A stretch of 64,000 nucleotides of DNA from a virus: the IMG/VR virus record IMGVR_UViG_3300035113_000078, positions 1-64,000 of that record; one strand, given 5' to 3'. Numbering within the stretch: position 1 is the stretch's first letter; every line of letters begins with the position of its first letter. The translations under genes were made by a program, and so were the position numbers. Shown in pieces: positions 1 to 64,000 of the stretch. The notes below the pieces were generated by a model. It ran no database searches. It had not been told where the DNA came from and saw only the letters and a program-made list of their open reading frames with translations.

Positions 1-105
1 CGTGGCGTCCTCGCGATACGAGGGCTCTCGCTCTCTGACCGCTGGCTCTCTGCCTGGCAGCCCTACGCAGCGACGCACCGCAAGGAGGTCCACCCCGTCG
101 CATGA

Positions 106-918
106 TCAGGATCGCATCCGCCTTGGTTCACGGGCGGCCTTCATCAGGCGCCCGAGGCCTGCAGGAGGCCTCTCCGCACGGACGCATACCGTTCCACCAG
201 CAGCCTGCTCGAAGCTAGCCATCGGGTCGTCGTGGGTCGCCGTCACCCGTAGACTCCCGTCCTTCTCGCGGGGCCGCTCGCCGAAAACAATGAACGGCGC
301 ACCCGCGAGCGTCGTGTGTCGATGGATCTGACGTGCCACGGCAACCAAGTCGTCGGTTCCATCAAGCGAGATCGGAGCACGCAGGGTTGTCGCCGCACGA
401 ATCGCACGTATCGCCAGGTCGATTGCTGGCCGCTGGCCAGCCTCCCAGCCAAGCACACGCGCGAGGTAACCACGCAGTTGTATGAGCGTCCTGTTCTCCG
501 CGACCAGCGTGAGTGAGCCGACGCCGATCTCTATGCCCGGCGTAACGCGGAATTCGGACAACGATTCGCCCGCCAAGTGGACGCCATTCTTGCTGTCCGT
601 GTCCTGGATTCTCCAAATGCCGTCACTAGTGCGAAACAAGCGCGCATGCCTCCGTGATACAAGGCCTCTCGGATCAGACAGTTGGATGTTTGCGGACGGT
701 TCTGACCCGATGATGCACTCGCGCACGTCAGCGTCAGGAAGTGGGTAGATCTTCTCGCCCGCCCATTCGCGCAGCTGAGTGACAGGGTCGCTGCCAAGCC
801 AGGAAGGCTTGTTCGCTTCTTCAGTCTTCGTGCTCTGCGTATCCGTCTGTGGCGTTTGTTCTTCGGCCGGCTGCGACGACGATTCGTCCGGCGGCGGCGA
901 TTGCGAGTCAACAGCCAT
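106..918 (-). CDS. FHA-domain protein
   Basis: The 270-residue protein has a low-complexity Ser/Pro/Glu/Thr head (about 1-45). A forkhead-associated domain follows, recognisable by IIGSEPSANIQLSD, SRRHARL and DTDSKNGVHL in the family's order, so it should bind phosphothreonine peptides. The C-terminal third (VARQIHRHTTLAGAPFIVFGE ... AAGGTVCVRAE) resembles the start of a sigma-54 activator ATPase domain without a Walker A lysine; that reading is inference. The ATG at 918 is preferred over one 21 bases upstream because AAGGAG lies six bases before it. It reads away from the phage-like genes and may be host or phage regulatory DNA. Confidence 0.8.
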   Translation of the reverse strand: MAVDSQSPPPDESSSQPAEEQTPQTDTQSTKTEEANKPSWLGSDPVTQLREWAGEKIYPLPDADVRECIIGSEPSANIQLSDPRGLVSRRHARLFRTSDGIWRIQDTDSKNGVHLAGESLSEFRVTPGIEIGVGSLTLVAENRTLIQLRGYLARVLGWEAGQRPAIDLAIRAIRAATTLRAPISLDGTDDLVAVARQIHRHTTLAGAPFIVFGERPREKDGSLRVTATHDDPMASFEQAAGGTVCVRAERPPAGLGRLMKAAREPRRMRS

Positions 919-1457
919 CGCGTACTCCTTGCGCGTCATTGTGATGGCGCCTGATGCCGCGGCTCGCGGCAGCTAGAACTTTTTGATGCAGCAAAAAGCT
1001 GCAGCAAAAGCAGCGTGACTTACAAATTTAGCCCGCGATAGACATGGCAACACCAGCCATTAGAAGCATTGCACTTGTTGTGTGCTCGACGCTGCAGGGC
1101 TCCCCGAGTCCGGTCCGAATCTTGTAGCGCTCGCGGCCGTGGCCGTCGAAGAGCTACAACGCCCTGTTCGTAACGATCGACGGTCATGGCCAGTAGGAGC
1201 TACGAAAAGTGCCCGTCATTCACGTAGCGGTTGATGGCTGTCGAACACGGAAGCTACGGAGTCCGAGCTTCCGCTGAAGAATGAGCATTTGTTATTGCCT
1301 CATGCTGCACATCTCGTGTGCACGAAAGGCGCGTTTAAAATTGACGCTTGCAATGTTCGCCATGTACAAGACCTACGTTCTCAGCAGTGACCGGTTGCAT
1401 GTTGCGATCCGTAGTTATCTCATCAGACGGTCGAGTGAGGAGGAGCAGCGACTCGCG
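919..1457. other. Non-coding stretch with short inverted repeats
   Basis: No convincing gene is visible here. The left part, upstream of the FHA gene, holds a GCAGC-AAAAA-GCTGC hairpin at 988-1002. Three regularly built hairpin units lie at 1123-1258 and are listed separately. Short frames at 1281-1457 are probably upstream extensions of the Com-like gene. Confidence 0.4.
1123..1258. repeat. Three hairpin units of 36 bp with equal 24-nt loops
   Basis: Three units share one design: a six-base arm (TGTAGC, CGTAAC, CGTAGC), 24 intervening bases, then the complementary arm GCTACA or GCTACG. They run 1123-1158, 1169-1204 and 1223-1258. The arms match across each unit except for one base in the middle copy. 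The cores are diverged; units one and two share GGCCGTGGCC versus GGTCATGGCC. Function unknown. Confidence 0.5.
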
Positions 1458-1724
1458 ATGCCGGCGCCCGGCAGCACGCTGGTCGCGCTCGCCAGTCGCG
1501 TACGCAAGCTCGATCTGTGTGTCGTCATGAAGCGGCGGCATGACGAAGACTGCGAGTGGCGCTGCGCGGGTTGCGGGCGGATGCTTGGCCTGCTGCTGCG
1601 GAGCGGGCGACTGCATCTTCGGTTTGCGCATGGAGAGTATGTCGTCGGCCTACCAGCATCGAGCTCTTGTGCGAGGTGCCATACGCTCAACGAGACCGGA
1701 GGTGAACGAGTGAACTCGCAATAG
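1458..1724 (+). CDS. Com-like four-cysteine zinc protein
   Basis: This 88-residue protein carries CAGCG about residue 35 and CARCHTLNE about residue 73, separated by a beta-type stretch (HLRFAHGEYVVGL). That layout is like the phage Mu Com family, small zinc-ribbon proteins; Mu Com activates translation of a methylase gene by binding mRNA. Family membership is inference from the two CxxC pairs and spacing. The start is uncertain: ATG 1458 has GAGGAGGAG about 13 bases upstream, and ATG 1527 also keeps both cysteine pairs. It lies before a sigma-like gene, in what may be a regulatory cluster. Confidence 0.5.
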   Translation: MPAPGSTLVALASRVRKLDLCVVMKRRHDEDCEWRCAGCGRMLGLLLRSGRLHLRFAHGEYVVGLPASSSCARCHTLNETGGERVNSQ

Positions 1725-1764
1725 CTGTATATCCACGCTTTCATTCGAACAGTGAACACTTCTC

Positions 1765-1812
1765 GAGGCGCTCGACGCCCTTTTCTCGGCCCTGGTGAGG
1801 CGCTCGACGCCC
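1765..1812. repeat. 16-bp direct repeat GAGGCGCTCGACGCCC
   Basis: The 16-mer occurs exactly at 1765-1780 and 1797-1812, 32 bp apart (about three helical turns), directly upstream of the sigma-like gene. The spacing would suit a protein binding one face of the helix at that gene's promoter. No binding protein can be named. Confidence 0.45.
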
Positions 1813-1831
1813 GGCCGAAAGGTCGGCGTCT

Positions 1832-2638
1832 GTGCATTCTCCTTGGGGGAGCCTACATGCGGCTCTCATTAGATATGTGACAACGCTCACCGCAGCGAAG
1901 TGCTTTCAAGCCCTTGGAGACAGCGAGCCACTCTTGGCACGATTCAAGAGCAGCACTGATCTGCTCGTCTACTTCCACGACGACGGAGACCTCGACGACA
2001 AAGATCAGCTCTACGCTTCTCTCGTGCGCGTTGCGCAAACCCGAGCGGGGCCCGCGCGACTTGCCCATGCGCTCCTCTGGTGCGGGCTGTGGCCGGGTCT
2101 CGATCATGTGTATCAGCGCCAGCTTCAGCAGGTCGCGACGAACCCCGAGGAGCTGACCGAGGCCATTTCGGTCGCATTCACGACGCTTGTCGGGCGCATG
2201 GATCTCTCTCGTGTTCATCGAGTCGCCGCGACGCTCGTCCGCAGCACGCATCGCCGGGTCATGGATGAGCGGCGACGCGCTGTGCATGAGCTGAACCGAA
2301 TGGTCGGCAGCTCGGGTGGTGCGGCGGCAGTCCTGGACGGCGCGAGACGCGAGATCGGCGAGAGCCAGCCCACGGGGCTGTCGTTTGCCGGAGAGCTCGC
2401 CTCCTTGCGCTCGGTTCTCGTGCCCCTGGTGGGTGCCGACGCGGAGCTGGTGTTGGCAGTGCTGGTCTTGGACTACGACCAGCACGAGGTCGCTACACGG
2501 CTAGGGCTGAGTCATGAGGCATCGCGTAAACGCTTTCAGCGAGCCCTCGCCCGGATTCGCGACCACCTGCGCGTTCAGCGCGGACGTGCGCGCCCAGGGT
2601 CGTTGCACGCTCGTTGGCGTAGCAGCACAGGCGAGTAG
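1832..2638 (+). CDS. Sigma-factor-like protein (region 4 helix-turn-helix)
   Basis: The 268-residue protein ends in a clear sigma region-4 type helix-turn-helix (about 216-246: YDQHEVATRLGLSHEASRKRFQRALARIRDHL, read here as a segment), the part that contacts the -35 box. The middle (about 95-150) is helical and Arg-rich, where region 2 would be, but I cannot point to a standard core-binding motif, so it may be a divergent ECF sigma or a sigma-like regulator. The GTG start at 1832 has AAAGG upstream; GTG 1877 is an alternative. If phage-encoded, it is a candidate for reading the repeated late promoters, though those look like sigma70 sites. Confidence 0.6.
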   Translation: MHSPWGSLHAALIRYVTTLTAAKCFQALGDSEPLLARFKSSTDLLVYFHDDGDLDDKDQLYASLVRVAQTRAGPARLAHALLWCGLWPGLDHVYQRQLQQVATNPEELTEAISVAFTTLVGRMDLSRVHRVAATLVRSTHRRVMDERRRAVHELNRMVGSSGGAAAVLDGARREIGESQPTGLSFAGELASLRSVLVPLVGADAELVLAVLVLDYDQHEVATRLGLSHEASRKRFQRALARIRDHLRVQRGRARPGSLHARWRSSTGE

Positions 2639-2709
2639 TTTGTCCCAGAACGGCCGACCGGTCCGCGTTTCTTGGTGGATAGGCGAAGACGCACCCAAGG
2701 AGCCGGACA

Positions 2710-3170
2710 TGAATCAGATACAGAGCCCTGTACAGCAAATGAACCTCGAACTCGAACTGGACCCGCCGGACGACTTCGTCCGCGTGCCAGGCCTGCTTCG
2801 CCGCTGGGAGATCGAGCAGGTCGTCACCAGCGGCGCCGAGTACCACATCGAGGAAGCGGGTGAGCTTTCCGACAAGACCCAGGTGTTCGCGGTGTACCGG
2901 CGAGAGCACGCGCGGACGCGCCGCGAGGCGCACGACGGCGTGCCGGTCGGTCTGACGTTCGACAACCAGCAGGTGACCGTGCGCGCTCGCCTGCTACCGA
3001 TCGACGGCGGCGAGCCGCTGATGGCGGTCGTGGTTCTTGGCGACCACCCCGAGGACGCCGCCACCCTGGCCCGGGTTCGGGAGCATCTCGCGAGGTCCGG
3101 AACCCCGAGCAGCGATGCGCACGACGCCCGCCACGTCACGCCGCGGGCGCAGGAAGGCGCGACCCCGTGA
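2710..3170 (+). CDS. Hypothetical protein, first gene of early operon
   Basis: I do not recognise this 153-residue protein. It is acidic at the N terminus, mixed alpha/beta in the middle, and has a Ser/Asp/His/Arg-rich, probably disordered tail from about residue 120. The ATG at 2710 is chosen over longer in-frame options because AAGGAG sits seven bases before it and the longer version would overlap the sigma-like gene. Its TGA overlaps the GTG of the next gene (GTGA), so the two are probably translationally coupled. It heads a plus-strand run continuing into the recombination genes. Confidence 0.7.
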
Positions 3171-3565
3171 GTGGCAGCATCGATGCGCACGATCCGGCGC
3201 GGTCCGCGCGCGCCCGGGTTGATGTTGCGGCAGCTCGGACCCCCGAGCCGCCGGTGCGGCGACGCGAGCGTGCGCAGAGCGACGCGCGCCTGCAGCCGGA
3301 TGTACCGTCGCTCGGCGAGCTCAAGGCGCAACATCGCGAGCAGCACCTCTGTTTCCGGTGCAACCACCACATGGTCTGCGGGATGGCGAAGGCGCTGGAC
3401 CCCAATCTGCTCGTCGCGATCGCGAGCTGCCTCGCCTTCGAGCCGGAGGGCTTCGCGGAGCCGAACGATGTACGCGAGCGTCTGCCAGTGGAATCACTCC
3501 CAGCACGCGATCAACCCGGTCGAGAAATCGTCCTTGGCCGGTCCCCGGGAAGGAATCAGCGATGA
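3167..3565 (+). CDS. Small Cys-containing protein
   Basis: The 132-residue protein has an Arg-rich, likely disordered first half. A compact region around residues 60-90 holds CFRCNHHMVC and a further Cys in ASCLAFEP. CxxC-x5-C could bind a metal or an iron-sulfur cluster; that is inference. The GTG start overlaps the previous stop, and its own TGA overlaps the ATG of the intein-bearing gene, so it is embedded in a coupled operon. No specific function can be given. Confidence 0.6.
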   Translation: MSGSIDAHDPARSARARVDVAAARTPEPPVRRRERAQSDARLQPDVPSLGELKAQHREQHLCFRCNHHMVCGMAKALDPNLLVAIASCLAFEPEGFAEPNDVRERLPVESLPARDQPGREIVLGRSPGRNQR

Positions 3566-4836
3566 CGTTGACCATTCACGACTCGCCCTCAGCGAGCGCC
3601 AAGAAACTCACGGTCTGGACACATAGACCGATCACGAGTGGTGGCTGCCTTGCCGGTGGCACGCTGCTCGTGCATGCCGGCAGCGGCTGGCCCATCGCGT
3701 TGCGAGACCTGGTGCATCGCCGCGATGGAATCGTCCTGACGATGCGCGAGGCCAGCGTGCTCACCCTACAGCACCCGGCCGCGTACCTCGAACACGAGCC
3801 GGAGCAGCTCTACCGGTTGACGACGTACACCGGCAGGAGCATCGACGTCACCGCGGACCACCCGTTCCTCACCCGGGACGGGTGGAAGCCGCTGTCGGAC
3901 CTGAGCCCGGTGGACGCCGTCGCCGTGGTAGCCGAGTACCCGCAGCTGTTCGGGCGTGGCGATACCGACGCTAACCTCGTCAAGCTCCTCGCGTATCTCA
4001 CGGCCAACGGGACGAACAACGACGGAACGGCGCCGCCGATCACCGATCCCGACGTCTGGGCCGACTTCGAGGCCGCGGTGCAGGCCAAGGAGGACGAGTG
4101 CGCGGTCCTCGAAGACGGCGTCGATCGGCGGCGGCTCTACGTGCAGGGTCCAGCGGGCGCGCACAGCAAGATCCTTCGCTACATGGATATCGTGGGGATC
4201 TACGGCGTACAGGCGCGCGACAAGTTCGTCCCCGACTTCATATTCGGGTTGCAGCAGGACAAGCTGCGGCTCTACCTGAACCGGCTGTTCACCTGCGACG
4301 GCGTGGTCGAGACGTCGGGCCGGATTGCCTACCGCACCTCGTCGGTGTGCATGGCACGTCAGGTCCAGCACTTGCTCGCCCGGTTCGGCATCGTGTGCTT
4401 GCTGCGCGGGCTCGAGCGCGACGGCGACATCGAAGCGGTGGACCTCTTGATCACGACGAAGACCGACGTACTGCGGTTCCTCGACGACATCGGCTTCATC
4501 GGCGACAAGGCAGCTCGCGCCGAGGAGGTGCGCAGTTCGCTGTACCACACTCGGATGATCGAGCCTCCGCCTGACCGGCTAGGGCCAATCTTGTTCGACC
4601 GCGTCTACATGGTGGAACGCACCGAGAGCGCGCCGGTCTACGACCTCGCCATCCCCGAAACCCACAACTTCATCGCGAACGACTTCATCGTTCGCACGTC
4701 GAACTGGAGTTCTCTGATGGCGTCCGGGTGCGGCGACGATGACACGTCGGACGTCGCGCGGTTCGGCGGGCGGGCCCGGGAGTCCGTCTGCCGCCCGTCC
4801 AACACGAGAACCGACGGGACCGACGGGAGCCAGTAG
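3562..4836 (+). CDS. Small phage protein interrupted by an intein
   Basis: The 424-residue product is mostly an intein (residues 29-379) between a 28-residue N-extein and a 45-residue C-extein, so the spliced host protein would be only about 73 residues and is not recognisable. ATG 3562 overlaps the preceding stop (ATGA) and has AAGGA eight bases upstream. Exteins this small are unusual for an intein host, since inteins are best known in conserved ATPases and polymerases. The downstream neighbours are recombination genes, so the host protein probably acts early in infection. Confidence 0.75.
   Translation: MTLTIHDSPSASAKKLTVWTHRPITSGGCLAGGTLLVHAGSGWPIALRDLVHRRDGIVLTMREASVLTLQHPAAYLEHEPEQLYRLTTYTGRSIDVTADHPFLTRDGWKPLSDLSPVDAVAVVAEYPQLFGRGDTDANLVKLLAYLTANGTNNDGTAPPITDPDVWADFEAAVQAKEDECAVLEDGVDRRRLYVQGPAGAHSKILRYMDIVGIYGVQARDKFVPDFIFGLQQDKLRLYLNRLFTCDGVVETSGRIAYRTSSVCMARQVQHLLARFGIVCLLRGLERDGDIEAVDLLITTKTDVLRFLDDIGFIGDKAARAEEVRSSLYHTRMIEPPPDRLGPILFDRVYMVERTESAPVYDLAIPETHNFIANDFIVRTSNWSSLMASGCGDDDTSDVARFGGRARESVCRPSNTRTDGTDGSQ
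3646..4698 (+). other. Intein with degenerate LAGLIDADG and altered C terminus
   Basis: The 351-residue segment starts with Cys (CLAGGTLL, block A). Block B follows at TGRSIDVTADHPFL with the expected Thr and His, and block F at VYDLAIPETHNFIANDFIV. Between them are two LAGLIDADG-type helices: LLAYLTANG, where the catalytic Asp is replaced by Asn, and YLNRLFTCDG, which keeps its Asp. The last two residues are Arg-Thr where inteins normally carry His-Asn; the next residue is the Ser expected at +1. As written, Asn cyclisation could not occur, so splicing is probably lost or non-standard, and the endonuclease is probably impaired. Confidence 0.8.
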
Positions 4837-4845
4837 GAGGGCGCC

Positions 4846-5976
4846 ATGTTGCCGACACAGAAAACGCCGCCCAAGCCGAATCTCCACGATCTGACCGTGC
4901 TCGTGCACGGGCCGCACAAGTTCGGAAAGTCGACCCTGTGCGCGCAGTCCGATGGTGCACTATTCCTGGCGACCGAGCCGGGGCTGAATCACCTCGAGGT
5001 CTACCAGCAGCCGATCAGCACATGGGGCGAGCTCCTGGCGGCCGCCAAGGAGATCGCCGAAGGCAAGCACACGTTCCGCACGATCGTCATCGATACGGTC
5101 GACAACGCGTACCGCATGTGCGCCGAGTACATCTGCCGGAAGTACGAGGTCGAGCACGAGAGCGATCTCGAGTACGGCAAGGGCTACGCGATGGTCAATG
5201 CCGAGTTCCATCGCGTGCTGAACAAGCTCGCGCTCCTCCCGTACGGGCTGTTCCTCGTGTCGCATTCCCAGGAGAAAGAGATCGAGACCCGCACCGGCAA
5301 GTACACCAAGGTCGTTCCGACGCTGCCGGATAAGGCGCGCAAGCTCGTCCTGGGCTTGGTCGACATCATCCTGTTCTGCGACCTTGAGCAGGTGACGGGC
5401 GGTGACGGAAAGCCGGCGTACCGCCGCGTGCTTCGGACGAAGCCCAGCATGGCATACGAGGCCGGCGATCGCACTGGCCGGTTGCCCGAGGTCCTCGAGC
5501 TGAACTTCGCCGCGTTCGCCGCTGCATTCGCCCAGGGTACGCCGGGATCCGCTGTCGCCGCTGTCACCGCTGTGGCGGCGCCGACGGCGAGTTCTCTGCG
5601 GTCCAGCGCGCAGCCTCGCGAGACCGCGGGGGTGATCGACAAGGCGCCGGGCGCGATCGACCCAGCCGCCGCCGCCGCTCCGGCGCACGCGGTGGCTGTG
5701 ACCAGCCAGGTCTCGTCCGAGGCTTCCCCGACGGTATCGGCGGCGAGCGCCGTGAGCGCAGCGAGTTCGGCGGCGGCAGCAACGCCACGGGCCAACGCGC
5801 GATCGACGGGTCCCGGTCGGCCGGCGACCGCCGACACGGCAAGGCCTCGCGTCGACTCGGCGGCGATCGCGAGGTCGGCGGCCAGCTCGCCGCGCCTTCG
5901 CACGGCGGGAGCCTCTACCACAACCACCAGCCCCGCGGCCGCGAGGCCGCGCACGACGTCAACGGCGAGCCGCTGA
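4846..5976 (+). CDS. Sak4-like RecA-family recombination ATPase
   Basis: A Walker A motif GPHKFGKST lies near residue 25, a Walker B strand (IVIDTVD) near 85, and the conserved segment GLFLVSHSQEKEIE with TLPDKARKLVLGLVDIILFCD follows. This is the AAA_24/Sak4 group of phage single-strand annealing or RecA-like proteins. The next gene is a DUF669 protein, the usual partner that behaves like a single-strand binding protein, which supports the call. The family core ends near residue 230; residues 240-376 are an Ala/Thr/Ser-rich tail, longer than I would expect. The product should act on replicating phage DNA. Confidence 0.8.
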   Translation: MLPTQKTPPKPNLHDLTVLVHGPHKFGKSTLCAQSDGALFLATEPGLNHLEVYQQPISTWGELLAAAKEIAEGKHTFRTIVIDTVDNAYRMCAEYICRKYEVEHESDLEYGKGYAMVNAEFHRVLNKLALLPYGLFLVSHSQEKEIETRTGKYTKVVPTLPDKARKLVLGLVDIILFCDLEQVTGGDGKPAYRRVLRTKPSMAYEAGDRTGRLPEVLELNFAAFAAAFAQGTPGSAVAAVTAVAAPTASSLRSSAQPRETAGVIDKAPGAIDPAAAAAPAHAVAVTSQVSSEASPTVSAASAVSAASSAAAATPRANARSTGPGRPATADTARPRVDSAAIARSAASSPRLRTAGASTTTTSPAAARPRTTSTASR

Positions 5977-5997
5977 CGTCCCACGACAGGAGTTCTC

Positions 5998-6483
5998 ATG
6001 AACGGACATGAATTTCCGGGCGATGACGCGCCCGAGATCGACCTCTCGCAGTTCGACGACGACTTCGCCGAAGCGCCCGTCGAGGAGCGCGAGTTCGACC
6101 AGCTGCCCGATGGCAAGTACCAGGTCCAGGTCGACAAGGTCGACCTGACGACCGCCAGGAGCTCTGGCAACGCGATGCTGAAATGGACGCTGCGCATCCT
6201 CGGGCCCAACGATGCCGGGCGTCTGCTGTGGCGCAACAACGTGATCGCGACCAAGGAGAACGTGCGCTGGCTGAAGAACGATCTTCACGTCTGCGGCCTG
6301 GAGCTGGTGCGGCTGTCGGATCTCCGAGATCGGCTTCCCGAACTGCTGGACGTGCAACTCGAGGTGACCAAGCGCACCAAGGGTGATAACGTCAATATCT
6401 ACTTCAATCGCCGCCTCGTGCTGGATGAGCAGGGCACTGGAGGCGTCTATGGCCGGGCCATGCCCGACGACAGCTCGTTCTGA
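5998..6483 (+). CDS. DUF669 protein, probable ssDNA-binding partner of Sak4
   Basis: The 161-residue protein has an acidic N-terminal arm followed by the DUF669 core: LPDGKYQVQVDKVDL, NAMLKWTLRIL, and a C-terminal VNIYFNRRLVL strand. DUF669 proteins are commonly encoded beside Sak4-type ATPases and are thought to coat single-stranded DNA in phage recombination. AGGAG lies six bases before the ATG. Its 3' end overlaps the next gene's start by 35 bases in another frame. Confidence 0.8.
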   Translation: MNGHEFPGDDAPEIDLSQFDDDFAEAPVEEREFDQLPDGKYQVQVDKVDLTTARSSGNAMLKWTLRILGPNDAGRLLWRNNVIATKENVRWLKNDLHVCGLELVRLSDLRDRLPELLDVQLEVTKRTKGDNVNIYFNRRLVLDEQGTGGVYGRAMPDDSSF

Positions 6484-6916
6484 TCGCGCCGTCGTCATCG
6501 TCGACACCCGCGAACAGCAACCCTACGTGTTCGATCCAGAGCGCGTCACAATCGTGCGTCGCAAGTTGCTCGCCGGCGACTACTCGCTCGAGGGCCACGA
6601 GATGGCGATCGCCGCCGAGCGCAAGTCGCTCGACGACTACGTTGCCTCGGTGGTGACCGAGCGGGATCGCTTTGCCCGCGAGCTGCAGATTCTGTCCGAC
6701 TATGACGTCGCGTGCGTCGTGGTTGAGGCGACGCTCGAGGACGTCCTCGCACACCGCTACCGATCCGGCGCACATCCCAACGCCGTGCTCGGCGCAACCT
6801 TGTCGATCATCATCGACAAGAACGTCCCGGTGTTCTTCTGTGGCGACCGGCAGATCGCTCGCCGCTTCGTCGAAGGGCTGCTCTGTCGCTACCACAAGAA
6901 GGTCCAGGGCGAATGA
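6449..6916 (+). CDS. ERCC4-type nuclease
   Basis: The 155-residue protein matches the XPF/ERCC4 nuclease fold: VVIVDTREQQPYVF at the start, LLAGDYSLEGHEMAIAAERKSLDDYVAS with the ERK-x3-D signature, and a hydrophobic core beyond. Free-standing phage members cut branched or flapped DNA and often sit with recombination genes. The ATG at 6449 is preferred over 6383 because the longer version adds only a shadow of DUF669 coding. The last codons overlap the next start (ATGA), so it is coupled to the RecD2-like helicase, a plausible working partner. Confidence 0.8.
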   Translation: MAGPCPTTARSDRAVVIVDTREQQPYVFDPERVTIVRRKLLAGDYSLEGHEMAIAAERKSLDDYVASVVTERDRFARELQILSDYDVACVVVEATLEDVLAHRYRSGAHPNAVLGATLSIIIDKNVPVFFCGDRQIARRFVEGLLCRYHKKVQGE

Positions 6917-9120
6917 CGAGCCCCGCCTCGGCGGTCAGCGAAGCCCTCGCGACGGCGCGCGGCACCGTCGAGGCGTTGTTCTTCTCCAGCCCCAAGTTCT
7001 CCGCCGGGCGCCTGCGGACCGGCGACGGGCAGATCGTGTCGTTCGCGGGCTCCTTGATGGTGCGCGTGCACGACGCCGTCGTGCTGCATGGCCGCTGGGA
7101 GACCCACGCGAAGTTCGGCCGCCAGCTCAAGGTCGCCCGCTTCGAGTTCGACCAGCAGCTCGGCCCCACCGGCCTGGCGCACTACCTCTCGAGCAACCCG
7201 TCGCTCAAGGGCATCGGCCCTGTCAAGGCGCGGCGAATCGCCGAGGCGTTCGGCGACGACTTCGATCGCGTCATCGACGACGAGCCAGATCGCGTCGGCC
7301 GGGTTGCGAAGCTGCCGCGCGCCGCGCTGCAGCTCTTGCGCGAGGAATGGCTGCGCACGCGGTCGCTCAACGCGAGCCTGGCCTGGATGTCGGCGTTCGA
7401 GCTCACGCACCACCAGATGACGACGCTCATCGCCCGGTACCAGAACTCGGTTGTGACCGTGCTGAAGGAAAACCCCTACCTCCTGGTGCGCGAGATCCCG
7501 GGTTTCGGGTTCAAGCGCGTCGACCAGGTCGCGCGCAAGATGGGCACGCCGAAGGAGCACCCAGGGCGCATCCGCGCCGGCGTCGTGCACGCGGTCGTCG
7601 AGCGGCTCGAGCAGGGCGACTGCTGGGTCGATTACGAGGCGCTGATCGGCCTGGCCAACGCGCTCCTCGTCATGGACATCGCCGATAGCCGCGATCGGAT
7701 CGAGGCGGCGCTGGATACGTTAATCGAGGACCGCACCCTGTCCTGCGTGTCGCTCGGCGGCCGCTTCCTCGTCGCTCTGCCGCACATCGTCGAGATGGAG
7801 CAGGACCTGGCCGAGTTGTTCACGACCAGGCTGGGGCCGAACCCACACCTTGCGCACATCGATCCAGCGGTGATCGACGCGGTGGACACCAGCCTGAACG
7901 CGGGGCAGCGCCGCGCGCTGCGTGCAGCCGTCGAGTACAACCTCGTCCTGGTGAGCGGCGGCGCCGGCGTGGGGAAGACCCGGCTCGTCGCCACGCTCAC
8001 AAAGGTCTACGAGCTTCGATCTGGACGGGTGGCCCTTGCTGCGTCGACGGGGAAGGCCGCGAAGCGGCTCGAAGAGGTCGTTGGACGCAAGGCGTTCACG
8101 ATCCATCGGCTGCTCGGCTACAAGGGCAAGAACTTCTCCCGGGGCATCGACGACCCGATCGACGCCGATGTGTTGATCGTCGACGAGGTCTCGATGGTCG
8201 ACATCCCGCTCGCCTGGCACTTGTTCCGCGCCCTCGACTTCGCACGGACGGCCGTCGTGCTGGTCGGCGACCACAATCAGCTGCCGCCCGTGGGTCCCGG
8301 GAATCTGCTCCGCGACCTCATCGACCGCCAGCCCATACCCACGGTCATCCTCGACCAGGTCGTCCGCCAGGCCGGTGCACTCAAGGAGAATTCGATCGCG
8401 GTGTTGCGCGGCGAGGTGCGGAAGACCGCGGCGCCTCAGGAGGACGGCCGGTCGCCATGGGTCGTGGCAAACCAGTTCACCGACGTGCTCGCCGCGCAGA
8501 ACTACGTGCTCGAGCTGTTCGACCACATCCTCGTCGAGCAATTCGGGTTCGATCTGCTCGCGCATGTTCAGCTCTTGACGCCGACCCGCAAGGGGCCGCT
8601 CGGCGTCGACGAGCTGAACATCCTCCTGCAGCAACTCGTGCAGGAGAAGCTATGGCACGTGGTCGTCGCGCCGCTGCGGCCGGGCCGGCGACCGGACCTG
8701 CTGAACCGAGACCGCGTCATCCAGAACCGCAACAACTACGAACTCGGCGTGATGAACGGTGCGATCGGCGTCGTCACGGAGAAGGGCGACAAGCACGGTG
8801 AGCTGAAGGTCCGGTTCGATGATCTCGAAGTCGAGTACAGCGCCGAGACGGTCGGCGAGCTGTCGCTGGCGTACGCGCTCACCGTGCACAAGTACCAGGG
8901 GTCTCAGATCCCGTGCGTGGTGCTGCTCGTCCACAAGGCGCATTCGTTCATGCACCACCGGAACCTGTTTTACACCGGCGTCACCCGCGCGCAGGAGACC
9001 GCGATCGTCGTCGGCGATCAATGGGGTATGCGTGCGTGCGCCGAGAAGGAGCAGGTCGAGCGTCGCAAGACGTTTCTGTCGGTGCTCGATCTGCCGCGCT
9101 GGAAGGGGAGCGGGGGGTGA
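6913..9120 (+). CDS. RecD2-like superfamily 1 DNA helicase
   Basis: The 735-residue protein has the RecD2 layout. An N-terminal OB/HhH part includes the helix-hairpin-helix stretch LKGIGPVKARRIAEAFG and a second one near FGFKRVDQVARKMG. The motor has Walker A GGAGVGKT (about residue 350), Walker B VDEVSMVD (about 423), GDHNQLPPVGPG, and the C-terminal SF1 motif LAYALTVHKYQGSQ with NLFYTGVTRA. It should unwind DNA 5' to 3', working with the ERCC4 nuclease and Sak4 in phage recombination or replication. It starts within the stop of the nuclease gene. Confidence 0.9.
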   Translation: MTSPASAVSEALATARGTVEALFFSSPKFSAGRLRTGDGQIVSFAGSLMVRVHDAVVLHGRWETHAKFGRQLKVARFEFDQQLGPTGLAHYLSSNPSLKGIGPVKARRIAEAFGDDFDRVIDDEPDRVGRVAKLPRAALQLLREEWLRTRSLNASLAWMSAFELTHHQMTTLIARYQNSVVTVLKENPYLLVREIPGFGFKRVDQVARKMGTPKEHPGRIRAGVVHAVVERLEQGDCWVDYEALIGLANALLVMDIADSRDRIEAALDTLIEDRTLSCVSLGGRFLVALPHIVEMEQDLAELFTTRLGPNPHLAHIDPAVIDAVDTSLNAGQRRALRAAVEYNLVLVSGGAGVGKTRLVATLTKVYELRSGRVALAASTGKAAKRLEEVVGRKAFTIHRLLGYKGKNFSRGIDDPIDADVLIVDEVSMVDIPLAWHLFRALDFARTAVVLVGDHNQLPPVGPGNLLRDLIDRQPIPTVILDQVVRQAGALKENSIAVLRGEVRKTAAPQEDGRSPWVVANQFTDVLAAQNYVLELFDHILVEQFGFDLLAHVQLLTPTRKGPLGVDELNILLQQLVQEKLWHVVVAPLRPGRRPDLLNRDRVIQNRNNYELGVMNGAIGVVTEKGDKHGELKVRFDDLEVEYSAETVGELSLAYALTVHKYQGSQIPCVVLLVHKAHSFMHHRNLFYTGVTRAQETAIVVGDQWGMRACAEKEQVERRKTFLSVLDLPRWKGSGG

Positions 9121-9186
9121 CCACCTACCCGTCGGTACGGCTCTCGTCCACCGTCCCCGCCGGCGTTCGACCCGCGTGAGGACTCG

Positions 9187-12100
9187 ATGGACAGCCTCAG
9201 CGCGTTCAAGGCGTTCGTCGAGCAGGTTCGGGAGCAGTCCGACGTGGTCGAGATCATCGGTCGCGACGTAGCGCTGCGACAGGTCGGCAGCGCACTGAAA
9301 GGACTCTCGCCGTTCCATCCTGAGAACCACCCGTCGTTTGTGGTGTGGCCAAGGACGCAGAGCTGGCACGACTACTCCCACGGCGGCGGTCTCGGCGGCG
9401 ACGTGTTCACGTATGTTCAGGAGCGCGAACAGCTCGGCTTCAAGGAGGCCGTGTTCTGGCTCGCCGATCGCGCCGGGATCCGCCGCCCGAACCAAGACGA
9501 GGCGTCGTGGACGCGGGCCCTCGCCCTGGCGGACGAACGCCGGCAGATCGAGCGACTCCTCACCATCGCGGCCACGTACTACCATCGGGCTCTCCCGCCG
9601 GAGATCCGCGATCAGTACTTCAAACGGCGCTACGGCTTCACCGACGAGACGATCGATCAGTTGCGGCTGGGCTGGTCGGACGGGCGCTTGTTCGAGCACC
9701 TCACGCGCACCAGCGGTGCGACGCATCGGGCGCTACTCGGAACTGGCTTGTTCGTCCCGCTGAAAGGAGGTCGGGTTGTCGACTTCTACCGCAATCGGTT
9801 GGTGTTCCCGTATTGGCGCGGCGGTCGCGTCGTCTACTTCACCGCACGCGCGACCGAACGCACCGGCGACGAACCGTGGGAACAGGCGAAGTACAGGAAG
9901 CTACGCGTCCATACCGAGCAGCAACGCTACATCTCGCCGACGGTTCGTAACGACTACTTCTTCAACGAGGACGCGGCTCGGGACGCCGAGGAGCTCGTCA
10001 TCACCGAGGGGATTCCGGACTGCATCAGCGCCCTCCAGTCCGGCGTTGCCTGCATCTCCCCGGCGACCACGAGCCTGCGCACCCAGGACCTGGCTCGGCT
10101 TCTCGAACTGACGCGCAGCGCCAAGCGGATCGTCGTCTGTAACGACGCCGAGACCAGCGGTGCCGGGGACGCCAGTGCCACGTCGATCGCCGCCAGCCTG
10201 TGGGCCGGAGGGTGCGAGTCCTGCATCGCGTCGATCCCGCGCCCCGACGGCGTCGACAAGGTCGACCTCAACGATCTCGTGGTGGCGCAGGGGGCCGATG
10301 GGTTGCACGCCGTGCTTGCCCACGCGCTGCCCTATCCCGCGTTTCTCATCGAGCGCATCCCCAGCGACACCGCCAAGAGCGAGTTGGGTCGGCTGCTCGA
10401 GCCGGTACTCACCGCGATCATGCGGTGCCCGCCGATCCGGGCCGATGCATTTCTCGATGCGATCGCTGCCAAGTTCCAGCTGCGTCGGCGCTCCCTGCTC
10501 GAAACGGTCAAGCGGCACGAACAGAGGCGAGCCCGTGAAGCGAAGCCCGAGGCCGCGCCTCGAGCTCGGCCGAGCGCCCCGGCCATCCGAGGACCGACGA
10601 CCGTCTCGGGTCCAACGGCTGGTGGTCCGGCCGGGCGATCGCCGCGCCCGGAGATCTGTGTGACCGGCCGCCATCTTCACGATCTGGTCGTGGAGGCGCA
10701 CGACGTCCTGGCGGTCGCAAACCAGCGCCGAACCGCGCGCGCAGCGACCGACAACGTCGAGGAGGACGAGATGCCGCTGTTCCGCCGCGGGAACATGCTC
10801 GCACGGCTCGAGCGCCCAGAGGACGAAGCACCCCGGCTCGCCGAGGTCAGCGAGCCATCGATGTACGGGCTGATCATGCGGGAGATCGATTGGGTGCGGG
10901 ACAGTGAGCAGGGAGCGGTGCCCGTCTTCCCGCCCGACAAGGTCGCCAGAGACGTCCTGATCCACCCTCGCTCGACCTTTGCCCGCGTGAACTCGGTGAT
11001 CACGGCGCCGGCGTTCGGTCGCGATGGAGACCTGTTGCGAACGCCCGGTCTCCACGTGCGAGACCGGCTCTGGCTCGAGCCCGATCCATCGCTTCAGCTC
11101 CCAGCGGTCCCCGCGCACCCGACCCCCGAGGACGTTGCCGCGGCTCGAGCGTTGTTCTTCGACGATCTGCTGGTCGACTTCCCGTTCGACGGGCCGAGCG
11201 ACCGCGCGCATGCGCTCGCAGCTCTCCTGCTGCCCTTCTTGCAGCGCATGATCGACGGATGCACGCCGTTGCATGTCATGGAAGCACCCGGCGTCGGCTC
11301 GGGGAAGGGGCTGCTTTGCAACCTGATCAGCATCCTGTTGACGGGCGCAGAATGCGCCACTTGTACGCTGCCGGAGTCCGACGAAGAGATTCGCAAGATG
11401 CTGACCTCCGAGCTGCTCATGGCCAGGCCGCTGGTCCTGCTCGACAACGCCAAGGATATGAAGGCAATTTCGTCGCCCGCGTTGGCAGCCGTGCTGACAT
11501 CTCGGTCATGGACGGATCGGATCCTCGGCCGGAGCGAGATGGTGACGGTGCCCAACAAGGCCACGTGGATGCTGACCGGCAACAACCCGAAGCTGTCGCG
11601 CGATCTGGCACGCCGATCGATCCGCATCCGGATCGATCCGAAGGTCGACCGGCCGTGGCTGCGTGCGAAGTTCAAGCACGATCCGCTGGAGCAATGGGCC
11701 AAGGATCACCGCAGCGCGCTGGTCCATGGCGCGCTGGTGCTCGTGCAGGCGTGGATCGCCGCCGGCCGGCCGCTATCGCGCGCGCGGCTGGGATCGTTCC
11801 AGATTTGGGCCAGCACCATGGGCGGACTCCTCGACGTCATCGACGTACCAGGGTTCCTCGGCAACCTGGACGCGCTCTACGCCTCCTCCGACGACGAGCA
11901 AACCGCGTGGCGTGAGTTCACGAGGGTGTGGTGGAACACCCTCGGCGCCGATCAAGTGCGGGTCTCGGCGTTGCTGGAGCTCTGCGAGAAACAGGAGCTG
12001 CTGTCGCACGTGATAGGCGACGGAACGACGCGCGCCCAGCAGGTCCGGCTCGGTCGTGCGCTGCAACGCGCACGTGACCGCATCTTCGGAGAGCTCCAGA

Positions 12101-12285
12101 TCGTGGTCGGTGGCACCGATCGGGACTCGCGAACGCTGTACGCATTGCATCATGTCGAACCGGAATGTGCGCCGACCTCGCCCTACGACACCCGAGCCGT
12201 CGAGGTCGATCCGGAACGCCGAGAAGAGACACACTGGGTTCCCTACAGCGACGACGACGACGACCGCGGCGAAGCGCCCGAGTGA
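9187..12285 (+). CDS. Primase-helicase fusion lacking the CHC2 zinc ligands
   Basis: The 1032-residue protein starts with a DnaG-type zinc-finger fold (residues about 35-95: GLSPFHPENHPSF, then WHDYSHGGGLGGDVFTYV), but the three usual zinc cysteines are Ser, Asp and Ser; only the His of PFH remains. A TOPRIM domain follows (VITEGIPD near 269, CNDAETSGAGDAS near 320). After a linker (about 450-500), the C-terminal half is an ATPase with EAPGVGSGKG near 699, VLLDN, LTGNN and RRSIRIRID (arginine finger region). It should prime and unwind phage DNA. It ends the early operon; no DNA polymerase is visible, so the host polymerase is probably used. Confidence 0.85.
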   Translation: MDSLSAFKAFVEQVREQSDVVEIIGRDVALRQVGSALKGLSPFHPENHPSFVVWPRTQSWHDYSHGGGLGGDVFTYVQEREQLGFKEAVFWLADRAGIRRPNQDEASWTRALALADERRQIERLLTIAATYYHRALPPEIRDQYFKRRYGFTDETIDQLRLGWSDGRLFEHLTRTSGATHRALLGTGLFVPLKGGRVVDFYRNRLVFPYWRGGRVVYFTARATERTGDEPWEQAKYRKLRVHTEQQRYISPTVRNDYFFNEDAARDAEELVITEGIPDCISALQSGVACISPATTSLRTQDLARLLELTRSAKRIVVCNDAETSGAGDASATSIAASLWAGGCESCIASIPRPDGVDKVDLNDLVVAQGADGLHAVLAHALPYPAFLIERIPSDTAKSELGRLLEPVLTAIMRCPPIRADAFLDAIAAKFQLRRRSLLETVKRHEQRRAREAKPEAAPRARPSAPAIRGPTTVSGPTAGGPAGRSPRPEICVTGRHLHDLVVEAHDVLAVANQRRTARAATDNVEEDEMPLFRRGNMLARLERPEDEAPRLAEVSEPSMYGLIMREIDWVRDSEQGAVPVFPPDKVARDVLIHPRSTFARVNSVITAPAFGRDGDLLRTPGLHVRDRLWLEPDPSLQLPAVPAHPTPEDVAAARALFFDDLLVDFPFDGPSDRAHALAALLLPFLQRMIDGCTPLHVMEAPGVGSGKGLLCNLISILLTGAECATCTLPESDEEIRKMLTSELLMARPLVLLDNAKDMKAISSPALAAVLTSRSWTDRILGRSEMVTVPNKATWMLTGNNPKLSRDLARRSIRIRIDPKVDRPWLRAKFKHDPLEQWAKDHRSALVHGALVLVQAWIAAGRPLSRARLGSFQIWASTMGGLLDVIDVPGFLGNLDALYASSDDEQTAWREFTRVWWNTLGADQVRVSALLELCEKQELLSHVIGDGTTRAQQVRLGRALQRARDRIFGELQIVVGGTDRDSRTLYALHHVEPECAPTSPYDTRAVEVDPERREETHWVPYSDDDDDRGEAPE

Positions 12286-12410
12286 TCCCGACGCCCGCGT
12301 CCGTGCCGCAGGGCCAGCAGGAATCGTGTGCCGGCGATGTCGGCCTCGCCCGGCAGCGTGCCGTCGGTCTGGGTGGCCCGCTCCTGGCCGCGCTCGCGGG
12401 CGGAGGCCAG

Positions 12411-13445
12411 CTATTTGCCCTTGCCCTTGCGCTTGGACCGCGGTGGTGCCGGCGCCTGGTTGGGATTGGGCGCGAGCGCGACGCGCGGATCGTTCAGATG
12501 CTTGACGTACGTCCTGATCATGCCGCCGGTCGCGGGGTGCTCGGCGGTTCCGCCGGTTTGACTTGCGTGGCCAATGCGCTGCGGGCCTCCGGGCTGGGTC
12601 GCCGCCGCGGTGATGAATTGCCCTGGGAGCTGGGCCGCGGTCACGCCTCTCCGGACCGCCGCCTTCTCCGCTTGATTGAGTTGATCTGGCGAATACGCGC
12701 CAACCTTGCGCGGCGCCGTAACAGCCTGGCGCTGCTTGTTTTTCAGCTTCTTCTGCTTGGCTTCGAGGTTCTTTTGACTCTGGGTCTTGGCTTTCTTGGT
12801 CTGGGCTGCCGCGCTGCCGTTACTCGGCGCGTCGCTGCGCCCCCCGACCGCTTGACCGATGAACCCCGACGGGAGCGACGGCAGCCTTGGGCCGACTCGC
12901 CTCGCTAGCGTTCCGCGGCCGGCCCATTCGGTGGCACGAGTCGCCAGCTCCGCAGCTTCCCGATCGAGCACCGGATCGCGCATGACCAATACCCGCGCAA
13001 CATCGCGGTTGATGACGCGCGCACGCCGCTGTTGCAGCACGTGGGACAGTTCATGGGCGAGTAGCCACAGGCCCTCGGCCGTCCGAGCGAGGCCCGCCCC
13101 GGGGCCGAGCCCGATCTGATCGCCGATCGTCACCGCGTCGGCACCCAGCATTCCAGCGATCGGCCCGCGATGCACGGTCACCGCGGACAGGTCCTCCTGG
13201 AAGAAGTCCTCGAGCCGCGGGCGGAGCTCGGGATCGAGCGGCGAGGCCAGTCCCATCGCGCGCACGATCCGCGGCGCCAGCCACGAGGTGTGAGCCGGCT
13301 CGGCGATGCGCGGCTGTACCGCCGATCGGCCGCGGCTGGTCGCTGGCGAGATCCCAGGCAGCGGCGCCGGTCGGAACGCTTGCGGGCGATAGCTGTCGAC
13401 CCGAAAACAGCCTTGCAACACGAGCCCAAGCGTTCCGTCGGTCAT
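12411..13445 (-). CDS. DUF4157 metallopeptidase-like protein
   Basis: The 344-residue protein has a DUF4157 core at about residues 85-160. It includes the family's PLD/LRPRLEDFF-DLSAVTVHRG region, DAVTIGDQIGLGPG, and the zinc-binding HExxH motif in LLAHELSHVLQQ. The C-terminal half is Lys/Gln/Ala-rich with a basic end. DUF4157 proteins are frequent in bacteria carrying extracellular contractile injection systems, often near or fused to payloads. Here it lies convergent to the primase gene of a contractile-tailed phage. Start ATG 13445 is preferred (AAGGGA upstream) over 13553. No signal peptide is evident. Substrate unknown; it could be a delivered effector or an accessory gene. Confidence 0.75.
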   Translation of the reverse strand: MTDGTLGLVLQGCFRVDSYRPQAFRPAPLPGISPATSRGRSAVQPRIAEPAHTSWLAPRIVRAMGLASPLDPELRPRLEDFFQEDLSAVTVHRGPIAGMLGADAVTIGDQIGLGPGAGLARTAEGLWLLAHELSHVLQQRRARVINRDVARVLVMRDPVLDREAAELATRATEWAGRGTLARRVGPRLPSLPSGFIGQAVGGRSDAPSNGSAAAQTKKAKTQSQKNLEAKQKKLKNKQRQAVTAPRKVGAYSPDQLNQAEKAAVRRGVTAAQLPGQFITAAATQPGGPQRIGHASQTGGTAEHPATGGMIRTYVKHLNDPRVALAPNPNQAPAPPRSKRKGKGK

Positions 13446-13786
13446 CGCCGATTCCCTTCTTTGCCGCGCCCAGGTGCGCGCAGCGCGACGGTAGCCGGCG
13501 GCGCGGTCGCTCGCGAGTTTTTGGCACCGCGACCGACGACCGCTCGCGATCACCGGCGGTCGACCGCGAGCGCCAGCATGCCGCTCTTTGGCGGCGGGCT
13601 ACTTACGTAGCCAGCGTCGTTCAGCGTCTACTAGCCATCGCGAGACGATAAGGCCTCCGCCTCAGCGGTATCGAGCCAGCGCTAGGCAATGCGGCGGGCG
13701 GCTCGCCACGGCCAGATCGTGGCAGCTGCGGCCGTGTTGCTGGAAGCGATTGTGCGCCGGGTCCATGACCTGCGTCGGCACCGTTC
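13446..13786. other. Intergenic stretch, no gene seen
   Basis: This lies between two minus-strand genes. Reading frames here are short and look like chance GC-rich frames. It should hold the promoter of the DUF4157 gene and the 3' end of the unknown gene's transcript, but I see no clear boxes or terminator. Confidence 0.35.
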
Positions 13787-14716
13787 TTAGTCGACATTTC
13801 GATAGGGGACATCGAAACCAAGCGCGACCGCACGGCTATACTGCTGAGCGGGAAGCTCTCTTTCCATTTCCATAATTAGCCAGTGGAGTGCTGAGCGTAC
13901 AAATTCTACGGACTCCTCGCTGCGATGCCGCGATACGTTGTCTAGCGCGCCGTTGATGATATTGTGCAGGGCGAGCTCTGCTCGGACATCCTCGGTATAC
14001 ACGAGAGCCTCCACGAGCTCGGCGCGGTCCTCGTGGTTGAGCGTTTCGGGGTCGACCGCGACCAGTAGCTCAACGAGCGCATCGGGCGGGAATCGTTGTT
14101 CCGAGTAGAACAGTGTCAGACTACTTCGATCGTGCCAATCAAGGCTCGGCCAAATGTCCAAGGCGAGGCGGGCGAGGGCTTCATGGTGTTGCCGAACGAG
14201 GTCGGCCATTGGCTCTGACAGAGTCCCAAGCAAAAAGTCAACGCGCGTGAGCACGTACGCCAGACTCTCCGACGTTCCGAAACTGAGGAGCACCTCCACA
14301 GCACGCTGATAGGCGCGATCGAGGTTCTCGCATAGCTCATGTTCTGGCACCTTTTCAGTCAGCAGCACGCACAGTACTTGCACCACATCTGGGTAGTGCG
14401 CGCGCAGCCTCGCGGCCAGCTCCGTCAACGGGATGTTCTCGGCGAGAAGGGATTCCAGCTGATCCCATGAGCACGAGTCTGCACCTTCAGGACGAAGCCC
14501 ATCGATATACTCCGCGAGCTGGGCGCCATCGTCCCGCGCCGCACACTGCAGCCATCGGACGAGTTCGGCCGCCAACTCGTTGGCTTCGGACTTCGGCTTG
14601 CTGGCCGCGTTCACGAGGTCCGCAAGTGTCTCAACTGCGCGCTGCAGGGTCGCCGGCGTCCAACCATGAATCTGCACTGAGTCTCGAAGAGTTACACCGC
14701 TGCGTTGGTCGATCAT
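13787..14716 (-). CDS. Hypothetical all-helical protein
   Basis: I do not recognise this 309-residue protein. Its composition (Leu, Glu, Ala, Arg; many amphipathic segments such as DLVRQHHEALARLALDIW and DRAELVEALVYTEDV) suggests a helical-repeat fold. It is strongly acidic and has no membrane segment. ATG 14716 is chosen because a full AGGAGG lies seven bases upstream. It stands alone on the minus strand in the accessory region and looks like cargo. The base composition is less GC-rich than the early operon. Confidence 0.7.
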   Translation of the reverse strand: MIDQRSGVTLRDSVQIHGWTPATLQRAVETLADLVNAASKPKSEANELAAELVRWLQCAARDDGAQLAEYIDGLRPEGADSCSWDQLESLLAENIPLTELAARLRAHYPDVVQVLCVLLTEKVPEHELCENLDRAYQRAVEVLLSFGTSESLAYVLTRVDFLLGTLSEPMADLVRQHHEALARLALDIWPSLDWHDRSSLTLFYSEQRFPPDALVELLVAVDPETLNHEDRAELVEALVYTEDVRAELALHNIINGALDNVSRHRSEESVEFVRSALHWLIMEMERELPAQQYSRAVALGFDVPYRNVD

Positions 14717-15004
14717 GCACCAGCCTCCTGTCACGTCCGGCTACCGCAGTCCTCGCGCGAATGCAAGAGGACGACAGGCCGAGCGCTCGCGCCCTGGATC
14801 CCATCTGTGCTACCCGAGCATCCGATCCATGCTTTTCACTCGGCAACGCGTCAGGCCGAGCACCGGATCGGCCGCTCTCACGTGGCAAAGTCCAGGCAGA
14901 GATCGCTCCCTGCGTGCCGCGCGAGCGAGTCTGGCGACGGGCGGAGTGCGGCAGCGTGCGGCCCAAGCGGTGCAACCGCGTGTCTGGCAACGCGCTTGTC
15001 GTCG

Positions 15005-15577
15005 TCAATTGCTTCCGTATCCGGGAACCGCCGCGAGCCTCGGCGTCGTCGTGCGCGGCCGCGCGCGTCGCGGGCGGCTTGCCCGAGTCGGCTTTCGGGC
15101 GCGCGTTGCCGTCCCCGCCGTGGTTGCGGCGGCCGCGATGCTGCGCGCCAAGTTCGCCGGCCAGTCCACGCTGCGGGGCGCTGTCGTGTCGCGCAGCGCG
15201 AGCCGGCAGCCGTTGGCGACCGCGTTGATCACGACCAGGTAGCCGAGCGCGATCGCGCTCAGCCAGCCCGCGTCGGCGGTCATCATGATGCCCTCGAGCA
15301 ACGCGGTGAAGCCGATCGCCTTCACCCGCGAGCCGAACATGTCGCTCGACCAGCCGAGCACGGTCAGCGCCGAGAACACGAGCCCGGCATAGACGATCGC
15401 CGCCTTCGGGCAGTCGAGCGGCGACCACGAGGTCAGCTCGTAGTGGCCGAGCTCGAATACGCCGACCGGGACGAGCCCGGCGGTGGCGCCGAGTAGCGCG
15501 GCGACCGGCTTCTGCCGGGCAACGCGAAGCTGGGCGAGGGGGTTGGTGGTTGCACTGGAGTCCATGATGTTCGTCAT
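15005..15577 (-). CDS. Small integral membrane protein
   Basis: The 190-residue protein has about four hydrophobic segments between residues 20 and 130 (including AALLGATAGLVPVGVF, AAIVYAGLVFSALTVLGW and LSAIALGYLVVINAVA). A basic Arg/Thr/Ala tail of about 55 residues follows. It should sit in the cytoplasmic membrane with the tail in the cytoplasm. Function unknown; phage-encoded membrane proteins of this size may alter the host envelope or exclude other phages, but nothing here shows that. ATG 15577 is chosen; ATG 15583 or 15631 are possible. Confidence 0.6.
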   Translation of the reverse strand: MTNIMDSSATTNPLAQLRVARQKPVAALLGATAGLVPVGVFELGHYELTSWSPLDCPKAAIVYAGLVFSALTVLGWSSDMFGSRVKAIGFTALLEGIMMTADAGWLSAIALGYLVVINAVANGCRLALRDTTAPRSVDWPANLARSIAAAATTAGTATRARKPTRASRPRRARPRTTTPRLAAVPGYGSN

Positions 15578-16332
15578 TCGCATTCGTCCGGTGAGTTGTT
15601 CGCGCTCGTCGCGCGCAGTCACACGTTGCATCCGACGTCTCGAGAATCAACGCAGTACCAGGAACCTCAGGATGTCATCCAACTGCAAAGCGCGAGTGAA
15701 GCAACAACACATCTGTAATGACAATACTCTGAGATGGCATACGCGCCGGTGATAGCCGCGTGTGCCGGCTCGGATCTGCGGGGTTGGCAGAACATGGCAA
15801 CACCGCGGCCTGGGTATTCGAGGTGGGCTGGCGCTTCAACGCTTGTGAGAAAGGCTCTCCGCCCCCTATCAGGACCGCTACGTCGCTTCGCGGCCAGCGG
15901 AGAGCCTTCGCTCGATCTCGGCGTCAATGCTTCTCTCGGACGCGGCGCTTCGCGGCCTTGACCTCCGGCCGAGCTGCGGCTGGAGCGGCAACTGCCGGGG
16001 CGGCTTGCTGCCGCCGTTGCGCGAGGTGAATGCAACCAAGCGACGATCCAGATCGGGCCGCCCACGCTGTGCCGAGCTGTCACCTGGTGTTCCGAGGACC
16101 CCCGCTCCCGAGGTGTGCGTTTCGGAGAATAAAATCGCGATCTTGGAATAGGAGCATGGGTCGCTTCTGACGAGCAGAGCCGGGTCATGTCTGGCGAGCG
16201 TTGAACGGCTGGCTCTGCGTCGTTGTTGCATAGCCGGTGACAGAGCCTTACGAACATCGGCAAGTCTGCCGTCGACGGTGCCACCGCCGCGAGCAGCGGG
16301 TGCTGTGGTAGGAAACCAGGAAGGTCGGAGTT
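15578..16332. other. Long intergenic region, no gene recognised
   Basis: This divergent region separates the membrane protein from the SEC-C gene and should contain promoters for both. It holds a 12-bp perfect inverted repeat (15851-15862 and 15897-15908, listed separately) and several GC-rich short hairpins near 15960-16020. The open frames on both strands are short and unlike the neighbouring proteins. Confidence 0.35.
15851..15908. repeat. 12-bp inverted repeat with 34-nt loop
   Basis: AAGGCTCTCCGC at 15851 is exactly complementary to GCGGAGAGCCTT ending at 15908, with a smaller CG-rich fold inside the loop. No T tract follows on either strand, so a simple intrinsic terminator is unlikely. 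It could be a structured RNA or a remnant of a mobile element end. Confidence 0.4.
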
Positions 16333-18423
16333 ATGCAGTTCAGTTCGCCGGGGACGTCCTCAGATTCCAATGCTACCGAGTCACTTGCGCTGGACCGAGA
16401 GAGCTTCGAGTACCTGGCTTTGAATCCGAGCTTGTGCCATCCCGGACCCATCCGCGCTGCCGTCGATCGGGCGGACTACGACGACGCCGCGATCCGGACG
16501 CTGGCAGCTTGCAAGCTCGGCGTCTCGGTCCCCGCCGAGCTGATCGCCGACGTCCTGGTCGGCGTTGATCGCATCGAGGTGTTCTTGCCGCTCGCGCGAC
16601 AGACGACCGTCGAGATGCTCCTCGAGCTTCTTCGTCGCAAGCGGTTCGCAGACGAGCCGAGTGGCGTCGCCCAGACGAGCTACGCCGCGTTCGCGCTGTG
16701 GCAGCTGCAAGCGTCGGAGGTCGTGCGGCGCGCGCTCGTGCCGCGACTGCGAGGTCTGGCGCGCCGCGCCGAGCTGCCGGCACTCGCCAGCGGCTTCGTG
16801 GCTTATCTCATGACCGAGCTTGATGACGCGCAGCTCCGATCCATCTACGAGAAGCAGCAGGGGGCGATCTCGGACCAGCGGGTGAAGACCTTCGGTCAGA
16901 TCATGCGCGAGTTCTGGAGCGTGCCGATCGACGGGATCGTGTCACTGCTCCCTCAACAAGTCGTGGAGCCGCAGCCGGCCGACGTGCCTGCGCGCGCGGC
17001 GACGAAGCCGGGCCGGAACGAGCCGTGCCCTTGCGGCAGCGGGAAGAAGTTCAAGAAGTGCCATGGGGAGATCGCGCCTGCATTCGCGGAGCCCCGAGTC
17101 CCGCGGGCCGCGCGCCTACGCGCGATCGAGGCGCAGCTGGACCACAAGCAGATCGGTCAGCTGTCGCGTGCCGACCTCGCCGAGCTCGACCTGCGTCGCC
17201 TGCGGGCCAACTCGCTCATCGAGCTGATCCGACGCCAGGGTCGGCTTCGCGATTGGCCTCGCGCAATGCTGGCCCGCGAAGAATATGTCCGCCGATTCGG
17301 CAATGGGTTTGCGGCCGAGGAGCTGCTGAAGCAGATCATCTCCCAGGCGTTCGTCGCCGGCCACGTGGACGTGGCTGAGCAGCTCATGGCACGGCTCGAC
17401 GATCCAACGTCGGACCCATTTCTGGCGCTCGAGCTCGCGATGGCGACGACCGATGCCGACGGTCCCCTCGCTCTGTTGGAGAACGCAGCTCGTGCTGTGG
17501 TGCGGCAACGAGGTGACATGACCGCGCGGGAGCTGGCCGACGTCGTCGTTCGTTGGTCGCCATCGCTCGGGATCTTCGTCGCTCGCGGCGCGCTGGCGAC
17601 GAACTCGCTCTACGACGGCAATGACCTTCTCGAATGGATCGAGGGAGCGCGAGACGACCTCGAACTTGCACCCGGTGATCCTGCCCAGGACGTATTCGAT
17701 GCGATGGGCGGTCAGCGGAAAGCGAAAGCCGATGTGAAGCTCGCCGAGGCTGAACGCGATCGGCTCAACCAGACGGCGCTCGACCTCCAGGCGCGGCTCG
17801 ATGGCGTCACCGGTCGGCTTCACGCGATGGAGCAGCAGTCAGCCGAGCGGGAGCGCGAGCTCGATCGCGCCCTACGGACCGCGGCAGAGTCGCACCAGCG
17901 CGCGACCCAGACGCAGACCGATACCTCCCAGCTCGAGCTTCGCGCTCTGCGGCAGAAGATCGATGACCTCCAGGCCGGCATTCGGGAACGGAACGAAGAA
18001 CGTGCCGAGCTCCGTCGCGAGCTCGCGCAGCTGATCGAGGCGGATCGGCATGCCCAGCCCCGGCAGCCCGATGTCACGCGCGGCAGCGAGTCCGACGCGG
18101 ACGACGACGACGTGGACGACCTGCCGGAGGGCACCGTGCACCCCGTGCGGTTGCTGCGGTTCCGGCCGGCGGCCGAGGCGGCGTTCGGAACCGTTCCTCG
18201 CGACATCGCCGCGAACGCCATGCGGACGATCGGCGCGCTGGCCGCTGGTGACGCAGCGGCCTGGCGGAAGGTGAAGCAGGCCAAGGACATGCCGCGGCAG
18301 GTGCTCATCGCGCGCGTCGGCATCCACTACAGGTTGCTGCTACGCACCGACGAGGGGCCGCTCGAGGTTCTCGATCTGCTGACGCGCCAGAACGAGGACG
18401 TCGCCCTCAGGCGCCTTCGGTAG
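16333..18423 (+). CDS. SEC-C zinc-motif protein with coiled coil and RelE-like tail
   Basis: The 696-residue protein has three visible parts. A helical N-terminal region (1-215) is followed by a SEC-C zinc motif near 225-245 (GRNEPCPCGSGKKFKKCHG). A long helical and coiled-coil section follows; residues about 455-575 are rich in Gln, Glu, Arg and Ala with heptad spacing. The last 90 residues (PVRLLRFRPAAEAAF ... VGIHYRLLLRTDEGPLEVLDLLTRQ) resemble the RelE/ParE fold of mRNA interferase-type toxins. The RelE assignment is inference. ATG 16333 has GGAAGG upstream. No antitoxin gene is adjacent. Possible roles are ribosome-linked regulation or defence. Confidence 0.7.
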   Translation: MQFSSPGTSSDSNATESLALDRESFEYLALNPSLCHPGPIRAAVDRADYDDAAIRTLAACKLGVSVPAELIADVLVGVDRIEVFLPLARQTTVEMLLELLRRKRFADEPSGVAQTSYAAFALWQLQASEVVRRALVPRLRGLARRAELPALASGFVAYLMTELDDAQLRSIYEKQQGAISDQRVKTFGQIMREFWSVPIDGIVSLLPQQVVEPQPADVPARAATKPGRNEPCPCGSGKKFKKCHGEIAPAFAEPRVPRAARLRAIEAQLDHKQIGQLSRADLAELDLRRLRANSLIELIRRQGRLRDWPRAMLAREEYVRRFGNGFAAEELLKQIISQAFVAGHVDVAEQLMARLDDPTSDPFLALELAMATTDADGPLALLENAARAVVRQRGDMTARELADVVVRWSPSLGIFVARGALATNSLYDGNDLLEWIEGARDDLELAPGDPAQDVFDAMGGQRKAKADVKLAEAERDRLNQTALDLQARLDGVTGRLHAMEQQSAERERELDRALRTAAESHQRATQTQTDTSQLELRALRQKIDDLQAGIRERNEERAELRRELAQLIEADRHAQPRQPDVTRGSESDADDDDVDDLPEGTVHPVRLLRFRPAAEAAFGTVPRDIAANAMRTIGALAAGDAAAWRKVKQAKDMPRQVLIARVGIHYRLLLRTDEGPLEVLDLLTRQNEDVALRRLR

Positions 18424-18576
18424 CGGTCGTAACGACCGCGCACGAGGTGTCCGGGAGCGTGCCGGCCATGCGCACAACGCAACCCGGCGTCGAGCCGCCT
18501 GCCGGGCGGTGAGGTGAGTTCGCGCGCGGTGTACCCGCGGGTGGCGGTCGCGGCGTCGTTGTCTCGTCTCGATCGC

Positions 18577-18894
18577 GTGCGGGATCTCGTGGCTCGAGAT
18601 CCCGCGCTAGATCCCGCACGAGATCCCGCACAGGTTTCTTTATTGCTTTCGGTATCTTATCGGATTTGCGGGATCTGCGGGATCTCCAAGGGGGATTTCA
18701 CGCGCAACTCGCAGTCTTCTCTTCCGGGGAAGACCTCTCTTCGAAAGAAATACAGATGGCGTATTGGAGGAAAACCCCCGCGGGAGATCCCGCAGATCCC
18801 GCACTAGGACCTAACCAGTGGCAATTAACTCCGATTTCGGTGCGGGATCTCGTGCGGGATCTAGCGCGGGATCTCCGACCACGAGATCCCGCAC
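18577..18894. repeat. 318-bp nested palindrome of GCGGGATCT units
   Basis: Outer arms of 55 bp (18577-18631 and 18840-18894) are inverted copies with about 52 of 55 bases matching. Inner arms of 20 bp (18668-18687 and 18783-18802) are perfect inverted copies. The unit GCGGGATCT or its complement occurs twelve times: four in each outer arm, two in each inner arm. The core (18688-18782) is less GC-rich and has no recognisable gene. It could be a MITE-like element, an iteron-type origin, or a protein-binding array. No flanking target duplication was found by eye. Confidence 0.75.
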
Positions 18895-19375
18895 GAGCTA
18901 GCTGCGTACGCAGGCTGCGAAGGGTCCTTGATGCGCCCGGCGGGCCACGGCGTGGGCTCTCGAATAGGCTTCACCGCTCGCGCGTAGCGTAGGCATGCTG
19001 AACAACGTTTCATCGTTTACGCCCGACATGACTCCCTGGATCCGCATCACGCGCCTCCTGCAGCGCAGCGAGATCAAGGAGTACTGCTGGGAGCTCATTC
19101 GTCCCCGATCAGAACCTGCCGTAGAGGGGAACTGCGCACCCGATGAGGTGTCCGCACGCAGCGCAGCGCAACGTCGAGCCGACGAGCTCGGCCTCGGCGA
19201 GCTTCCCGTCGAGCTCGGTATCGACGGAATCTGGGCTGGAAAGTTCCACTAATTCAAGCCGGCGCTGCGGCGCAGCGTCTTCCGCGCTGCAGGTCGCACG
19301 TCGCTCGCGGAGATCGGCCCTCGCGTGTGCGGGCTGACGCCAGCCGCGTCCGTCATGGACGGATCGGCGAACCGA
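18895..19375. other. Stretch without a convincing gene
   Basis: The best frame is an 85-residue one at 18995-19252 on the plus strand; its start has only GTAGG immediately before it and the protein resembles nothing I know. No terminator or promoter is clear. It separates the palindrome from the minus-strand gene that ends at 19376. Confidence 0.3.
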
Positions 19376-19981
19376 TCACGCCGGCTCGTGGTTGGCCTTC
19401 TCCTGATCGCTCTCGCTCCGCACGAGATTGGCGTTGCGCGCAGTCCAGATGGCGAGGCTGCGCGACTGCGGCCCGGTGCCGATCTTGTCGGAGGTGCGGA
19501 ACAAGAGGTCGTAGACGTACCAGTTCGCGTCCGAGCCGTCGTCGAGCTCGCCCGGGATGCACATCGCGGTGAAGCGGTTGCTCTCGGGTGGCGATGGTTC
19601 GGCCTCGACGTACCGTTTGTTGCGGATCCGGTTGGCAGGCACGTGGGTGAACGCGCACCAGACGTCGAGCTGCTCGGCGTCTGGGAAGTTGTGGAGCTTG
19701 ACGTTGCCGTCCGCGGACATCACCTCCGCGAGGACGCGCGTGCGGCGCAGGAAACCCTCCGCATCGATGATCTCGAAGACCTTGAAGTTGGCGGTCACGG
19801 TGACCGTGGTGACGATGCGGCCTCGCGCCTTCCGGCGCGCCACCGCCTGTGCCACGTAGAGCTCGCCCTTCTGCAGGCCATGCCCGTCCGCGATGCACAT
19901 CAGCACGTCTTCGGTCTGGTAGTCCGTCGGGTCGGTTGTTCCGTGGTGATACACGATCTCCTCGCTGCTCCGATTTGACAT
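19376..19981 (-). CDS. Hypothetical protein
   Basis: The 201-residue protein is not recognised. It is predicted to be mainly beta (runs such as RIVTTVTVTANFKVFEIID and WYVYDLLFRTSD), soluble, acidic, with a Glu/Ser-rich end. ATG 19981 is supported by a strong ribosome site, GAAGGAG five bases upstream, and is preferred over the longer frame starting at 20086. It is divergent from the next gene across a region with a palindromic operator candidate. Confidence 0.7.
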   Translation of the reverse strand: MSNRSSEEIVYHHGTTDPTDYQTEDVLMCIADGHGLQKGELYVAQAVARRKARGRIVTTVTVTANFKVFEIIDAEGFLRRTRVLAEVMSADGNVKLHNFPDAEQLDVWCAFTHVPANRIRNKRYVEAEPSPPESNRFTAMCIPGELDDGSDANWYVYDLLFRTSDKIGTGPQSRSLAIWTARNANLVRSESDQEKANHEPA

Positions 19982-20072
19982 GTGACTCCTTCGTTCGGGT
20001 CGATTCGTAGTTGTCGACCGCATGTGACACATGACTCCGGTTGCGCGATACCGCAAGTCAGATTCGACAAAT

Positions 20073-20089
20073 GGAATGCGAATCATTCC
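20073..20089. promoter_or_regulatory. Operator candidate GGAATG-N5-CATTCC
   Basis: A perfect 6-5-6 inverted repeat lies in the divergent region between the genes starting at 19981 (minus) and 20254 (plus), and a third half site GGAATG follows at 20091-20096. Such sites commonly bind dimeric repressors. The XRE regulator at 62.6-63.1 kb is one candidate, but nothing links them directly. Confidence 0.4.
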
Positions 20090-20253
20090 CGGAATGCCGG
20101 GCGGTGCTTACTGATAGCGTGGCTGCGCAGTGAGATCGGCGGAGACTATTTGTTTGCTATCAACGTATGAGAATCGAGTTGCTTTCTGCGTGCGTGAAAC
20201 CCATGTGTGTGCAAGCGAACGGCGAGCCCGGACGCAGAATAGGAGAAGCGACC

Positions 20254-20505
20254 ATGAAGGTTCGAGAGCTGATGGAGCGGCTTGGGAGGCAGGACCCCGA
20301 TGCAGAGGTTTGCATGGTTAGCCAGCCGAGCTGGCCAATTGAGCACGCGGTGGCCGGCGTCGCGGTTCGTAGCGACCTGTTCGATGCGGACGTCGAGCCG
20401 GGGACGGAGCGGTACGCGGACGGCGCGAGCGCGAGCGACGTCGTCCTCGTTGAAGGAGCTTGGCTGCGGTACGGCCATCGGACCGCGTGGAAGGCGATAC
20501 GCTGA
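20254..20505 (+). CDS. Small conserved hypothetical protein (MKVRELMERL type)
   Basis: The 83-residue protein begins MKVRELMERLGRQDPDAEV and continues SQPSWPIEHAVAGV. This opening is typical of a family of small proteins seen in phages and actinobacteria (a helix, then DPDAEV and a strand), whose function is unknown to me. ATG 20254 follows AGGAG by about eight bases. It is a single-gene unit between accessory genes and the terminase genes. Confidence 0.65.
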   Translation: MKVRELMERLGRQDPDAEVCMVSQPSWPIEHAVAGVAVRSDLFDADVEPGTERYADGASASDVVLVEGAWLRYGHRTAWKAIR

Positions 20506-20887
20506 TTCTCGCACGCCAGAAAGCGTTCCGAGCCGGCAACCTGTGAATGCCGGCTCGGGCGCCCTCCGCAGCGGCCTTGCTCACCGTGGCTCCACGCAGC
20601 GGCCATAAGGCCGTGGGGCCACGGAGCGGCTCGAATTGATTCACGCACGCACGTCGTGTTCGTCGGTCTCGCGGGTCTTTCGGCGCGGTGACCTGTTAAC
20701 CAGCGGGTCAGTCGTTGGTGCGGAGAGAACTCCGGGTGTCCACTCTACGAATACAACCTCTGGGCCATTGGCCAACTTGAGTCGATCGGCAATGGCGAAT
20801 CAACCACTTGATCTGTTCGGCTCACAAACGAAACAATAGATCTGGACATTCACTCCGGCTGGTCTCATATCCACGTGTGTGGGCGAG
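20506..20887. other. Intergenic stretch before the terminase genes
   Basis: No gene is supported here; frames are short and lack ribosome sites. The region should contain the promoter for the packaging operon that starts near 20888. AT content rises around 20740-20870, but no clean pair of promoter boxes stands out. Confidence 0.35.
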
Positions 20888-21619
20888 ATGCACGTTGCCG
20901 ATGATCGGCAAACCGACCGAGACCTCGAGCCCCAGCCGCACGAGGCGCGCGCTGGTGCCGGGTGGTCGAAGTGGACGGATCGGGCGCCCCCGACGCCAGC
21001 AACACGGCGACCCGGCAGGCCGAAGCGCGTCGACGCACCCATCGTGCCGTGGGACGTCATCGACAAGCTGCTCGTGCACGGCGAGGTCGTCATCGATCCG
21101 CGCAACGGGCAAGAGGCCCTGCGCTTTCCATCGCTTGCCGTCCTGGCCAAGCGCTACGGCATCAGCCGGACGCTGATCTGGAAGTACACCAGCCGCGCGA
21201 AATGCTTCGAGCGGCGCAAGGAGGCGCGCGCCAAGATCCTCGCGCGCACAGACGCCAAGGTGATCGAGAAGGTGTCCAACGCGCGGGCGGCCTCCACTTC
21301 AGACGTGGCCGCGATTGTGGACACGTTCATTTCCGGGTTTCGCAAGGCGCTTGATGCGGGCAAGGTGCGCCTCGATTCGGCCGCGGACCTCGACCGGCTG
21401 GTTCGGCTTCGCGAATTGATCAACGGCAACGCGGATTCCCGGAGCGAGCTCGCCGGCGGGCTTACGCTCGAGGCGCTCCAGGGCCGGCACCGCCAGCTGC
21501 GCAGCCAGCTCGACGGGATGTCGCCCGAGCTCGCCGGCACGACCGCGCAGGTCACCGGCGAAGGCGACCCACCGGGTGACCTGGGTCGAGAGGAGCGGGG
21601 CGATGACCCGACCCGGTGA
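20888..21619 (+). CDS. Probable terminase small subunit
   Basis: The 243-residue protein has a disordered Pro/Arg-rich N-terminal part. A helix-turn-helix follows at about residues 75-100 (SLAVLAKRYGISRTLIWKYTSR), then a long helical segment and an acidic tail. A DNA-binding protein of this size just ahead of an HNH nuclease and the large terminase is the standard position of the small terminase, which recognises phage DNA for packaging. The call rests on HTH plus position. GTG 20879 is an alternative start. It overlaps the HNH gene by 17 bases. Confidence 0.65.
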   Translation: MHVADDRQTDRDLEPQPHEARAGAGWSKWTDRAPPTPATRRPGRPKRVDAPIVPWDVIDKLLVHGEVVIDPRNGQEALRFPSLAVLAKRYGISRTLIWKYTSRAKCFERRKEARAKILARTDAKVIEKVSNARAASTSDVAAIVDTFISGFRKALDAGKVRLDSAADLDRLVRLRELINGNADSRSELAGGLTLEALQGRHRQLRSQLDGMSPELAGTTAQVTGEGDPPGDLGREERGDDPTR

Positions 21620-22799
21620 TCCCGCTCCGGACTGCCGCTTCTCTAAAAAAGTGGCAGTCCGCGTGGAACGGGCGGCGCCAAGTCGCGGATTTAGCACCGC
21701 GGCCGACGCGCCCGGGCCGAACGCGGACTGCCGCTTTGCCGGCGCGTGCGCGGCGCGGGGGCCGGTCCCGGCGTCCAGTGCAGCGGACCCTGACACGCCG
21801 CAGAAGCACACATGCGGCGGGTTCACAGGCGAGACCAGCGCCGAAGCACATGCGCGTTCGCACACTGCTGTGTGTAGTTCACCGCCGAGCGGTGCCGGCG
21901 TCGGAGCGGCGGCCGCGCGCTCGGCGGCGACGGCGCGCGCACGTTCGCTCGACGGCGCGGGGGCGGGCGCCCTTCGCCTGGCGGCGAACGACGCGATGTG
22001 CGCAAGCACGGCGCCACCGGCGCGCAGCTCGACGGACGTCCTCAGCGTCGCCGGGCCCCCCGGGGTCGATCCCCCGTTTTCGGCGACCGCGCCGGGCGTG
22101 CCCACTGCCGTCTCGCACGGGGCTATCCCCGAGAAAGTGGACGTTCGGGCGCAAGTACGCGCGATCGCGAAACCCAGAATTTGGAGCTGGCTCCGCAAAG
22201 AAGTGGACTCCCCGTGGGGGCGATCGCTCGACGACGACGGTCACTGGATCGAGCACCGTCGCTGCCGGTCCTGCGGATGCATCCAGAAGCGGCCGCACTT
22301 CACCAGAGGCTATTGCAAGCCCTGCTATTATCGCTCGCCGTTCGGACGCGCTCGCAAATACGAGCACTACGTTGAGCACCGCAAGCGCCTGCGCGCGAAC
22401 GACCGCGACGGACAATGGCTACGCGTGATGGCGGCCGCCGTGCGTAAGCGCCAGGTTGATCGCGACGCCGGTCTCGTGCCGGACTACTCCGTCATTGCAT
22501 ATTGCGTGACGTGCAAGCTGTTCAATGGCCGATGCGCGTTCTGTAACTCACCGGACGATCTAACCATCGACCACCACTATCCCGCCGCCGCAGGCTCTCC
22601 CATCGAGCCCGGGAACGCTGTCCTTCTCTGTCGCGCATGCAACGCGTCGAAGGGTAGGCGTCTGCCCGAGGAGTTCTACGGCCCAGAGCAGCTCGCGCAG
22701 ATCGAGCGAACGCTTCAGCTCGCCGTCGAGCTTACTCCCTTGATGGAGAAGCTCTTGCCACGACTCGATCTTCGACGGATTCGCGGAAGACCCGCATGA
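21603..22799 (+). CDS. HNH endonuclease of the packaging module
   Basis: The 398-residue protein carries a canonical HNH centre near 315-360: [19 protein letters not shown], then [14 protein letters not shown] with paired CxxC zinc ligands and Asp-His. An additional CRSCG...YCKPCY zinc pair lies near 220-245. The first 180 residues are low-complexity Ala/Pro/Ser-rich. HNH nucleases encoded beside terminases assist cos-type DNA cutting in several phages, which fits here. The long N-terminal low-complexity part is unusual, and the true start may lie further in. Confidence 0.8.
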
Positions 22800-22816
22800 C
22801 GGCGACCAGAGATCCA

Positions 22817-23434
22817 TCAGCACGGCAGGTCGCGCACGTCGCGAGCGACGTCCTCGTCACTGAGCTCAGCGTAGATTCGCGTCGTGTTGGCGTCCTTGTG
22901 GCGAGCGATCCGCTGCGTGAAGTCGAGATCCCGCTTGGCACGCTGCACGTTGGTGAGCGCCGTGTGCCGGAGCATGTGGAAGTTGAACCGCCGATCGAAC
23001 CCAGCCCGCTGCTGCCACTTGTGGAACAGGTAGCGGAGCGTCCTGGTCGCGATCCGGGTACCGCGGCGGGAGATGAACAGCGGGGCGGTGGGCTCAAGAC
23101 TCTCGCCGCGGGCGCGCTTCCACTCGATGAACTTGGTGAGCTTGTACCAGGCGCCATCGGGCAGGAAGACGTCTTGGTTCGCAGGAGCATCGGTCGAGCG
23201 CTTGAACGTCCGCAGGGTGAACTGACGCCGGACCTTGCCGTCGTCACGAAGAACGTCGCCGACGTCGAGCGCCGCGAGCTCGTGCTCCCGCATGGCGGTG
23301 CCCAGGGCGAGCGAAAAGATCACGTGGTCGCGGAAGCCGTCCCGATGTTCCCCGGAGGTCTTCAGGAGCTTGGCTTGGTCGACGCGGGTGAGGGTGCGGG
23401 GCGGGCGACGGACGGCGGCGGCGTAGCTGGTCAT
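22817..23434 (-). CDS. Short tyrosine recombinase (phage integrase)
   Basis: The 205-residue protein contains the whole catalytic core of a tyrosine recombinase. It has the first Arg in [11 protein letters not shown], the beta-hairpin Lys in [16 protein letters not shown] (His-x2-Arg), the second His in ARHKDANTT, and the nucleophile Tyr in RIYAEL. It lacks the N-terminal core-binding and arm-binding domains of typical integrases (over 300 residues). It is on the minus strand between HNH and large terminase genes, 17 bp from the HNH stop. It shows the phage is, or was, able to integrate. The attachment site is not identified. Confidence 0.8.
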
Positions 23435-23488
23435 CAGGAACCTCCGACGACATCACATGCGTCTTCGTCGGCGGAAAGCAAGTCGAAC

Positions 23489-24934
23489 GTGCGTGGTCCG
23501 CTCCTGGTCGGCAAGCGCACGGAGGAGGATCTGCTCGACTGGCTCGGGACGGAGGTGGGCTTCTTGACTGGTCTCGGCCATTACAATGAGGAAGCCCTGG
23601 TGCTGGAGCCGTTCCAGATCGCCTTTCTTGAGTCGAAGAGCCGGTTCCGCTGGGTCGAGAAAGCTCGGCAAGTCGGATTCTCGTTTCTGTTTGCAGCCGA
23701 GGCCGTCGCGCGTTGCCATCTGCGCGATGTCCACACCACAGTGATGGTATCCTACAATTTAGAAGACGCCAAAGAAAAGATCAATTACAGTCGTCAGCTT
23801 GCGGAAGAATTGCCACTCGCCTATCGCAAAAAGCTTGTGACCGACTCCAAAACTGAACTTGGATTCCTCTCCAATAGCGCGTCGAAGCGCGTATCGCGCA
23901 TCATCTCGAATCCCTCGAAGGCGCCACGCGGGAAGAAGGGTGACTTGATTTTGGATGAGCTCGCCCACTACGCGAACGACCAGGAGGTCTACAAGGGTTC
24001 GACGGCGCTCATCCTGCGCTCGCGCGGTCAGCTCACCGGCTGCTCGTCGCCACTCGGGCGTCGTGGCGTGTTCTGGCAGGTTGCACGCCAGGAGCTGCGC
24101 AAGTACCCGACGTACTGGCGACAGCAGGTTCCCTGGTGGCTGTGCCGGTTCTTCTGCACCGATGTCCTCCGTGCGGTGAAGCAAGCGCCGCTGATGCCGA
24201 CCGAAGAGCGTGTCCGTACATTCGGCAACAAGGACATTCAAGATCAGCTCGACGCCCTCGCACTCGAAGATTTTCAACAGGAGTTTGAACTCGCCTTTTC
24301 GGATGAATCGTACTCGTTCTACCCGTATGAATTGATCCTGCCTTGCACGAGCGACGACCTCGTGCTCGCCGACGACTTCGCGACCTTTGGCGACGTCACC
24401 GGTCGGCTCGTGGCCGGGTTCGATGTCGGCCGTAAGCGCGATCTGTCCGAGCTGTCGATCTTCGAAGACGTCGGCGGCAAGCAGGTGTGCCGGCTCCTGC
24501 GCAGCTACGACCGCGTGCCGTTCGCCGACCAGGAGGCCGACCTGCGCCGCATGCTCACGATGCTGCCGATCGGCCGGCTGTCGATCGATCAAAACGGCAT
24601 TGGGATGCACCTGGCGGAGAACCTCGGCCGGGACTTCGGACAGGTCGTGCCCGAGACATTCTCGAACGAGTCCAAGGAGATCTGGGCGACCGACTTCAAA
24701 ATCCTCCTGCAGCGCAAGGACATCGTGCTGCCCAAGGATCGCCAGCTGGTCGCGCAGATCCACAGCATCAAGCGACGGCTCACACCGACCGGCAAGCCGT
24801 CGTTCGAGCCGGAGCGCGAAGAGATCGGCAAGGGCCACGCTGACCGCTTCTGGTCGGTGGCGCTCGCCTGCCAGAAGGAGCGCGGGCCGCTGCCCGGTGC
24901 CGTTCCTGAAGTCCACGTCAGGGTGATCGGATAA
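23489..24934 (+). CDS. Terminase large subunit (Mu gp28-like)
   Basis: The 481-residue protein has the ATPase signature in variant form, KARQVGFSF near residue 55, where the Walker A lysine is Phe; Walker B is LILDELAHY near 152. A C-terminal nuclease domain follows ([14 protein letters not shown] with the first catalytic Asp near 312, [22 protein letters not shown]). Variant Walker A motifs of the RQxG type occur in Mu-like terminases. It pumps DNA into the head. GTG 23489 with GGAAAG ten bases before it is preferred. The frame stays open far upstream, but only across the integrase's opposite strand. Confidence 0.85.
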
Positions 24935-24939
24935 ACACG

Positions 24940-25113
24940 ATGCAGACCTCGCCATCGAGAGACGACCGCGTGCGCAGCCCCATTGAACGGCTGCTGCGCT
25001 TCCTGGACAAGCTTGCAGCGAGCAGCTTCTTCGGCAAAGTCACGGTGAGCTTTCAACACGGAAAGGTGTGTGACGTGAAAATCGAGCAAACGAAGAAGCT
25101 CGACGAGCTGTAA
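24940..25113 (+). CDS. Small DUF2292-like protein
   Basis: This 57-residue protein starts five bases after the terminase stop. The core FFGKVTVSFQHGKVCDVKIEQTKKL matches the shape of DUF2292 small proteins (two strands around a Gly turn, then a basic end). The role is unknown. Its close spacing suggests co-translation with the large terminase. It ends just before the first leader hairpin element. Confidence 0.6.
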   Translation: MQTSPSRDDRVRSPIERLLRFLDKLAASSFFGKVTVSFQHGKVCDVKIEQTKKLDEL

Positions 25114-25148
25114 GCACTCGCAACCACCACTCCAGATCAACCGGGGAC

Positions 25149-25220
25149 GTCGAGCTATTCGAGCCCCGGCGGCAGGTCCCCGCCCCCCGACCGCCTGCCG
25201 CCGGGGCTCTTTCCTTTTCG
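25149..25220 (+). terminator. Leader element copy 1: overlapping hairpins before portal module
   Basis: A perfect 16-bp GC-rich stem (25161-25176 with 25194-25209) is followed by TTTCCTTTT, so it should terminate transcription or fold strongly in the RNA. Directly upstream, TCGA (25150-25153) can pair with TCGA (25159-25162), overlapping the base of the large stem. The same arrangement precedes three other modules (35.3, 43.5, 56.1 kb). Unlike those, no TTGACA/TGGAAGTTCCA promoter lies upstream of this copy, so here it may separate the terminase and portal transcripts. It ends 16 bases before ATG 25236. Confidence 0.75.
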
Positions 25221-25235
25221 GCCGCAGGAACGCCC

Positions 25236-25499
25236 ATGAAGTACCAGGTCCAGCTGTTCCAGATCGATCGCGACGCCAAGTCCGCGGACCGGCCTCAGCC
25301 GGCCGGCAGCTTTGAAGTCGATGCCGACACCTACGAGGCTGCGCGCGCCGCGGCGCTCGCGCGGCTTGCATCCGACGGGCGGACCGTTCGGTCGCTGTCG
25401 TTTCTGGCCGGTGGTGGGCTCGCCGCGGTTATCACGCAACCGGCACCAGCGCCGGCACCGACAGCCGCACGGGTGCGGCGCGCGCAGGGAGGTCGGTGA
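25236..25499 (+). CDS. Small hypothetical protein of portal module
   Basis: The 87-residue protein has a beta-rich first third (KYQVQLFQID), a helix (TYEAARAAALARLASDG), and a Pro/Ala-rich end. Not recognised. AGGAA lies six bases before the ATG. It is the first gene after the leader hairpin and its TGA overlaps the next ATG. Confidence 0.65.
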   Translation: MKYQVQLFQIDRDAKSADRPQPAGSFEVDADTYEAARAAALARLASDGRTVRSLSFLAGGGLAAVITQPAPAPAPTAARVRRAQGGR

Positions 25500-25795
25500 T
25501 GGCCCGCCCGGAACGCATGGTGCTCGAGGTCCCGTCCGCGCCCGGGACTGGCAAGGCCGAGAACGTGTTCCGGCTTCGCGACAAGACCGTGCAGATCTCC
25601 GGGCCGTTCGCCGGCTCCCTGCAGCTCGAGGGCTCGATCGACGGGGAGGACTTCGAGCCGATCGGCGCACCGCTCACGGGCCCGGGCTTCGTCCTGGTAC
25701 CGATGGCAGTGGCGTTTCTGCGGATCCACACCCTCGAGCGGACCTCCGGTCTTCCGAAGGCGGTCGCGTCCGGGTTCGACTTCCGAGCGATGTGA
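25499..25795 (+). CDS. Small hypothetical structural protein
   Basis: The 98-residue protein is beta-rich (ENVFRLRDKTVQISGPFAGSLQLEGSIDGEDFEPIG). The pattern resembles small phage particle or decoration proteins in which a fluctuation term is added to a mean (SLQLEGSIDG), but I cannot name a family. It overlaps both neighbours by ATGA-type junctions, so the three small genes and the portal are coupled. Confidence 0.6.
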   Translation: MARPERMVLEVPSAPGTGKAENVFRLRDKTVQISGPFAGSLQLEGSIDGEDFEPIGAPLTGPGFVLVPMAVAFLRIHTLERTSGLPKAVASGFDFRAM

Positions 25796-26099
25796 TGGCG
25801 TCACCTCTTGCGGCGCACCACCGAGCGCTCGGCGACCTCGTCGAGCTGCGGCGCGTCACGAACCTGTCCGCGCTGGACGAGGCGGCGTGCCGCCGGGTCG
25901 AACCAGGGTCCGATGCCCCGCACTGGGATCGCCTGTACGCGTCGGCGATCTGCGAGCGCACGCATCCGCGCGTCGAGCGCGTCGCAGCGCTGTGCCCCGG
26001 CTGCGAGCTCTCGTGGGAGCGGTGGCAGGTGGCCCAGGGGTCGCCGCGGCGGCTGGCGGATCGGCGCGTGTCGTTGCCGCGGTTCGGAGGAGACGGACC

Positions 26100-26103
<4 letters not shown>
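25795..26103 (+). CDS. Small hypothetical CxxC protein
   Basis: The 102-residue protein is Arg-rich and helical with one CPGC motif near residue 70 and two more isolated Cys. It is not recognised. Its start and stop each overlap the neighbouring genes by a few bases, which supports it as a real gene in the portal operon. Confidence 0.6.
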
Positions 26104-28075
<1,972 letters not shown>

Positions 28076-28079
<4 letters not shown>

Positions 28080-29200
28080 GAGAGCGTCCCCATCATCTGC
28101 GACCGTACGTCGACACCGTTCGCGTCGTGCTCGTCTACCGCGACTTCACCGGCATCGGCGTGTCGCACGTCGGGCTTGGCGTCAGCGCGCAGTACACCGC
28201 GAAGACGCTCCGCCACCACGGCATCTGGGCCGAGGTGTGGCCAGCACAGAGCGCCCAGAAGCTGCGCGAGCGACTGCGGCTCGTCAATACGGAAGCGGAT
28301 CAGCGCGGCGAGATCCGGCCCACCCACGTCATCCTCGCGGCGCCGTGGATTCCGACCCACGAGGTCGAGCTCACCGCCGCTGAGTTTCCCGAGGTGAGCT
28401 GGGTGGTCGTCAGCCACTCGAGCGTCGGGTTCTTGGCGGCGGATCCGCACGCGATCCGCCTGCTGCGGCAGACGGCAGACCTCCAGCTGTCGACCCACAA
28501 CGTGTTCGTCGGTGGGAACTCGCCGAAGTTCACGGCCTGGGCGACGGAGGCGTGGGGCGTCAACGCGGTCTGCTTGCCAAACCTCTACAACCTCGACGAA
28601 ACATTCCCGCGTCACGACCGGCGCTGGCAGGGGGGTGCCTTGCGCCTTGGGCTGTTCGGCGCGAACCGACCGCTCAAGAACTTCCTCACTGGCGCCGCGG
28701 CCGCCGTTGTCTTGGCGCGCAGCCTCCACGTGCCCGTCGAACTGCTCCTGTCAACCGGACGGAATGAGGGCAGCGACGGGCGCGCGCTCGAGGAGATGAC
28801 CGAGAACATCGCCAACCTCAAGGTCACGAGAACCGGCTGGTTGCCCTGGGCCAGCTTTCGGAGCCTCCTGCGCACCGTCGATCTGGTGTTCCAGGTCAGC
28901 TACACCGAGACCTTCAACGTCGTCACGGCGGACGCGATCGCGGAAGGCGTCCCGGTCGTGGCGAGCGACGCGATCGACTGGGTGCCGCATTGGTGGCAAG
29001 CGCGCGCCGACGAGCCGCTCGATGCGGTTCGCGTCGCTGAGCGTCTGCTGCGCGACCCGGACGCGCCCCGCCACGGGCGTCAGGCGCTCCAGGCGTACGT
29101 CGATCGCGGCGTGGTCGCCTGGTGGCGCTTCCTCTGCCCGCAGCTCGCGACCATGGCGCGCGCCGAACCGCCGGCGCGCGCCACATCGGACCCCATATGA
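28076..29200 (+). CDS. GT-B fold glycosyltransferase in the head operon
   Basis: The 374-residue protein reads as a GT4-like glycosyltransferase: an N-terminal Rossmann-type half, then LGLFGANRPLKNFLTGAAAAV (donor-domain start), VTRTGWLPWASFRSLL, and VSYTETFNVVTADAIAEGVPVVAS, which carries the typical E-x7-E like region around the donor sugar. It has ATGA overlaps with portal and MuF-like genes, so it belongs to the operon. Possible targets are the virion (decorating capsid or tail), phage DNA bases, or host surface sugars; the sequence does not decide. A glycosyltransferase between portal and minor head genes is unusual. Confidence 0.8.
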
Positions 29201-30252
29201 ACGACGGCCTCTACCGCGCGGCGATCGACGCGGCAGACGAGCTCCTTTGCGACGTCTATCGGCTCGATGTCGCCAAGGCGCTCGATCCGCTCGACCCGCG
29301 CGATTTCCTCGTCATCGTGGGACGGCTGGCCCGGGCGCTCACCAGCGTGTCGCGCGAGGCGGAGGCGGGCGCGTTGCGCAAGGCGCTCGCGACGCTCGAT
29401 GTCGACTGGCCCCGCCTGTCGGTCCACGCGCGGGACGAGGTCCTCCGCGCAGCGCGGCACGCAGTCGCCGGCGTCGCGGACCAGGTCCTGCCGCGGGTGG
29501 AGCAGGTGTTCGAGCTCGAGGCCAAGAACGTCGTCGATCGATCACGGCGTGCGACCGTGCGGCAGTTCGGGCTCCGGATCGCCGCCGACACCACGAGGAC
29601 CGATACGCGGATCGCTGCGTTCGTGCGCAAGAGCGAGGCGAACTTCATCCGGGACGAGTACGGCCGTCGCCGCGACGAGCTCGGCCTGCGCGCGCGAGAT
29701 ATCGTGGCGGCCGGGCTCGAGCAGGGGCTCGGCCGGGACGACATTGTCGCGGACCTGTCGGCGCAGCTCGCACCGGTCGTGAGCCGTGGCAAGCCGTACT
29801 GGGACGTCGTCGCGACGAGCTTCGCCAACCGAGGCCGAACCTACACGCAGCTGGCCGCGTTCGACGAGGCCGACGTCGACCACTTTCGTTTCGAAGCGGT
29901 GCTGGACCAGGTCACCAGCGAGGTGTGCCGGTTCATGCATGGCCGCGAGTTCAGCGTAGAGCGGGCAAGGCAGCGCTTCGACGAGGTCGAGCAGGCCGAC
30001 GACGCGGAGGCAGTGACCAACCTGCAGCCATGGATGCGCGTCGGCGCCGACGATGCCGGGAACCAGGTCTTGTACTACGAGCGGGCGGGGCGGCGCCGCA
30101 TGGTCGCCCGTGTCGACGAGTCGTCGGTGGGGAGCTCGGACCGCGTCGGTCGCTACTCTCGCGCGCTGTCGACCGACGAACTTGAGGCCGCGGGCGTGAC
30201 CGTCCCGCCGCTGCACGGTCGCTGTCGCTCAACCATCGTGGTGGTGGACTAG
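29197..30252 (+). CDS. MuF/SPP1 gp7-like minor head protein
   Basis: The 351-residue protein is helical at the N terminus. It ends with the diagnostic MuF segment: LDQVTSEVCRFMHGREFSVERA, then VTVPPLHGRCRSTIVVVD, with the conserved Cys and His pairs. Family members associate with the portal inside the head and some are ejected with the DNA. No C-terminal toxin domain is appended; the protein ends right after the MuF motif. It overlaps the glycosyltransferase stop. Confidence 0.85.
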   Translation: MNDGLYRAAIDAADELLCDVYRLDVAKALDPLDPRDFLVIVGRLARALTSVSREAEAGALRKALATLDVDWPRLSVHARDEVLRAARHAVAGVADQVLPRVEQVFELEAKNVVDRSRRATVRQFGLRIAADTTRTDTRIAAFVRKSEANFIRDEYGRRRDELGLRARDIVAAGLEQGLGRDDIVADLSAQLAPVVSRGKPYWDVVATSFANRGRTYTQLAAFDEADVDHFRFEAVLDQVTSEVCRFMHGREFSVERARQRFDEVEQADDAEAVTNLQPWMRVGADDAGNQVLYYERAGRRRMVARVDESSVGSSDRVGRYSRALSTDELEAAGVTVPPLHGRCRSTIVVVD

Positions 30253-30254
30253 CC

Positions 30255-30548
30255 ATGCCGCGCGACTTCCTCTCGCTCATCGAGAGCGAGCAGCTCGAGC
30301 AAGCCCTGCTCGGCATCGAGCACGCGGTCACGCGCAGCTTCGAGGCCGATGGCACGCGGGTGACCGGGGCTGAGGTCCGGCACCGATTCGCGATCTGCGA
30401 GCGGCTCGTCCGCCAGCTACGCGGTGACCTGCGCTGGGGCCTCGTTCGGGTGATCGACCACCTGCCGCATTACCTCCGCTACGAGCTCGATGGCCAGGCC
30501 TGGGAGCCCGATCGGCGGACCTGCTGGATGCCCGAGGACGGATCGTAA
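30255..30548 (+). CDS. Small hypothetical protein
   Basis: The 97-residue helical protein starts two bases after the MuF-like stop. It is mixed charged (SEQLEQALLGIEHAVTRSFE, ICERLVRQLRGDL) and not recognised. Tight spacing on both sides supports it as an operon gene. Confidence 0.6.
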   Translation: MPRDFLSLIESEQLEQALLGIEHAVTRSFEADGTRVTGAEVRHRFAICERLVRQLRGDLRWGLVRVIDHLPHYLRYELDGQAWEPDRRTCWMPEDGS

Positions 30549-30564
30549 CGACAAGGAGCTGTCT

Positions 30565-31299
30565 ATGACGAAGACAACGAAGCTGGACACCATCGCCACG
30601 CGGCTCGAAGAGGTCGTGGGGCTCTTGCGGGGCGATGCAAGACCGACCGCGAAGCGGATGCCGCTGAACGAGTTCATGAGCTTCGCGCTCGCCGAGATCC
30701 AGAAGGCTGCCAAGGACAAGCCCGAGGTCGCCAAGCGCCGGCTCGCGACGCTGAAGCGCAACGTGGATGAGGTGATTGCCGCGATCGCCAAGCTCGCCGC
30801 CGAGGATACTGAGAGCGAGGACATCGACGTCGAGGTCACGACCGCGTTCGCGCCGACCAAGGCCGACGGCGACACGCCGATGGAGGATCTGTCGACGGCG
30901 AGCGAGCAGAGCTCCACGGACGTGCCGCTGGACCGGGTGTCGTCGGCGAGCGGTGACTCGGCCTTCGCGGAGAACCTCAACCAGGTCGCCAAGGCTCTCG
31001 AGAAACTCAAGGCCGATCTTGGAGTATCGGACGACACCAAGACGCGGGCGCGGGCGACCAAGAATGCTTCTGAGGGCAACGAGCGCGGACGCAGCGGAGA
31101 CGCACGCCGTGGTGGCGATCGCGGCGACGGCGAAGATCGCGACTGGGGCGATGGTCGTGAGACCGCCGGTGATCGCGACGGCGATGGCTGGCCGATGGAT
31201 CTCGCCACCGACGCGTTTCTGAAGGGCGCCGACAAGGATGACGCCACGCCGCTGTGGGGGTACGACCCCGACGAGGTCGCATCTCCGAAGGCCAGGTGA
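30565..31299 (+). CDS. Hypothetical acidic helical protein
   Basis: The 244-residue protein has a basic helical N-terminal third (MTKTTKLDTIATRLEEVVGLLRG; AKRRLATLKRNVDEVIAAIAKLA), a Ser/Thr/Asp-rich middle, and a highly charged Gly/Asp/Arg region near 180-215. This resembles an internal or scaffold-type head protein but is not recognised. AAGGAG lies four to nine bases before ATG 30565, favouring it over upstream GTG/ATG options. Confidence 0.6.
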   Translation: MTKTTKLDTIATRLEEVVGLLRGDARPTAKRMPLNEFMSFALAEIQKAAKDKPEVAKRRLATLKRNVDEVIAAIAKLAAEDTESEDIDVEVTTAFAPTKADGDTPMEDLSTASEQSSTDVPLDRVSSASGDSAFAENLNQVAKALEKLKADLGVSDDTKTRARATKNASEGNERGRSGDARRGGDRGDGEDRDWGDGRETAGDRDGDGWPMDLATDAFLKGADKDDATPLWGYDPDEVASPKAR

Positions 31300-31302
31300 C
31301 CT

Positions 31303-33318
31303 GTGAGAACGGCAACGCCGAGTTCACCCGCGGACGGGGCGCTCCGACGCGCAGCCGCGTTCCTGCGTGTCGTGCAGCCGGACCCCGAGGCGGCGGAGTT
31401 GCCGCGAACGGCGCGGCCGTCGCGATCGGACGGCGGCCCGATTGGGCGCGACGACGGGCGGCAGATGCAGCTGCCGAACGTTGCGCTGGATGCGCCGGTC
31501 GCCGGACCGGGACAGGCAGTCACCGCCGAGCCATCGAGGGGCGAGGGAGTAGAAGCCGTCGAGAAGACGATCTGGGGCTCGCCGGCGGGGAAGAAGCACC
31601 TCGCACCGCGGCTCGTGAAGCTCATCCCGCCGCACAAGACCTACGTCGAGCCGTTCGCCGGCAGCGGGGCGGTGTTCTTCGCCAAGTCGCCATCCGACAA
31701 GGAGATCCTCGGCGACGCCGATCCGGAGATCGCCTTCGCGTACAAGGCGCTCTCGACGCTGAGCGATGGCGACCTTGCCGCGCTCAAGAAGAAGGACTGG
31801 ACCGGACGCCGGACGCTGTACCGCGCAATGCAGGAGGCGAAGCCGAAGAGCAAGGTCGACAAGCTGTACCGCTTCCTCTACCTGTCGCACTTCGCGTACG
31901 GGAAGCTTCGCGGCAAGAGCTACAACCCCAACGCCGAGGGCATCGGCGCGCGCACGATCGATCGAATCGAGAAGTATCGGGACCGGCTGCGCAACGTGAC
32001 CGTTCGCTCCGCGCACTACGCCGACGTGGTGAAGGAGTTCGACGGCAAGGACACCTTCTTCTTCTTGGACCCGCCGTACCCCGGGCACAACGTCGAGGTC
32101 GGCGAGGACCGCTTCGACGAGGTCGAGTTTCGCAAGATCCTGGACGGCATCAAAGGCAAGTTCCTCGTCACCTACGGCACCCGCGGCAAGCTCGACACCA
32201 GCGGCTTCCAGGTCCGGACCGTCCGAACGCGGCGCACGATCTCCTCGATGCGCGGCGTTGGCGGCCCCAAGACGCTGCCACAGCTGCTGATCGCGAACTA
32301 CGCCATCACCAAGAAGTCCCTCGGACCGTACGAGCTGGACGAGGTCGAGGCGTCGTTCGAACTGCCGGCCGACGTCGCAGCGGACCTCGACCTAGCCTGC
32401 GTCCTCGCGAAGGCACTGGCGAGCGAGGTCGGTGAGCCATTGATCGTCGCGCTCGCGAATGCGCTGGACCGTTTCGACGGTGCCAGCGAGGAACGAGCCA
32501 TGGCGCTGGCGAGAAAACTGCTGCCGCTGAGCGCGCGGATCGCGCCAGCGATCGAGACGGCGATCCCGGATGTCGTGGCCGCCCTCGAGGCCGCGACACC
32601 AGCGATCGGCGAGCTGGCGAAGGTACAATGGAGCCGGGCGTACATCAACGACTTGCCGGATGACGCGTTCCTCTACATTGAGCCGGGCGGCGCACGAGAC
32701 GACGACGGGAAGACGGCTCCCCGAAGCCTGCGTCACTTCCCGTACCGCAACCAAACAGGCGATCTCGACGTGCCGCATCTGCAGAACGCGATCGACCGCA
32801 TCCCGCAGAGCACGGTGGAGGGGCTCACAGCCGACGCGAAGGCCAAGCTGCAGGATCGAGCTCGGCGGCTCATCGAGGAGGCTCAGGCCGCCGTCGCGAA
32901 GGCGGGCGACAGCAACGCTGCTCAGGCGCCCTTGGCCACCATGTTGGTTTCGGTCCTCGAGAAGCGCATCCCTCTGCTCAAGACTGGCGAGGAGCGTTAC
33001 GTGCTCGGCGTGGTGCTCGAGCCGGAGACGGTCGACGCCCAAGACGACATCTACTCTGCGGCGGAGGTTCGCGATGCAGCCCACCGCTTCATGGAGCAGC
33101 ACCAGAACATCGGGCTGATGCACCGCGGACTCGTCAACGGCCGCGTGAAGATCTTAGAGTCGTACCTGGCTCCGACGTCGTTCCCGCTTGACGGAGCACA
33201 AGTTCGCAAGGGCACGTGGCTGCTTGCCGTGCGCATCCTCGACGACGAGCTATGGGCACAGATCAAGAGCGGTGAGCTGACCGGGCTCAGCATCGGTGGC
33301 AGCGCGCGTCGGGATTAG
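31303..33318 (+). CDS. DNA adenine methylase fused to XkdF-like prohead protease
   Basis: The 671-residue protein holds two enzymes. Residues about 88-330 are a D12-class N6-adenine methylase: EKTIWGSPAGKK, VEPFAGSGAVFF near 114, and the catalytic DPPYPGH near 256. Residues about 440-545 match the helper region often ahead of prohead proteases (RAYINDLPDDAFLYI, LRHFPYRNQTGDLDVPHLQNAI). Residues 547-671 are an XkdF-like protease (EKRIPLLKTGEERYVLGVVLEPE, IGLMHRGL with the likely catalytic His, GELTGLSIGG with the likely Ser). It would methylate DNA and mature the head. The first 85 residues are disordered. The fusion is uninterrupted in one frame. Confidence 0.85.
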   Translation: MRTATPSSPADGALRRAAAFLRVVQPDPEAAELPRTARPSRSDGGPIGRDDGRQMQLPNVALDAPVAGPGQAVTAEPSRGEGVEAVEKTIWGSPAGKKHLAPRLVKLIPPHKTYVEPFAGSGAVFFAKSPSDKEILGDADPEIAFAYKALSTLSDGDLAALKKKDWTGRRTLYRAMQEAKPKSKVDKLYRFLYLSHFAYGKLRGKSYNPNAEGIGARTIDRIEKYRDRLRNVTVRSAHYADVVKEFDGKDTFFFLDPPYPGHNVEVGEDRFDEVEFRKILDGIKGKFLVTYGTRGKLDTSGFQVRTVRTRRTISSMRGVGGPKTLPQLLIANYAITKKSLGPYELDEVEASFELPADVAADLDLACVLAKALASEVGEPLIVALANALDRFDGASEERAMALARKLLPLSARIAPAIETAIPDVVAALEAATPAIGELAKVQWSRAYINDLPDDAFLYIEPGGARDDDGKTAPRSLRHFPYRNQTGDLDVPHLQNAIDRIPQSTVEGLTADAKAKLQDRARRLIEEAQAAVAKAGDSNAAQAPLATMLVSVLEKRIPLLKTGEERYVLGVVLEPETVDAQDDIYSAAEVRDAAHRFMEQHQNIGLMHRGLVNGRVKILESYLAPTSFPLDGAQVRKGTWLLAVRILDDELWAQIKSGELTGLSIGGSARRD

Positions 33319-33319
33319 A

Positions 33320-33362
33320 CCGCGTAGGGCCGGGCGCCCCGGCCGGGGATCTGCCTACGCGG
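33320..33362 (+). terminator. Terminator-like hairpin after the protease gene
   Basis: CCGCGTAGG at 33320-33328 pairs exactly with CCTACGCGG at 33354-33362, with a further GCC/GGC-rich fold inside. It lies right after the stop at 33318. Only a weak T run follows. It most likely ends the portal-protease transcript. Confidence 0.55.
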
Positions 33363-33469
33363 ACTGTTGTGCTCCGACACGGGATCACCGAGCGGTCGTT
33401 ACGATAGATGATCGGCGCAGCGTCTATTCGTGATGCGACCTCTCCAGCGTTCGGAAAACAGCTGCACTT

Positions 33470-34312
33470 CTAGATCCAGTATGACGCGTTGAGGTTATCA
33501 AACGGTTGCGCAACCCTTCGCGATTGATAGAACGCGTTACAAACTTCCGCGAAGGCACGGTTACGGCTTCTGAGCTCGGCGACTTCCACCCGGCCTCGCT
33601 CCTGCAGCGTCACCAGGCGTGAGCGGTCCCGGATGTCGATCTCCTTCGCCTGAATCGTCCCCGTTAGCCGCAGTAGCCGTTCGTACTCATCCTTTTCGAT
33701 CGGCTGCTCATGCTCGATGCCATCGACGATGGTGACCCGGAAATAGAGGGTGGGCTCACCGGCCGCGGATTGTACCTTCCATCCTTCCGGGCTGGGTTCG
33801 GTCCGCACCGCGACGATGGACAGGCGGTGGCCGTCATGGATCATGACTCCGATCGACTTGTTCCAGTAGCGGATCTCAGAAATCGGACTAGTGTAGGAGT
33901 TGCTCTTGATGCTCCTCTCTTCCCAATACTTCTTTCCGGACTGAAGCAAGCGCTCCGCAAAGGCGTTGCGCTGCTCTTCGGAAAATCTGTCTCCTTCGGG
34001 AACAAGACATTCCGTTTCGTGGATCAGCCGGCTTGTATATCTCAAGAGATTATGGATCGCAAACGACAGTGTCTCGAAGTCCTCATTGGTAACGAGGGCC
34101 CACTTCTGGTACGGGGTGCCGCGGGAGGAGTTCTGGAGGAATGGCTCGTCCAAGGCCACGGTGAGATAGTGCTCCAAGGCGTAGTGGTAGTGGTTGATGA
34201 CGTCGACCTGCATCATGTAGACGGCGGCCGGCAACGGGACCACGGCGAGACCTTTGGCGTACCGGGTCAGGGCGTGGATGGCATCGTCGAAGATGAAGGC
34301 GAGGTTGAGCAT
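33470..34312 (-). CDS. Unknown cargo protein at the portal/head junction
   Basis: The 280-residue protein is not recognised. It begins MLNLAFIFDDAIHALTRYAKG and is mixed alpha/beta with many aromatic residues, no signal peptide and no membrane span. It is transcribed against the structural genes and is visibly less GC-rich than they are, so it is probably acquired cargo. ATG 34312 is preferred; the frame extends to 34531 but that part is Arg/Ser-rich and unlike a protein start. It sits between the end of the portal module and the head-module promoter. Confidence 0.6.
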   Translation of the reverse strand: MLNLAFIFDDAIHALTRYAKGLAVVPLPAAVYMMQVDVINHYHYALEHYLTVALDEPFLQNSSRGTPYQKWALVTNEDFETLSFAIHNLLRYTSRLIHETECLVPEGDRFSEEQRNAFAERLLQSGKKYWEERSIKSNSYTSPISEIRYWNKSIGVMIHDGHRLSIVAVRTEPSPEGWKVQSAAGEPTLYFRVTIVDGIEHEQPIEKDEYERLLRLTGTIQAKEIDIRDRSRLVTLQERGRVEVAELRSRNRAFAEVCNAFYQSRRVAQPFDNLNASYWI

Positions 34313-34562
34313 GGTGATGTCCGATCGTGGTTGAAGGTGAATTGGCGACGCTCGAGTGATCACTACGCGGCTCCTTTCCGCAATGCAACGGTTGCAAGCG
34401 CGTCCTCGTGATCGCGCTCGGCATCGAGGCGGTGACCGATCGTCGAGCTCGATGTCCTCGCTCCCGCCGCTTGGCCGCCGCGCGATCTGGCTGTGCCGAT
34501 TGACGCCGGCGACTACCGTGAAGGTGGTCAAAAGGTTACCTCGGATCCCGTCGAGGATCTGA

Positions 34563-35230
34563 ATGGTGTCCGCGTCGCAGCGACGACGCGAGGAGCCCGA
34601 CGATGACCACGACCACGACGATCGCTGTGCCGACGAGCTGCGCGGCGCTATGCACCCGTTGGCGGAACTGACCCAGCGTCTCGACGACGAGCTCGCCCAG
34701 GCCGGGAACGGCGCGGCGATCGACTACGGCACGCACGAGCAGCGCGTGGCCGATGCGCTCGTCGAGGTCGAGCGTGGGCTGCATGCCCAGGTTCTGTCGC
34801 GGCTCGACATCGACGTTCCGGTGATCCGGGTGTGGGGTGACGAGTATCGGGGATCGGCCGGTGCGAGAGCGACTACACACGCTCGCGGGGACGGTGCGTG
34901 TGATGGACGGTGTACCGGAAGACCGGGCGCAACGGCGACACGCTCGATCCGGCGAGCGTGCGCGCAGGCGTCGCCGCCGACGGCTGGCTGCCGCACACGG
35001 CGCGCGCGATGGCATACCTGCTCGCGCAAGGGACGTCGCTCGAAGCGGAGGCGACCGGGCGCGAGCTGGCGCGGCTACCGTACTCGCGGTCGAGCTTCGA
35101 GCGCGCCGGTCACGAGGTCGGGAGGCTGTACCGGCGGGCGCAGGCGCGGATCGAGGAAGTGCTGATCCAGGAGTACGCAAGACCCACAGGCGGCATGGCT
35201 CGGAACGGCTCCGACGAGGATTGGAGGCGT
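34563..35230 (+). pseudogene. ISKra4-family transposase remnant
   Basis: Three successive frames together read as the front part of an ISKra4-type transposase. First come LDIDVPVIRVWGDEYR (34563-34860), then LHTLAGTVRVMDGV (about 34865-34915), then YRKTGRNGDTLDPASVRAG, DGWLPHTARAMAYLLAQGTS and ELARLPYSRSSFERAGHEVG (34913-35165). At least two frameshifts separate them, and the C-terminal half of the transposase is absent. It is a dead, truncated insertion sequence. Its end lies about 50-100 bases before the head-module promoter. Terminal inverted repeats were not found. Confidence 0.75.
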
Positions 35231-35281
35231 AGTGCCGGATTATGCAATGAAGTAAATATATTAGAATCACACCCGACTCAC

Positions 35282-35310
35282 TTGACATCACTGTGGAAGT
35301 TCCATAGGAT
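35282..35310 (+). promoter_or_regulatory. Late promoter copy A (head module) with palindromic spacer
   Basis: TTGACA (35282-35287), exactly 17 bases, then TAGGAT (35305-35310). The spacer ends with TGGAA-G-TTCCA (35294-35304), a perfect inverted repeat placed between the two boxes where a bound protein would block or remodel RNA polymerase. The same layout and palindrome recur at 43485 and 56086. The predicted transcript starts near 35317 and runs into the hairpin leader of the head operon. Confidence 0.8.
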
Positions 35311-35324
35311 CAAAACACTCACAA

Positions 35325-35389
35325 GACCATAGGGGTCGTTGAAGTTCTTCAAGCCCCGGCACGGACCAAGGTCCTTGCCGGGGCTTTTT
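35325..35389 (+). terminator. Leader element copy 2: switch-like hairpins and terminator
   Basis: GACC (35325-35328) can pair with GGTC (35334-35337). TTGAA (35339-35343) pairs with TTCAA (35348-35352). AGCCCCGGCA (35352-35361) pairs with TGCCGGGGCT (35376-35385), with an inner GGACC-AA-GGTCC, followed by TTTTT. The last is a strong intrinsic terminator lying between promoter A and ATG 35405, so the head operon would be silent unless termination is overcome. The small hairpin overlaps the terminator's base, so the two cannot fully form together. Confidence 0.8.
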
Positions 35390-35404
35390 GCGTTCCGAGG
35401 AGCC

Positions 35405-36652
35405 ATGGCAGACGACGGCAGCACCACGAAGCAGGCAGCCACCGAGGGCGAGTCGGGGGTGCACCGTCTGCGCGACATCGTGGTGGAGGAGGTGTCGCTG
35501 GTGGACCGGGCAGCCAACAAGCGCCGATTCCTTCTTGTGAAAAGGAGCAGCCAGATGGCGGACGATGGCAAGCCAAAGAGCGGTGGCACCTCGCAAGAGG
35601 GCCGAACGGGTGCGACGGCCGGCGCGGGCGCCAGGAAACCGCGGCTCAAGCCCGACGAGAACGTCGACAAGGCGCGTCCACGCGTCATGCGTGCTGCGTC
35701 CGATGACGATGACGAGGAGGAGGAGGAGACCGATGCCAAGAGGGCTCGCGGGCGTGATTCCTCGGAAGATGACGACGAGGAAGACGAGGAGGAGGCTTCG
35801 AAGGCCACGTCGGAGGATGACGAGGAGGGAGAAGAGGACGACGAGGACGACGAGGAAGACGACGAAAAAAAGACCTCGACCAAGACCAGCAAGACGAGGG
35901 CGCGTGCGAAGGCCGACGCGCGTTCGAACGACGGTGCCCGCGTGGGCACTGGCAAGGGTCGCGACGGCAAGAGCGCCCAGAAGGCCGACGACGAGCTCGT
36001 GCTGCCGGGCGCGGTGAAGAACGCCGTACTCCGCGTACTCGCGCAGGCGCTCGAGCGGCTGATGGCGGTCACCAACCAGGTCAAGGAGGCCGGCGAGCCG
36101 GACGACGGGACCGATGCCAGCGTGCCCGATGACGTGACCAGCGAGCTCGAGGACATCGGGGAGCTGCTCGAGGACGTTGGGGAACAGCTCGCCGATCCAG
36201 CGGAGAAGGCCGCCGCCAAAAGGCCGGCGGCGGCCAAGGCGCGCGCCGCGAAGGCCGGTGTCGCCAAGGCAGGCCGGCGCATGGCGAAGGATCGGCTCGA
36301 GCGGTTTCAGAAAGCGCTCGAGGCGTTGTCGGCGATCCTGAAGGAGCTCGTCGCGGCGAAAGAGGCGCCGGGCGCAATCGCCGGGGCCAGGCCGAGCCCG
36401 CAGGTCAAGCGCGACGTCGTGCCTGAGATGCGCGAGCTCGCCGCCGGCGTGAGCGAGCTGACGCGCGTCGTGAAGCGGCAGGAACAGGAGATCGTCCGCC
36501 TGCGCAAGACGCCCGGCACATCCAACGCGATTCCCATCGAGGGCGGCAGTCGCCGCCGTGAGGTTCTGGACGTCTCCTGGCCGCTCGACATGAACCGACC
36601 CATCTCGCGAGACAGCGTCGCCAAGGCGGTCTCGTTCTACGACGAGGAATAG
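35405..36652 (+). CDS. Probable scaffold-like head protein
   Basis: The 415-residue protein opens with [30 protein letters not shown] (read as segments; the [10 protein letters not shown] type box is common at the end of XkdF-like proteases and the start of phage scaffold proteins). An extremely acidic Asp/Glu stretch follows (about 95-165), then Lys/Ala-rich helices and a coiled-coil end ([25 protein letters not shown]). Position just before the capsid gene supports a scaffolding role. GAGGAG precedes ATG 35405, immediately after the leader terminator. Confidence 0.65.
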
Positions 36653-36660
36653 GAGACCCC

Positions 36661-37620
36661 ATGGGTGGACTCACCGCAGGGCTGATGGACAATCGCACGA
36701 TTCTCGAGAAGGCGGACCTCGCGCTCGCCGATCTCACCGCCGGCGGCGGTCTCTTGCAGCCGGCGCAGGCGCAGAAGTTCATGAGGATCTTGATCAACGA
36801 GGCCGTGATCCTCAAGCAGGCGACGGTTGTCCCGATGCGCAGCCCCAAGCAGTTGATCGAGAAGATCCGGTTCGCCAACCGGATTCTGCGGTCGGGCTCG
36901 GAGGCGACCGCGCTTGCCAAGGACGACCGCGCAGTGCCCAACCTCGGTAAGGTCGAGCTCGACGCCCAGCTGTTCAAGGCCGAGGTGCGCCTGAACAACG
37001 AGGTTCTCGAGGACTCGATCGAGCGCGGCCAGCTGCGGCAGACGATCATGCAGCTGATGGCCGAAGCCATCGCGCGCGATGTCGACGAAGTCGTGATCCA
37101 GGGCGAGCGGGGGAATCCAGATCCGTTCCTCGCCAAGCTCGACGGCATCCTCAAGCAGGCGCAGTCGAACATCGTCGACGCCCAGGGTCAGACGACGAAC
37201 AAGGGCGTGTTCCGCGACATGTTGAAGACCATGCCGCACGCCTTCGTACGCAACAAGAAGCAGCTGCGGTTTTTCACGTCGGTCAACTCGGAGCTCGACT
37301 ACAAGGACTCGCTGTCCGAGCGCGCGACCGCGGTTGGTGATAAGTACGTCGAGCAGGACGTGCCGGCGACGTATTCCGGCGTGCCGGTGATCGACGTGCC
37401 GATGTTCCCCGAGGCGCAGGGCGCCGGGCAGAACCAGACGTCGATCATCTTGACCGACCCCAAGAACATCAACGTCGGCATCTGGCGCAACATCCGCGTC
37501 GAGGTCGACAAGATCGTCACCGACGGTGTGCTCGTCATCGTCGCGACGCTGCGGTTCGACGTGAAGTACGCCGAAGAGTCGGCCGTCGTGAAGGCGATCA
37601 ACGTCCGGGTAGGTGCGTGA
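36661..37620 (+). CDS. Major capsid protein (HK97 fold)
   Basis: The 319-residue protein has the order expected for the HK97 capsid family: an N-terminal arm, then [16 protein letters not shown] and [36 protein letters not shown] (E-loop and spine helix). An A-domain follows, with [23 protein letters not shown] and a C-terminal [30 protein letters not shown], the typical P-domain ending of such capsids. It forms the head shell. It overlaps the next small gene by ATGA. Confidence 0.85.
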
Positions 37621-37868
37621 TGGCGAAGATCTCAAAGCGGTTTGGTTCCGGCGGTGCAAACCTCACGCCAGGCGGGGCGTCCGGACAGCCCGCGCTCGCC
37701 GACGCGCTTCGCGACATCGCAGATGACCTCGCCGCGCTCAAGCCGACCCGGGTGGCAGCCGCGGACGCGACGGCCGCCTATGGCCCCGGCGAGCAGGCGC
37801 TCCTCAACGAGCTCAAGGCCAAGGTCAACGCGATCGCGGCCGCGGTGCTCAAGACGACGAAGGTCTGA
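37620..37868 (+). CDS. Small head-module protein
   Basis: The 82-residue protein has a Gly/Ser/Pro-rich first part and two helices (ALADALRDIADDLAAL; ALLNELKAKVNAIAAAVLK). It may be a minor head or connector component; not recognised. ATG 37620 overlaps the capsid stop and is preferred to GTG 37617. Confidence 0.6.
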   Translation: MAKISKRFGSGGANLTPGGASGQPALADALRDIADDLAALKPTRVAAADATAAYGPGEQALLNELKAKVNAIAAAVLKTTKV

Positions 37869-37884
37869 AAGGACCCATCTCCCC

Positions 37885-38265
37885 ATGGCCAAGCTCATTC
37901 GCCTCAGGCCCTTTGACACCAAAAAGGGCCACATCATCCGTCGTTACACGGTGGCCGGCACAACGTTCGAGGAGCGCAAGGGGTGGTATCGCGTCTCCGA
38001 TCACATGGCAGCGTACCTGGCCACGGTGCACCAGATCGCCGATGACGAGGATTCTCCGATGGCGTTCGACGTGTGCACGCAGGAGGATGCCAAGCGGATC
38101 GACGCTGCCGAGAAGAAGAAGGCCGAGGAGCGGGCGCGCGCGGCCGAACCCAACGTGGCAATGCCGCGCGACGTCACCGGGCTCGGCGGCGACCTGACCA
38201 CTGCCGATCTACGAGATCCGGGCCGGCGATCGCGCGCCACTGTGGCGGCAGGACGGCGTCCATGA
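37885..38265 (+). CDS. Small head-module protein
   Basis: The 126-residue protein has an N-terminal beta part (KLIRLRPFDTKKGHIIRRYTVAGTTFEERKGWYRVSD), a basic/acidic helix (DAAEKKKAEERARAAEP) and a disordered end. The opening resembles small proteins that follow capsid genes and may reinforce or decorate the shell, but I cannot assign a family. Its 3' end overlaps the next start. Confidence 0.6.
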   Translation: MAKLIRLRPFDTKKGHIIRRYTVAGTTFEERKGWYRVSDHMAAYLATVHQIADDEDSPMAFDVCTQEDAKRIDAAEKKKAEERARAAEPNVAMPRDVTGLGGDLTTADLRDPGRRSRATVAAGRRP

Positions 38266-38834
38266 AGGACCCTGATCCCACCGGAGCCACCGCCGACAGC
38301 GGCAACCCAGCCACGGTGAGGAGCACCGACGCTGTCGCATCCGTCCGCGCGCTCGCGGCCGACAACGCGACGCGCGCGCGCAGCCTGCGGGGCGCGCAGA
38401 TCCCGCAGCACGTCGGGATGGCGGCGGCATGCCGTGCGCTCGCCGTGGAGCTCCCACGGGCTCTTGCGGTCCAGATCGACGACGAGCTGCGGAGCGGTGT
38501 GCTCGCGCAGCGCTGGGAGTCGGTCCGGGCAGCGGCAGCGGAGCCCGGCGCCAGCGGCGAGTTCGACTCGACGCTCTTCGCGATCGCACTCCTGCTGCGC
38601 GAGCAGGGGCGGACCGCCATGCGCCACCTGGTCCGCCGCGAGAAGGAATGGACGGCGGCCGCGTACCGCCTCGAGGGCCAAGCGAGCGCACTCGAGGGCA
38701 GCGCGGCGCAGCTTCTGCGCGTCGCCACGGATGCGGAGGGGCACGATGTCGGCGGCGCTGGCGCCAGCGCGGAAGCGTCGGCCTCCACCGACAACCGCGG
38801 CGCGGCGACCGCGCGTGACGTGACCGAGCGCTGA
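38262..38834 (+). CDS. Hypothetical helical protein
   Basis: The 190-residue protein is Ala/Arg-rich and helical in the middle (GMAAACRALAVELPRALAVQIDDELRSGVLAQRWESVRAAA, as two segments), with Ser/Ala-rich ends. Not recognised. ATG 38262 overlaps the preceding stop, and the next gene begins two bases after its stop, so it is part of the head-connector operon. Confidence 0.6.
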   Translation: MKDPDPTGATADSGNPATVRSTDAVASVRALAADNATRARSLRGAQIPQHVGMAAACRALAVELPRALAVQIDDELRSGVLAQRWESVRAAAAEPGASGEFDSTLFAIALLLREQGRTAMRHLVRREKEWTAAAYRLEGQASALEGSAAQLLRVATDAEGHDVGGAGASAEASASTDNRGAATARDVTER

Positions 38835-38836
38835 CG

Positions 38837-39949
38837 ATGCCGGCGATCGCACGCGGGCAGTCCAGCGACGGCGCCAACCCGGTGCTCGAGCTGTTCACGC
38901 CATCGCGGGGAGTCCTGGTGGACGCGGCCGCCGTCAGCTTTCAGGTCTTCGACGTCAGCGACGATGCCAAGCGCACAAGTCCAGTCCAGGTGTTCCCGAC
39001 GCCGCCGGACACCCGCGCCGCGGTGAATCTCGCCGAGCCGTGGCCGGCAGGTGACAAGCTCGGCCCGGGTCACGTCGTTGCGCGCTGGACGCCGGCACCG
39101 GACGAGGCGCTCGGTGCGCACGAGATCCGCTGGCTCGTACAAAGTGTGGCGGGCGCCGCCGAACAGACCGTGACGGCGGACTTTGACGTCCTCGCTGCGG
39201 GGGCGGGCTCCTATCGCTCCGGCTACGCGCTTGTCTCGGACCTTCGAGCCGAGGGCGTCGCGACGACCGAGGCAACGGATGCCCGCCTGGCGCGGCTGAT
39301 TCGCCTGGCGACCCAGTACGTGGACCGGATCACCGGGCGGTTCTTCGAGCCGCGGCCGATGACACTTGCGCTCGACGGGAGCGGTGGCCACGTCCTCCTG
39401 CTCGGGCACCCGATCATCGCGATCCGCGACGTGACACTGCTCGTCGCCATGCCGGCTGAGATCGGCGAGCTCCCGGTCGTGCCGTCGTTCTTCAAGGTCT
39501 ACAACCGCCACCTGACGCAGGGGCTGCTCGATCCAGACGACCGCGAGAATCCGCGGCTCGAGTTCTTCTATGATTCGGACCTACTCGGCGTCCAGGCAAC
39601 GCCGGCGGCGAGCCTCGGGCTCGGCTCGCTGGTGTGGTTTCGCGGCGTTCAGAACGTCGTGGTCAACGGGCTGTTCGGCTACACCGATCCGGACAGCTCC
39701 GCCGTTGGCCGCACGCCCGAGCTGATCCGTCACGTCACCAAGCTCCTCGTCCTGCGCGAAATCCCGACGATGACGGACACCTCGCTCCGCGAGGATCGCC
39801 AGAAGCGCTGGCGCATCGTCAGCGAGCGAACGCGCGACCAGGGCTACAACCTCGAGCCACTCCACGCCCAGGGCGGTTTCAGTGGCGATCCGGAAATCGA
39901 CGCGATCCTCGCCTCCTATCAACGGCCACCACAGCTCGGGGCAGCGTGA
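38837..39949 (+). CDS. Head-tail connector-like protein with N-terminal Ig-like domain
   Basis: The 370-residue protein has a beta-sandwich-like first 115 residues (NPVLELFTPSRGVLVDAAAVSFQVFD ... HEIRWLVQ). An adaptor-like helical section follows (TDARLARLIRLATQYVDRITGRFFEPRP), typical of gp6/gp15-type connectors that dock below the portal. Its C-terminal part is beta-rich. It likely forms the ring joining head and tail; position between capsid and tail-completion genes agrees. Confidence 0.65.
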   Translation: MPAIARGQSSDGANPVLELFTPSRGVLVDAAAVSFQVFDVSDDAKRTSPVQVFPTPPDTRAAVNLAEPWPAGDKLGPGHVVARWTPAPDEALGAHEIRWLVQSVAGAAEQTVTADFDVLAAGAGSYRSGYALVSDLRAEGVATTEATDARLARLIRLATQYVDRITGRFFEPRPMTLALDGSGGHVLLLGHPIIAIRDVTLLVAMPAEIGELPVVPSFFKVYNRHLTQGLLDPDDRENPRLEFFYDSDLLGVQATPAASLGLGSLVWFRGVQNVVVNGLFGYTDPDSSAVGRTPELIRHVTKLLVLREIPTMTDTSLREDRQKRWRIVSERTRDQGYNLEPLHAQGGFSGDPEIDAILASYQRPPQLGAA

Positions 39950-40470
39950 TGCGGGGCCGCCTGCTCCAGATGTTCATCGCCGAGCTCGCGCAGCTAGACA
40001 CCGCGGCGACGGGAACCGATCCGGACGGTGCCGGACCGCTGACGTCTGGCTACGACGCCGACTTCCAGGAGACGGTGTTGTTGCCGCGCCCGGTCGGGAC
40101 CGGGCGCGATTCGCGTCGGGAGAAACCGCCGCTCCACCTGCCTTGCCAGATCGAGGTCCAGTCGTTCGCCGCGCTCAACGAGCTCGCGACCGGTAACTCG
40201 CCCCGCTCGCACGTGGTGCTCGTGTTCCACTTTCGCGACCTCGAGCGACAAGGCCTCGTCGATCCAAGCACCGGTGACGCGCTGCTGCGCGTCGGCGATC
40301 GGCTCGTCGCGATCCGCGATCGGCGCACCGCGGAGATCGTCCAGACGGTCCGCACGCCCCCCGGGCTCTACCTCACCGAGCCGCAGCCGGAGTTCGGGCT
40401 GGGTGGCTGGCGGAACCTCCTGATCGCCACGTTCAACGAGCGCGCCCTCGGGGGCCAGGGGGGTGCGTGA
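39949..40470 (+). CDS. Head completion or neck protein, hypothetical
   Basis: The 173-residue protein is beta-rich and contains paired strands (RSHVVLVFHFRDLERQGL, GDALLRVGDRLVAIRDRR), a pattern seen in head closure proteins. No family can be named with confidence. It overlaps the connector stop and is overlapped by the next GTG, so it is translated with them. Confidence 0.6.
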   Translation: MRGRLLQMFIAELAQLDTAATGTDPDGAGPLTSGYDADFQETVLLPRPVGTGRDSRREKPPLHLPCQIEVQSFAALNELATGNSPRSHVVLVFHFRDLERQGLVDPSTGDALLRVGDRLVAIRDRRTAEIVQTVRTPPGLYLTEPQPEFGLGGWRNLLIATFNERALGGQGGA

Positions 40471-41084
40471 AGATCGACGTGACGAAGATCGGCCCGTGGA
40501 GCCGGGTCGGCAAGCTCCTCGCGGAGGCGCCGCGGAGGATGCAGGCGGCGTTCGACAAGGCGCTGCTGCAGGAAGCGCAGTTCCTGCGGACCAAGATCGT
40601 CGAGGGAATCCGCGAGCAGGCTCCGGGTGGGCGGGCGTTCGCGCCGCTCGCGCCGACGACGCTCGCGATCCGACAGTTCCGCGGGTTCCACGGCACCAAG
40701 GCGCTGTTGGTTCAGGCCGACCTCCGCAACAGCATCACGGTCGTCAAGGACGGGGATCGGGTCCTAGTCGGCGTGCTCCGTACCGCGCGCGACCGAGCCG
40801 GCAAGTCGCTTGTGGACATCGCGGCGCTGAACGAGTCTGGCTCGCGACCGATCGTCCTCCGGCTCACGCCGAAGGCTCGCGCGTTCTTGCACGCAGCGTT
40901 CCGACACGCCGGTCTGGACGGTCCGAACTCCGGGCAGCCGGGCACCGGGATCGCAGTCATCCAGATCCCGCCACGCCCGTTTCTGGCTCCGGTGTTCGAG
41001 AAGTACGCTCAACCCGACCAGGTCTCGCGACGCTTTCTCGACCGCGTTGCTGCACTTCTCGACGGTCATTTCGGCCACATCTGA
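40467..41084 (+). CDS. HK97 gp10-like tail completion protein
   Basis: The 205-residue protein has the gp10/virion-morphogenesis signature: KALLQEAQFLRTKIVEGIREQAPGGRAFAPLAPTTLAIR, LRNSITVVKDGDRVLVGV, VDIAALNESGSR, and IPPRPFLAPVFEKY (each given as a segment). Such proteins complete the neck and join tail to head. GTG 40467 overlaps the previous stop. Its 3' half is duplicated as a decayed copy about 1 kb downstream. It is the last gene of the head module. Confidence 0.8.
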   Translation: MKIDVTKIGPWSRVGKLLAEAPRRMQAAFDKALLQEAQFLRTKIVEGIREQAPGGRAFAPLAPTTLAIRQFRGFHGTKALLVQADLRNSITVVKDGDRVLVGVLRTARDRAGKSLVDIAALNESGSRPIVLRLTPKARAFLHAAFRHAGLDGPNSGQPGTGIAVIQIPPRPFLAPVFEKYAQPDQVSRRFLDRVAALLDGHFGHI

Positions 41085-41108
41085 CCGCGTTTGCGTGCTC
41101 GTCCACAG

Positions 41109-41396
41109 TCACTGCCGATCGCGCGCTGTCACTCGCGAGGACTGAGCGAAACGGCGATCGATTGGGCGACCAATGCACGCACCGAGACTTAGCGAGAATA
41201 GTGATAGAAAATAATGCAATGTAATATCATTTGGCAATAGCGGCCACATCAGACGGGCCGCGAACGCGCATCCGCAGGCCAGCGTGAGTCCCCAACTCGC
41301 GGATCTGACCACGTGGATCGCGAAGTCTCGGGTGGAACTGACCATGTGAAGGAATGGATCAGACAACCCAGGTGCCTTTGCAGCTTTCTTCGCCAT
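41109..41396 (-). CDS. Small membrane protein (cargo)
   Basis: The 95-residue protein has a basic start (MAKKAAKAPG) and two hydrophobic spans (WGLTLACGCAFAARLMWPLL; LHYFLSLFSLSLGACIG), so it should be a hairpin inner-membrane protein. ATG 41396 has AGGAGGG ten bases upstream, which supports a real gene. It lies in less GC-rich DNA, on the opposite strand to the structural genes, next to a decayed gene copy and a SIR2-like gene. Confidence 0.6.
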   Translation of the reverse strand: MAKKAAKAPGLSDPFLHMVSSTRDFAIHVVRSASWGLTLACGCAFAARLMWPLLPNDITLHYFLSLFSLSLGACIGRPIDRRFAQSSRVTARDRQ

Positions 41397-41649
41397 CCGA
41401 CTAACCCTCCTAATCGAGACTCTTATGATGATGGCGCCAGCTGTTCCAGGCAATCGGTACTATTCCGATAATGGTGAACTATGGGGTAGTGGGGAGGTTC
41501 AATGACCTAGGTTGCGCGTCCCAGCAGTTGCAACCTCCACAACGTTATCGTTGAAGGCACGTTGGAATTTTCCGATGTCCATGAGGTTGGTGCCATCGCC
41601 GTCGTCGCGGACAAGCACGACTCGTCGCAACCAACTACCCGAACAGCAC

Positions 41650-42087
41650 GCCGTTCCCGTGCGTTCGCAAGTCGAACCGGACGCGCCTTCGCCAGGGTAC
41701 ACCGACGGTGCTCGCGATCCGCGCCTTCCGTGGACTCCCAAAGGAGTCATCAGAAGCCGATCCGGTTCTGGTCGGTGGCTCCGCACGGCGCGCACCCGAG
41801 CCGGGAAGTCGCTCGTCGATATCGCGGCGCTGAACGAGTTTGGCTCGCGACCGGTCGTCCTCCGGCTTACGTCGAAGGCTCGCGCGTTCTTGCATGCGGC
41901 GTTCCGACATGCCGGCCTGGACGGACCGAATCCCGGGCGGCCAGGCACCGGGATCGCAGTCATTCAGGTCCCGCCACGCCCTTTCCTGGCGCCGGTGTTC
42001 GACAAGTACGCGCAGCCCGACCAGGTCCCGCGCCGCTTCGTCGAGCGGGTGGCATCCCAGCTGGGCGGCCACTTCGGCCGCGTCTGA
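41650..42087 (+). pseudogene. Decayed second copy of the gp10-like gene
   Basis: From about 41755 to the stop at 42087 the reading frame encodes the same C-terminal segment as the intact gene at 40467 (GKSLVDIAALNEFGSR, ARAFLHAAFRHAGLDGPN, RPFLAPVFDKYAQPDQVPRRF), with scattered substitutions. Upstream, 41650-41755 retains DNA-level similarity (around TCGCGATCCG and GTCCTAGTCGG-type stretches) but is frameshifted and has lost at least one block of about 45 bases. It has no start of its own. The copy probably came with cargo from a related phage or by duplication. Confidence 0.75.
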
Positions 42088-42183
42088 TATCGCACGCCGC
42101 GCGCGATAGCTGCTCCTCCGCCCCGATGCCCGTCCTCGCTCAGCATTGACCGTCGCGCTTATTGGTGTCAGATATACACTATT

Positions 42184-43422
42184 ATGAGTGGCAGGCCACA
42201 TCTGACAGTAGTGGTGGGAGCGGGAGGCTCTCTCGAAGTCGGCGTTCCGTCCGTCGCCGCGCTCACCGAAAAGGTTTGGGATGCGCTCGACCGCATCCAG
42301 CTCCGTGTTGCGGTGCCGCGCAGCGAACCGGCGGCTCGAGTGCTGCGGAGGTTGCTCGATGAGCACTTCAAGCCTGCCAACTTCGAGCACGTGCTGCATG
42401 CACTCGAGGCTCTTGACAGCATGAGGACCAGCTCATCGCCAGGAACCGTGCCGCGCTTTCGGATCGTGGAAGCCGCACTTGCGGGCGGGATTCGCATCGA
42501 CCTGGCTGGGATCATAGCCGACGATCTATGGGTGGATGCGGCGGCGCGCCAGCTGTTCGAGGTCTTGCACGATGAGATCGTAGCAGGGACAAACAGTGCG
42601 GCGGCCTCGCCAAGGTGGCCGGCGTTCGCTGCGCTGTGGCAGCAGCTGGAATCTGCTTTTGACCTACACGTGGTGACCCTGAACTACGACCAGTTGGTCG
42701 AGGGTGCGCTCGGCTGGTCTGCGCACGAGCAAGGGTTCGCGCCGGTCACGGGTGAGAGCGTTCAGCGGTTTGATGCCTACCAAAGGCCACCGCGATTGAT
42801 CCACTTGCATGGCAACGTCTCGTTTGGATACCGCGGCGGAAGCGCAGACGTGAACCGCTTTCGCTTCGAGGACGGTTGGCACGACCTGTACATGCACCCA
42901 TCGCCCGCCACCGCCCGAGCGAGCTGGGGCCGCCGAAGTCAGCCGAGTAGCCAAGCTGGTCGCCACACAATCATAGGGCCTTTGATCACGGGCATGGAGA
43001 AGACCTCCAAGTTGCTGATCGAACCGTACGCGACCTACCAGCGTCATGCCGGCAACCTAGTCGCTGATCATCCGCGCGTGCTCGTGGTGGGGTACGGCTT
43101 TGGGGACCCACACATCACGACGCTGATCAACAAGATCGGACGCATCCACGGCCCCAACCGCCGTGTGGCCTTGGTCGACTTCACGCCGGGCGAGGACGGT
43201 GACGATGAATGGCGTGGGATGACCGTGGTGTGGGGATCCGAGCGCCTCGAGCTGCAGCGTTCGGTCTATTTGCTCGCCGCAGAGGAGTCCCCGCTCGACG
43301 TGTTCAGCTCTCGAGAAGTGTGGACGTCGCGCGATGGTCGTTTTCGCGTTCATCTCTGTGGCTTTACCCGCGTTGCCACGCATCACGCCGCCAATCTCAT
43401 TGCATTTCTCTCCCAGCCCTGA
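42184..43422 (+). CDS. SIR2-like domain protein, probable NADase-type defence protein
   Basis: The 412-residue protein carries SIR2-fold motifs in order: VVVGAGGSLEVG near residue 10 (NAD-binding glycines), TLNYDQLVE near 165 (Asn-Tyr-Asp), LIHLHGNVS near 206 (catalytic His), and VLVVGYGFGDPH near 300. Proteins of this type in phages and defence islands often cleave NAD and abort infection by competitors. It stands alone between the decayed gp10 copy and the tail-module promoter, so it fits a prophage-carried defence gene. No Shine-Dalgarno site is visible before the ATG; an AT-rich stretch (42165-42183) suggests a near-leaderless start. Confidence 0.78.
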   Translation: MSGRPHLTVVVGAGGSLEVGVPSVAALTEKVWDALDRIQLRVAVPRSEPAARVLRRLLDEHFKPANFEHVLHALEALDSMRTSSSPGTVPRFRIVEAALAGGIRIDLAGIIADDLWVDAAARQLFEVLHDEIVAGTNSAAASPRWPAFAALWQQLESAFDLHVVTLNYDQLVEGALGWSAHEQGFAPVTGESVQRFDAYQRPPRLIHLHGNVSFGYRGGSADVNRFRFEDGWHDLYMHPSPATARASWGRRSQPSSQAGRHTIIGPLITGMEKTSKLLIEPYATYQRHAGNLVADHPRVLVVGYGFGDPHITTLINKIGRIHGPNRRVALVDFTPGEDGDDEWRGMTVVWGSERLELQRSVYLLAAEESPLDVFSSREVWTSRDGRFRVHLCGFTRVATHHAANLIAFLSQP

Positions 43423-43484
43423 GACGAACGGGCCGTCGCACCGAGATCCGCCACGTGCCGCGACGTTATGTCGTCTCGTCGAGG

Positions 43485-43513
43485 TTGACATTGATGTGGA
43501 AGTTCAATATAGT
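43485..43513 (+). promoter_or_regulatory. Late promoter copy B (tail module) with palindromic spacer
   Basis: TTGACA (43485-43490), 17 bases, TATAGT (43508-43513). The spacer ends in TGGAA-G-TTCAA (43497-43507), one mismatch from the perfect palindrome in copies A and C. This copy has the best -10 box of the three, so it may be the least dependent on an activator or the least tightly bound by a repressor. It drives the tail operon through its own leader hairpin. Confidence 0.8.
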
Positions 43514-43517
43514 TAGT

Positions 43518-43598
43518 ACGACCTAGCAGAACGTTCCTCCTTTGGGTCGTTGAATTTATCAAGCCCCGATGCCGTTTCCAGCGGCATCGGGGCTTCTT
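43518..43598 (+). terminator. Leader element copy 3: switch-like hairpins
   Basis: ACGACC (43518-43523) can pair with GGTCGT (43545-43550). TTGA (43550-43553) pairs with TCAA (43559-43562). A perfect 13-bp stem AGCCCCGATGCCG (43562-43574) with its complement (43582-43594) follows, then TTCTTCG. The T run is weaker than in copy 2, so termination may need a factor. The hairpin ends 19 bases before ATG 43614. Confidence 0.75.
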
Positions 43599-43613
43599 CG
43601 TTTCGGCGTCAAG

Positions 43614-44585
43614 ATGTCCACTCCCTCTATCCTCCGCGTCAGCCCGAGCTCGGGACCAACCTCCGGCAGCTTCCTCATCGAGATCGTCGGTGCTGGCTTC
43701 CAGCTCCCGACGCTCGAGGCCGGGGACGCGCTGGCACCGAACTCGTCGGTCGCGGTGCTGGTGGGCCCGCGACCAGCCCGCGAGGTCCGCGTGCTCGCTG
43801 CCGACCGACTGACCTGTATCGTTCCGGCCGGGGATGCCGGCGCGGTCGACGTCGTCGTTCAGAACCTCGACGCGTCTGGCGAACCGATCCCGGGCGAGCA
43901 GGCGATAGCGCCCGACGCGTTCGTCTATGTCCGTCCGTCGCTCACGACGGAAGCGGACCTCACGCGGTTGGTTCGCGCGCTCCTGCATGAGCTCAAGCGG
44001 CAGGTGCTCGACAACGTCGTGCTGACCGTGCACACCGACTTCGACGCGAGCACCGGGCTCGAGCTCCATCTCGCGCATATCGCGCGGCTGCCGGCGCTCG
44101 TTCTGGCGGGGCCCGAGCTCACGGAGGACCGGTTCTTCTCGCTGAACCAGCTTCCCGAAGTCGCAACGGGCCCCGGAGAGTTCGCGCAGCGTCGGGTCCC
44201 GTACACCGTCGACCTCGGTTTTGCGGTGATCGGCGTGTCGGACCACACGACCGAGCTGCTCAACCTCCTGACCACGACGCAGCTGTTCTTCCATCGCAAC
44301 GTGTACCTCGAGCTCGATCGCGACCCGGCAGACCCAGCAGCCGGGCGCGTGCGCTACGAGATGGCGATCGCGCGCGACGGGGCGCTCAAGGTCACCAGCC
44401 AGCCGAACGAGTCGAACGTCCGCAGCTTCTCGGGGCGGTTCGTCGTGCGCGGCTTCGATCTGGAGGATCTCCCCGGCGTTGCCGACGAGAGCGTGATCGC
44501 ACGCGGCGTCGTCGCGAGCGAGGTCACGGTCCAGACGCCGCAGCCGCTGGGACGCCGGTCGGGAAACGCTGCCGGAGACCCATGA
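43614..44585 (+). CDS. Tail terminator or neck protein with IPT/TIG domain
   Basis: The 323-residue protein opens with an IPT/TIG-like immunoglobulin fold (SILRVSPSSGPTSGSFLIEIVGAGF ... VDVVVQNLDASGEP, about 1-95). A section (LTRLVRALLHELKRQVLDNVVLTVHTDF) then continues into beta structure typical of tail terminator or tail completion proteins. IPT/TIG domains occur in exposed virion parts that bind sugars or surfaces. It is the first gene after promoter B. ATG 43614 is preferred over 43569, which lies inside the leader hairpin. Confidence 0.65.
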   Translation: MSTPSILRVSPSSGPTSGSFLIEIVGAGFQLPTLEAGDALAPNSSVAVLVGPRPAREVRVLAADRLTCIVPAGDAGAVDVVVQNLDASGEPIPGEQAIAPDAFVYVRPSLTTEADLTRLVRALLHELKRQVLDNVVLTVHTDFDASTGLELHLAHIARLPALVLAGPELTEDRFFSLNQLPEVATGPGEFAQRRVPYTVDLGFAVIGVSDHTTELLNLLTTTQLFFHRNVYLELDRDPADPAAGRVRYEMAIARDGALKVTSQPNESNVRSFSGRFVVRGFDLEDLPGVADESVIARGVVASEVTVQTPQPLGRRSGNAAGDP

Positions 44586-44592
44586 GGAACCG

Positions 44593-45093
44593 ATGCCGCT
44601 GACCCTCCAAAACCGTGCGCGCCGAATGCAGGTCTTTCACCTGCCTCACGACGTGTGGTGCCGTGACCGTTGTGCGTGCGAGGAGGTGACGGCCGTCGCC
44701 GTCGCCGAGAATCGGCGGACCGGCGAGCGTGCACGCCAGCAACTGACCAAGAAGGTGCCCGGGTCGATGACCTTCCTCGCGCTCGAGCGGAAGCAGGGTC
44801 TGCCGGCCGCGTTGCTCGGTATCGCCGAGATCAAGGCGGCGATCGACCGCGGGTACCTCCGGGTCGTCGAACACACGCCGGACGCGGTGGTCGCACCTGC
44901 GCCATCATCCGCAACCGCCGGTTCGGCGCCGCCGAGCGGTACCGGATCTGCATCGGCTGCGCCCTCGTCCAGCGCGCCGTCGACGCCGCTCGCTGCGAGT
45001 GCAGCACCGCCGGCACCGGGAATAGCACCGGCGCCGACGCCCGTCGCGAGCGCGTCAACACCAGCCGCCAAGGCTGGCGGAAAGGAGCCGTAG
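44593..45093 (+). CDS. Cys-containing protein ahead of the sheath gene
   Basis: The 166-residue protein has a compact first 90 residues with LPHDVWCRDRCACEEV (CxxxCxC, possible metal site) and ALERKQGLPAALLGIAEIKAAIDRGYLRVVEH. A Pro/Ala/Ser/Thr linker-like tail of 75 residues follows. GAGGAAC lies before the ATG and the sheath gene follows immediately. Small proteins of this kind occur ahead of sheath genes in contractile-tailed phages, but no role is established to my knowledge. Confidence 0.6.
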   Translation: MPLTLQNRARRMQVFHLPHDVWCRDRCACEEVTAVAVAENRRTGERARQQLTKKVPGSMTFLALERKQGLPAALLGIAEIKAAIDRGYLRVVEHTPDAVVAPAPSSATAGSAPPSGTGSASAAPSSSAPSTPLAASAAPPAPGIAPAPTPVASASTPAAKAGGKEP

Positions 45094-46692
45094 ATGAGCA
45101 ACGAGCTCCTGGGATCCAAGGTTGTTATCGTCGAAGAGGAACCGCGGCTGCGGAACATTCCGTCGCTACCGACCGCGATCGCGGCGGCGGTCGGCATCAC
45201 CGAGCGCGGGCCGGTCGGCCAAGCGGTCCTGGTGAGGAGCTTCGAGGAGTACGTGGACACGTTCGGAGGGTTCACGCCGAACTCGGACCTGGCGCTCGCG
45301 GTCAGCGGGTTCTTCGAGAACGGGGGCCAGGTCATGTGGATCGTCCGCACGGTTCACTACGGCAGTCCGCTGGACGGTGCGACCAAGACCTCAAAGGCGG
45401 CCACGTTGCGCCTGAAGGACCGCGCCGCGGCCCCGCTGGACACGCTGCGCGTAGACGGCAAGTGGGACGGTGCCTACGGCAACGACATCCGCATCGTCAT
45501 CGGCGTGGCCACCAGCGGCGCGGCGGCCGAGTTCAACCTCTCGGTCCAGGACGGAGGAATCGTCGTCGAGAGCTTTCCGAACCTCTCGATGGACCCGAGC
45601 CGACCCAACTACATCGAAGCGGTCGTCAACGGTCTGGACCGCGGGTCGAGGCTCATCGTGGCAACCGACCTCAGCTCCACCGACGTGGCACCCGGGGTGC
45701 TGCCGGCGCTGGGGACGTTCGGGTCGCTCGCTGGCGGCGACGACGGGCTGGCGAACCTGGCCGACGCCGACTTCGTGGGCAGCGCCGCGGGGAAGACCGG
45801 GCTCCACGCGCTGGACGTCATCTCGCCGCTGACGCTGCTCCTCGTGCCCGGCCGCGCGACGCCGGTCGTGCACAACGCGATGCTGACCTACTGCGAGGTG
45901 ACCCGCGACCGCGGCTGCTTCGCGATCTTGGATCCGCCGGCGCATCAGTCGGCGGTTGGCATCATCACCTACGCCGAGTCAACCGCGGCGATCCTCGGCC
46001 TGTCCGAGCTCGGCGCGCTGTACTGGCCGATGGTCAAGGTGCTGAACCCGTCGCGGACGGTATTTGGCAACGCGGCTACGCTCACGGTCTTTCCGTCGGG
46101 GCACATCGCGGGCGTGTACGCGCGCACCGACGGGGCACGGCCGGGTGGGGTGTTCGTGCCTCCCGCGGGGATCCAGAATGGCCAGCTCCTGGGCGTCGTG
46201 GGCTTCGAGACCAACGAGGTGTTGGACGAGGCGAAGCGCGACCTGGTGTTCCCCAAGCGGATCAACCCGCTCACGGTGTTCCCCGGCACGCCGCGCCACA
46301 TCGACGGGGCGCGCACGCTCAAGGGCGACGGCAACTTCCCGACGGTGGCCGAGCGCCGGGGCGTGATCTTCATCGAGCAGTCTCTGAAGCTCGGCCTTCT
46401 GTTCGCCAAGCACGCCAACAACACCGAGGCGCTGCGCGCGACGCTCGCCCGGACGGTCAACGCGTTCCTGCTCATCCAGCTCAAGAACGGCGCGTTCGCA
46501 TCGACCGATCCCAAGAAGGCGTACTTCGTCGACTTCGGGGATGCGCTGAACACCCCGGCGGTGATCGCGTCCGGCCAGGTCGTCGGTCGGATCGGGCTGG
46601 CGACGGCGAAGCCCGCTGAGTTCATCGTGCTCCGATTCTCACAGGACACCCGCGCGATCGACGCCGAGCTCGCGGCAGCCACCGGTGGATAG
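45094..46692 (+). CDS. Contractile tail sheath protein
   Basis: The 532-residue protein matches the sheath (FI-type) family. The N-terminal VVIVEEEPRLRNIPSLPTAIAAAVGITERGPVGQAVLVRSFEEYVDTFGGF is the family hallmark (given in part), followed by SDLALAVSGFFENGGQVMWIVR. At the C terminus are FPTVAERRGVIFIEQSLKLGL and an NTEALRATLARTVNAFLLIQLKNGAF linker strand region used for subunit interlocking. It forms the contracting outer tube. Its presence makes the tail a myovirus type. Confidence 0.92.
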   Translation: MSNELLGSKVVIVEEEPRLRNIPSLPTAIAAAVGITERGPVGQAVLVRSFEEYVDTFGGFTPNSDLALAVSGFFENGGQVMWIVRTVHYGSPLDGATKTSKAATLRLKDRAAAPLDTLRVDGKWDGAYGNDIRIVIGVATSGAAAEFNLSVQDGGIVVESFPNLSMDPSRPNYIEAVVNGLDRGSRLIVATDLSSTDVAPGVLPALGTFGSLAGGDDGLANLADADFVGSAAGKTGLHALDVISPLTLLLVPGRATPVVHNAMLTYCEVTRDRGCFAILDPPAHQSAVGIITYAESTAAILGLSELGALYWPMVKVLNPSRTVFGNAATLTVFPSGHIAGVYARTDGARPGGVFVPPAGIQNGQLLGVVGFETNEVLDEAKRDLVFPKRINPLTVFPGTPRHIDGARTLKGDGNFPTVAERRGVIFIEQSLKLGLLFAKHANNTEALRATLARTVNAFLLIQLKNGAFASTDPKKAYFVDFGDALNTPAVIASGQVVGRIGLATAKPAEFIVLRFSQDTRAIDAELAAATGG

Positions 46693-46701
46693 CGAGGCCC
46701 C

Positions 46702-47159
46702 ATGACCATCATAGGTACGCCACGTAGCTTCCATAAACGATGGAAGTTTGTCGTGGAAGTTGATCAGTTCCAGAGCGCTGGCTTCCAGAAGGCCAGCGAG
46801 CTCTCGGTGGAGGTCGCGAACATCGAGTACCACGAAGGGGATCACTCATCCCCAACAAATCTCCCGGGCGGCTGAAGTTCGCCGACGTCACGCTCGAGCG
46901 TGGCGCGACCAAGGACCAGGACCTGTTCGAGTGGTTCGCTGAGGTCGCCGACGCCGCGGCGAACGCCGGTCTCGTCGAGCCCAAGTTCAAACGTAACGTC
47001 GACATCGTGCAGCAGGAGCGCGACGGCTCGACCTTGCGCCGCTGGTCGCTCAGCGGCGCGTGGCCGATCAAGTTCGTCGCCGGCGCCTGGGACAACGAGG
47101 CCGACGAGAACGTCATCGAAAGCGTCACTCTGACCTACGACTTCTTCACCTTGGTGTGA
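46702..47159 (+). pseudogene. Tail tube protein, frameshifted
   Basis: ATG 46702 opens [38 protein letters not shown], the tail tube (gp19-like) start (segment). That frame stops at 46873 after 57 codons. The adjacent frame carries the rest: [32 protein letters not shown], and ends [13 protein letters not shown] at 47159. Adding one G to GGGG at 46837-46840 joins the parts into about 152 residues, the usual tube length. The tube is essential in a contractile tail, so this is a sequencing error, a real inactivating deletion, or recoding by -1 slippage. Flanking genes are intact. Confidence 0.85.
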
Positions 47160-47166
47160 GGCAACC

Positions 47167-47931
47167 ATGATCACGAACATCGTCTGTCCATCCGGGCTCG
47201 CCGGCGAGATCCGCGGGCTCAAGGGCAAGGAGGGCAAGCTGCTCTCCGATCGGAACTCCGCGCGCGTCGGCGCAACCTTCGAAAAGATCCTCGCGGGATG
47301 CTGGGTGACGACCACCGATCCTGGCGTCTACACGCTGTCTGACAGCGGCGCGCTCGACTGGTCCAAGGTCCTGGTGGCCGACCGGTTCTACACGCTGCTG
47401 CAGATCCGCGCCCAGACCTTCGGCAACGAGTATGCGTTCGCCGTTCAGTGCGCCAACGCGGCCTGCCGACAGCGGTTCGAGTGGAGCCTCGATCTACAGG
47501 AGCTGCCCGTCATCCCGCTGTCGGATGCGGCGAAGGCGGCGTTTCGCGCGGGCAACCGGTTCGAGACCACGCTGCCGCGCGACGGTCGGAAGGTCTGGTT
47601 TCGCCTGATGACCGGCGCCGACGAAGTCCGCGCGGCGTCTCTGTTCAAGGCCGACGGCGAGGGCACGCTGCTCACTGCGCTCGCGCTCCGCATCCTCGAG
47701 ATCGAGAACGTCGCTGAGCACGACAAGCGCAGGTTCCTCGACGACATGGAGCTCGCCGACGCCGCGGCGTTGCTCGACCGGTTCGATGAAGCCGATGGTG
47801 GCGTCGAGACCCGCATCGAGGTCGAGTGCCCGGTCTGTCTGGGGGTCCAGTTCGTCGAGCTCCCTTTCGAGCGCGGCTTCTTCCTGCCGACGGCCAAGGC
47901 ACTGGGCAGGACGACGAAGGCGGCGCGGTAG
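47167..47931 (+). CDS. Tail assembly chaperone or baseplate-associated protein (T4 gp26-like)
   Basis: The 254-residue protein contains a four-Cys zinc site: CANAACRQRFEW near residue 95 and VECPVCLGVQFVELPF near 220. The central part is SDAAKAAFRAGNRFETTLPRDGRKVWFRLMTGADE. This layout is like the T4 base plate/tail chaperone family placed before tape measure genes. It probably guides tape measure or hub assembly. Its 3' end overlaps the next frame by 106 bases, in the arrangement used for frameshifted G/GT chaperones. Confidence 0.6.
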   Translation: MITNIVCPSGLAGEIRGLKGKEGKLLSDRNSARVGATFEKILAGCWVTTTDPGVYTLSDSGALDWSKVLVADRFYTLLQIRAQTFGNEYAFAVQCANAACRQRFEWSLDLQELPVIPLSDAAKAAFRAGNRFETTLPRDGRKVWFRLMTGADEVRAASLFKADGEGTLLTALALRILEIENVAEHDKRRFLDDMELADAAALLDRFDEADGGVETRIEVECPVCLGVQFVELPFERGFFLPTAKALGRTTKAAR

Positions 47932-48146
47932 ATGGCCTGTTCCCTGTCCTCGAACGCGATGAGCTCTGGGAGGGCATCTTTGGGCTGCTCTATCACCAGC
48001 ATGGCGGCAGCGGGCTTTCGCTCTCGCTGGAGGATGTGATGGAGCTCGAGCTCGATCGGATGCGGTGGCTCCTCGAGCGGCTCGGCGAAGAGCGCGCTCG
48101 GGAGGCGCGCGAGATCGAGGCCGCCGCGCGGCGCGGGCGGAGGTGA
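47826..48146 (+). CDS. Overlapping chaperone frame (possible -1 extension)
   Basis: The convincing part begins about 47937: GLFPVLERDELWEGIFGLLYHQHGG, then LSLSLEDVMELELDRMRWLLERLGEERAREAREIEAAARRGRR (helical, segments). No ATG, GTG or TTG lies just before it; the nearest in-frame start is GTG 47826, deep inside the previous gene. The frame is -1 relative to that gene. So it is either started at GTG 47826 or made by a -1 frameshift before the TAG at 47929. No classical X-XXY-YYZ slip site is visible. It ends seven bases before the tape measure. Confidence 0.6.
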   Translation: MPGLSGGPVRRAPFRARLLPADGQGTGQDDEGGAVDGLFPVLERDELWEGIFGLLYHQHGGSGLSLSLEDVMELELDRMRWLLERLGEERAREAREIEAAARRGRR

Positions 48147-48153
48147 TGACGCG

Positions 48154-50937
48154 ATGCTGAATCAGCTGGGCCTGGGCTTCGTCTTCACCGCGAAGGATCT
48201 CGCGTCCGGTGTGATCGAGCGAATCCGCGGGAGCTTCGGCGATCTCGAGCACGGTGCCGATCACTTGAGCCGCGCATCGAAGTCGAGCTTCACCGAGCTC
48301 GGCAAGGGCTTGGTCGTGTTCGCGACCGGCACGGCGATCGTCGGCGGCGCGTTCGCGCTTGCCGAGCAGGGCAACCAGTTCCTCAACATGCTCGAGCAAG
48401 CGGGCGCACTGGCCCACGCGAGCGCGGCGCAGATGGAGCAGTTGCGGACCGCGGCGCTCGACGTTGCGTTGAAGGGCACAGGTACCTCGGCCGAGGGCGC
48501 CGCGGAGACGCTGCGCGAGCTCGTCATGGAAGGCTACGGCGTCAACGACGCGATCAAGACGCTGGTTCCGACCCTCACGCTGGTAGCGCTGGGGCTTGGA
48601 CAGATCTCTCGCGCGCAGGCGGCGGGGCTGGTCAACGACACGCTGGGGGAGTTCCGACTCGAGGCTGACGCAGCCGCGCCGCTCGTCGACAAGCTGGCGA
48701 TGATGATGCAAGTGTTCGGCCTCCGCGCGACCGAGCTCGAGCCCGCGCTGCGCGGCGTCGCCACCGGCGCCTCGCTGACCGGCGCGAGCCTCGACGACAC
48801 ACTCATCGCCCTCGGCCTCACCAAGACAGTGCTGCCGTCCGTGGAGCAGGCCGCGCGCTCGGTCAACCTCGCATTCAACCAGCTCGCCAGCGATCACACG
48901 CGCAAGGAGCTCGCAGCGATCGGTGTGCAGGTGACGAGCAGCTCGGGGAAGATGCGCCCGCTGATCGAGATCCTATCGGATCTGAACCTCAAGACCGCGA
49001 AGATGAACGAGTCAACGCGGGAGCACGCACTGGCGTCGATCTTCTCGGCGCGGGCCGGCGGCGGATTGACCGCGATCATGCAGGCGTTGTCCGAGGGCGT
49101 CCGAGACGGGTCGGGAAAGCTCCTGACCGGCGCGAGGGCGATCACCGAGCTTCGCCAGCAGATGGCGAACGCCGCGGGCACCGCGACCGCGATGAAGGAG
49201 CGCCTCCAGAACACGTTCGAGGGCCAGAAGAAGGGCCTCATCGCCTCGGTGTCGACGTTCCTCGCGCTCCTGGGCGAGCCGTTCAAGGAAGTATTCACCG
49301 GCATCCTGTCGGTGATTCGCCGCGCGTTCGTGGCGGTGAACCAATTCATTGCAGCGATCCCCATGCCGGTGAAGGTGTTCCTCGCCAGGGTGGTCCTGGT
49401 CGTGGGGGCTGTGATCGCGCTGATCGGCGCGGTGATCGCGGTCAAGGCGGCGATCGCGCTCGTGCTGATCGGTCTCAAGATCCTTGGGATCACGCTCGGC
49501 GGCATCCTCGCCACGCTGCTGCCGGCGATCGCGCTCTTCGCAGCCCTGGCGCTCGTGATCGCGGGCTTCGCGGTCGCGATCGGGCACAACGTCGGAGGCC
49601 TGGGCACCTTCTTCGCCAACCTGTGGGAGCGCATCCAGCTGTTATTCCAGGGCCTGGCCCAGCTGTTCCAGGAGGGCGGGTTCTCCAGCGCCGTCCGCGA
49701 GGAGCTCAACAAGGCCGAGAACGTCGGCGTCAAGCAGTTCGCGATCCGCGTGTACCAGATCGTCTACCGCATCCAGCGCTTCTTTGAGGGCGTCGCCGAT
49801 GGCTTCGGTGCAGCGATCCAAGGAGCGCGCCCGGTGTTCGAGGCGTTCGTCAGCGCGCTGCGCGAGCTCGGCGAGGCGTTCGGGATCGTGGGCACTGCGA
49901 GCGCGGATGCGCTTGCCGGCATCGGCTCGGATCGCTACGCCCGCGCGGGAGCTTCGCTCGGCCAGATCCTCGCCCGGATCGTCACGGTGATCGTCGATGC
50001 GATGGCGATCATCCTTCGGATCGGCGCGGGGATCGTCAATGGCATCCGCACCGCGATCGAGTGGTTCCGGCCGACCTTTGAGTTCGCGGGCAAGGCGATC
50101 GCATTCGTCGCCGAGGAGATCGGGAAGCTCATCGCGGACGTCACCGGCGTGACCGATCGCGCGCGCGAGGGCGGCTCGGTGTGGAGCACCCTTGGCCAGG
50201 TCCTGGGGATCGTCGCCGGCCTCATTGGCGCAGCGCTCGCCGACGCAATTGGCATCGTTGCGCTGGCACTGCAGAGCGTGATCACCCTGGTTCGGGTGGT
50301 GATCCACGCATTCAAGTGGCTGGGCACGGCGATCGGCGAGACGGCGGCGAAGATCTATCTGTTGTTCACCGAGGACATCCCGCGGGCGTTCAAGGCGGTC
50401 GCCGGAGCGGTCAAGTCGTTCTTCCAGCCCGTCCTGGACTTCATCAGCGGGATCGTCGACGGCATCCATGCCGCGCTCGACCGGGTGATCGCGTTCCTCG
50501 GCCGCCTGGTCACGAAGATCCCCTCGCGGTTCCGTCCGGCATTCCTCGACTCGATCGTGGAAGCCGGCCAGGTTGCGCAGGCACGGATCGCCGAGCGCAC
50601 CGCGAAGGCCATCGCACCAACTGCCATGGGCTTTGCGCCCGGCGGGGGTGGCGTGGCCACGGCTCTGCCGGCGACGGGAATGCTGTCAGGCGCCATGCTG
50701 AACGCTGCCGCGGCGAGCGGTGCGCTGCCCGCCGCGGCCGAGCTCCGCATGCGTGGGCAGATCAGCGACGCGGAGATCGACGCCATCGTGGCGCGCGGCG
50801 TCCAGCTCTCGGATAACCGTCCGGTGCAGGCGCACGTGACGCTCAACGTCGATGGAGAGACGCTCGCGCGAGCCAGCGCGCGAGCGACCCGAAGCTCGAA
50901 CGCCCGGGCGTTCTACCCGGTCTCGGTGGGAGGCTAG
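48154..50937 (+). CDS. Tape measure protein
   Basis: The 927-residue protein is the longest tail gene and lies after the chaperones. It has the TP901-type opening (GLGFVFTAKDLASGVIERIRGSF) and a helical 60-340 section (TALDVALKGTGTSAEGAAETLRELVMEGYGV; SGKMRPLIEILSDLN). Several hydrophobic stretches (about 405-490, around VFLARVVLVVGAVIALIGAVIAV) follow, and long helices after that. It sets tail length and is injected, with its hydrophobic part able to enter the host membrane. 927 residues would correspond to a tail of roughly 135-140 nm at about 1.5 angstrom per residue (inference). Confidence 0.9.
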   Translation: MLNQLGLGFVFTAKDLASGVIERIRGSFGDLEHGADHLSRASKSSFTELGKGLVVFATGTAIVGGAFALAEQGNQFLNMLEQAGALAHASAAQMEQLRTAALDVALKGTGTSAEGAAETLRELVMEGYGVNDAIKTLVPTLTLVALGLGQISRAQAAGLVNDTLGEFRLEADAAAPLVDKLAMMMQVFGLRATELEPALRGVATGASLTGASLDDTLIALGLTKTVLPSVEQAARSVNLAFNQLASDHTRKELAAIGVQVTSSSGKMRPLIEILSDLNLKTAKMNESTREHALASIFSARAGGGLTAIMQALSEGVRDGSGKLLTGARAITELRQQMANAAGTATAMKERLQNTFEGQKKGLIASVSTFLALLGEPFKEVFTGILSVIRRAFVAVNQFIAAIPMPVKVFLARVVLVVGAVIALIGAVIAVKAAIALVLIGLKILGITLGGILATLLPAIALFAALALVIAGFAVAIGHNVGGLGTFFANLWERIQLLFQGLAQLFQEGGFSSAVREELNKAENVGVKQFAIRVYQIVYRIQRFFEGVADGFGAAIQGARPVFEAFVSALRELGEAFGIVGTASADALAGIGSDRYARAGASLGQILARIVTVIVDAMAIILRIGAGIVNGIRTAIEWFRPTFEFAGKAIAFVAEEIGKLIADVTGVTDRAREGGSVWSTLGQVLGIVAGLIGAALADAIGIVALALQSVITLVRVVIHAFKWLGTAIGETAAKIYLLFTEDIPRAFKAVAGAVKSFFQPVLDFISGIVDGIHAALDRVIAFLGRLVTKIPSRFRPAFLDSIVEAGQVAQARIAERTAKAIAPTAMGFAPGGGGVATALPATGMLSGAMLNAAAASGALPAAAELRMRGQISDAEIDAIVARGVQLSDNRPVQAHVTLNVDGETLARASARATRSSNARAFYPVSVGG

Positions 50938-50939
50938 CC

Positions 50940-51473
50940 ATGGCGCTCGACGTCGCCGCGCAGAGGCCCGCCCGCATGTCGATCGTGAACGTGTCGACCG
51001 GCGACTCGGTCGAGGCGCAGTTCAATCCCGCCGACTTCGAGGAGGCCCTCGAGGTCAACTGGGCCCGGCAGACCGTGCCAGGGTTATCGCACCAGCCGCT
51101 GCAGTTCGTGAACACGGGCAACGTCAAGTTCACGCTCGAGCTCAACTTCGAGGCCCAGGATCCCACCGCGGATCTGGACCAGCTCTTGCGCACGCGGCGA
51201 TTCCTCCAGAGCCTGTGCTACCCGCGCCGCGGCGTGGCCGACGTCGCCGGCGGTGGTCCCCCGCGCGCGTTGTTCGTGTGGCCGACGATCGTGAGCCTGA
51301 CCTGCGTGATCACGTCGCTGACGTTCAAGTACAGCCGTTTCAACCTCGCGGGCACCCCGGTCCAGTTCACGGCCAAGGTGGGTCTCGAGGAGATTCGCGA
51401 CGTACGGCTCCTGTCCGAGGACGTGCTCGCCAACGGCAGCCAGCGATCGGGTGCCGGTCCGGGAGGTCCGTGA
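50940..51473 (+). CDS. CIS tube/LysM-type baseplate protein
   Basis: The 177-residue protein carries the signature found in contractile injection system inner-tube cap/baseplate proteins: EAQFNPADFEEALEVNWARQ, PLQFVNTGNVKFTLELNFEAQ and KYSRFNLAGTPVQFTAKVGLEEI. In R-type systems such proteins (Afp7-like N domain) join tube and hub, often with a LysM domain; here the LysM is encoded separately in the next gene. Its TGA overlaps the next ATG. Confidence 0.78.
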   Translation: MALDVAAQRPARMSIVNVSTGDSVEAQFNPADFEEALEVNWARQTVPGLSHQPLQFVNTGNVKFTLELNFEAQDPTADLDQLLRTRRFLQSLCYPRRGVADVAGGGPPRALFVWPTIVSLTCVITSLTFKYSRFNLAGTPVQFTAKVGLEEIRDVRLLSEDVLANGSQRSGAGPGGP

Positions 51474-51817
51474 TGCCGCCGCGTCGGTTCTCGCGGTTCA
51501 CGTTCAGCCCGGCACTTCTCGACAATGGAGGCCAGCTGTTTCTCGCCGAGCGCGAGCCGTTCCGATTTCGCGTCCTGCCCGACACGCGCCAGCACGTCGT
51601 TCAGGAAGGCGATACGCTGTTCTCGCTCGCGGGCCGCTACTTCGCGCCGGTGCCCCGCGCGGCCGGCCTGTGGTGGGTCATCGCCGATTTCCAGCCCGAT
51701 CCTATCCATGATCCGACGCTGGTACTGGAGCCAGGGCGCGTGGTGTTCGTGCCCTCGGTCCGCGTCGTGACCGAGGAGATCTTCGCCGAGACCCGGCGAC
51801 AGGAGACAGCGTCGTGA
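51473..51817 (+). CDS. LysM-like baseplate protein
   Basis: The 114-residue protein contains one LysM-like repeat: HVVQEGDTLFSLAGRYF, then WWVIADFQPDPI and LVLEPGRVVFVPS. In contractile tails such small LysM proteins (gp53-like or Afp7 C-terminal domain) help assemble the baseplate and may touch peptidoglycan. Coupled to both neighbours by overlaps (ATGA). A longer frame starting at 50852 is a shadow of the previous gene. Confidence 0.75.
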   Translation: MPPRRFSRFTFSPALLDNGGQLFLAEREPFRFRVLPDTRQHVVQEGDTLFSLAGRYFAPVPRAAGLWWVIADFQPDPIHDPTLVLEPGRVVFVPSVRVVTEEIFAETRRQETAS

Positions 51818-53046
51818 TCGTCCAGGCGCGCACCGAGCCGACCATCTTCGTCAAGGTGCAGCCGGAGGGCAGTACCGGCTCGCGCGTAGACCTCTCCACC
51901 AAGGTGCTCTCCCTCGTGTACGAGGACTGCGAGGGGAAGGCGGACAAGCTGGTGCTGACCGTCGACAACTGGGACCTCGCGAACTTCGACGATCCGGTGT
52001 GGAGGAAGGGCAACCTGCTCGAGGTCTCGTGGGGCTACCCCGGCGACATGGCGCCGACCCGCCAGGTTGTCATCCAGAAGGTCACCGGCTTTCAGACCCT
52101 CAACGTCGAAGCTCACGCGACGTCGGTCCTGATGAACAAGGTGACGCGCTGCCGTACGTTCGAGAACGTCCGGCGCTCCGACGTCGTGCACACGATTGCC
52201 GAGCAGCATGGCTACCGTGCAAACCGCCAGGACATCGAGGACACCGTCCACGTGCTGCCGGCGATCACACAGGCCCGCGTGACCGACGCGCAGCTGCTCC
52301 GCTCGCTCGCCAACCGCGAGGGCTTCGAGTTCTACGTCGACTTCGAAGGGCTGCACTTTCACAAGCGTCGGCTCGGACAGCGGCCGACGCGGGTCCTGCG
52401 CTGGTTCACGCCACCCGAGGTCGGCGAGATCCTGACCATCAACATCGACAACGACGTCACCGCCAAGCCGGGCGCGATCAGCGTGCGCGGCCGCGACCCG
52501 CTCCACAAAAAGGACATCGACGAGCGCGGGTCGAACGCGGAGACGCAGCGCGACAGCCTGGCCCCGGTCATTGAGATCGTCGATCCCGAATCGGGACGGA
52601 CCCGCCTCGAGCGGCGGAACGTGTCGGAGGACATCCGCTCGACGACGGAGCCGACGTCTGCGACCGCCAAGCGCTCCGCCGACGCCGGCTACCGCCAGGC
52701 CCAGCACCTGACCGTCGAGCTCTCGGCCACGGTGATCGGAGACCCAAGCTTTCTGGCCAAGACGGTCGTCGAACTCCAGGGGATCAGCCAGCGGCTGTCC
52801 GGCAAGTACTACGTCAAGGAGGCCAAGCACAAGGTGGACGCCGGCTACGTCATGGAGCTCGCCTGCCTGCGCGATGGTCACAGCGAGGTCGGCGGAACAC
52901 CCTCCAAGGGCAAGCCGAATCGCGGCGACGCACATGACAACGACCCGAACGCGCTGGAGCCGATCGAGGTCGTCGACAAGGAAACCGGTCGGACCCACAT
53001 CGAGTACCACGACCGCCGCGGCCGCCCGGCGAAGGGAGCGTCATGA
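51814..53046 (+). CDS. Baseplate hub protein (gpD/gp27-like)
   Basis: The 410-residue protein matches late-control protein D type hubs: LSLVYEDCEGKADKLVLTVDNWDLANFDDPVWRKGNLLEVSWGY (segment) near the start, then VVHTIAEQHGYRANRQDIEDTVHVLPAITQ and LANREGFEFYVDFEGLHFHKR. The C-terminal part holds ARATVIGD-type beta structure and a charged tail. It forms the trimeric hub at the tube tip, holding the spike encoded next. Confidence 0.82.
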   Translation: MIVQARTEPTIFVKVQPEGSTGSRVDLSTKVLSLVYEDCEGKADKLVLTVDNWDLANFDDPVWRKGNLLEVSWGYPGDMAPTRQVVIQKVTGFQTLNVEAHATSVLMNKVTRCRTFENVRRSDVVHTIAEQHGYRANRQDIEDTVHVLPAITQARVTDAQLLRSLANREGFEFYVDFEGLHFHKRRLGQRPTRVLRWFTPPEVGEILTINIDNDVTAKPGAISVRGRDPLHKKDIDERGSNAETQRDSLAPVIEIVDPESGRTRLERRNVSEDIRSTTEPTSATAKRSADAGYRQAQHLTVELSATVIGDPSFLAKTVVELQGISQRLSGKYYVKEAKHKVDAGYVMELACLRDGHSEVGGTPSKGKPNRGDAHDNDPNALEPIEVVDKETGRTHIEYHDRRGRPAKGAS

Positions 53047-53630
53047 CCACGCCGGGCGAGTTCGACCCCACCGCCCCGCTGTACGGGCTCTACATCGGCC
53101 AGGTCGTCGATCGCGCCGATCCGGAACGCCTGGGTCGCGTGCGCGCGCGGATCCCAGGCGTTGTTGAGCCCGCGAGCGCGTGGGCGTTCCCGCTGGGCAC
53201 CGTTGGTGGCGGCAGCGATCGGCGGGGCTTCTTCGCGGTGCCAGAAAAGGATGCCGAGGTCGGAATCCTGTTCCATCAGGGCGACGTCGACCAGCCCTAC
53301 TACCTCTGCGGCCACTGGGGTCGGACCAGCGGGGGCATTGAAGTGCCCGAGCCCGCGCGCGGCCTGTCCGCCTCCGACACCCCCAGCGTGCGCGTCTTCG
53401 AGACCGGTCGATTCCTGCTCGCCTTCGATGACCGTGCCGGAACCGAGGCGCTCCGCATCCAGGACAAGGCGCCAGGCGGCTGCGAGATCGAGCTCGACGG
53501 CACGTCGATGGGCATTACGATCAAGGCGACGTCGGCGCTATTTCTCGAGGCCGACGGCCTCATCAACATCCATGGCACTACCGTCCTCATCAATGGACGC
53601 GTCGTACTGCCAGGGGCGAAACCGATCTGA
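53043..53630 (+). CDS. Baseplate spike protein (gpV/VgrG OB-fold)
   Basis: The 195-residue protein begins with the OB-fold of gp5/gpV/VgrG spikes: LYIGQVVDRADPERLGRVRARIPGV, FFAVPEKDAEVGILFHQGDVDQPYYLCGHWG (segments). A short beta-helix-like C-terminal part follows (LLAFDDRAGTEALRIQDKAPGGCEIELDGTSMGITIKATSALFLEADGLINIHGTTVLING, given in part). It forms the membrane-piercing needle. ATG 53043 overlaps the hub stop. Confidence 0.85.
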   Translation: MTTPGEFDPTAPLYGLYIGQVVDRADPERLGRVRARIPGVVEPASAWAFPLGTVGGGSDRRGFFAVPEKDAEVGILFHQGDVDQPYYLCGHWGRTSGGIEVPEPARGLSASDTPSVRVFETGRFLLAFDDRAGTEALRIQDKAPGGCEIELDGTSMGITIKATSALFLEADGLINIHGTTVLINGRVVLPGAKPI

Positions 53631-53651
53631 CGTGGATGGACAAAGGGAGCC

Positions 53652-54371
53652 ATGCCGATCCCCGACCTCAAAGACCTGTGCGTGGCGCTCACGGTGACAC
53701 CGCAGCGCCTGAGCGTCACGTTCCCGGGCGGCGCCTCGCTCGACCCCGAGCTGCCCGAACTCGGCTTCGCCGACCCGATGCAGCTGTCCAAGCAGCTCCT
53801 GGCGCAGGCCAACGCCGCGCTCGCGCCGCTCGCGCCCATTTTCAACGTCATCGACGTGACGCTCGCGCTGTTCAACGCGGTGAAGGCGATCCCGGACGCG
53901 ATCTCACACCTCGATCCGAGCAAGATCAGCGACGCGCTGCCCGACCTCGCGGAGAAGGCCGGCAAGCTGGCTCCGCTCGTGCCGCAACTCTCGGTGCCGT
54001 TGATGGTGGTCGGGCTCATCGACACGCTCCTGGCGTTCCTCGGCGGACTGGCCGGCCAGCTGCGTGCGTTGATCGACCAGCAGGTACGAATCCAGCGGGC
54101 CGAGGATCGCGCCACCGCGCTCGGCAACGCACAGCTACAAACCGTCGTCGATTGCTCCAAGCACCAGCTGACCGCGCAGCTGGCGAGCCTCGCCGAGTCG
54201 GTCGCGCCGGTGAACCGACTGATCGCGCTGATCAACGTGTTCGCCCAGCTCGCCGGCCTCGGGCCACTGCCTGACCTGGCGAACCTCGGCAGCGACGCGG
54301 CCGCTGCGCTCCAACCGATCGAGGACACGGTCAAAACGTTGCAACAGATCCGCGCCGCGATCCCCGTGTGA
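53652..54371 (+). CDS. Hypothetical helical baseplate-module protein
   Basis: The 239-residue protein is Leu/Ala-rich and helical throughout after a short beta start (CVALTVTPQRLSVTFPGGASL). It has long hydrophobic helices (VPQLSVPLMVVGLIDTLLAFLGGLAGQLRALI) that could be amphipathic or membrane-active. Not recognised. It lies between spike and gp25 genes in the same operon, so a tail role is likely. Confidence 0.6.
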   Translation: MPIPDLKDLCVALTVTPQRLSVTFPGGASLDPELPELGFADPMQLSKQLLAQANAALAPLAPIFNVIDVTLALFNAVKAIPDAISHLDPSKISDALPDLAEKAGKLAPLVPQLSVPLMVVGLIDTLLAFLGGLAGQLRALIDQQVRIQRAEDRATALGNAQLQTVVDCSKHQLTAQLASLAESVAPVNRLIALINVFAQLAGLGPLPDLANLGSDAAAALQPIEDTVKTLQQIRAAIPV

Positions 54372-54378
54372 GGTAACG

Positions 54379-54798
54379 ATGCTCGAATTCCTTGGCTTTG
54401 GTCTTCTGCGGCCGTTTCAGCGAGATGGTCGCGCCGACTTCGTCGCCGCCGGCGGCGAGGCGCTGATCCGCAGCGCCGTGGGCCAGATCCTCGGCACCAT
54501 CGGCGCGTCCGACATCACACCGGGTGAGATCCCGTGGAGGGCCGATTTCGGCTCGCTGCTGAATCGCCTCCGGAACCAGAAGAACGATGCCGTCTTGCGA
54601 GAGCTCGCACGGGTCTACGTCGTCGAGGCGCTGAAACGATGGGAACCGCGGATCATCGTGACCGACGTCGCGGTCGGCCGTTTGCGACAGGACGGCGAGA
54701 ATGTGCTCGCGATCCGCGTGCGCTATGACGTTATCTCGACGAACACGCCCGGCAACAACGTCATCCTGTCCGGGATAGAGCAGACCGTACGCCTATAG
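54379..54798 (+). CDS. Baseplate wedge protein (gpW/gp25 family)
   Basis: The 139-residue protein has the gp25/gpW signature: ALIRSAVGQILGTIGASDITPGEIPWRADFGSLLNRLRNQ, then LARVYVVEALKRWEPRIIVTDVAV, with the conserved RP/PWR and E-P-R-I positions. It is a core wedge component of contractile baseplates. Its stop (54796-54798) overlaps the stop of the minus-strand HNH gene within CTATAG. It ends the tail operon. Confidence 0.85.
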   Translation: MLEFLGFGLLRPFQRDGRADFVAAGGEALIRSAVGQILGTIGASDITPGEIPWRADFGSLLNRLRNQKNDAVLRELARVYVVEALKRWEPRIIVTDVAVGRLRQDGENVLAIRVRYDVISTNTPGNNVILSGIEQTVRL

Positions 54799-55917
54799 AC
54801 CGTGATCATCCTCGGAGCGATCATCCTTCTTTGCTTTCTTCTTGGGCGGCATCTCGGCTAGATACTTACGAATGGCGGCTCGAAGCGCGTCAATATCGGG
54901 CGGAGGCTCGCGTTCCGGCTTGTTCCTTGCTCGTTCTACCGCGAGTCTGCCACTAATCGCCTCAAGTGTGTCGGCGGAATGCCTCACTTCATTTCTGATA
55001 AGCCACGTTGAAAGCGGGCGACCTGCTTCGTGGCCAAACGCACTGGCGATCGTCTTTGCTGGATCTCGCGCATCGAAGGCGTAGGCAGCGCGGAATGCCT
55101 CTCCTGACCAATCAGATGTCAATGCACCTGTGAACACGAGAGGCCCCAAGAACACGACGCGAAATAGGATCCAATATCCAAATGTCCAGATCTCAATGAC
55201 ATTGAATACTTCTGGCAATGCCTCTTCCGGAATCAATCCCGAGCCGCGAGAGCGCGTATCGAACCTCGCTCGGAAGTCGATGCCCTCTCCGTACCGGGCG
55301 AAATGACGGGCTGCCGAGAGCTCGTCCCTCACGGCGAAATCGTGGCGATGGAAGGCCAACAGCTCCAGCGCCATCTTGACGAACACCTGCCTGTGCTCGA
55401 CCTGGCGCCCGAGCCTCAGATCGTACTCGTCAACGGTGGGCCCAGCCGGCAGTACTGGATCGGGATCGCCTGGTTCAATATGAAAGCTGTCAACGTCGTC
55501 TGCTGTAAGTCCCTGACTCCACATTGCCTTCGCGCATCTCTGCGCCTGCGCGTCAAGTCCCGCGGGCAGCGGTACCACCACGCGCTTGTTGATCGGATCG
55601 AACCGAACTGCGGTTTCCTGCAATACGGCATTGCCGTCAGCGAGCACAAACTCTCTTCCATCGCGCATGAATCGAATCTCGGTCGGTTCTCGGTCGTCGT
55701 TGACCGCCCCGACCGATGCGAACGCGTGGCGAAGCGCGTTCCGAACCGCGGACTCCTTTGTCGAGATGGCGCTGTTGCATGCGTTGCAGCAGATACGCCG
55801 TGACTTCAGCCGACCACCCATCGACGCAGGCCACACGTGAGCCCACTGCGTTTCAGCGGAAAGCCTGGCTCGGCAATAGATGCAGCAGGTTACGTCCCAG
55901 ACGCTCTGATCCAGCAT
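54793..55917 (-). CDS. HNH nuclease-like cargo protein
   Basis: The 374-residue protein has an N-terminal HNH_5-type zinc centre: CCIYCRARLSAETQWAHVWPASMGG, then RRICCNACNSAIS, with paired CxxC and the HVxP His. The remaining 300 residues are mixed alpha/beta with a hydrophobic stretch near 245-270 (IEIWTFGYWILFRVVFLGPLVF) and a Lys-rich tail. It is lower in GC than its neighbours and on the opposite strand, between the tail and baseplate modules. ATG 55917 is a guess; ATG 56004 is also open. It could be a defence or homing-type nuclease. Confidence 0.7.
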   Translation of the reverse strand: MLDQSVWDVTCCIYCRARLSAETQWAHVWPASMGGRLKSRRICCNACNSAISTKESAVRNALRHAFASVGAVNDDREPTEIRFMRDGREFVLADGNAVLQETAVRFDPINKRVVVPLPAGLDAQAQRCAKAMWSQGLTADDVDSFHIEPGDPDPVLPAGPTVDEYDLRLGRQVEHRQVFVKMALELLAFHRHDFAVRDELSAARHFARYGEGIDFRARFDTRSRGSGLIPEEALPEVFNVIEIWTFGYWILFRVVFLGPLVFTGALTSDWSGEAFRAAYAFDARDPAKTIASAFGHEAGRPLSTWLIRNEVRHSADTLEAISGRLAVERARNKPEREPPPDIDALRAAIRKYLAEMPPKKKAKKDDRSEDDHGL

Positions 55918-56085
55918 CGTCAGCTGCCACCATAGCAGCGACGTAGGGGATCCCCAACTCCTGACGGTCGGAGCCGGGATCTCGCGGTCAGTGCAGCCAA
56001 GCAACGATGGTCCTTGGAAGCTAGAGCGGTCCCTTACTGCGGGGGAGCTCAGGAAACCGGTTAGGTCACGCGCTCACAAAGTTCA

Positions 56086-56114
56086 TTGACGTTGCCGTGG
56101 AAGTTCCATAGTAT
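56086..56114 (+). promoter_or_regulatory. Late promoter copy C (baseplate/fibre module) with palindromic spacer
   Basis: TTGACG (56086-56091), 17 bases, TAGTAT (56109-56114), with the perfect palindrome TGGAA-G-TTCCA at 56098-56108. Its layout is identical to copies A (35282) and B (43485). The -35 has one mismatch from consensus. The predicted start of transcription is near 56121, the first base of an 8-bp hairpin. Confidence 0.8.
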
Positions 56115-56120
56115 CAGTGC

Positions 56121-56192
56121 AGCCGGTCGCTAGACCGGCTCTGGGTCGTCGAATAACTCGAGCCCCGGCGAGGAGAGCCCCCGCCGGGGCTC
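56121..56192 (+). terminator. Leader element copy 4: switch-like hairpins
   Basis: AGCCGGTC-GCTA-GACCGGCT (56121-56140) is a perfect 8-bp hairpin at the likely 5' end; its GACC (56133-56136) could instead pair with GGTC (56144-56147). TCGA (56149-56152) pairs with TCGA (56158-56161). An 11-bp stem GAGCCCCGGCG (56160-56170) with its complement (56182-56192) follows. The downstream T run is poor (TTCGCGTTT). ATG 56211 lies 19 bases beyond. Confidence 0.75.
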
Positions 56193-56210
56193 TTCGCGTT
56201 TCGGAGCACG

Positions 56211-57722
56211 ATGGGGCTACTCGCCCGCGCCAACGACTACACGGACAAGGACTTCGACAGCCTGCGCCTGCGGCTGCAGAGCCTCGTCCGTTCCGTGTTC
56301 CCGGACTGGACCGACTTCAATATCGCCAGCTTCGGGAACATCCTGCTCGAGCTCTATGCGTTCGTCGGCGACGTCCTGACGTTCTTCCAGGACAACCAGG
56401 CGCGCGAGAGCCGGCTCCTGACCGCGACGCAGCGCAAGAACCTGATCGCCCTCACCAAGCTCCTGGGCTTCCGCCCGGCCGGCGCGCGCGCCGCAACGGT
56501 CGACGAGGTCTTCACCCTGGCGGCGCCACCGCTCGCGGACGTCGCGCTCCCCCGGGGCACGCAGATCCGCACCGCCTCGATCACGGAGCCCGTCGTGTTC
56601 CAGCTCGTCAGCGACGTGTTCATCCCGGCGGGCGCCTCGCCGCCGACCGCGACCGGCATCCTGGAGCACTCCGCGCCGCAGGACGAGCTGTTTGCTTCGA
56701 CGGGGCTTCCCAACCAGGAGGTAGTCCTCCCAGACACGCCGTACCTCGACGGCTCGGCCGCGGTGGTAGCCGGAAACGGCGAGTACGCCGAGGTCGTGAA
56801 CTTCCTTGGCTCAACGGCCGCTGATCGGCACTTCCTCGTGCTCGTCGATCAGACCGATCGAGCCACGCTGCGGTTCGGCAACGGCGTCAACGGCGCGATC
56901 CCGTCGGGGACGATCGCCGCCCGCTACAAGACGGGCGGTGGCACGGCGGGGAACGTCAACGCGGGCACGCTGACCAAGCTCGAGGGCAGCATCGTCGACG
57001 CCGAAGGGAACCCCGTCTCTGTCACGGCGACGAATCCCAAGCCAGCATCGGGTGGCAGCGCCCGCCAGAGCATCGCGCAGATCCAGGCGCTCGCTCCCGA
57101 GTCGATCCGCGTGCTCAGCCGGACCGTGTCGCGCGAGGACTACGAGGTCAACGCGCGCAGGCTGCCCGCAGTCGCTCGAGCGCTGATGCTCACCTCGAAC
57201 GAAGATCCCGGCATCGCCGAGAACACCGGGATCCTGTTCGTGATCCCGCGCGGTGGAGGTGCTCCCTCGCAGGCGCTCAAGGACGCGGTGAAGCGGCAGG
57301 TCACCGTGGTGTTCCCGAACACCCTGACGTTCCAGGTCGCCGTACAGGACCCGGTGTACTTGCAGGTCGACATCCAGGCGACGATCTTCCTACGCCAGGG
57401 CGCCAACGCGAAGGTGGTGCGTGCGGCGATCGAAAAGGCGCTCGCGAGCTTCTTCACCGTGTCCCTGCCGGATGGCACACCCAACCCGCAGGTCGACTTC
57501 GGTTGGAACCTCAAGGGCGCCAACGGGGACCCAGCCAGCGAGATCGCGTTCTCCGACGTGTTCAACGTCGTCCGCGACGTCGTCGGCGTACGTAAGATCG
57601 GCGACGAGGCCGATGACTTCCTGATCAACGGTACGCGGGGCGACCTCGTCCTGGGCACGCGCGAATTTCCGGTGCTCGGCCGCGTCGACCTCCTGAACGG
57701 CGACGGGAGGCAACCGCTATGA
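56211..57722 (+). CDS. Baseplate J-like protein (gpJ/gp47)
   Basis: The 503-residue protein has the baseplate J layout: an N-terminal wedge part ([53 protein letters not shown]), a central [35 protein letters not shown] (the J-like core), and [22 protein letters not shown]. It links the hub to the outer baseplate. It is the first gene after promoter C, with GGAG seven bases before ATG. Confidence 0.9.
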
Positions 57723-58714
57723 CGCCGTCAACCGCATCGGTCGCGAGCGACGAGGCAGCTGCGGCGCCCCGGGTTGTCGGCGCACAGGCCCGCGAACTCG
57801 CGCGCATCCGCGTCAGCTTCAACCAGGCCGTACTGCAAGACGACCCCCATGGCGAGAACGACGCCCTCAACCCCGGGCGGTACGTGCTCACCGCCGCGTC
57901 TGCGCCGGCGGTCGGTGCGTCGGTGATTGCGGTCGAGCCGTCGACCACCTCCGCGGTCGATCTGCGGGTCGACATTCCGCTCACACCGGGCGCGAGTTAC
58001 CGGGTCGACGCCGCCGGCGTGCTCGGGACTTCGGCTGACAGCATGGCGGCGGCGAACGGCAGCGCGAGCTTCACCGGGTTCGTCCCGGCCCGCCCCGCCG
58101 ATCGTGTGTTCGAGCTCTACCGGCTTCTGCCCGAGCTCAATCGACGCGAGGACACGACCGGGGACCTGCAGCGGTTCTTCGCCTGTCTGCAGGAGGTGAC
58201 CGACCTTGTCCTCGTCGACATCGACCACTTTACGGATATCCTCGATCCGGACATCGCCCCCGAACGGTTCCTCGACCGAATGCTCGGCGACTTGGGCGAT
58301 CCGTTCGCGTTCGACCTATCGATCGTCGACAAGCGGCGCCTGTTGAACGTCCTGGTCGCGATGTACCGCGAAAAGGGGACCGCGCCCGGGATCACGAACG
58401 CCATCCGGTTCTTCCTGGGCCTGGAGGTTGAGATCGCCGCGTACGCCGGCGAAGCGCTGTTCTTGGGCGAATCGCTGCTCGGTGAGGACTGGGTGCTCGG
58501 GCCATCGACGTTATTCGCGGCGCTCGCCTTCGAGATCGTGAGCCCGCGCGTGCTCACGTCGGAGGAGCGCCGCCGACTCCGGCAGATTGTCGACTACTTG
58601 AAGCCCGCGCAGACGCACTTCGCGCGCCTCGCGGAGCCGACGCCGCCCGAGGCGATCGATCACGTCGAGCTCGGGATATCCGAGCTCGGCGAAGACTGGG
58701 TGCTGCACGCATGA
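57719..58714 (+). CDS. Tail protein I-like protein with N-terminal Ig-like domain
   Basis: The 331-residue protein has a beta-rich first 120 residues ([14 protein letters not shown] ... [17 protein letters not shown], a Big_5-like fold). The gpI-like section is [64 protein letters not shown] (given as segments), then [30 protein letters not shown]. It joins baseplate J to fibres. ATG 57719 overlaps the J stop. Confidence 0.78.
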
Positions 58715-60609
58715 GTGCGCGCAAAAACTTCTTCTTCCGGCAGCGGGTGACCGAGGCCGAACTCGACGCGGCGTTCGACGACCTCGAGGAGGCGGATCAC
58801 CACATGGCTGGTGATCTTGGTTTCGTAGGCGTCCTCGCCAACGCGGTGGCGTCCCCGCACGCGCCTGTGCCGAACCTGACGGTCGACATCTCTGGCCCGG
58901 GCACGGCGCTCGATCAGCTCGGACAGCGAATCTTCTTCTCGGGGCTCCAGAGCGTGAACGTTGCGCAAGACGACAACGGCGTCGCGACCGAGGTCTCGGC
59001 AGCGAACAAGGAGAAGGTCGTTTCGATCTTCCTCATGTTCGACCGGATCCTGTCGGAGCCGCGTGTCGACGGGAACTCGCAGACCGTGTTCTTCCGAAGG
59101 GACGAGGGCTTCAAGTTCGTGGTGGTCCAGGGCGCAGAGGCGGCGGCCGGAGATGCCGTGGCGCCCGCGTTGCGCTCGGACGCGCTCTTGCTCGCGGACG
59201 TCACGCGACGGTTCGGCCAGGCGCAGATCGCGGCCGACGCGATCTCGACCGCGCGGCGGCAGGACGTGTTCGTGATCGCCGGCGCGCCGCGCTCGGTCCG
59301 CCGCGGACGGACGCCGGAGGCGGTCTCGGACCTGCTCGGATTCTACAACGCGCACGTCGGTGGCACAGCGGATCGCCACGCCGCAGTCGCGATCGACTAC
59401 GCCGGGAGCATCGCCTGGGCCGACGGCGGGCAGAATCCGGCCACCACCGTCGAGGCGCAGATCGATAAGATCATCGCGGACCTCGCGACGGACGGTGGCG
59501 CGGCGAAGATCGGTGCGGCGGCCACCGCCGGCGTCCCGCGGGCGCTTGGCGCGGGCAGTGTGAAGTCCCAGCTCGACGCGCTGCTCGGGTTCATCAACGG
59601 ACATCTCACGGTGGCCGCAGGTGCACATGCCGCGTCGGCGATCACCTACGCGGGCGGCGCTGCCTGGAAGGACGGCACCCCCAACGCCGCCGCGACCGTC
59701 GAGGCGCAGCTCAACAAGTTGATCGCCGACCTGTCTGCCGATGCGGGGGCCGCGCGCATCGGCGCCGGCGCCCGGGCGGACTGGCTCGACGGCCGTACCA
59801 ACCCCGCGGGCGTATCCCTGCTCGCGGCGCTCAGCAAGATCATCGCCGACCTGTCCGAGAGCGCCGAGAGCGCCGATGGTGCCGCGCGAATCGGGACGCG
59901 CACGTCGGGAACGCTCCCGGCAGGTTCGGTCCGCTCCCAGCTCGACGCGCTGAACGCGAGTGCGGTGCGCACGAACGCACCCAACGTGTTCTCTGAGACA
60001 CAGACGATCAACGGCACCGCCGACGAGAAGGTGGCCGCGCTTGCAACGAGCACCGCGCCGGCGCAGCGCAAGCTGCTCTGGGAGATCTCGGGCGGCGCGG
60101 GTCTGTACAGCTACCGGCTCTACGCTGAGCTCCATGCGCTCGAGATCACCGTCAACGCTCGCTGGGATGGTGCGAGCTGGGTCAAGGATGTCGCGCAGCT
60201 CTCCGCGTCCAAGCTCGATCTGAACCCGACGAATTTCCGGCTCAATGCGACGGACGTGAACAACCTACCCAGCGGCGACGTCTGGCCGAACACCGTCGAC
60301 GTCCCGATGGCTGGGCATGGACTTCAGGCGCTCGATGCCGGCGGCAACTGGACATCAGCGGGTCCGACCACGAGCTACATCATGTGGCAGGGCCCCAAGC
60401 CGGCGACCGGCAGCGTCGGGTCTTCCGCGACCTTCCGCAAGCTCTTCCCGGTCACGCCGAGTTCGTTCACGTTCTCGATGATCGACCAATTCAACGTCGA
60501 GTCCGGACCATTCGCGATCTTCCCGACGACCTTCGGCATCGGCGCGTTCGTCAACGCAGGCGCCGGTTTCGCCATCGTTCGATTCGCGTGCTCTGTCGTC
60601 GTCACCTGA
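58711..60609 (+). CDS. Tail fibre protein
   Basis: The 632-residue protein opens with RKNFFFRQRVTEAELDAAFDDLEEADHHMA, a baseplate attachment segment. The central shaft has internal repeats: TVEAQIDKIIADL near 245 and TVEAQLNKLIADLSAD near 329, with a third form near 373, each followed by an AARIGA-type turn and SQLDAL. The C-terminal 130 residues are beta-rich and Gly/Ser/Thr-rich, likely the receptor-binding tip. No separate chaperone gene is seen, but the next gene carries zinc motifs and could assist. Confidence 0.78.
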   Translation: MSARKNFFFRQRVTEAELDAAFDDLEEADHHMAGDLGFVGVLANAVASPHAPVPNLTVDISGPGTALDQLGQRIFFSGLQSVNVAQDDNGVATEVSAANKEKVVSIFLMFDRILSEPRVDGNSQTVFFRRDEGFKFVVVQGAEAAAGDAVAPALRSDALLLADVTRRFGQAQIAADAISTARRQDVFVIAGAPRSVRRGRTPEAVSDLLGFYNAHVGGTADRHAAVAIDYAGSIAWADGGQNPATTVEAQIDKIIADLATDGGAAKIGAAATAGVPRALGAGSVKSQLDALLGFINGHLTVAAGAHAASAITYAGGAAWKDGTPNAAATVEAQLNKLIADLSADAGAARIGAGARADWLDGRTNPAGVSLLAALSKIIADLSESAESADGAARIGTRTSGTLPAGSVRSQLDALNASAVRTNAPNVFSETQTINGTADEKVAALATSTAPAQRKLLWEISGGAGLYSYRLYAELHALEITVNARWDGASWVKDVAQLSASKLDLNPTNFRLNATDVNNLPSGDVWPNTVDVPMAGHGLQALDAGGNWTSAGPTTSYIMWQGPKPATGSVGSSATFRKLFPVTPSSFTFSMIDQFNVESGPFAIFPTTFGIGAFVNAGAGFAIVRFACSVVVT

Positions 60610-60618
60610 GGAGTCGAT

Positions 60619-61380
60619 ATGCCGATCAAACTCATCTCCGCCGCCCCTGCTCCCGGATATCTGATCCAGCGATGCGCCCGATGCGGGTCCGAGCATCGGA
60701 TCTCGCTGAACCGCGGTGCGCAGAAAGCGAGGACCGGTGCGATCCGGCTGCAGTCAGGCGATACGCTCGAGGTGCGCGTCGACGACCGACCGGTGGCAAC
60801 CGTGACCTTCGGAGCCAGCGACGTTGCCACGCTCGACCGGGTCACCGCGGCCGAGCTCGCGGCGAAGCTGCAGCGCGATCTCCCGGGCGTGATCGCGAGC
60901 GACGACGCCGGTGGGTTGCTCATCGAGAGCGCGACGACCGGGGCCGGCAGCCGCGTCGAGATCACGGGCGGCTCCGCGCGTGCGACGCTGGGATTTCCTC
61001 TCAGCGGTGCAGACCCATGCCACGGCCCGCTGGTGCTCGGTGTCAGCTTCGGCCCCAACCAGATGCAGGACCCGAACATCCTCGCGCTGCGGCGCTGCAA
61101 TGACTGTGGATCGAACGAGTGTCTGGCCCGAACGTTCGAGACGATCCCCGCCGAACTCACCGGCAGCTACGTCGCGGAGCACCGCCGCATCGTCAACACG
61201 CTCGCGGAACACTGCAAGTCTTGCGGGTGGTCGCACCCTGACGTCGCCGCGCATCACGCGGCCGAGACGATCAAGCCGGTCGATGTCCACGCCGCCTTTC
61301 CCGAGCGCGACGTGGAGCTGGCGCAGTTTCTGCGCCCCGCGCGGCCAGCGGCGACGGCTCCCGCGGAGGGTACCCGATGA
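60619..61380 (+). CDS. Three-CxxC protein after the fibre gene
   Basis: The 253-residue protein has CARCG near residue 17, CNDCG near 161 and CKSCG near 200, a likely set of zinc ribbons. Between them is a beta domain common in phage particle proteins (TLEVRVDDRPVATVTF, LDRVTAAELAAKLQRDLPGVIASDDAGGLLIES, RATLGFPLSG). It may be a virion or fibre-associated protein. Its stop overlaps the endolysin start. Confidence 0.65.
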   Translation: MPIKLISAAPAPGYLIQRCARCGSEHRISLNRGAQKARTGAIRLQSGDTLEVRVDDRPVATVTFGASDVATLDRVTAAELAAKLQRDLPGVIASDDAGGLLIESATTGAGSRVEITGGSARATLGFPLSGADPCHGPLVLGVSFGPNQMQDPNILALRRCNDCGSNECLARTFETIPAELTGSYVAEHRRIVNTLAEHCKSCGWSHPDVAAHHAAETIKPVDVHAAFPERDVELAQFLRPARPAATAPAEGTR

Positions 61381-62105
61381 TGGTCGACAACAACGGATGG
61401 CTGATCTCCGCGGCGGGTGACCCCGTCGGCAAGCAGTTCCCCACGGTCCGGACCTACCCGCTCGCGGTGCCCGGCCCGCTGGGCATCGTGTGGCACACGA
61501 CCGACGAGCGAGGCGGTCCCGGCTACGCCGAGGCGCTGGCTCGACGGATCCAGGCGTTCCGCCGTGGCATCGACCGGCCCGCGTCGTGGCATCTCCTGAT
61601 CGCCAAGGACGGAGCAATCTACCAGAGCGCGCCGGTGACCCTCGGTACCTGGCACGTCGGCAAGCCGGGTGTCATCGCCGGCCGCTGGTTCCCGAACGTC
61701 AACCACGCCACCGTCGGGTGCGAGCTAGAAAACGCCGGGCGCCTGCGGCGGCTCGGCGACCAGGTGTATTGCTGGCCCTACTTCGTGAACCCATCGGCGC
61801 CGGTGTTCGAGCGACGTCCCGATCCGCGATGCACGATCTCTGCCGATCGCGCCGTCGCGACGCGGGCTGGCCTGTTCGACGGCTTCACGCCGGCCCAGGA
61901 GGCCTCGGCCGCGGTCGTTCTGCGCGCGCTCGTCACGCGGTTCGGCTGGACGCGGGAGGTCTGCTCGTATGGGCACGTGGACTTCGATCCGCAGAACCGG
62001 GAAGACCCAGGGCCGGTCTGGTCGCTGACATTCCTGCCGCGCATCCTCGACCGGGTCTTCGTCGGCGCCACGTCCTCGCCCGCTACGACCGGCATCGCCG
62101 GATAG
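61377..62105 (+). CDS. N-acetylmuramoyl-L-alanine amidase endolysin
   Basis: The 242-residue protein is an amidase_2 (T7 lysozyme/PGRP) type enzyme. It has GIVWHTTDERGG (first zinc His), ASWHLLIAKDGAIYQSAPVTLGTWHVGK, HATVGCELEN (substrate-binding/catalytic Glu region) and YGHVDFDPQNREDPGP (the last zinc His and the usual R-x-DPGP). It cuts the amide bond between glycan and peptide in peptidoglycan to lyse the host. No signal peptide is seen, so export relies on the holin encoded next. ATG 61377 overlaps the previous stop; 61380 is equivalent. Confidence 0.88.
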   Translation: MMVDNNGWLISAAGDPVGKQFPTVRTYPLAVPGPLGIVWHTTDERGGPGYAEALARRIQAFRRGIDRPASWHLLIAKDGAIYQSAPVTLGTWHVGKPGVIAGRWFPNVNHATVGCELENAGRLRRLGDQVYCWPYFVNPSAPVFERRPDPRCTISADRAVATRAGLFDGFTPAQEASAAVVLRALVTRFGWTREVCSYGHVDFDPQNREDPGPVWSLTFLPRILDRVFVGATSSPATTGIAG

Positions 62106-62115
62106 GAGGTCCGCT

Positions 62116-62574
62116 ATGGATACGAATACGTTCGGATGGAAGCTGTTCGAGTCGGTCGCTCCGCTTGCTGCCTTGGGGCTTACCTGGTTGTCGATCAAGG
62201 CCGCGCAGCTTGCGGCCGCCAAGACCAAGACCGAGCAGATGTCCCGCGCGCTGCTCCTGGTCGACAACGTGGTGCTCGCCGCCGCACGCGAGGTGCAGCA
62301 GCTCGTGATGGACAAGTTGAAGGCGACGAGCCAAGACGGGTCCCTGACCGCCGAGCAGGGCGCCGAAGCCAAGCAAGCCGCGCTCGACAGCGCGAAGGCG
62401 CAGCTGGGACAGCACGGGCTCGCGGACATTGCTGTCACGCTCGGGCTTGAGCCTGAAGGCGTCGATCGCCTGCTCGGCGGCCGGATCGAGGCCGCGGTGC
62501 ATCGCATCAAGGTGTCGTCACGCACGAGCGCGGGCCCTGGAACTGCGGGCGACGCCGTTCCGTTCGCAGCATGA
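62116..62574 (+). CDS. Holin, LL-H family-like
   Basis: The 152-residue protein has one N-terminal hydrophobic segment (LFESVAPLAALGLTWLSI, about 9-27). A long charged helical part follows (AAAREVQQLVMDKLKATSQDGSLTAEQGAEAKQAALDSAK in segments), as in LL-H-type holins (phage_holin_6_1). It should form lesions that release the endolysin. It lies ten bases downstream of the amidase gene. No spanin pair was recognised. Confidence 0.75.
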   Translation: MDTNTFGWKLFESVAPLAALGLTWLSIKAAQLAAAKTKTEQMSRALLLVDNVVLAAAREVQQLVMDKLKATSQDGSLTAEQGAEAKQAALDSAKAQLGQHGLADIAVTLGLEPEGVDRLLGGRIEAAVHRIKVSSRTSAGPGTAGDAVPFAA

Positions 62575-62601
62575 CCCATGCGCGCCGGTCATCCCGCGAC
62601 T

Positions 62602-63084
62602 TCAGCGCGTGCCGCGAGCTGGGGTGGTAGCCAATGTCTCAAGCTCGACGGCGCGCTCATGCAGCAGCTGCTGAAATCGCCGTGGAAGTCGACGATAGCG
62701 GCTGAGCAGTTCTCCCTCGGACTGCGTGAGCCGATCTGCTGCTATCGAGGTGAGGGCGCTCGCGATGTCGCCGATCTGCCCGGTCACGAACTGGAAGAAC
62801 GCGTCGCGCGGCAGCTCCAGGAGGTCAGCCCAGGCGTAGGCGCGCTTGGCCGGGATCCCTTCGATCCCGGACTCCACGTTGCTGACCGCGTTCAGAGACC
62901 GATACCCCAGCGCGTTCGTGATGTCCTTGAGCTTGAGACCGAGGTGCAAGCGGCGCTGGCGGACCACGCGACCCACGCGGACGCGAAGCTGCGCGCGCTG
63001 TTCAGCACTCGGAACACGGGAGCGAGTCAAGGCAGAAGATGAGGCCACACAGCCATGCTCCGACGAGACTCCTGTCGATGGCAA
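62602..63084 (-). CDS. XRE-type DNA-binding regulator
   Basis: The 160-residue protein has a helix-turn-helix region at about residues 35-75 (VGRVVRQRRLHLGLKLKDITNALGYRSLNAVSNVESG), then ELPRDAFFQFVTG and a helical C-terminal part that may dimerise. It is transcribed away from the gene at 63217 and is a candidate lysogeny repressor; binding to the TGGAAGTTCCA promoters is possible but unproven. A shorter start within the first 30 residues is possible. Confidence 0.7.
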   Translation of the reverse strand: MPSTGVSSEHGCVASSSALTRSRVPSAEQRAQLRVRVGRVVRQRRLHLGLKLKDITNALGYRSLNAVSNVESGIEGIPAKRAYAWADLLELPRDAFFQFVTGQIGDIASALTSIAADRLTQSEGELLSRYRRLPRRFQQLLHERAVELETLATTPARGTR

Positions 63085-63216
63085 CGTGTAACGATTCGAA
63101 TGGTTGCGGCAATACGCAAACGCATGAAATCGAAGACATTCGACTTGCTATCCGATCCATGAAGACGCAATGGATGTCGTCGTGGCACCCCATGCCGGGC
63201 GCAGCGAAGCGAGTAC

Positions 63217-63765
63217 ATGATGTCGAGTACAGCAACACGATTCCTCGCGCAGATACGGCGCAACATCGACTGGTGGCGAGCAGGTGAGATCGACTACGTC
63301 ACGTTCATCGACTCCCAGCGCGATGTGTGGATCGGGATCCACGCCGCAGGCAGGCACGTCGAAGCTGAGGTCCTGCGTGCGCTGACCGGAGTCACTCGTG
63401 TGGCAGGCCTGCTCACGCTCGAGGACGCGCAGCGGCGCACGGTGCAGCTGCGCGTACACGGGAGGGCGCTCTCGCCGGCGCGGCGCTACGGCGCCGTGCT
63501 CGCAAGAACCCCGGCCGGCGGGCCGGTGCTGAAAGTGCGGGCGACGGATCGACAGGATCAACCAGCAGAGTCCCGACAACTTGCGGCCATGGTCTACGAG
63601 ATCGCGGCCGACCTGGAGCGCCGCAGCCAGCAGCTCGAGGCGCACTGGACGATTGCGGCCGATCCGGAGAACGGCCAAGTCGTCATCGAGCTTTCCGGGG
63701 AGCACGAGGCCGAGCTCGCAGACGAGCTGGTCGCGAACGTGATGACAGAACGCCAGCTGATCTGA
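63217..63765 (+). CDS. Hypothetical protein divergent to the regulator
   Basis: The 182-residue protein (or 181 from ATG 63220) opens FLAQIRRNIDWWRAGEIDYVTFIDSQRDVW, a helical segment, then a mixed middle and an acidic end (ELSGEHEAELADELVANVMTERQLI). Not recognised. As the first rightward gene opposite an XRE regulator, it could be an early phage gene under that regulator. The 132-base gap between them should hold both promoters. Confidence 0.6.
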   Translation: MMSSTATRFLAQIRRNIDWWRAGEIDYVTFIDSQRDVWIGIHAAGRHVEAEVLRALTGVTRVAGLLTLEDAQRRTVQLRVHGRALSPARRYGAVLARTPAGGPVLKVRATDRQDQPAESRQLAAMVYEIAADLERRSQQLEAHWTIAADPENGQVVIELSGEHEAELADELVANVMTERQLI

Positions 63766-63928
63766 ACAACCAAACGGCATAGCCGGTTCACACAAGGACC
63801 CAGACTCCGCGGCTCATTCCAGCCAACTACCAATATCCAACGCCATCACGAGCGATTGCGGGCAATCGCTTTGAATCATTTTCTCACCGAGCCCGTGGTG
63901 AGCCATTTCACACGAGAAAGATCAGACC

Positions 63929-64000
63929 ATGTCAAAAAAGAAGACCACTGCCAAAAAGACCTCCACGAGGAATACGAAGCGGGCGACGTCCGACAAGCCC
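63929..64000 (+). CDS. Lys/Thr-rich protein, cut by the window edge
   Basis: ATG 63929 follows GAGAAAG by about eight bases and opens MSKKKTTAKKTSTRNTKRAT, a strongly basic stretch like the start or whole of a DNA-binding or histone-like protein. The gene runs off the right end, so length and family cannot be judged. The preceding 160 bases hold no gene and are more AT-rich, consistent with a promoter region. Confidence 0.5.
   Translation, partial: MSKKKTTAKKTSTRNTKRATSDKP

Follow-up and report, generated by a model that had tools for sequence, protein, structure and literature searches.

Why should the protease that matures a phage head be joined, in one polypeptide, to a DNA adenine methylase? 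The question is raised by a gene of the virus record IMGVR_UViG_3300035113_000078 of IMG/VR, of which we have analysed positions 1 to 64,000, i.e. the stretch of 64,000 nucleotides that is referred to here as "the window". The gene is a single open frame of 671 aa with a GTG start, which leads, from the N-terminus to the C-terminus, through a Dam-like (D12) adenine methylase, a DUF6582-like domain and an XkdF (S78_2) head-maturation protease (Table 1).

The sequence-only reading of this locus had described a frame of 671 codons with a D12 methylase and an XkdF-like protease, and the open frame, the Pfam matches and the motifs agree with that description: MethyltransfD12 (PF02086) is matched at residues 96-262 with 64 bits (E 2.4e-17, cut-off 22), and Peptidase_S78_2 (XkdF, PF14550) at residues 561-669 with 94 bits (E 8.5e-27, cut-off 24). 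The methylase motifs occur in the order I...IV, i.e. FAGSG followed by DPPY, while D578, H607 and S663 of the protease are invariant in the alignments and the conserved active-site histidine and serine are present; the motifs of both enzymes are intact. The N-terminal enzyme is predicted to be an N6-adenine DNA methyltransferase of the D12 class, and the C-terminal domain a prohead protease of the XkdF/S78_2 type, with predicted cleavage activity. The "helper region" of the same reading most plausibly corresponds to a DUF6582-like domain: residues ~441-528 match the MID profile of the family (our own HMM), and the equivalent segment of the relative L057 is DUF6582 (PF20223) by Pfam; in the window protein, DUF6582 stays below the Pfam threshold used.

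Table 1. Features of the fusion gene and of the neighbouring head genes, in coordinates of the window.
Feature	Position	Strand	Basis
Fusion gene, D12 methylase - DUF6582-like - XkdF protease	31303..33318	+	Open frame, Pfam, orthologous fusions
N-terminal extension, residues 20-85, predicted disordered	31360..31557	+	AlphaFold pLDDT <50; poorly conserved
D12 N6-adenine methylase domain (predicted), residues 86-341	31558..32325	+	Pfam, own HMM, Foldseek
Methylase motif I FAGSG, residues 118-122	31654-31668	+	
Methylase motif IV DPPY, residues 256-259	32068-32079	+	
Helical linker, residues ~356-440	32368..32622	+	AlphaFold helices; absent from many relatives
MID domain, DUF6582-like, residues ~441-528, optional in the family	32623..32886	+	Own HMM; PF20223 in relative L057
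XkdF/Peptidase_S78_2 head-maturation protease (predicted), residues 558-671	32974..33315	+	Pfam, alignments, PDB fold match
Candidate processing site E87-K88-T89, methylase start	31561..31569	+	Inferred from linker motif
Candidate processing site L552-E553-K554-R555, before protease	32956..32967	+	Inferred from linker motif
Terminase large subunit (true start later than listed frame)	22796..24934	+	Pfam Terminase_6N/6C
Portal protein	25887..28079	+	PF04860, phrog_12
MuF-like minor head protein	29122..30252	+	phrog_2841, phrog_115; weak PF04233
orf269, weakly similar to C-terminal part of head-maturation protease	30490..31299	+	phrog_3017 positions 224-390, E 4.5e-5
orf437, scaffold-like protein	35339..36652	+	phrog_13975, phrog_3017 N-terminus; precedes MCP in most fusion loci
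Major capsid protein (MCP), N-arm with LEKAD	36661..37620	+	PF05065, phrog_1623

The fusion is the only S78_2 protease of the 64.7-kb virus record, and a search for an S78 protease across the same record has found none. An internal start that would yield the protease alone has been considered and rejected: no Shine-Dalgarno-like sequence accompanies any in-frame ATG, GTG or TTG codon near the protease, and the aligned relatives do not share the candidate Met547. Motif avoidance, sought in the window, has given no useful target-site signal; GATC stands at 1.09 of expected and is not depleted.

The fusion has been modelled by AlphaFold with 40 rows; the methylase is confident at about residues 87-341 and the protease is of moderate confidence, with disorder at the N-terminus (20-85) and in the linker at 535-553. 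By Foldseek, the methylase model matches E. coli Dam (E 2.7e-12, TMt 0.76), i.e. it has a Dam-like fold, and further matches are the MCBE1-like 7m6b, DpnM and T4 Dam. When modelled alone, the protease reaches a pLDDT of 80, and T4 gp21, the capsid assembly protease, stands at the top of 350,542 PDB chains, a match that is weak, since its E value is 0.034. Two BFVD proteins from uncultured phages, A0A6J5PIT0 and A0A6J5M6S8 ("Zeta toxin domain containing protein" and "ChaB"), have also matched the fusion model, and possibly represent further XkdF cargo.

A search for the domain pair, which the sequence-only reading had proposed, has been conducted by scans of IMG/VR and GTDB genomes, where at least 115 distinct methylase-XkdF fusion proteins have been found (42 on genome contigs, 73 on virus contigs), many of them from Myxococcota, with isolate genomes of Myxococcus and Corallococcus among the sources; the collections are dereplicated and partly fragmentary and the scans took the best 80 loci each, so that all such counts are lower bounds and not prevalences. 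The order of the domains is fixed, the methylase being N-terminal to the protease in 115 of the 115 fusions listed, and the tail after the protease has a median of 17 residues. Seventy of these proteins are built as methylase-protease and 26 as two methylases-protease, while others reach at least three methylases and include the MID domain; in six close IMG/VR relatives both domains occupy one frame, three of the six with two tandem methylases. XkdF occurs in 31 of 195 genomes from the phylum of Myxococcus xanthus AM003, and a methylase is also present on most of the XkdF frames with fetched loci from that phylum; judging from the relatives, the host of the window virus is probably a myxobacterium. 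No record of the annotated phage collection spans both parts of the window protein, and that collection has yielded no isolated phage with the fusion.

The position of the gene is as constant as its architecture: in the window it sits between the portal/MuF genes and the gene of the major capsid protein, and in the relatives a portal or MuF gene lies upstream in 72 of 78 loci with enough flank and the MCP gene downstream in 71 of 77, while a scaffold-like protein of the orf437 type, with an N-terminal VSLVDRAAN motif, follows the fusion in 67 of 77 loci. As it lies between portal/MuF and MCP in most loci, the fusion therefore occupies the place of the head-maturation protease; orf437 would, from its position and composition, be the scaffold. 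In the relative L078, a second D12 methylase is located within the orf437-type protein, directly behind a VSVVDQAAN motif, and in L148 the methylase, the protease and the scaffold-like protein form one frame of 771 aa; both cases fit cargo that is attached to proteins expected inside the prohead.

Several other features of these loci are mentioned for completeness. The window has ~2 kb (33320-35338) between the fusion and the scaffold-like gene, with minus-strand frames at 33470-34531 and 34536-35291 that are without a Pfam match, whereas in most relatives the two genes adjoin. A glycosyltransferase family 1/"GT4-conflict" protein is encoded between portal and MuF (28076-29200, +) and is kept in the close relatives L002, L003, L005, L028, L037, L108 and L109; an HNH endonuclease gene (21576-22799, +) adjoins the terminase gene; and a gene downstream of the head genes (42184-43422, +) has a SIR2_2-like domain (PF13289, E 1e-10) and is possibly a defence or superinfection-exclusion gene. 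In L031, L118, L122, L123, L127 and other Myxococcus loci, two consecutive MCP-profile frames follow the fusion, and these may be paralogous capsid genes or the parts of one gene that is split. The methylase-bearing scaffold-like protein of L078 (7199-9031) continues with long ADEEKAK repeats. Long methylase proteins also occur in head-gene context in L081 (738-5744), L082 (1228-6222) and L175 (2132-7078; Archaeoglobales MAG), as well as in the Elusimicrobia loci L159-L170; no XkdF domain is detectable in them, and they perhaps use other carrier domains.

The methylase is one of several enzymes that the protease carries. Against the bias of the methylase-based search, a methylase-blind sample has been obtained by scans with the protease alone (alignments A3 and A4), and in this sample the protease is again C-terminal, preceded by up to ~1,630 residues; 83 of its 102 distinct complete frames have an N-terminal extension of at least 250 aa, and 45 have a methylase. 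Among 54 representatives that were chosen for N-terminal extensions of at least 250 aa, Pfam and PHROGs have identified the D12 methylase in 19, an ATP-dependent DNA ligase in 13, a TGT-like domain (phrog_887) in 5, the inorganic pyrophosphatase InPase in 4, a 2H/2'-5' RNA ligase in 3, a uracil-DNA glycosylase (UDG) in 2, other SAM methyltransferases in 2 and a C5-cytosine methylase in 1. Within the methylase-selected relatives, ligases are present in L048, L053, L071, L113 and L168, and L040 has a Tad3 domain (type I Thoeris inhibitor), above the Pfam cut-off, in the same chain. Many XkdF proteases are without cargo (L020-L026, L283-type), and the cargo is therefore dispensable for head maturation. 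On a tree of 110 protease domains, which has only 111 columns and leaves many forks open, the methylase label takes ~20 parsimony changes, at least 5 of them forced by well-supported branches, which implies many gains or losses of the cargo. In another XkdF fusion (L255, 4126-9354), a LAGLIDADG-type intein lies beside the DNA ligase domain.

The linkers between the domains offer a candidate cleavage motif, [LVIFM][EDA]K[ATSRV], which is observed 71 times in interdomain linkers against 7.5 in shuffles and, with redundancy removed, 30 times in 40 linkers against 4.06 expected, a count that 0 of 2000 shuffles reached. The enrichment is only suggestive, since the motif coincides with Lys/Ala-rich sequence and since conserved domain edges, which the shuffles do not take into account, overlap with the linker ends. 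In the N-arm of the MCP representatives, a close variant of the motif reaches 13.2 per 1000 residues, as compared with 2.1 in the rest, the window MCP carrying it as LEKAD; the motif also occurs at the C-terminus of the scaffold (VDKAVSFHD), at a rate (10.6) little higher than in the rest of that protein (7.5). We regard the motif as a lead rather than a result.

The reading that we favour, and to which we give somewhat better than even credence, is that the fusion is a self-processing polyprotein of head cargo, which would bring DNA-protecting enzymes into the prohead and from which the freed methylase would be ejected with the DNA. The fusion and its conservation, the intact motifs, the purifying selection described below, the position among the head genes and the exchangeability of the DNA-protecting cargo have been shown; from these we infer packaging through entry into the prohead, self-cleavage, retention in the mature head, ejection and protection, as follows. 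The XkdF domain would be the prohead protease of the phage and, because such a protease must enter the prohead during assembly, it would carry into the head whatever is attached at its N-terminus, i.e. the methylase or, in the relatives, ligases, modification and repair enzymes or an anti-defence domain. After assembly, the protease would cut the linkers, with sites of the form [hydrophobic]-[E/D/A]-K-[A/T/S/R/V] as the probable targets, and would also trim the capsid and scaffold proteins; the methylase, freed by cleavage within the head and retained there, would exit with the DNA and methylate the incoming genome ahead of host restriction or other DNA-targeting defences. Against this reading, head proteases are in many cases degraded or lost from the head, a fate that the cargo could share. 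More than 100 related viruses and prophages have the fusion, some of them with repair or anti-defence enzymes as well, and this points to a protease by which protective enzymes are brought into the virion.

The main rival, which we consider improbable though worth serious weight, is that the DNA is modified late, while still in the producing cell: the methylase would be fused to the protease for co-expression or placement, would act on the progeny DNA before or during packaging, and would then be clipped off and not carried onward. Both enzymes are indeed located in the late head operon, virion DNA that is modified in this way would likewise resist restriction, and stand-alone D12 methylases are common in phages, as the annotated phage collection shows; late modification, however, needs no fusion, and it leaves unexplained both the ligase, UDG, pyrophosphatase, 2H and Tad3 domains on the same protease and the methylase inside a scaffold-like protein. 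Of the options named by the sequence-only reading (release by the protease, co-packaging, or action on phage DNA at packaging), co-packaging is favoured by the variety of the DNA-protecting cargo, by the methylase on the scaffold-like protein and by the candidate cleavage motif of the linkers.

Catalysis might instead be secondary, the methylase fold serving the prohead by binding DNA or by filling the core. In P1, the internal proteins have a part in morphogenesis as well as in anti-restriction (PMC12810830), and tandem methylase copies would add to the mass of the core; yet both catalytic motifs are kept in 143 of the 152 methylase domains of the fusions listed, both domains are under purifying selection (the median pairwise dN/dS being 0.22 in the methylase and 0.15 in the protease, from ~360 pairs that are not independent), and unrelated enzymes replace the methylase as cargo, so that we hold this structural role to be very unlikely. 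Less probable still is that two adjacent genes have fused neutrally and have no functional link, the fusion being retained by chance and its product cleaved by the protease. The sequence-only reading had named separate genes in relatives, with no conservation of the junction, as an outcome that would speak against a genuine fusion. The relatives keep the domains fused in a fixed order, with the exception of L070, in which the methylase and the protease are separate nearby genes; the interdomain linker is poorly conserved in sequence, whereas the presence of both domains and their order are conserved. L070 and the many proteases without cargo would agree with a neutral origin; the retention of the fused state across at least 115 proteins and the recurrence on the protease tree of a cargo pattern that is mostly DNA modification and repair speak against it. 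An artefact, i.e. a missed stop, a frameshift or a chimeric assembly, is of negligible probability and is ruled out, together with chance, since the frame is open in the window and in the relatives, with no stop or frameshift between the domains, and since the fusion is kept in the six close relatives and, in the same order and in one frame, in at least 115 distinct proteins from independent contigs, Myxococcus and Corallococcus isolates included.

Virion-borne anti-defence is known from few systems (P1 Dar, the T4 internal proteins, N4 vRNAP), in which separate cargo proteins are targeted to the head. In T4, the internal proteins IPI and Alt enter the head, undergo processing and are injected, and the Dam-like methylase of the haloarchaeal virus phiCh1, which is encoded by a separate gene and methylates GATC, may likewise be packaged. 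Packaging and co-injection of the T4 internal proteins are also stated in a paper on the Dar proteins of P1 (DarA, DarB and Hdf), i.e. anti-restriction proteins that reside in the head and are co-ejected with the DNA, DarA being cut by the prohead protease (PMC12810830). The protease of the T4 gp21 system resembles the window protease in its fold (weakly), but the T4 cargo consists of separate proteins that are not fused to the protease. The Dar proteins are likewise products of separate genes, DarB being an M.EcoKI-like methylase of ~2,000 aa with an SNF2-type helicase, whereas the D12 methylase of the window is covalently joined to the protease itself and is without a helicase; the proposed logic of the fusion would thus be that of P1 Dar in a different architecture.

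The fusion also resembles the polyvalent proteins (Iyer et al. 2017, PMC5512222), which combine several unrelated enzymatic domains, including adenine methylase and 2H, in one protein of a mobile element, are found in late/packaging gene neighbourhoods and have been proposed to act on host entry. The window fusion, like them, has at least two unrelated enzymatic domains, to which its relatives add ligase, UDG and methyltransferases, and the fusion loci lie in a late/packaging neighbourhood. Polyvalent hub domains include the zincin MPTase, ArdC, SNF2-methylase-LPD36, MuF and others (PMC5512222); MPTase, ArdC and SNF2-methylase-LPD36 are absent from the Pfam matches of the window protein and from the 54-member tally. 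The common module of the fusions is, unlike in polyvalent proteins, a C-terminal prohead protease, and their methylase is of the D12 type; a text search of PMC5512222 finds no S78/XkdF or prohead-protease fusion in its body, "prohead protease" appearing in the reference list only. The fusion would work like the polyvalent and the P1 Dar proteins, and by the features tested it is a member of neither.

Two apparent precedents have been rejected. Mox of the Myxococcus phage Mx8 is a phage-encoded adenine methylase (PMC6070905), but it is a stand-alone gene of 258 aa outside the head operon. In PAK_P1-like phages, an XkdF match carries the label "DNA methyltransferase"; PAK_P1 gp3 is a protease of 156 aa without a methylase, and its label has therefore been carried over by mistake. 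phrog_1530, which bears the same label, aligns with the window protein at its protease end only. The gp3 gene (L020, 2983-3453) illustrates how this Pakpunavirus-type mislabel of XkdF spreads via PHROG-based annotation.

The sequence-only reading had known of no described function for such a fusion, and we have found none either: in PHROGs v4, the 450-position profile phrog_13242 is of "unknown function"; a jumbo-phage review mentions XkdF only as a head-processing peptidase; and the open-access literature, i.e. outside subscription papers, has yielded no paper on XkdF fusions or on DUF6582. Methylase and protease both fall within the phrog_13242 profile (a Myxococcus fusion aligns over positions 1-449 at 1015 bits), and the architecture has therefore already been clustered in PHROGs; the greater length of the window protein includes an N-terminal extension, a helical linker and the DUF6582-like domain.

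As a generalisation that we put forward tentatively, and hold to be possible rather than probable, XkdF may be a general module of delivery and self-excision, by which exchangeable modifying, repair and anti-defence enzymes would be carried in, cut out at a shared motif and ejected with the genome. If this is true, the domains that stand N-terminal to a C-terminal head protease would be a readable list of the enzymes that a phage brings along, many proteins of uncultured phages that are annotated as "prohead protease" or "DNA methyltransferase" would become predicted entry effectors, and the Myxococcus prophages with such fusions would be a laboratory system in which protease-borne delivery can be tested.
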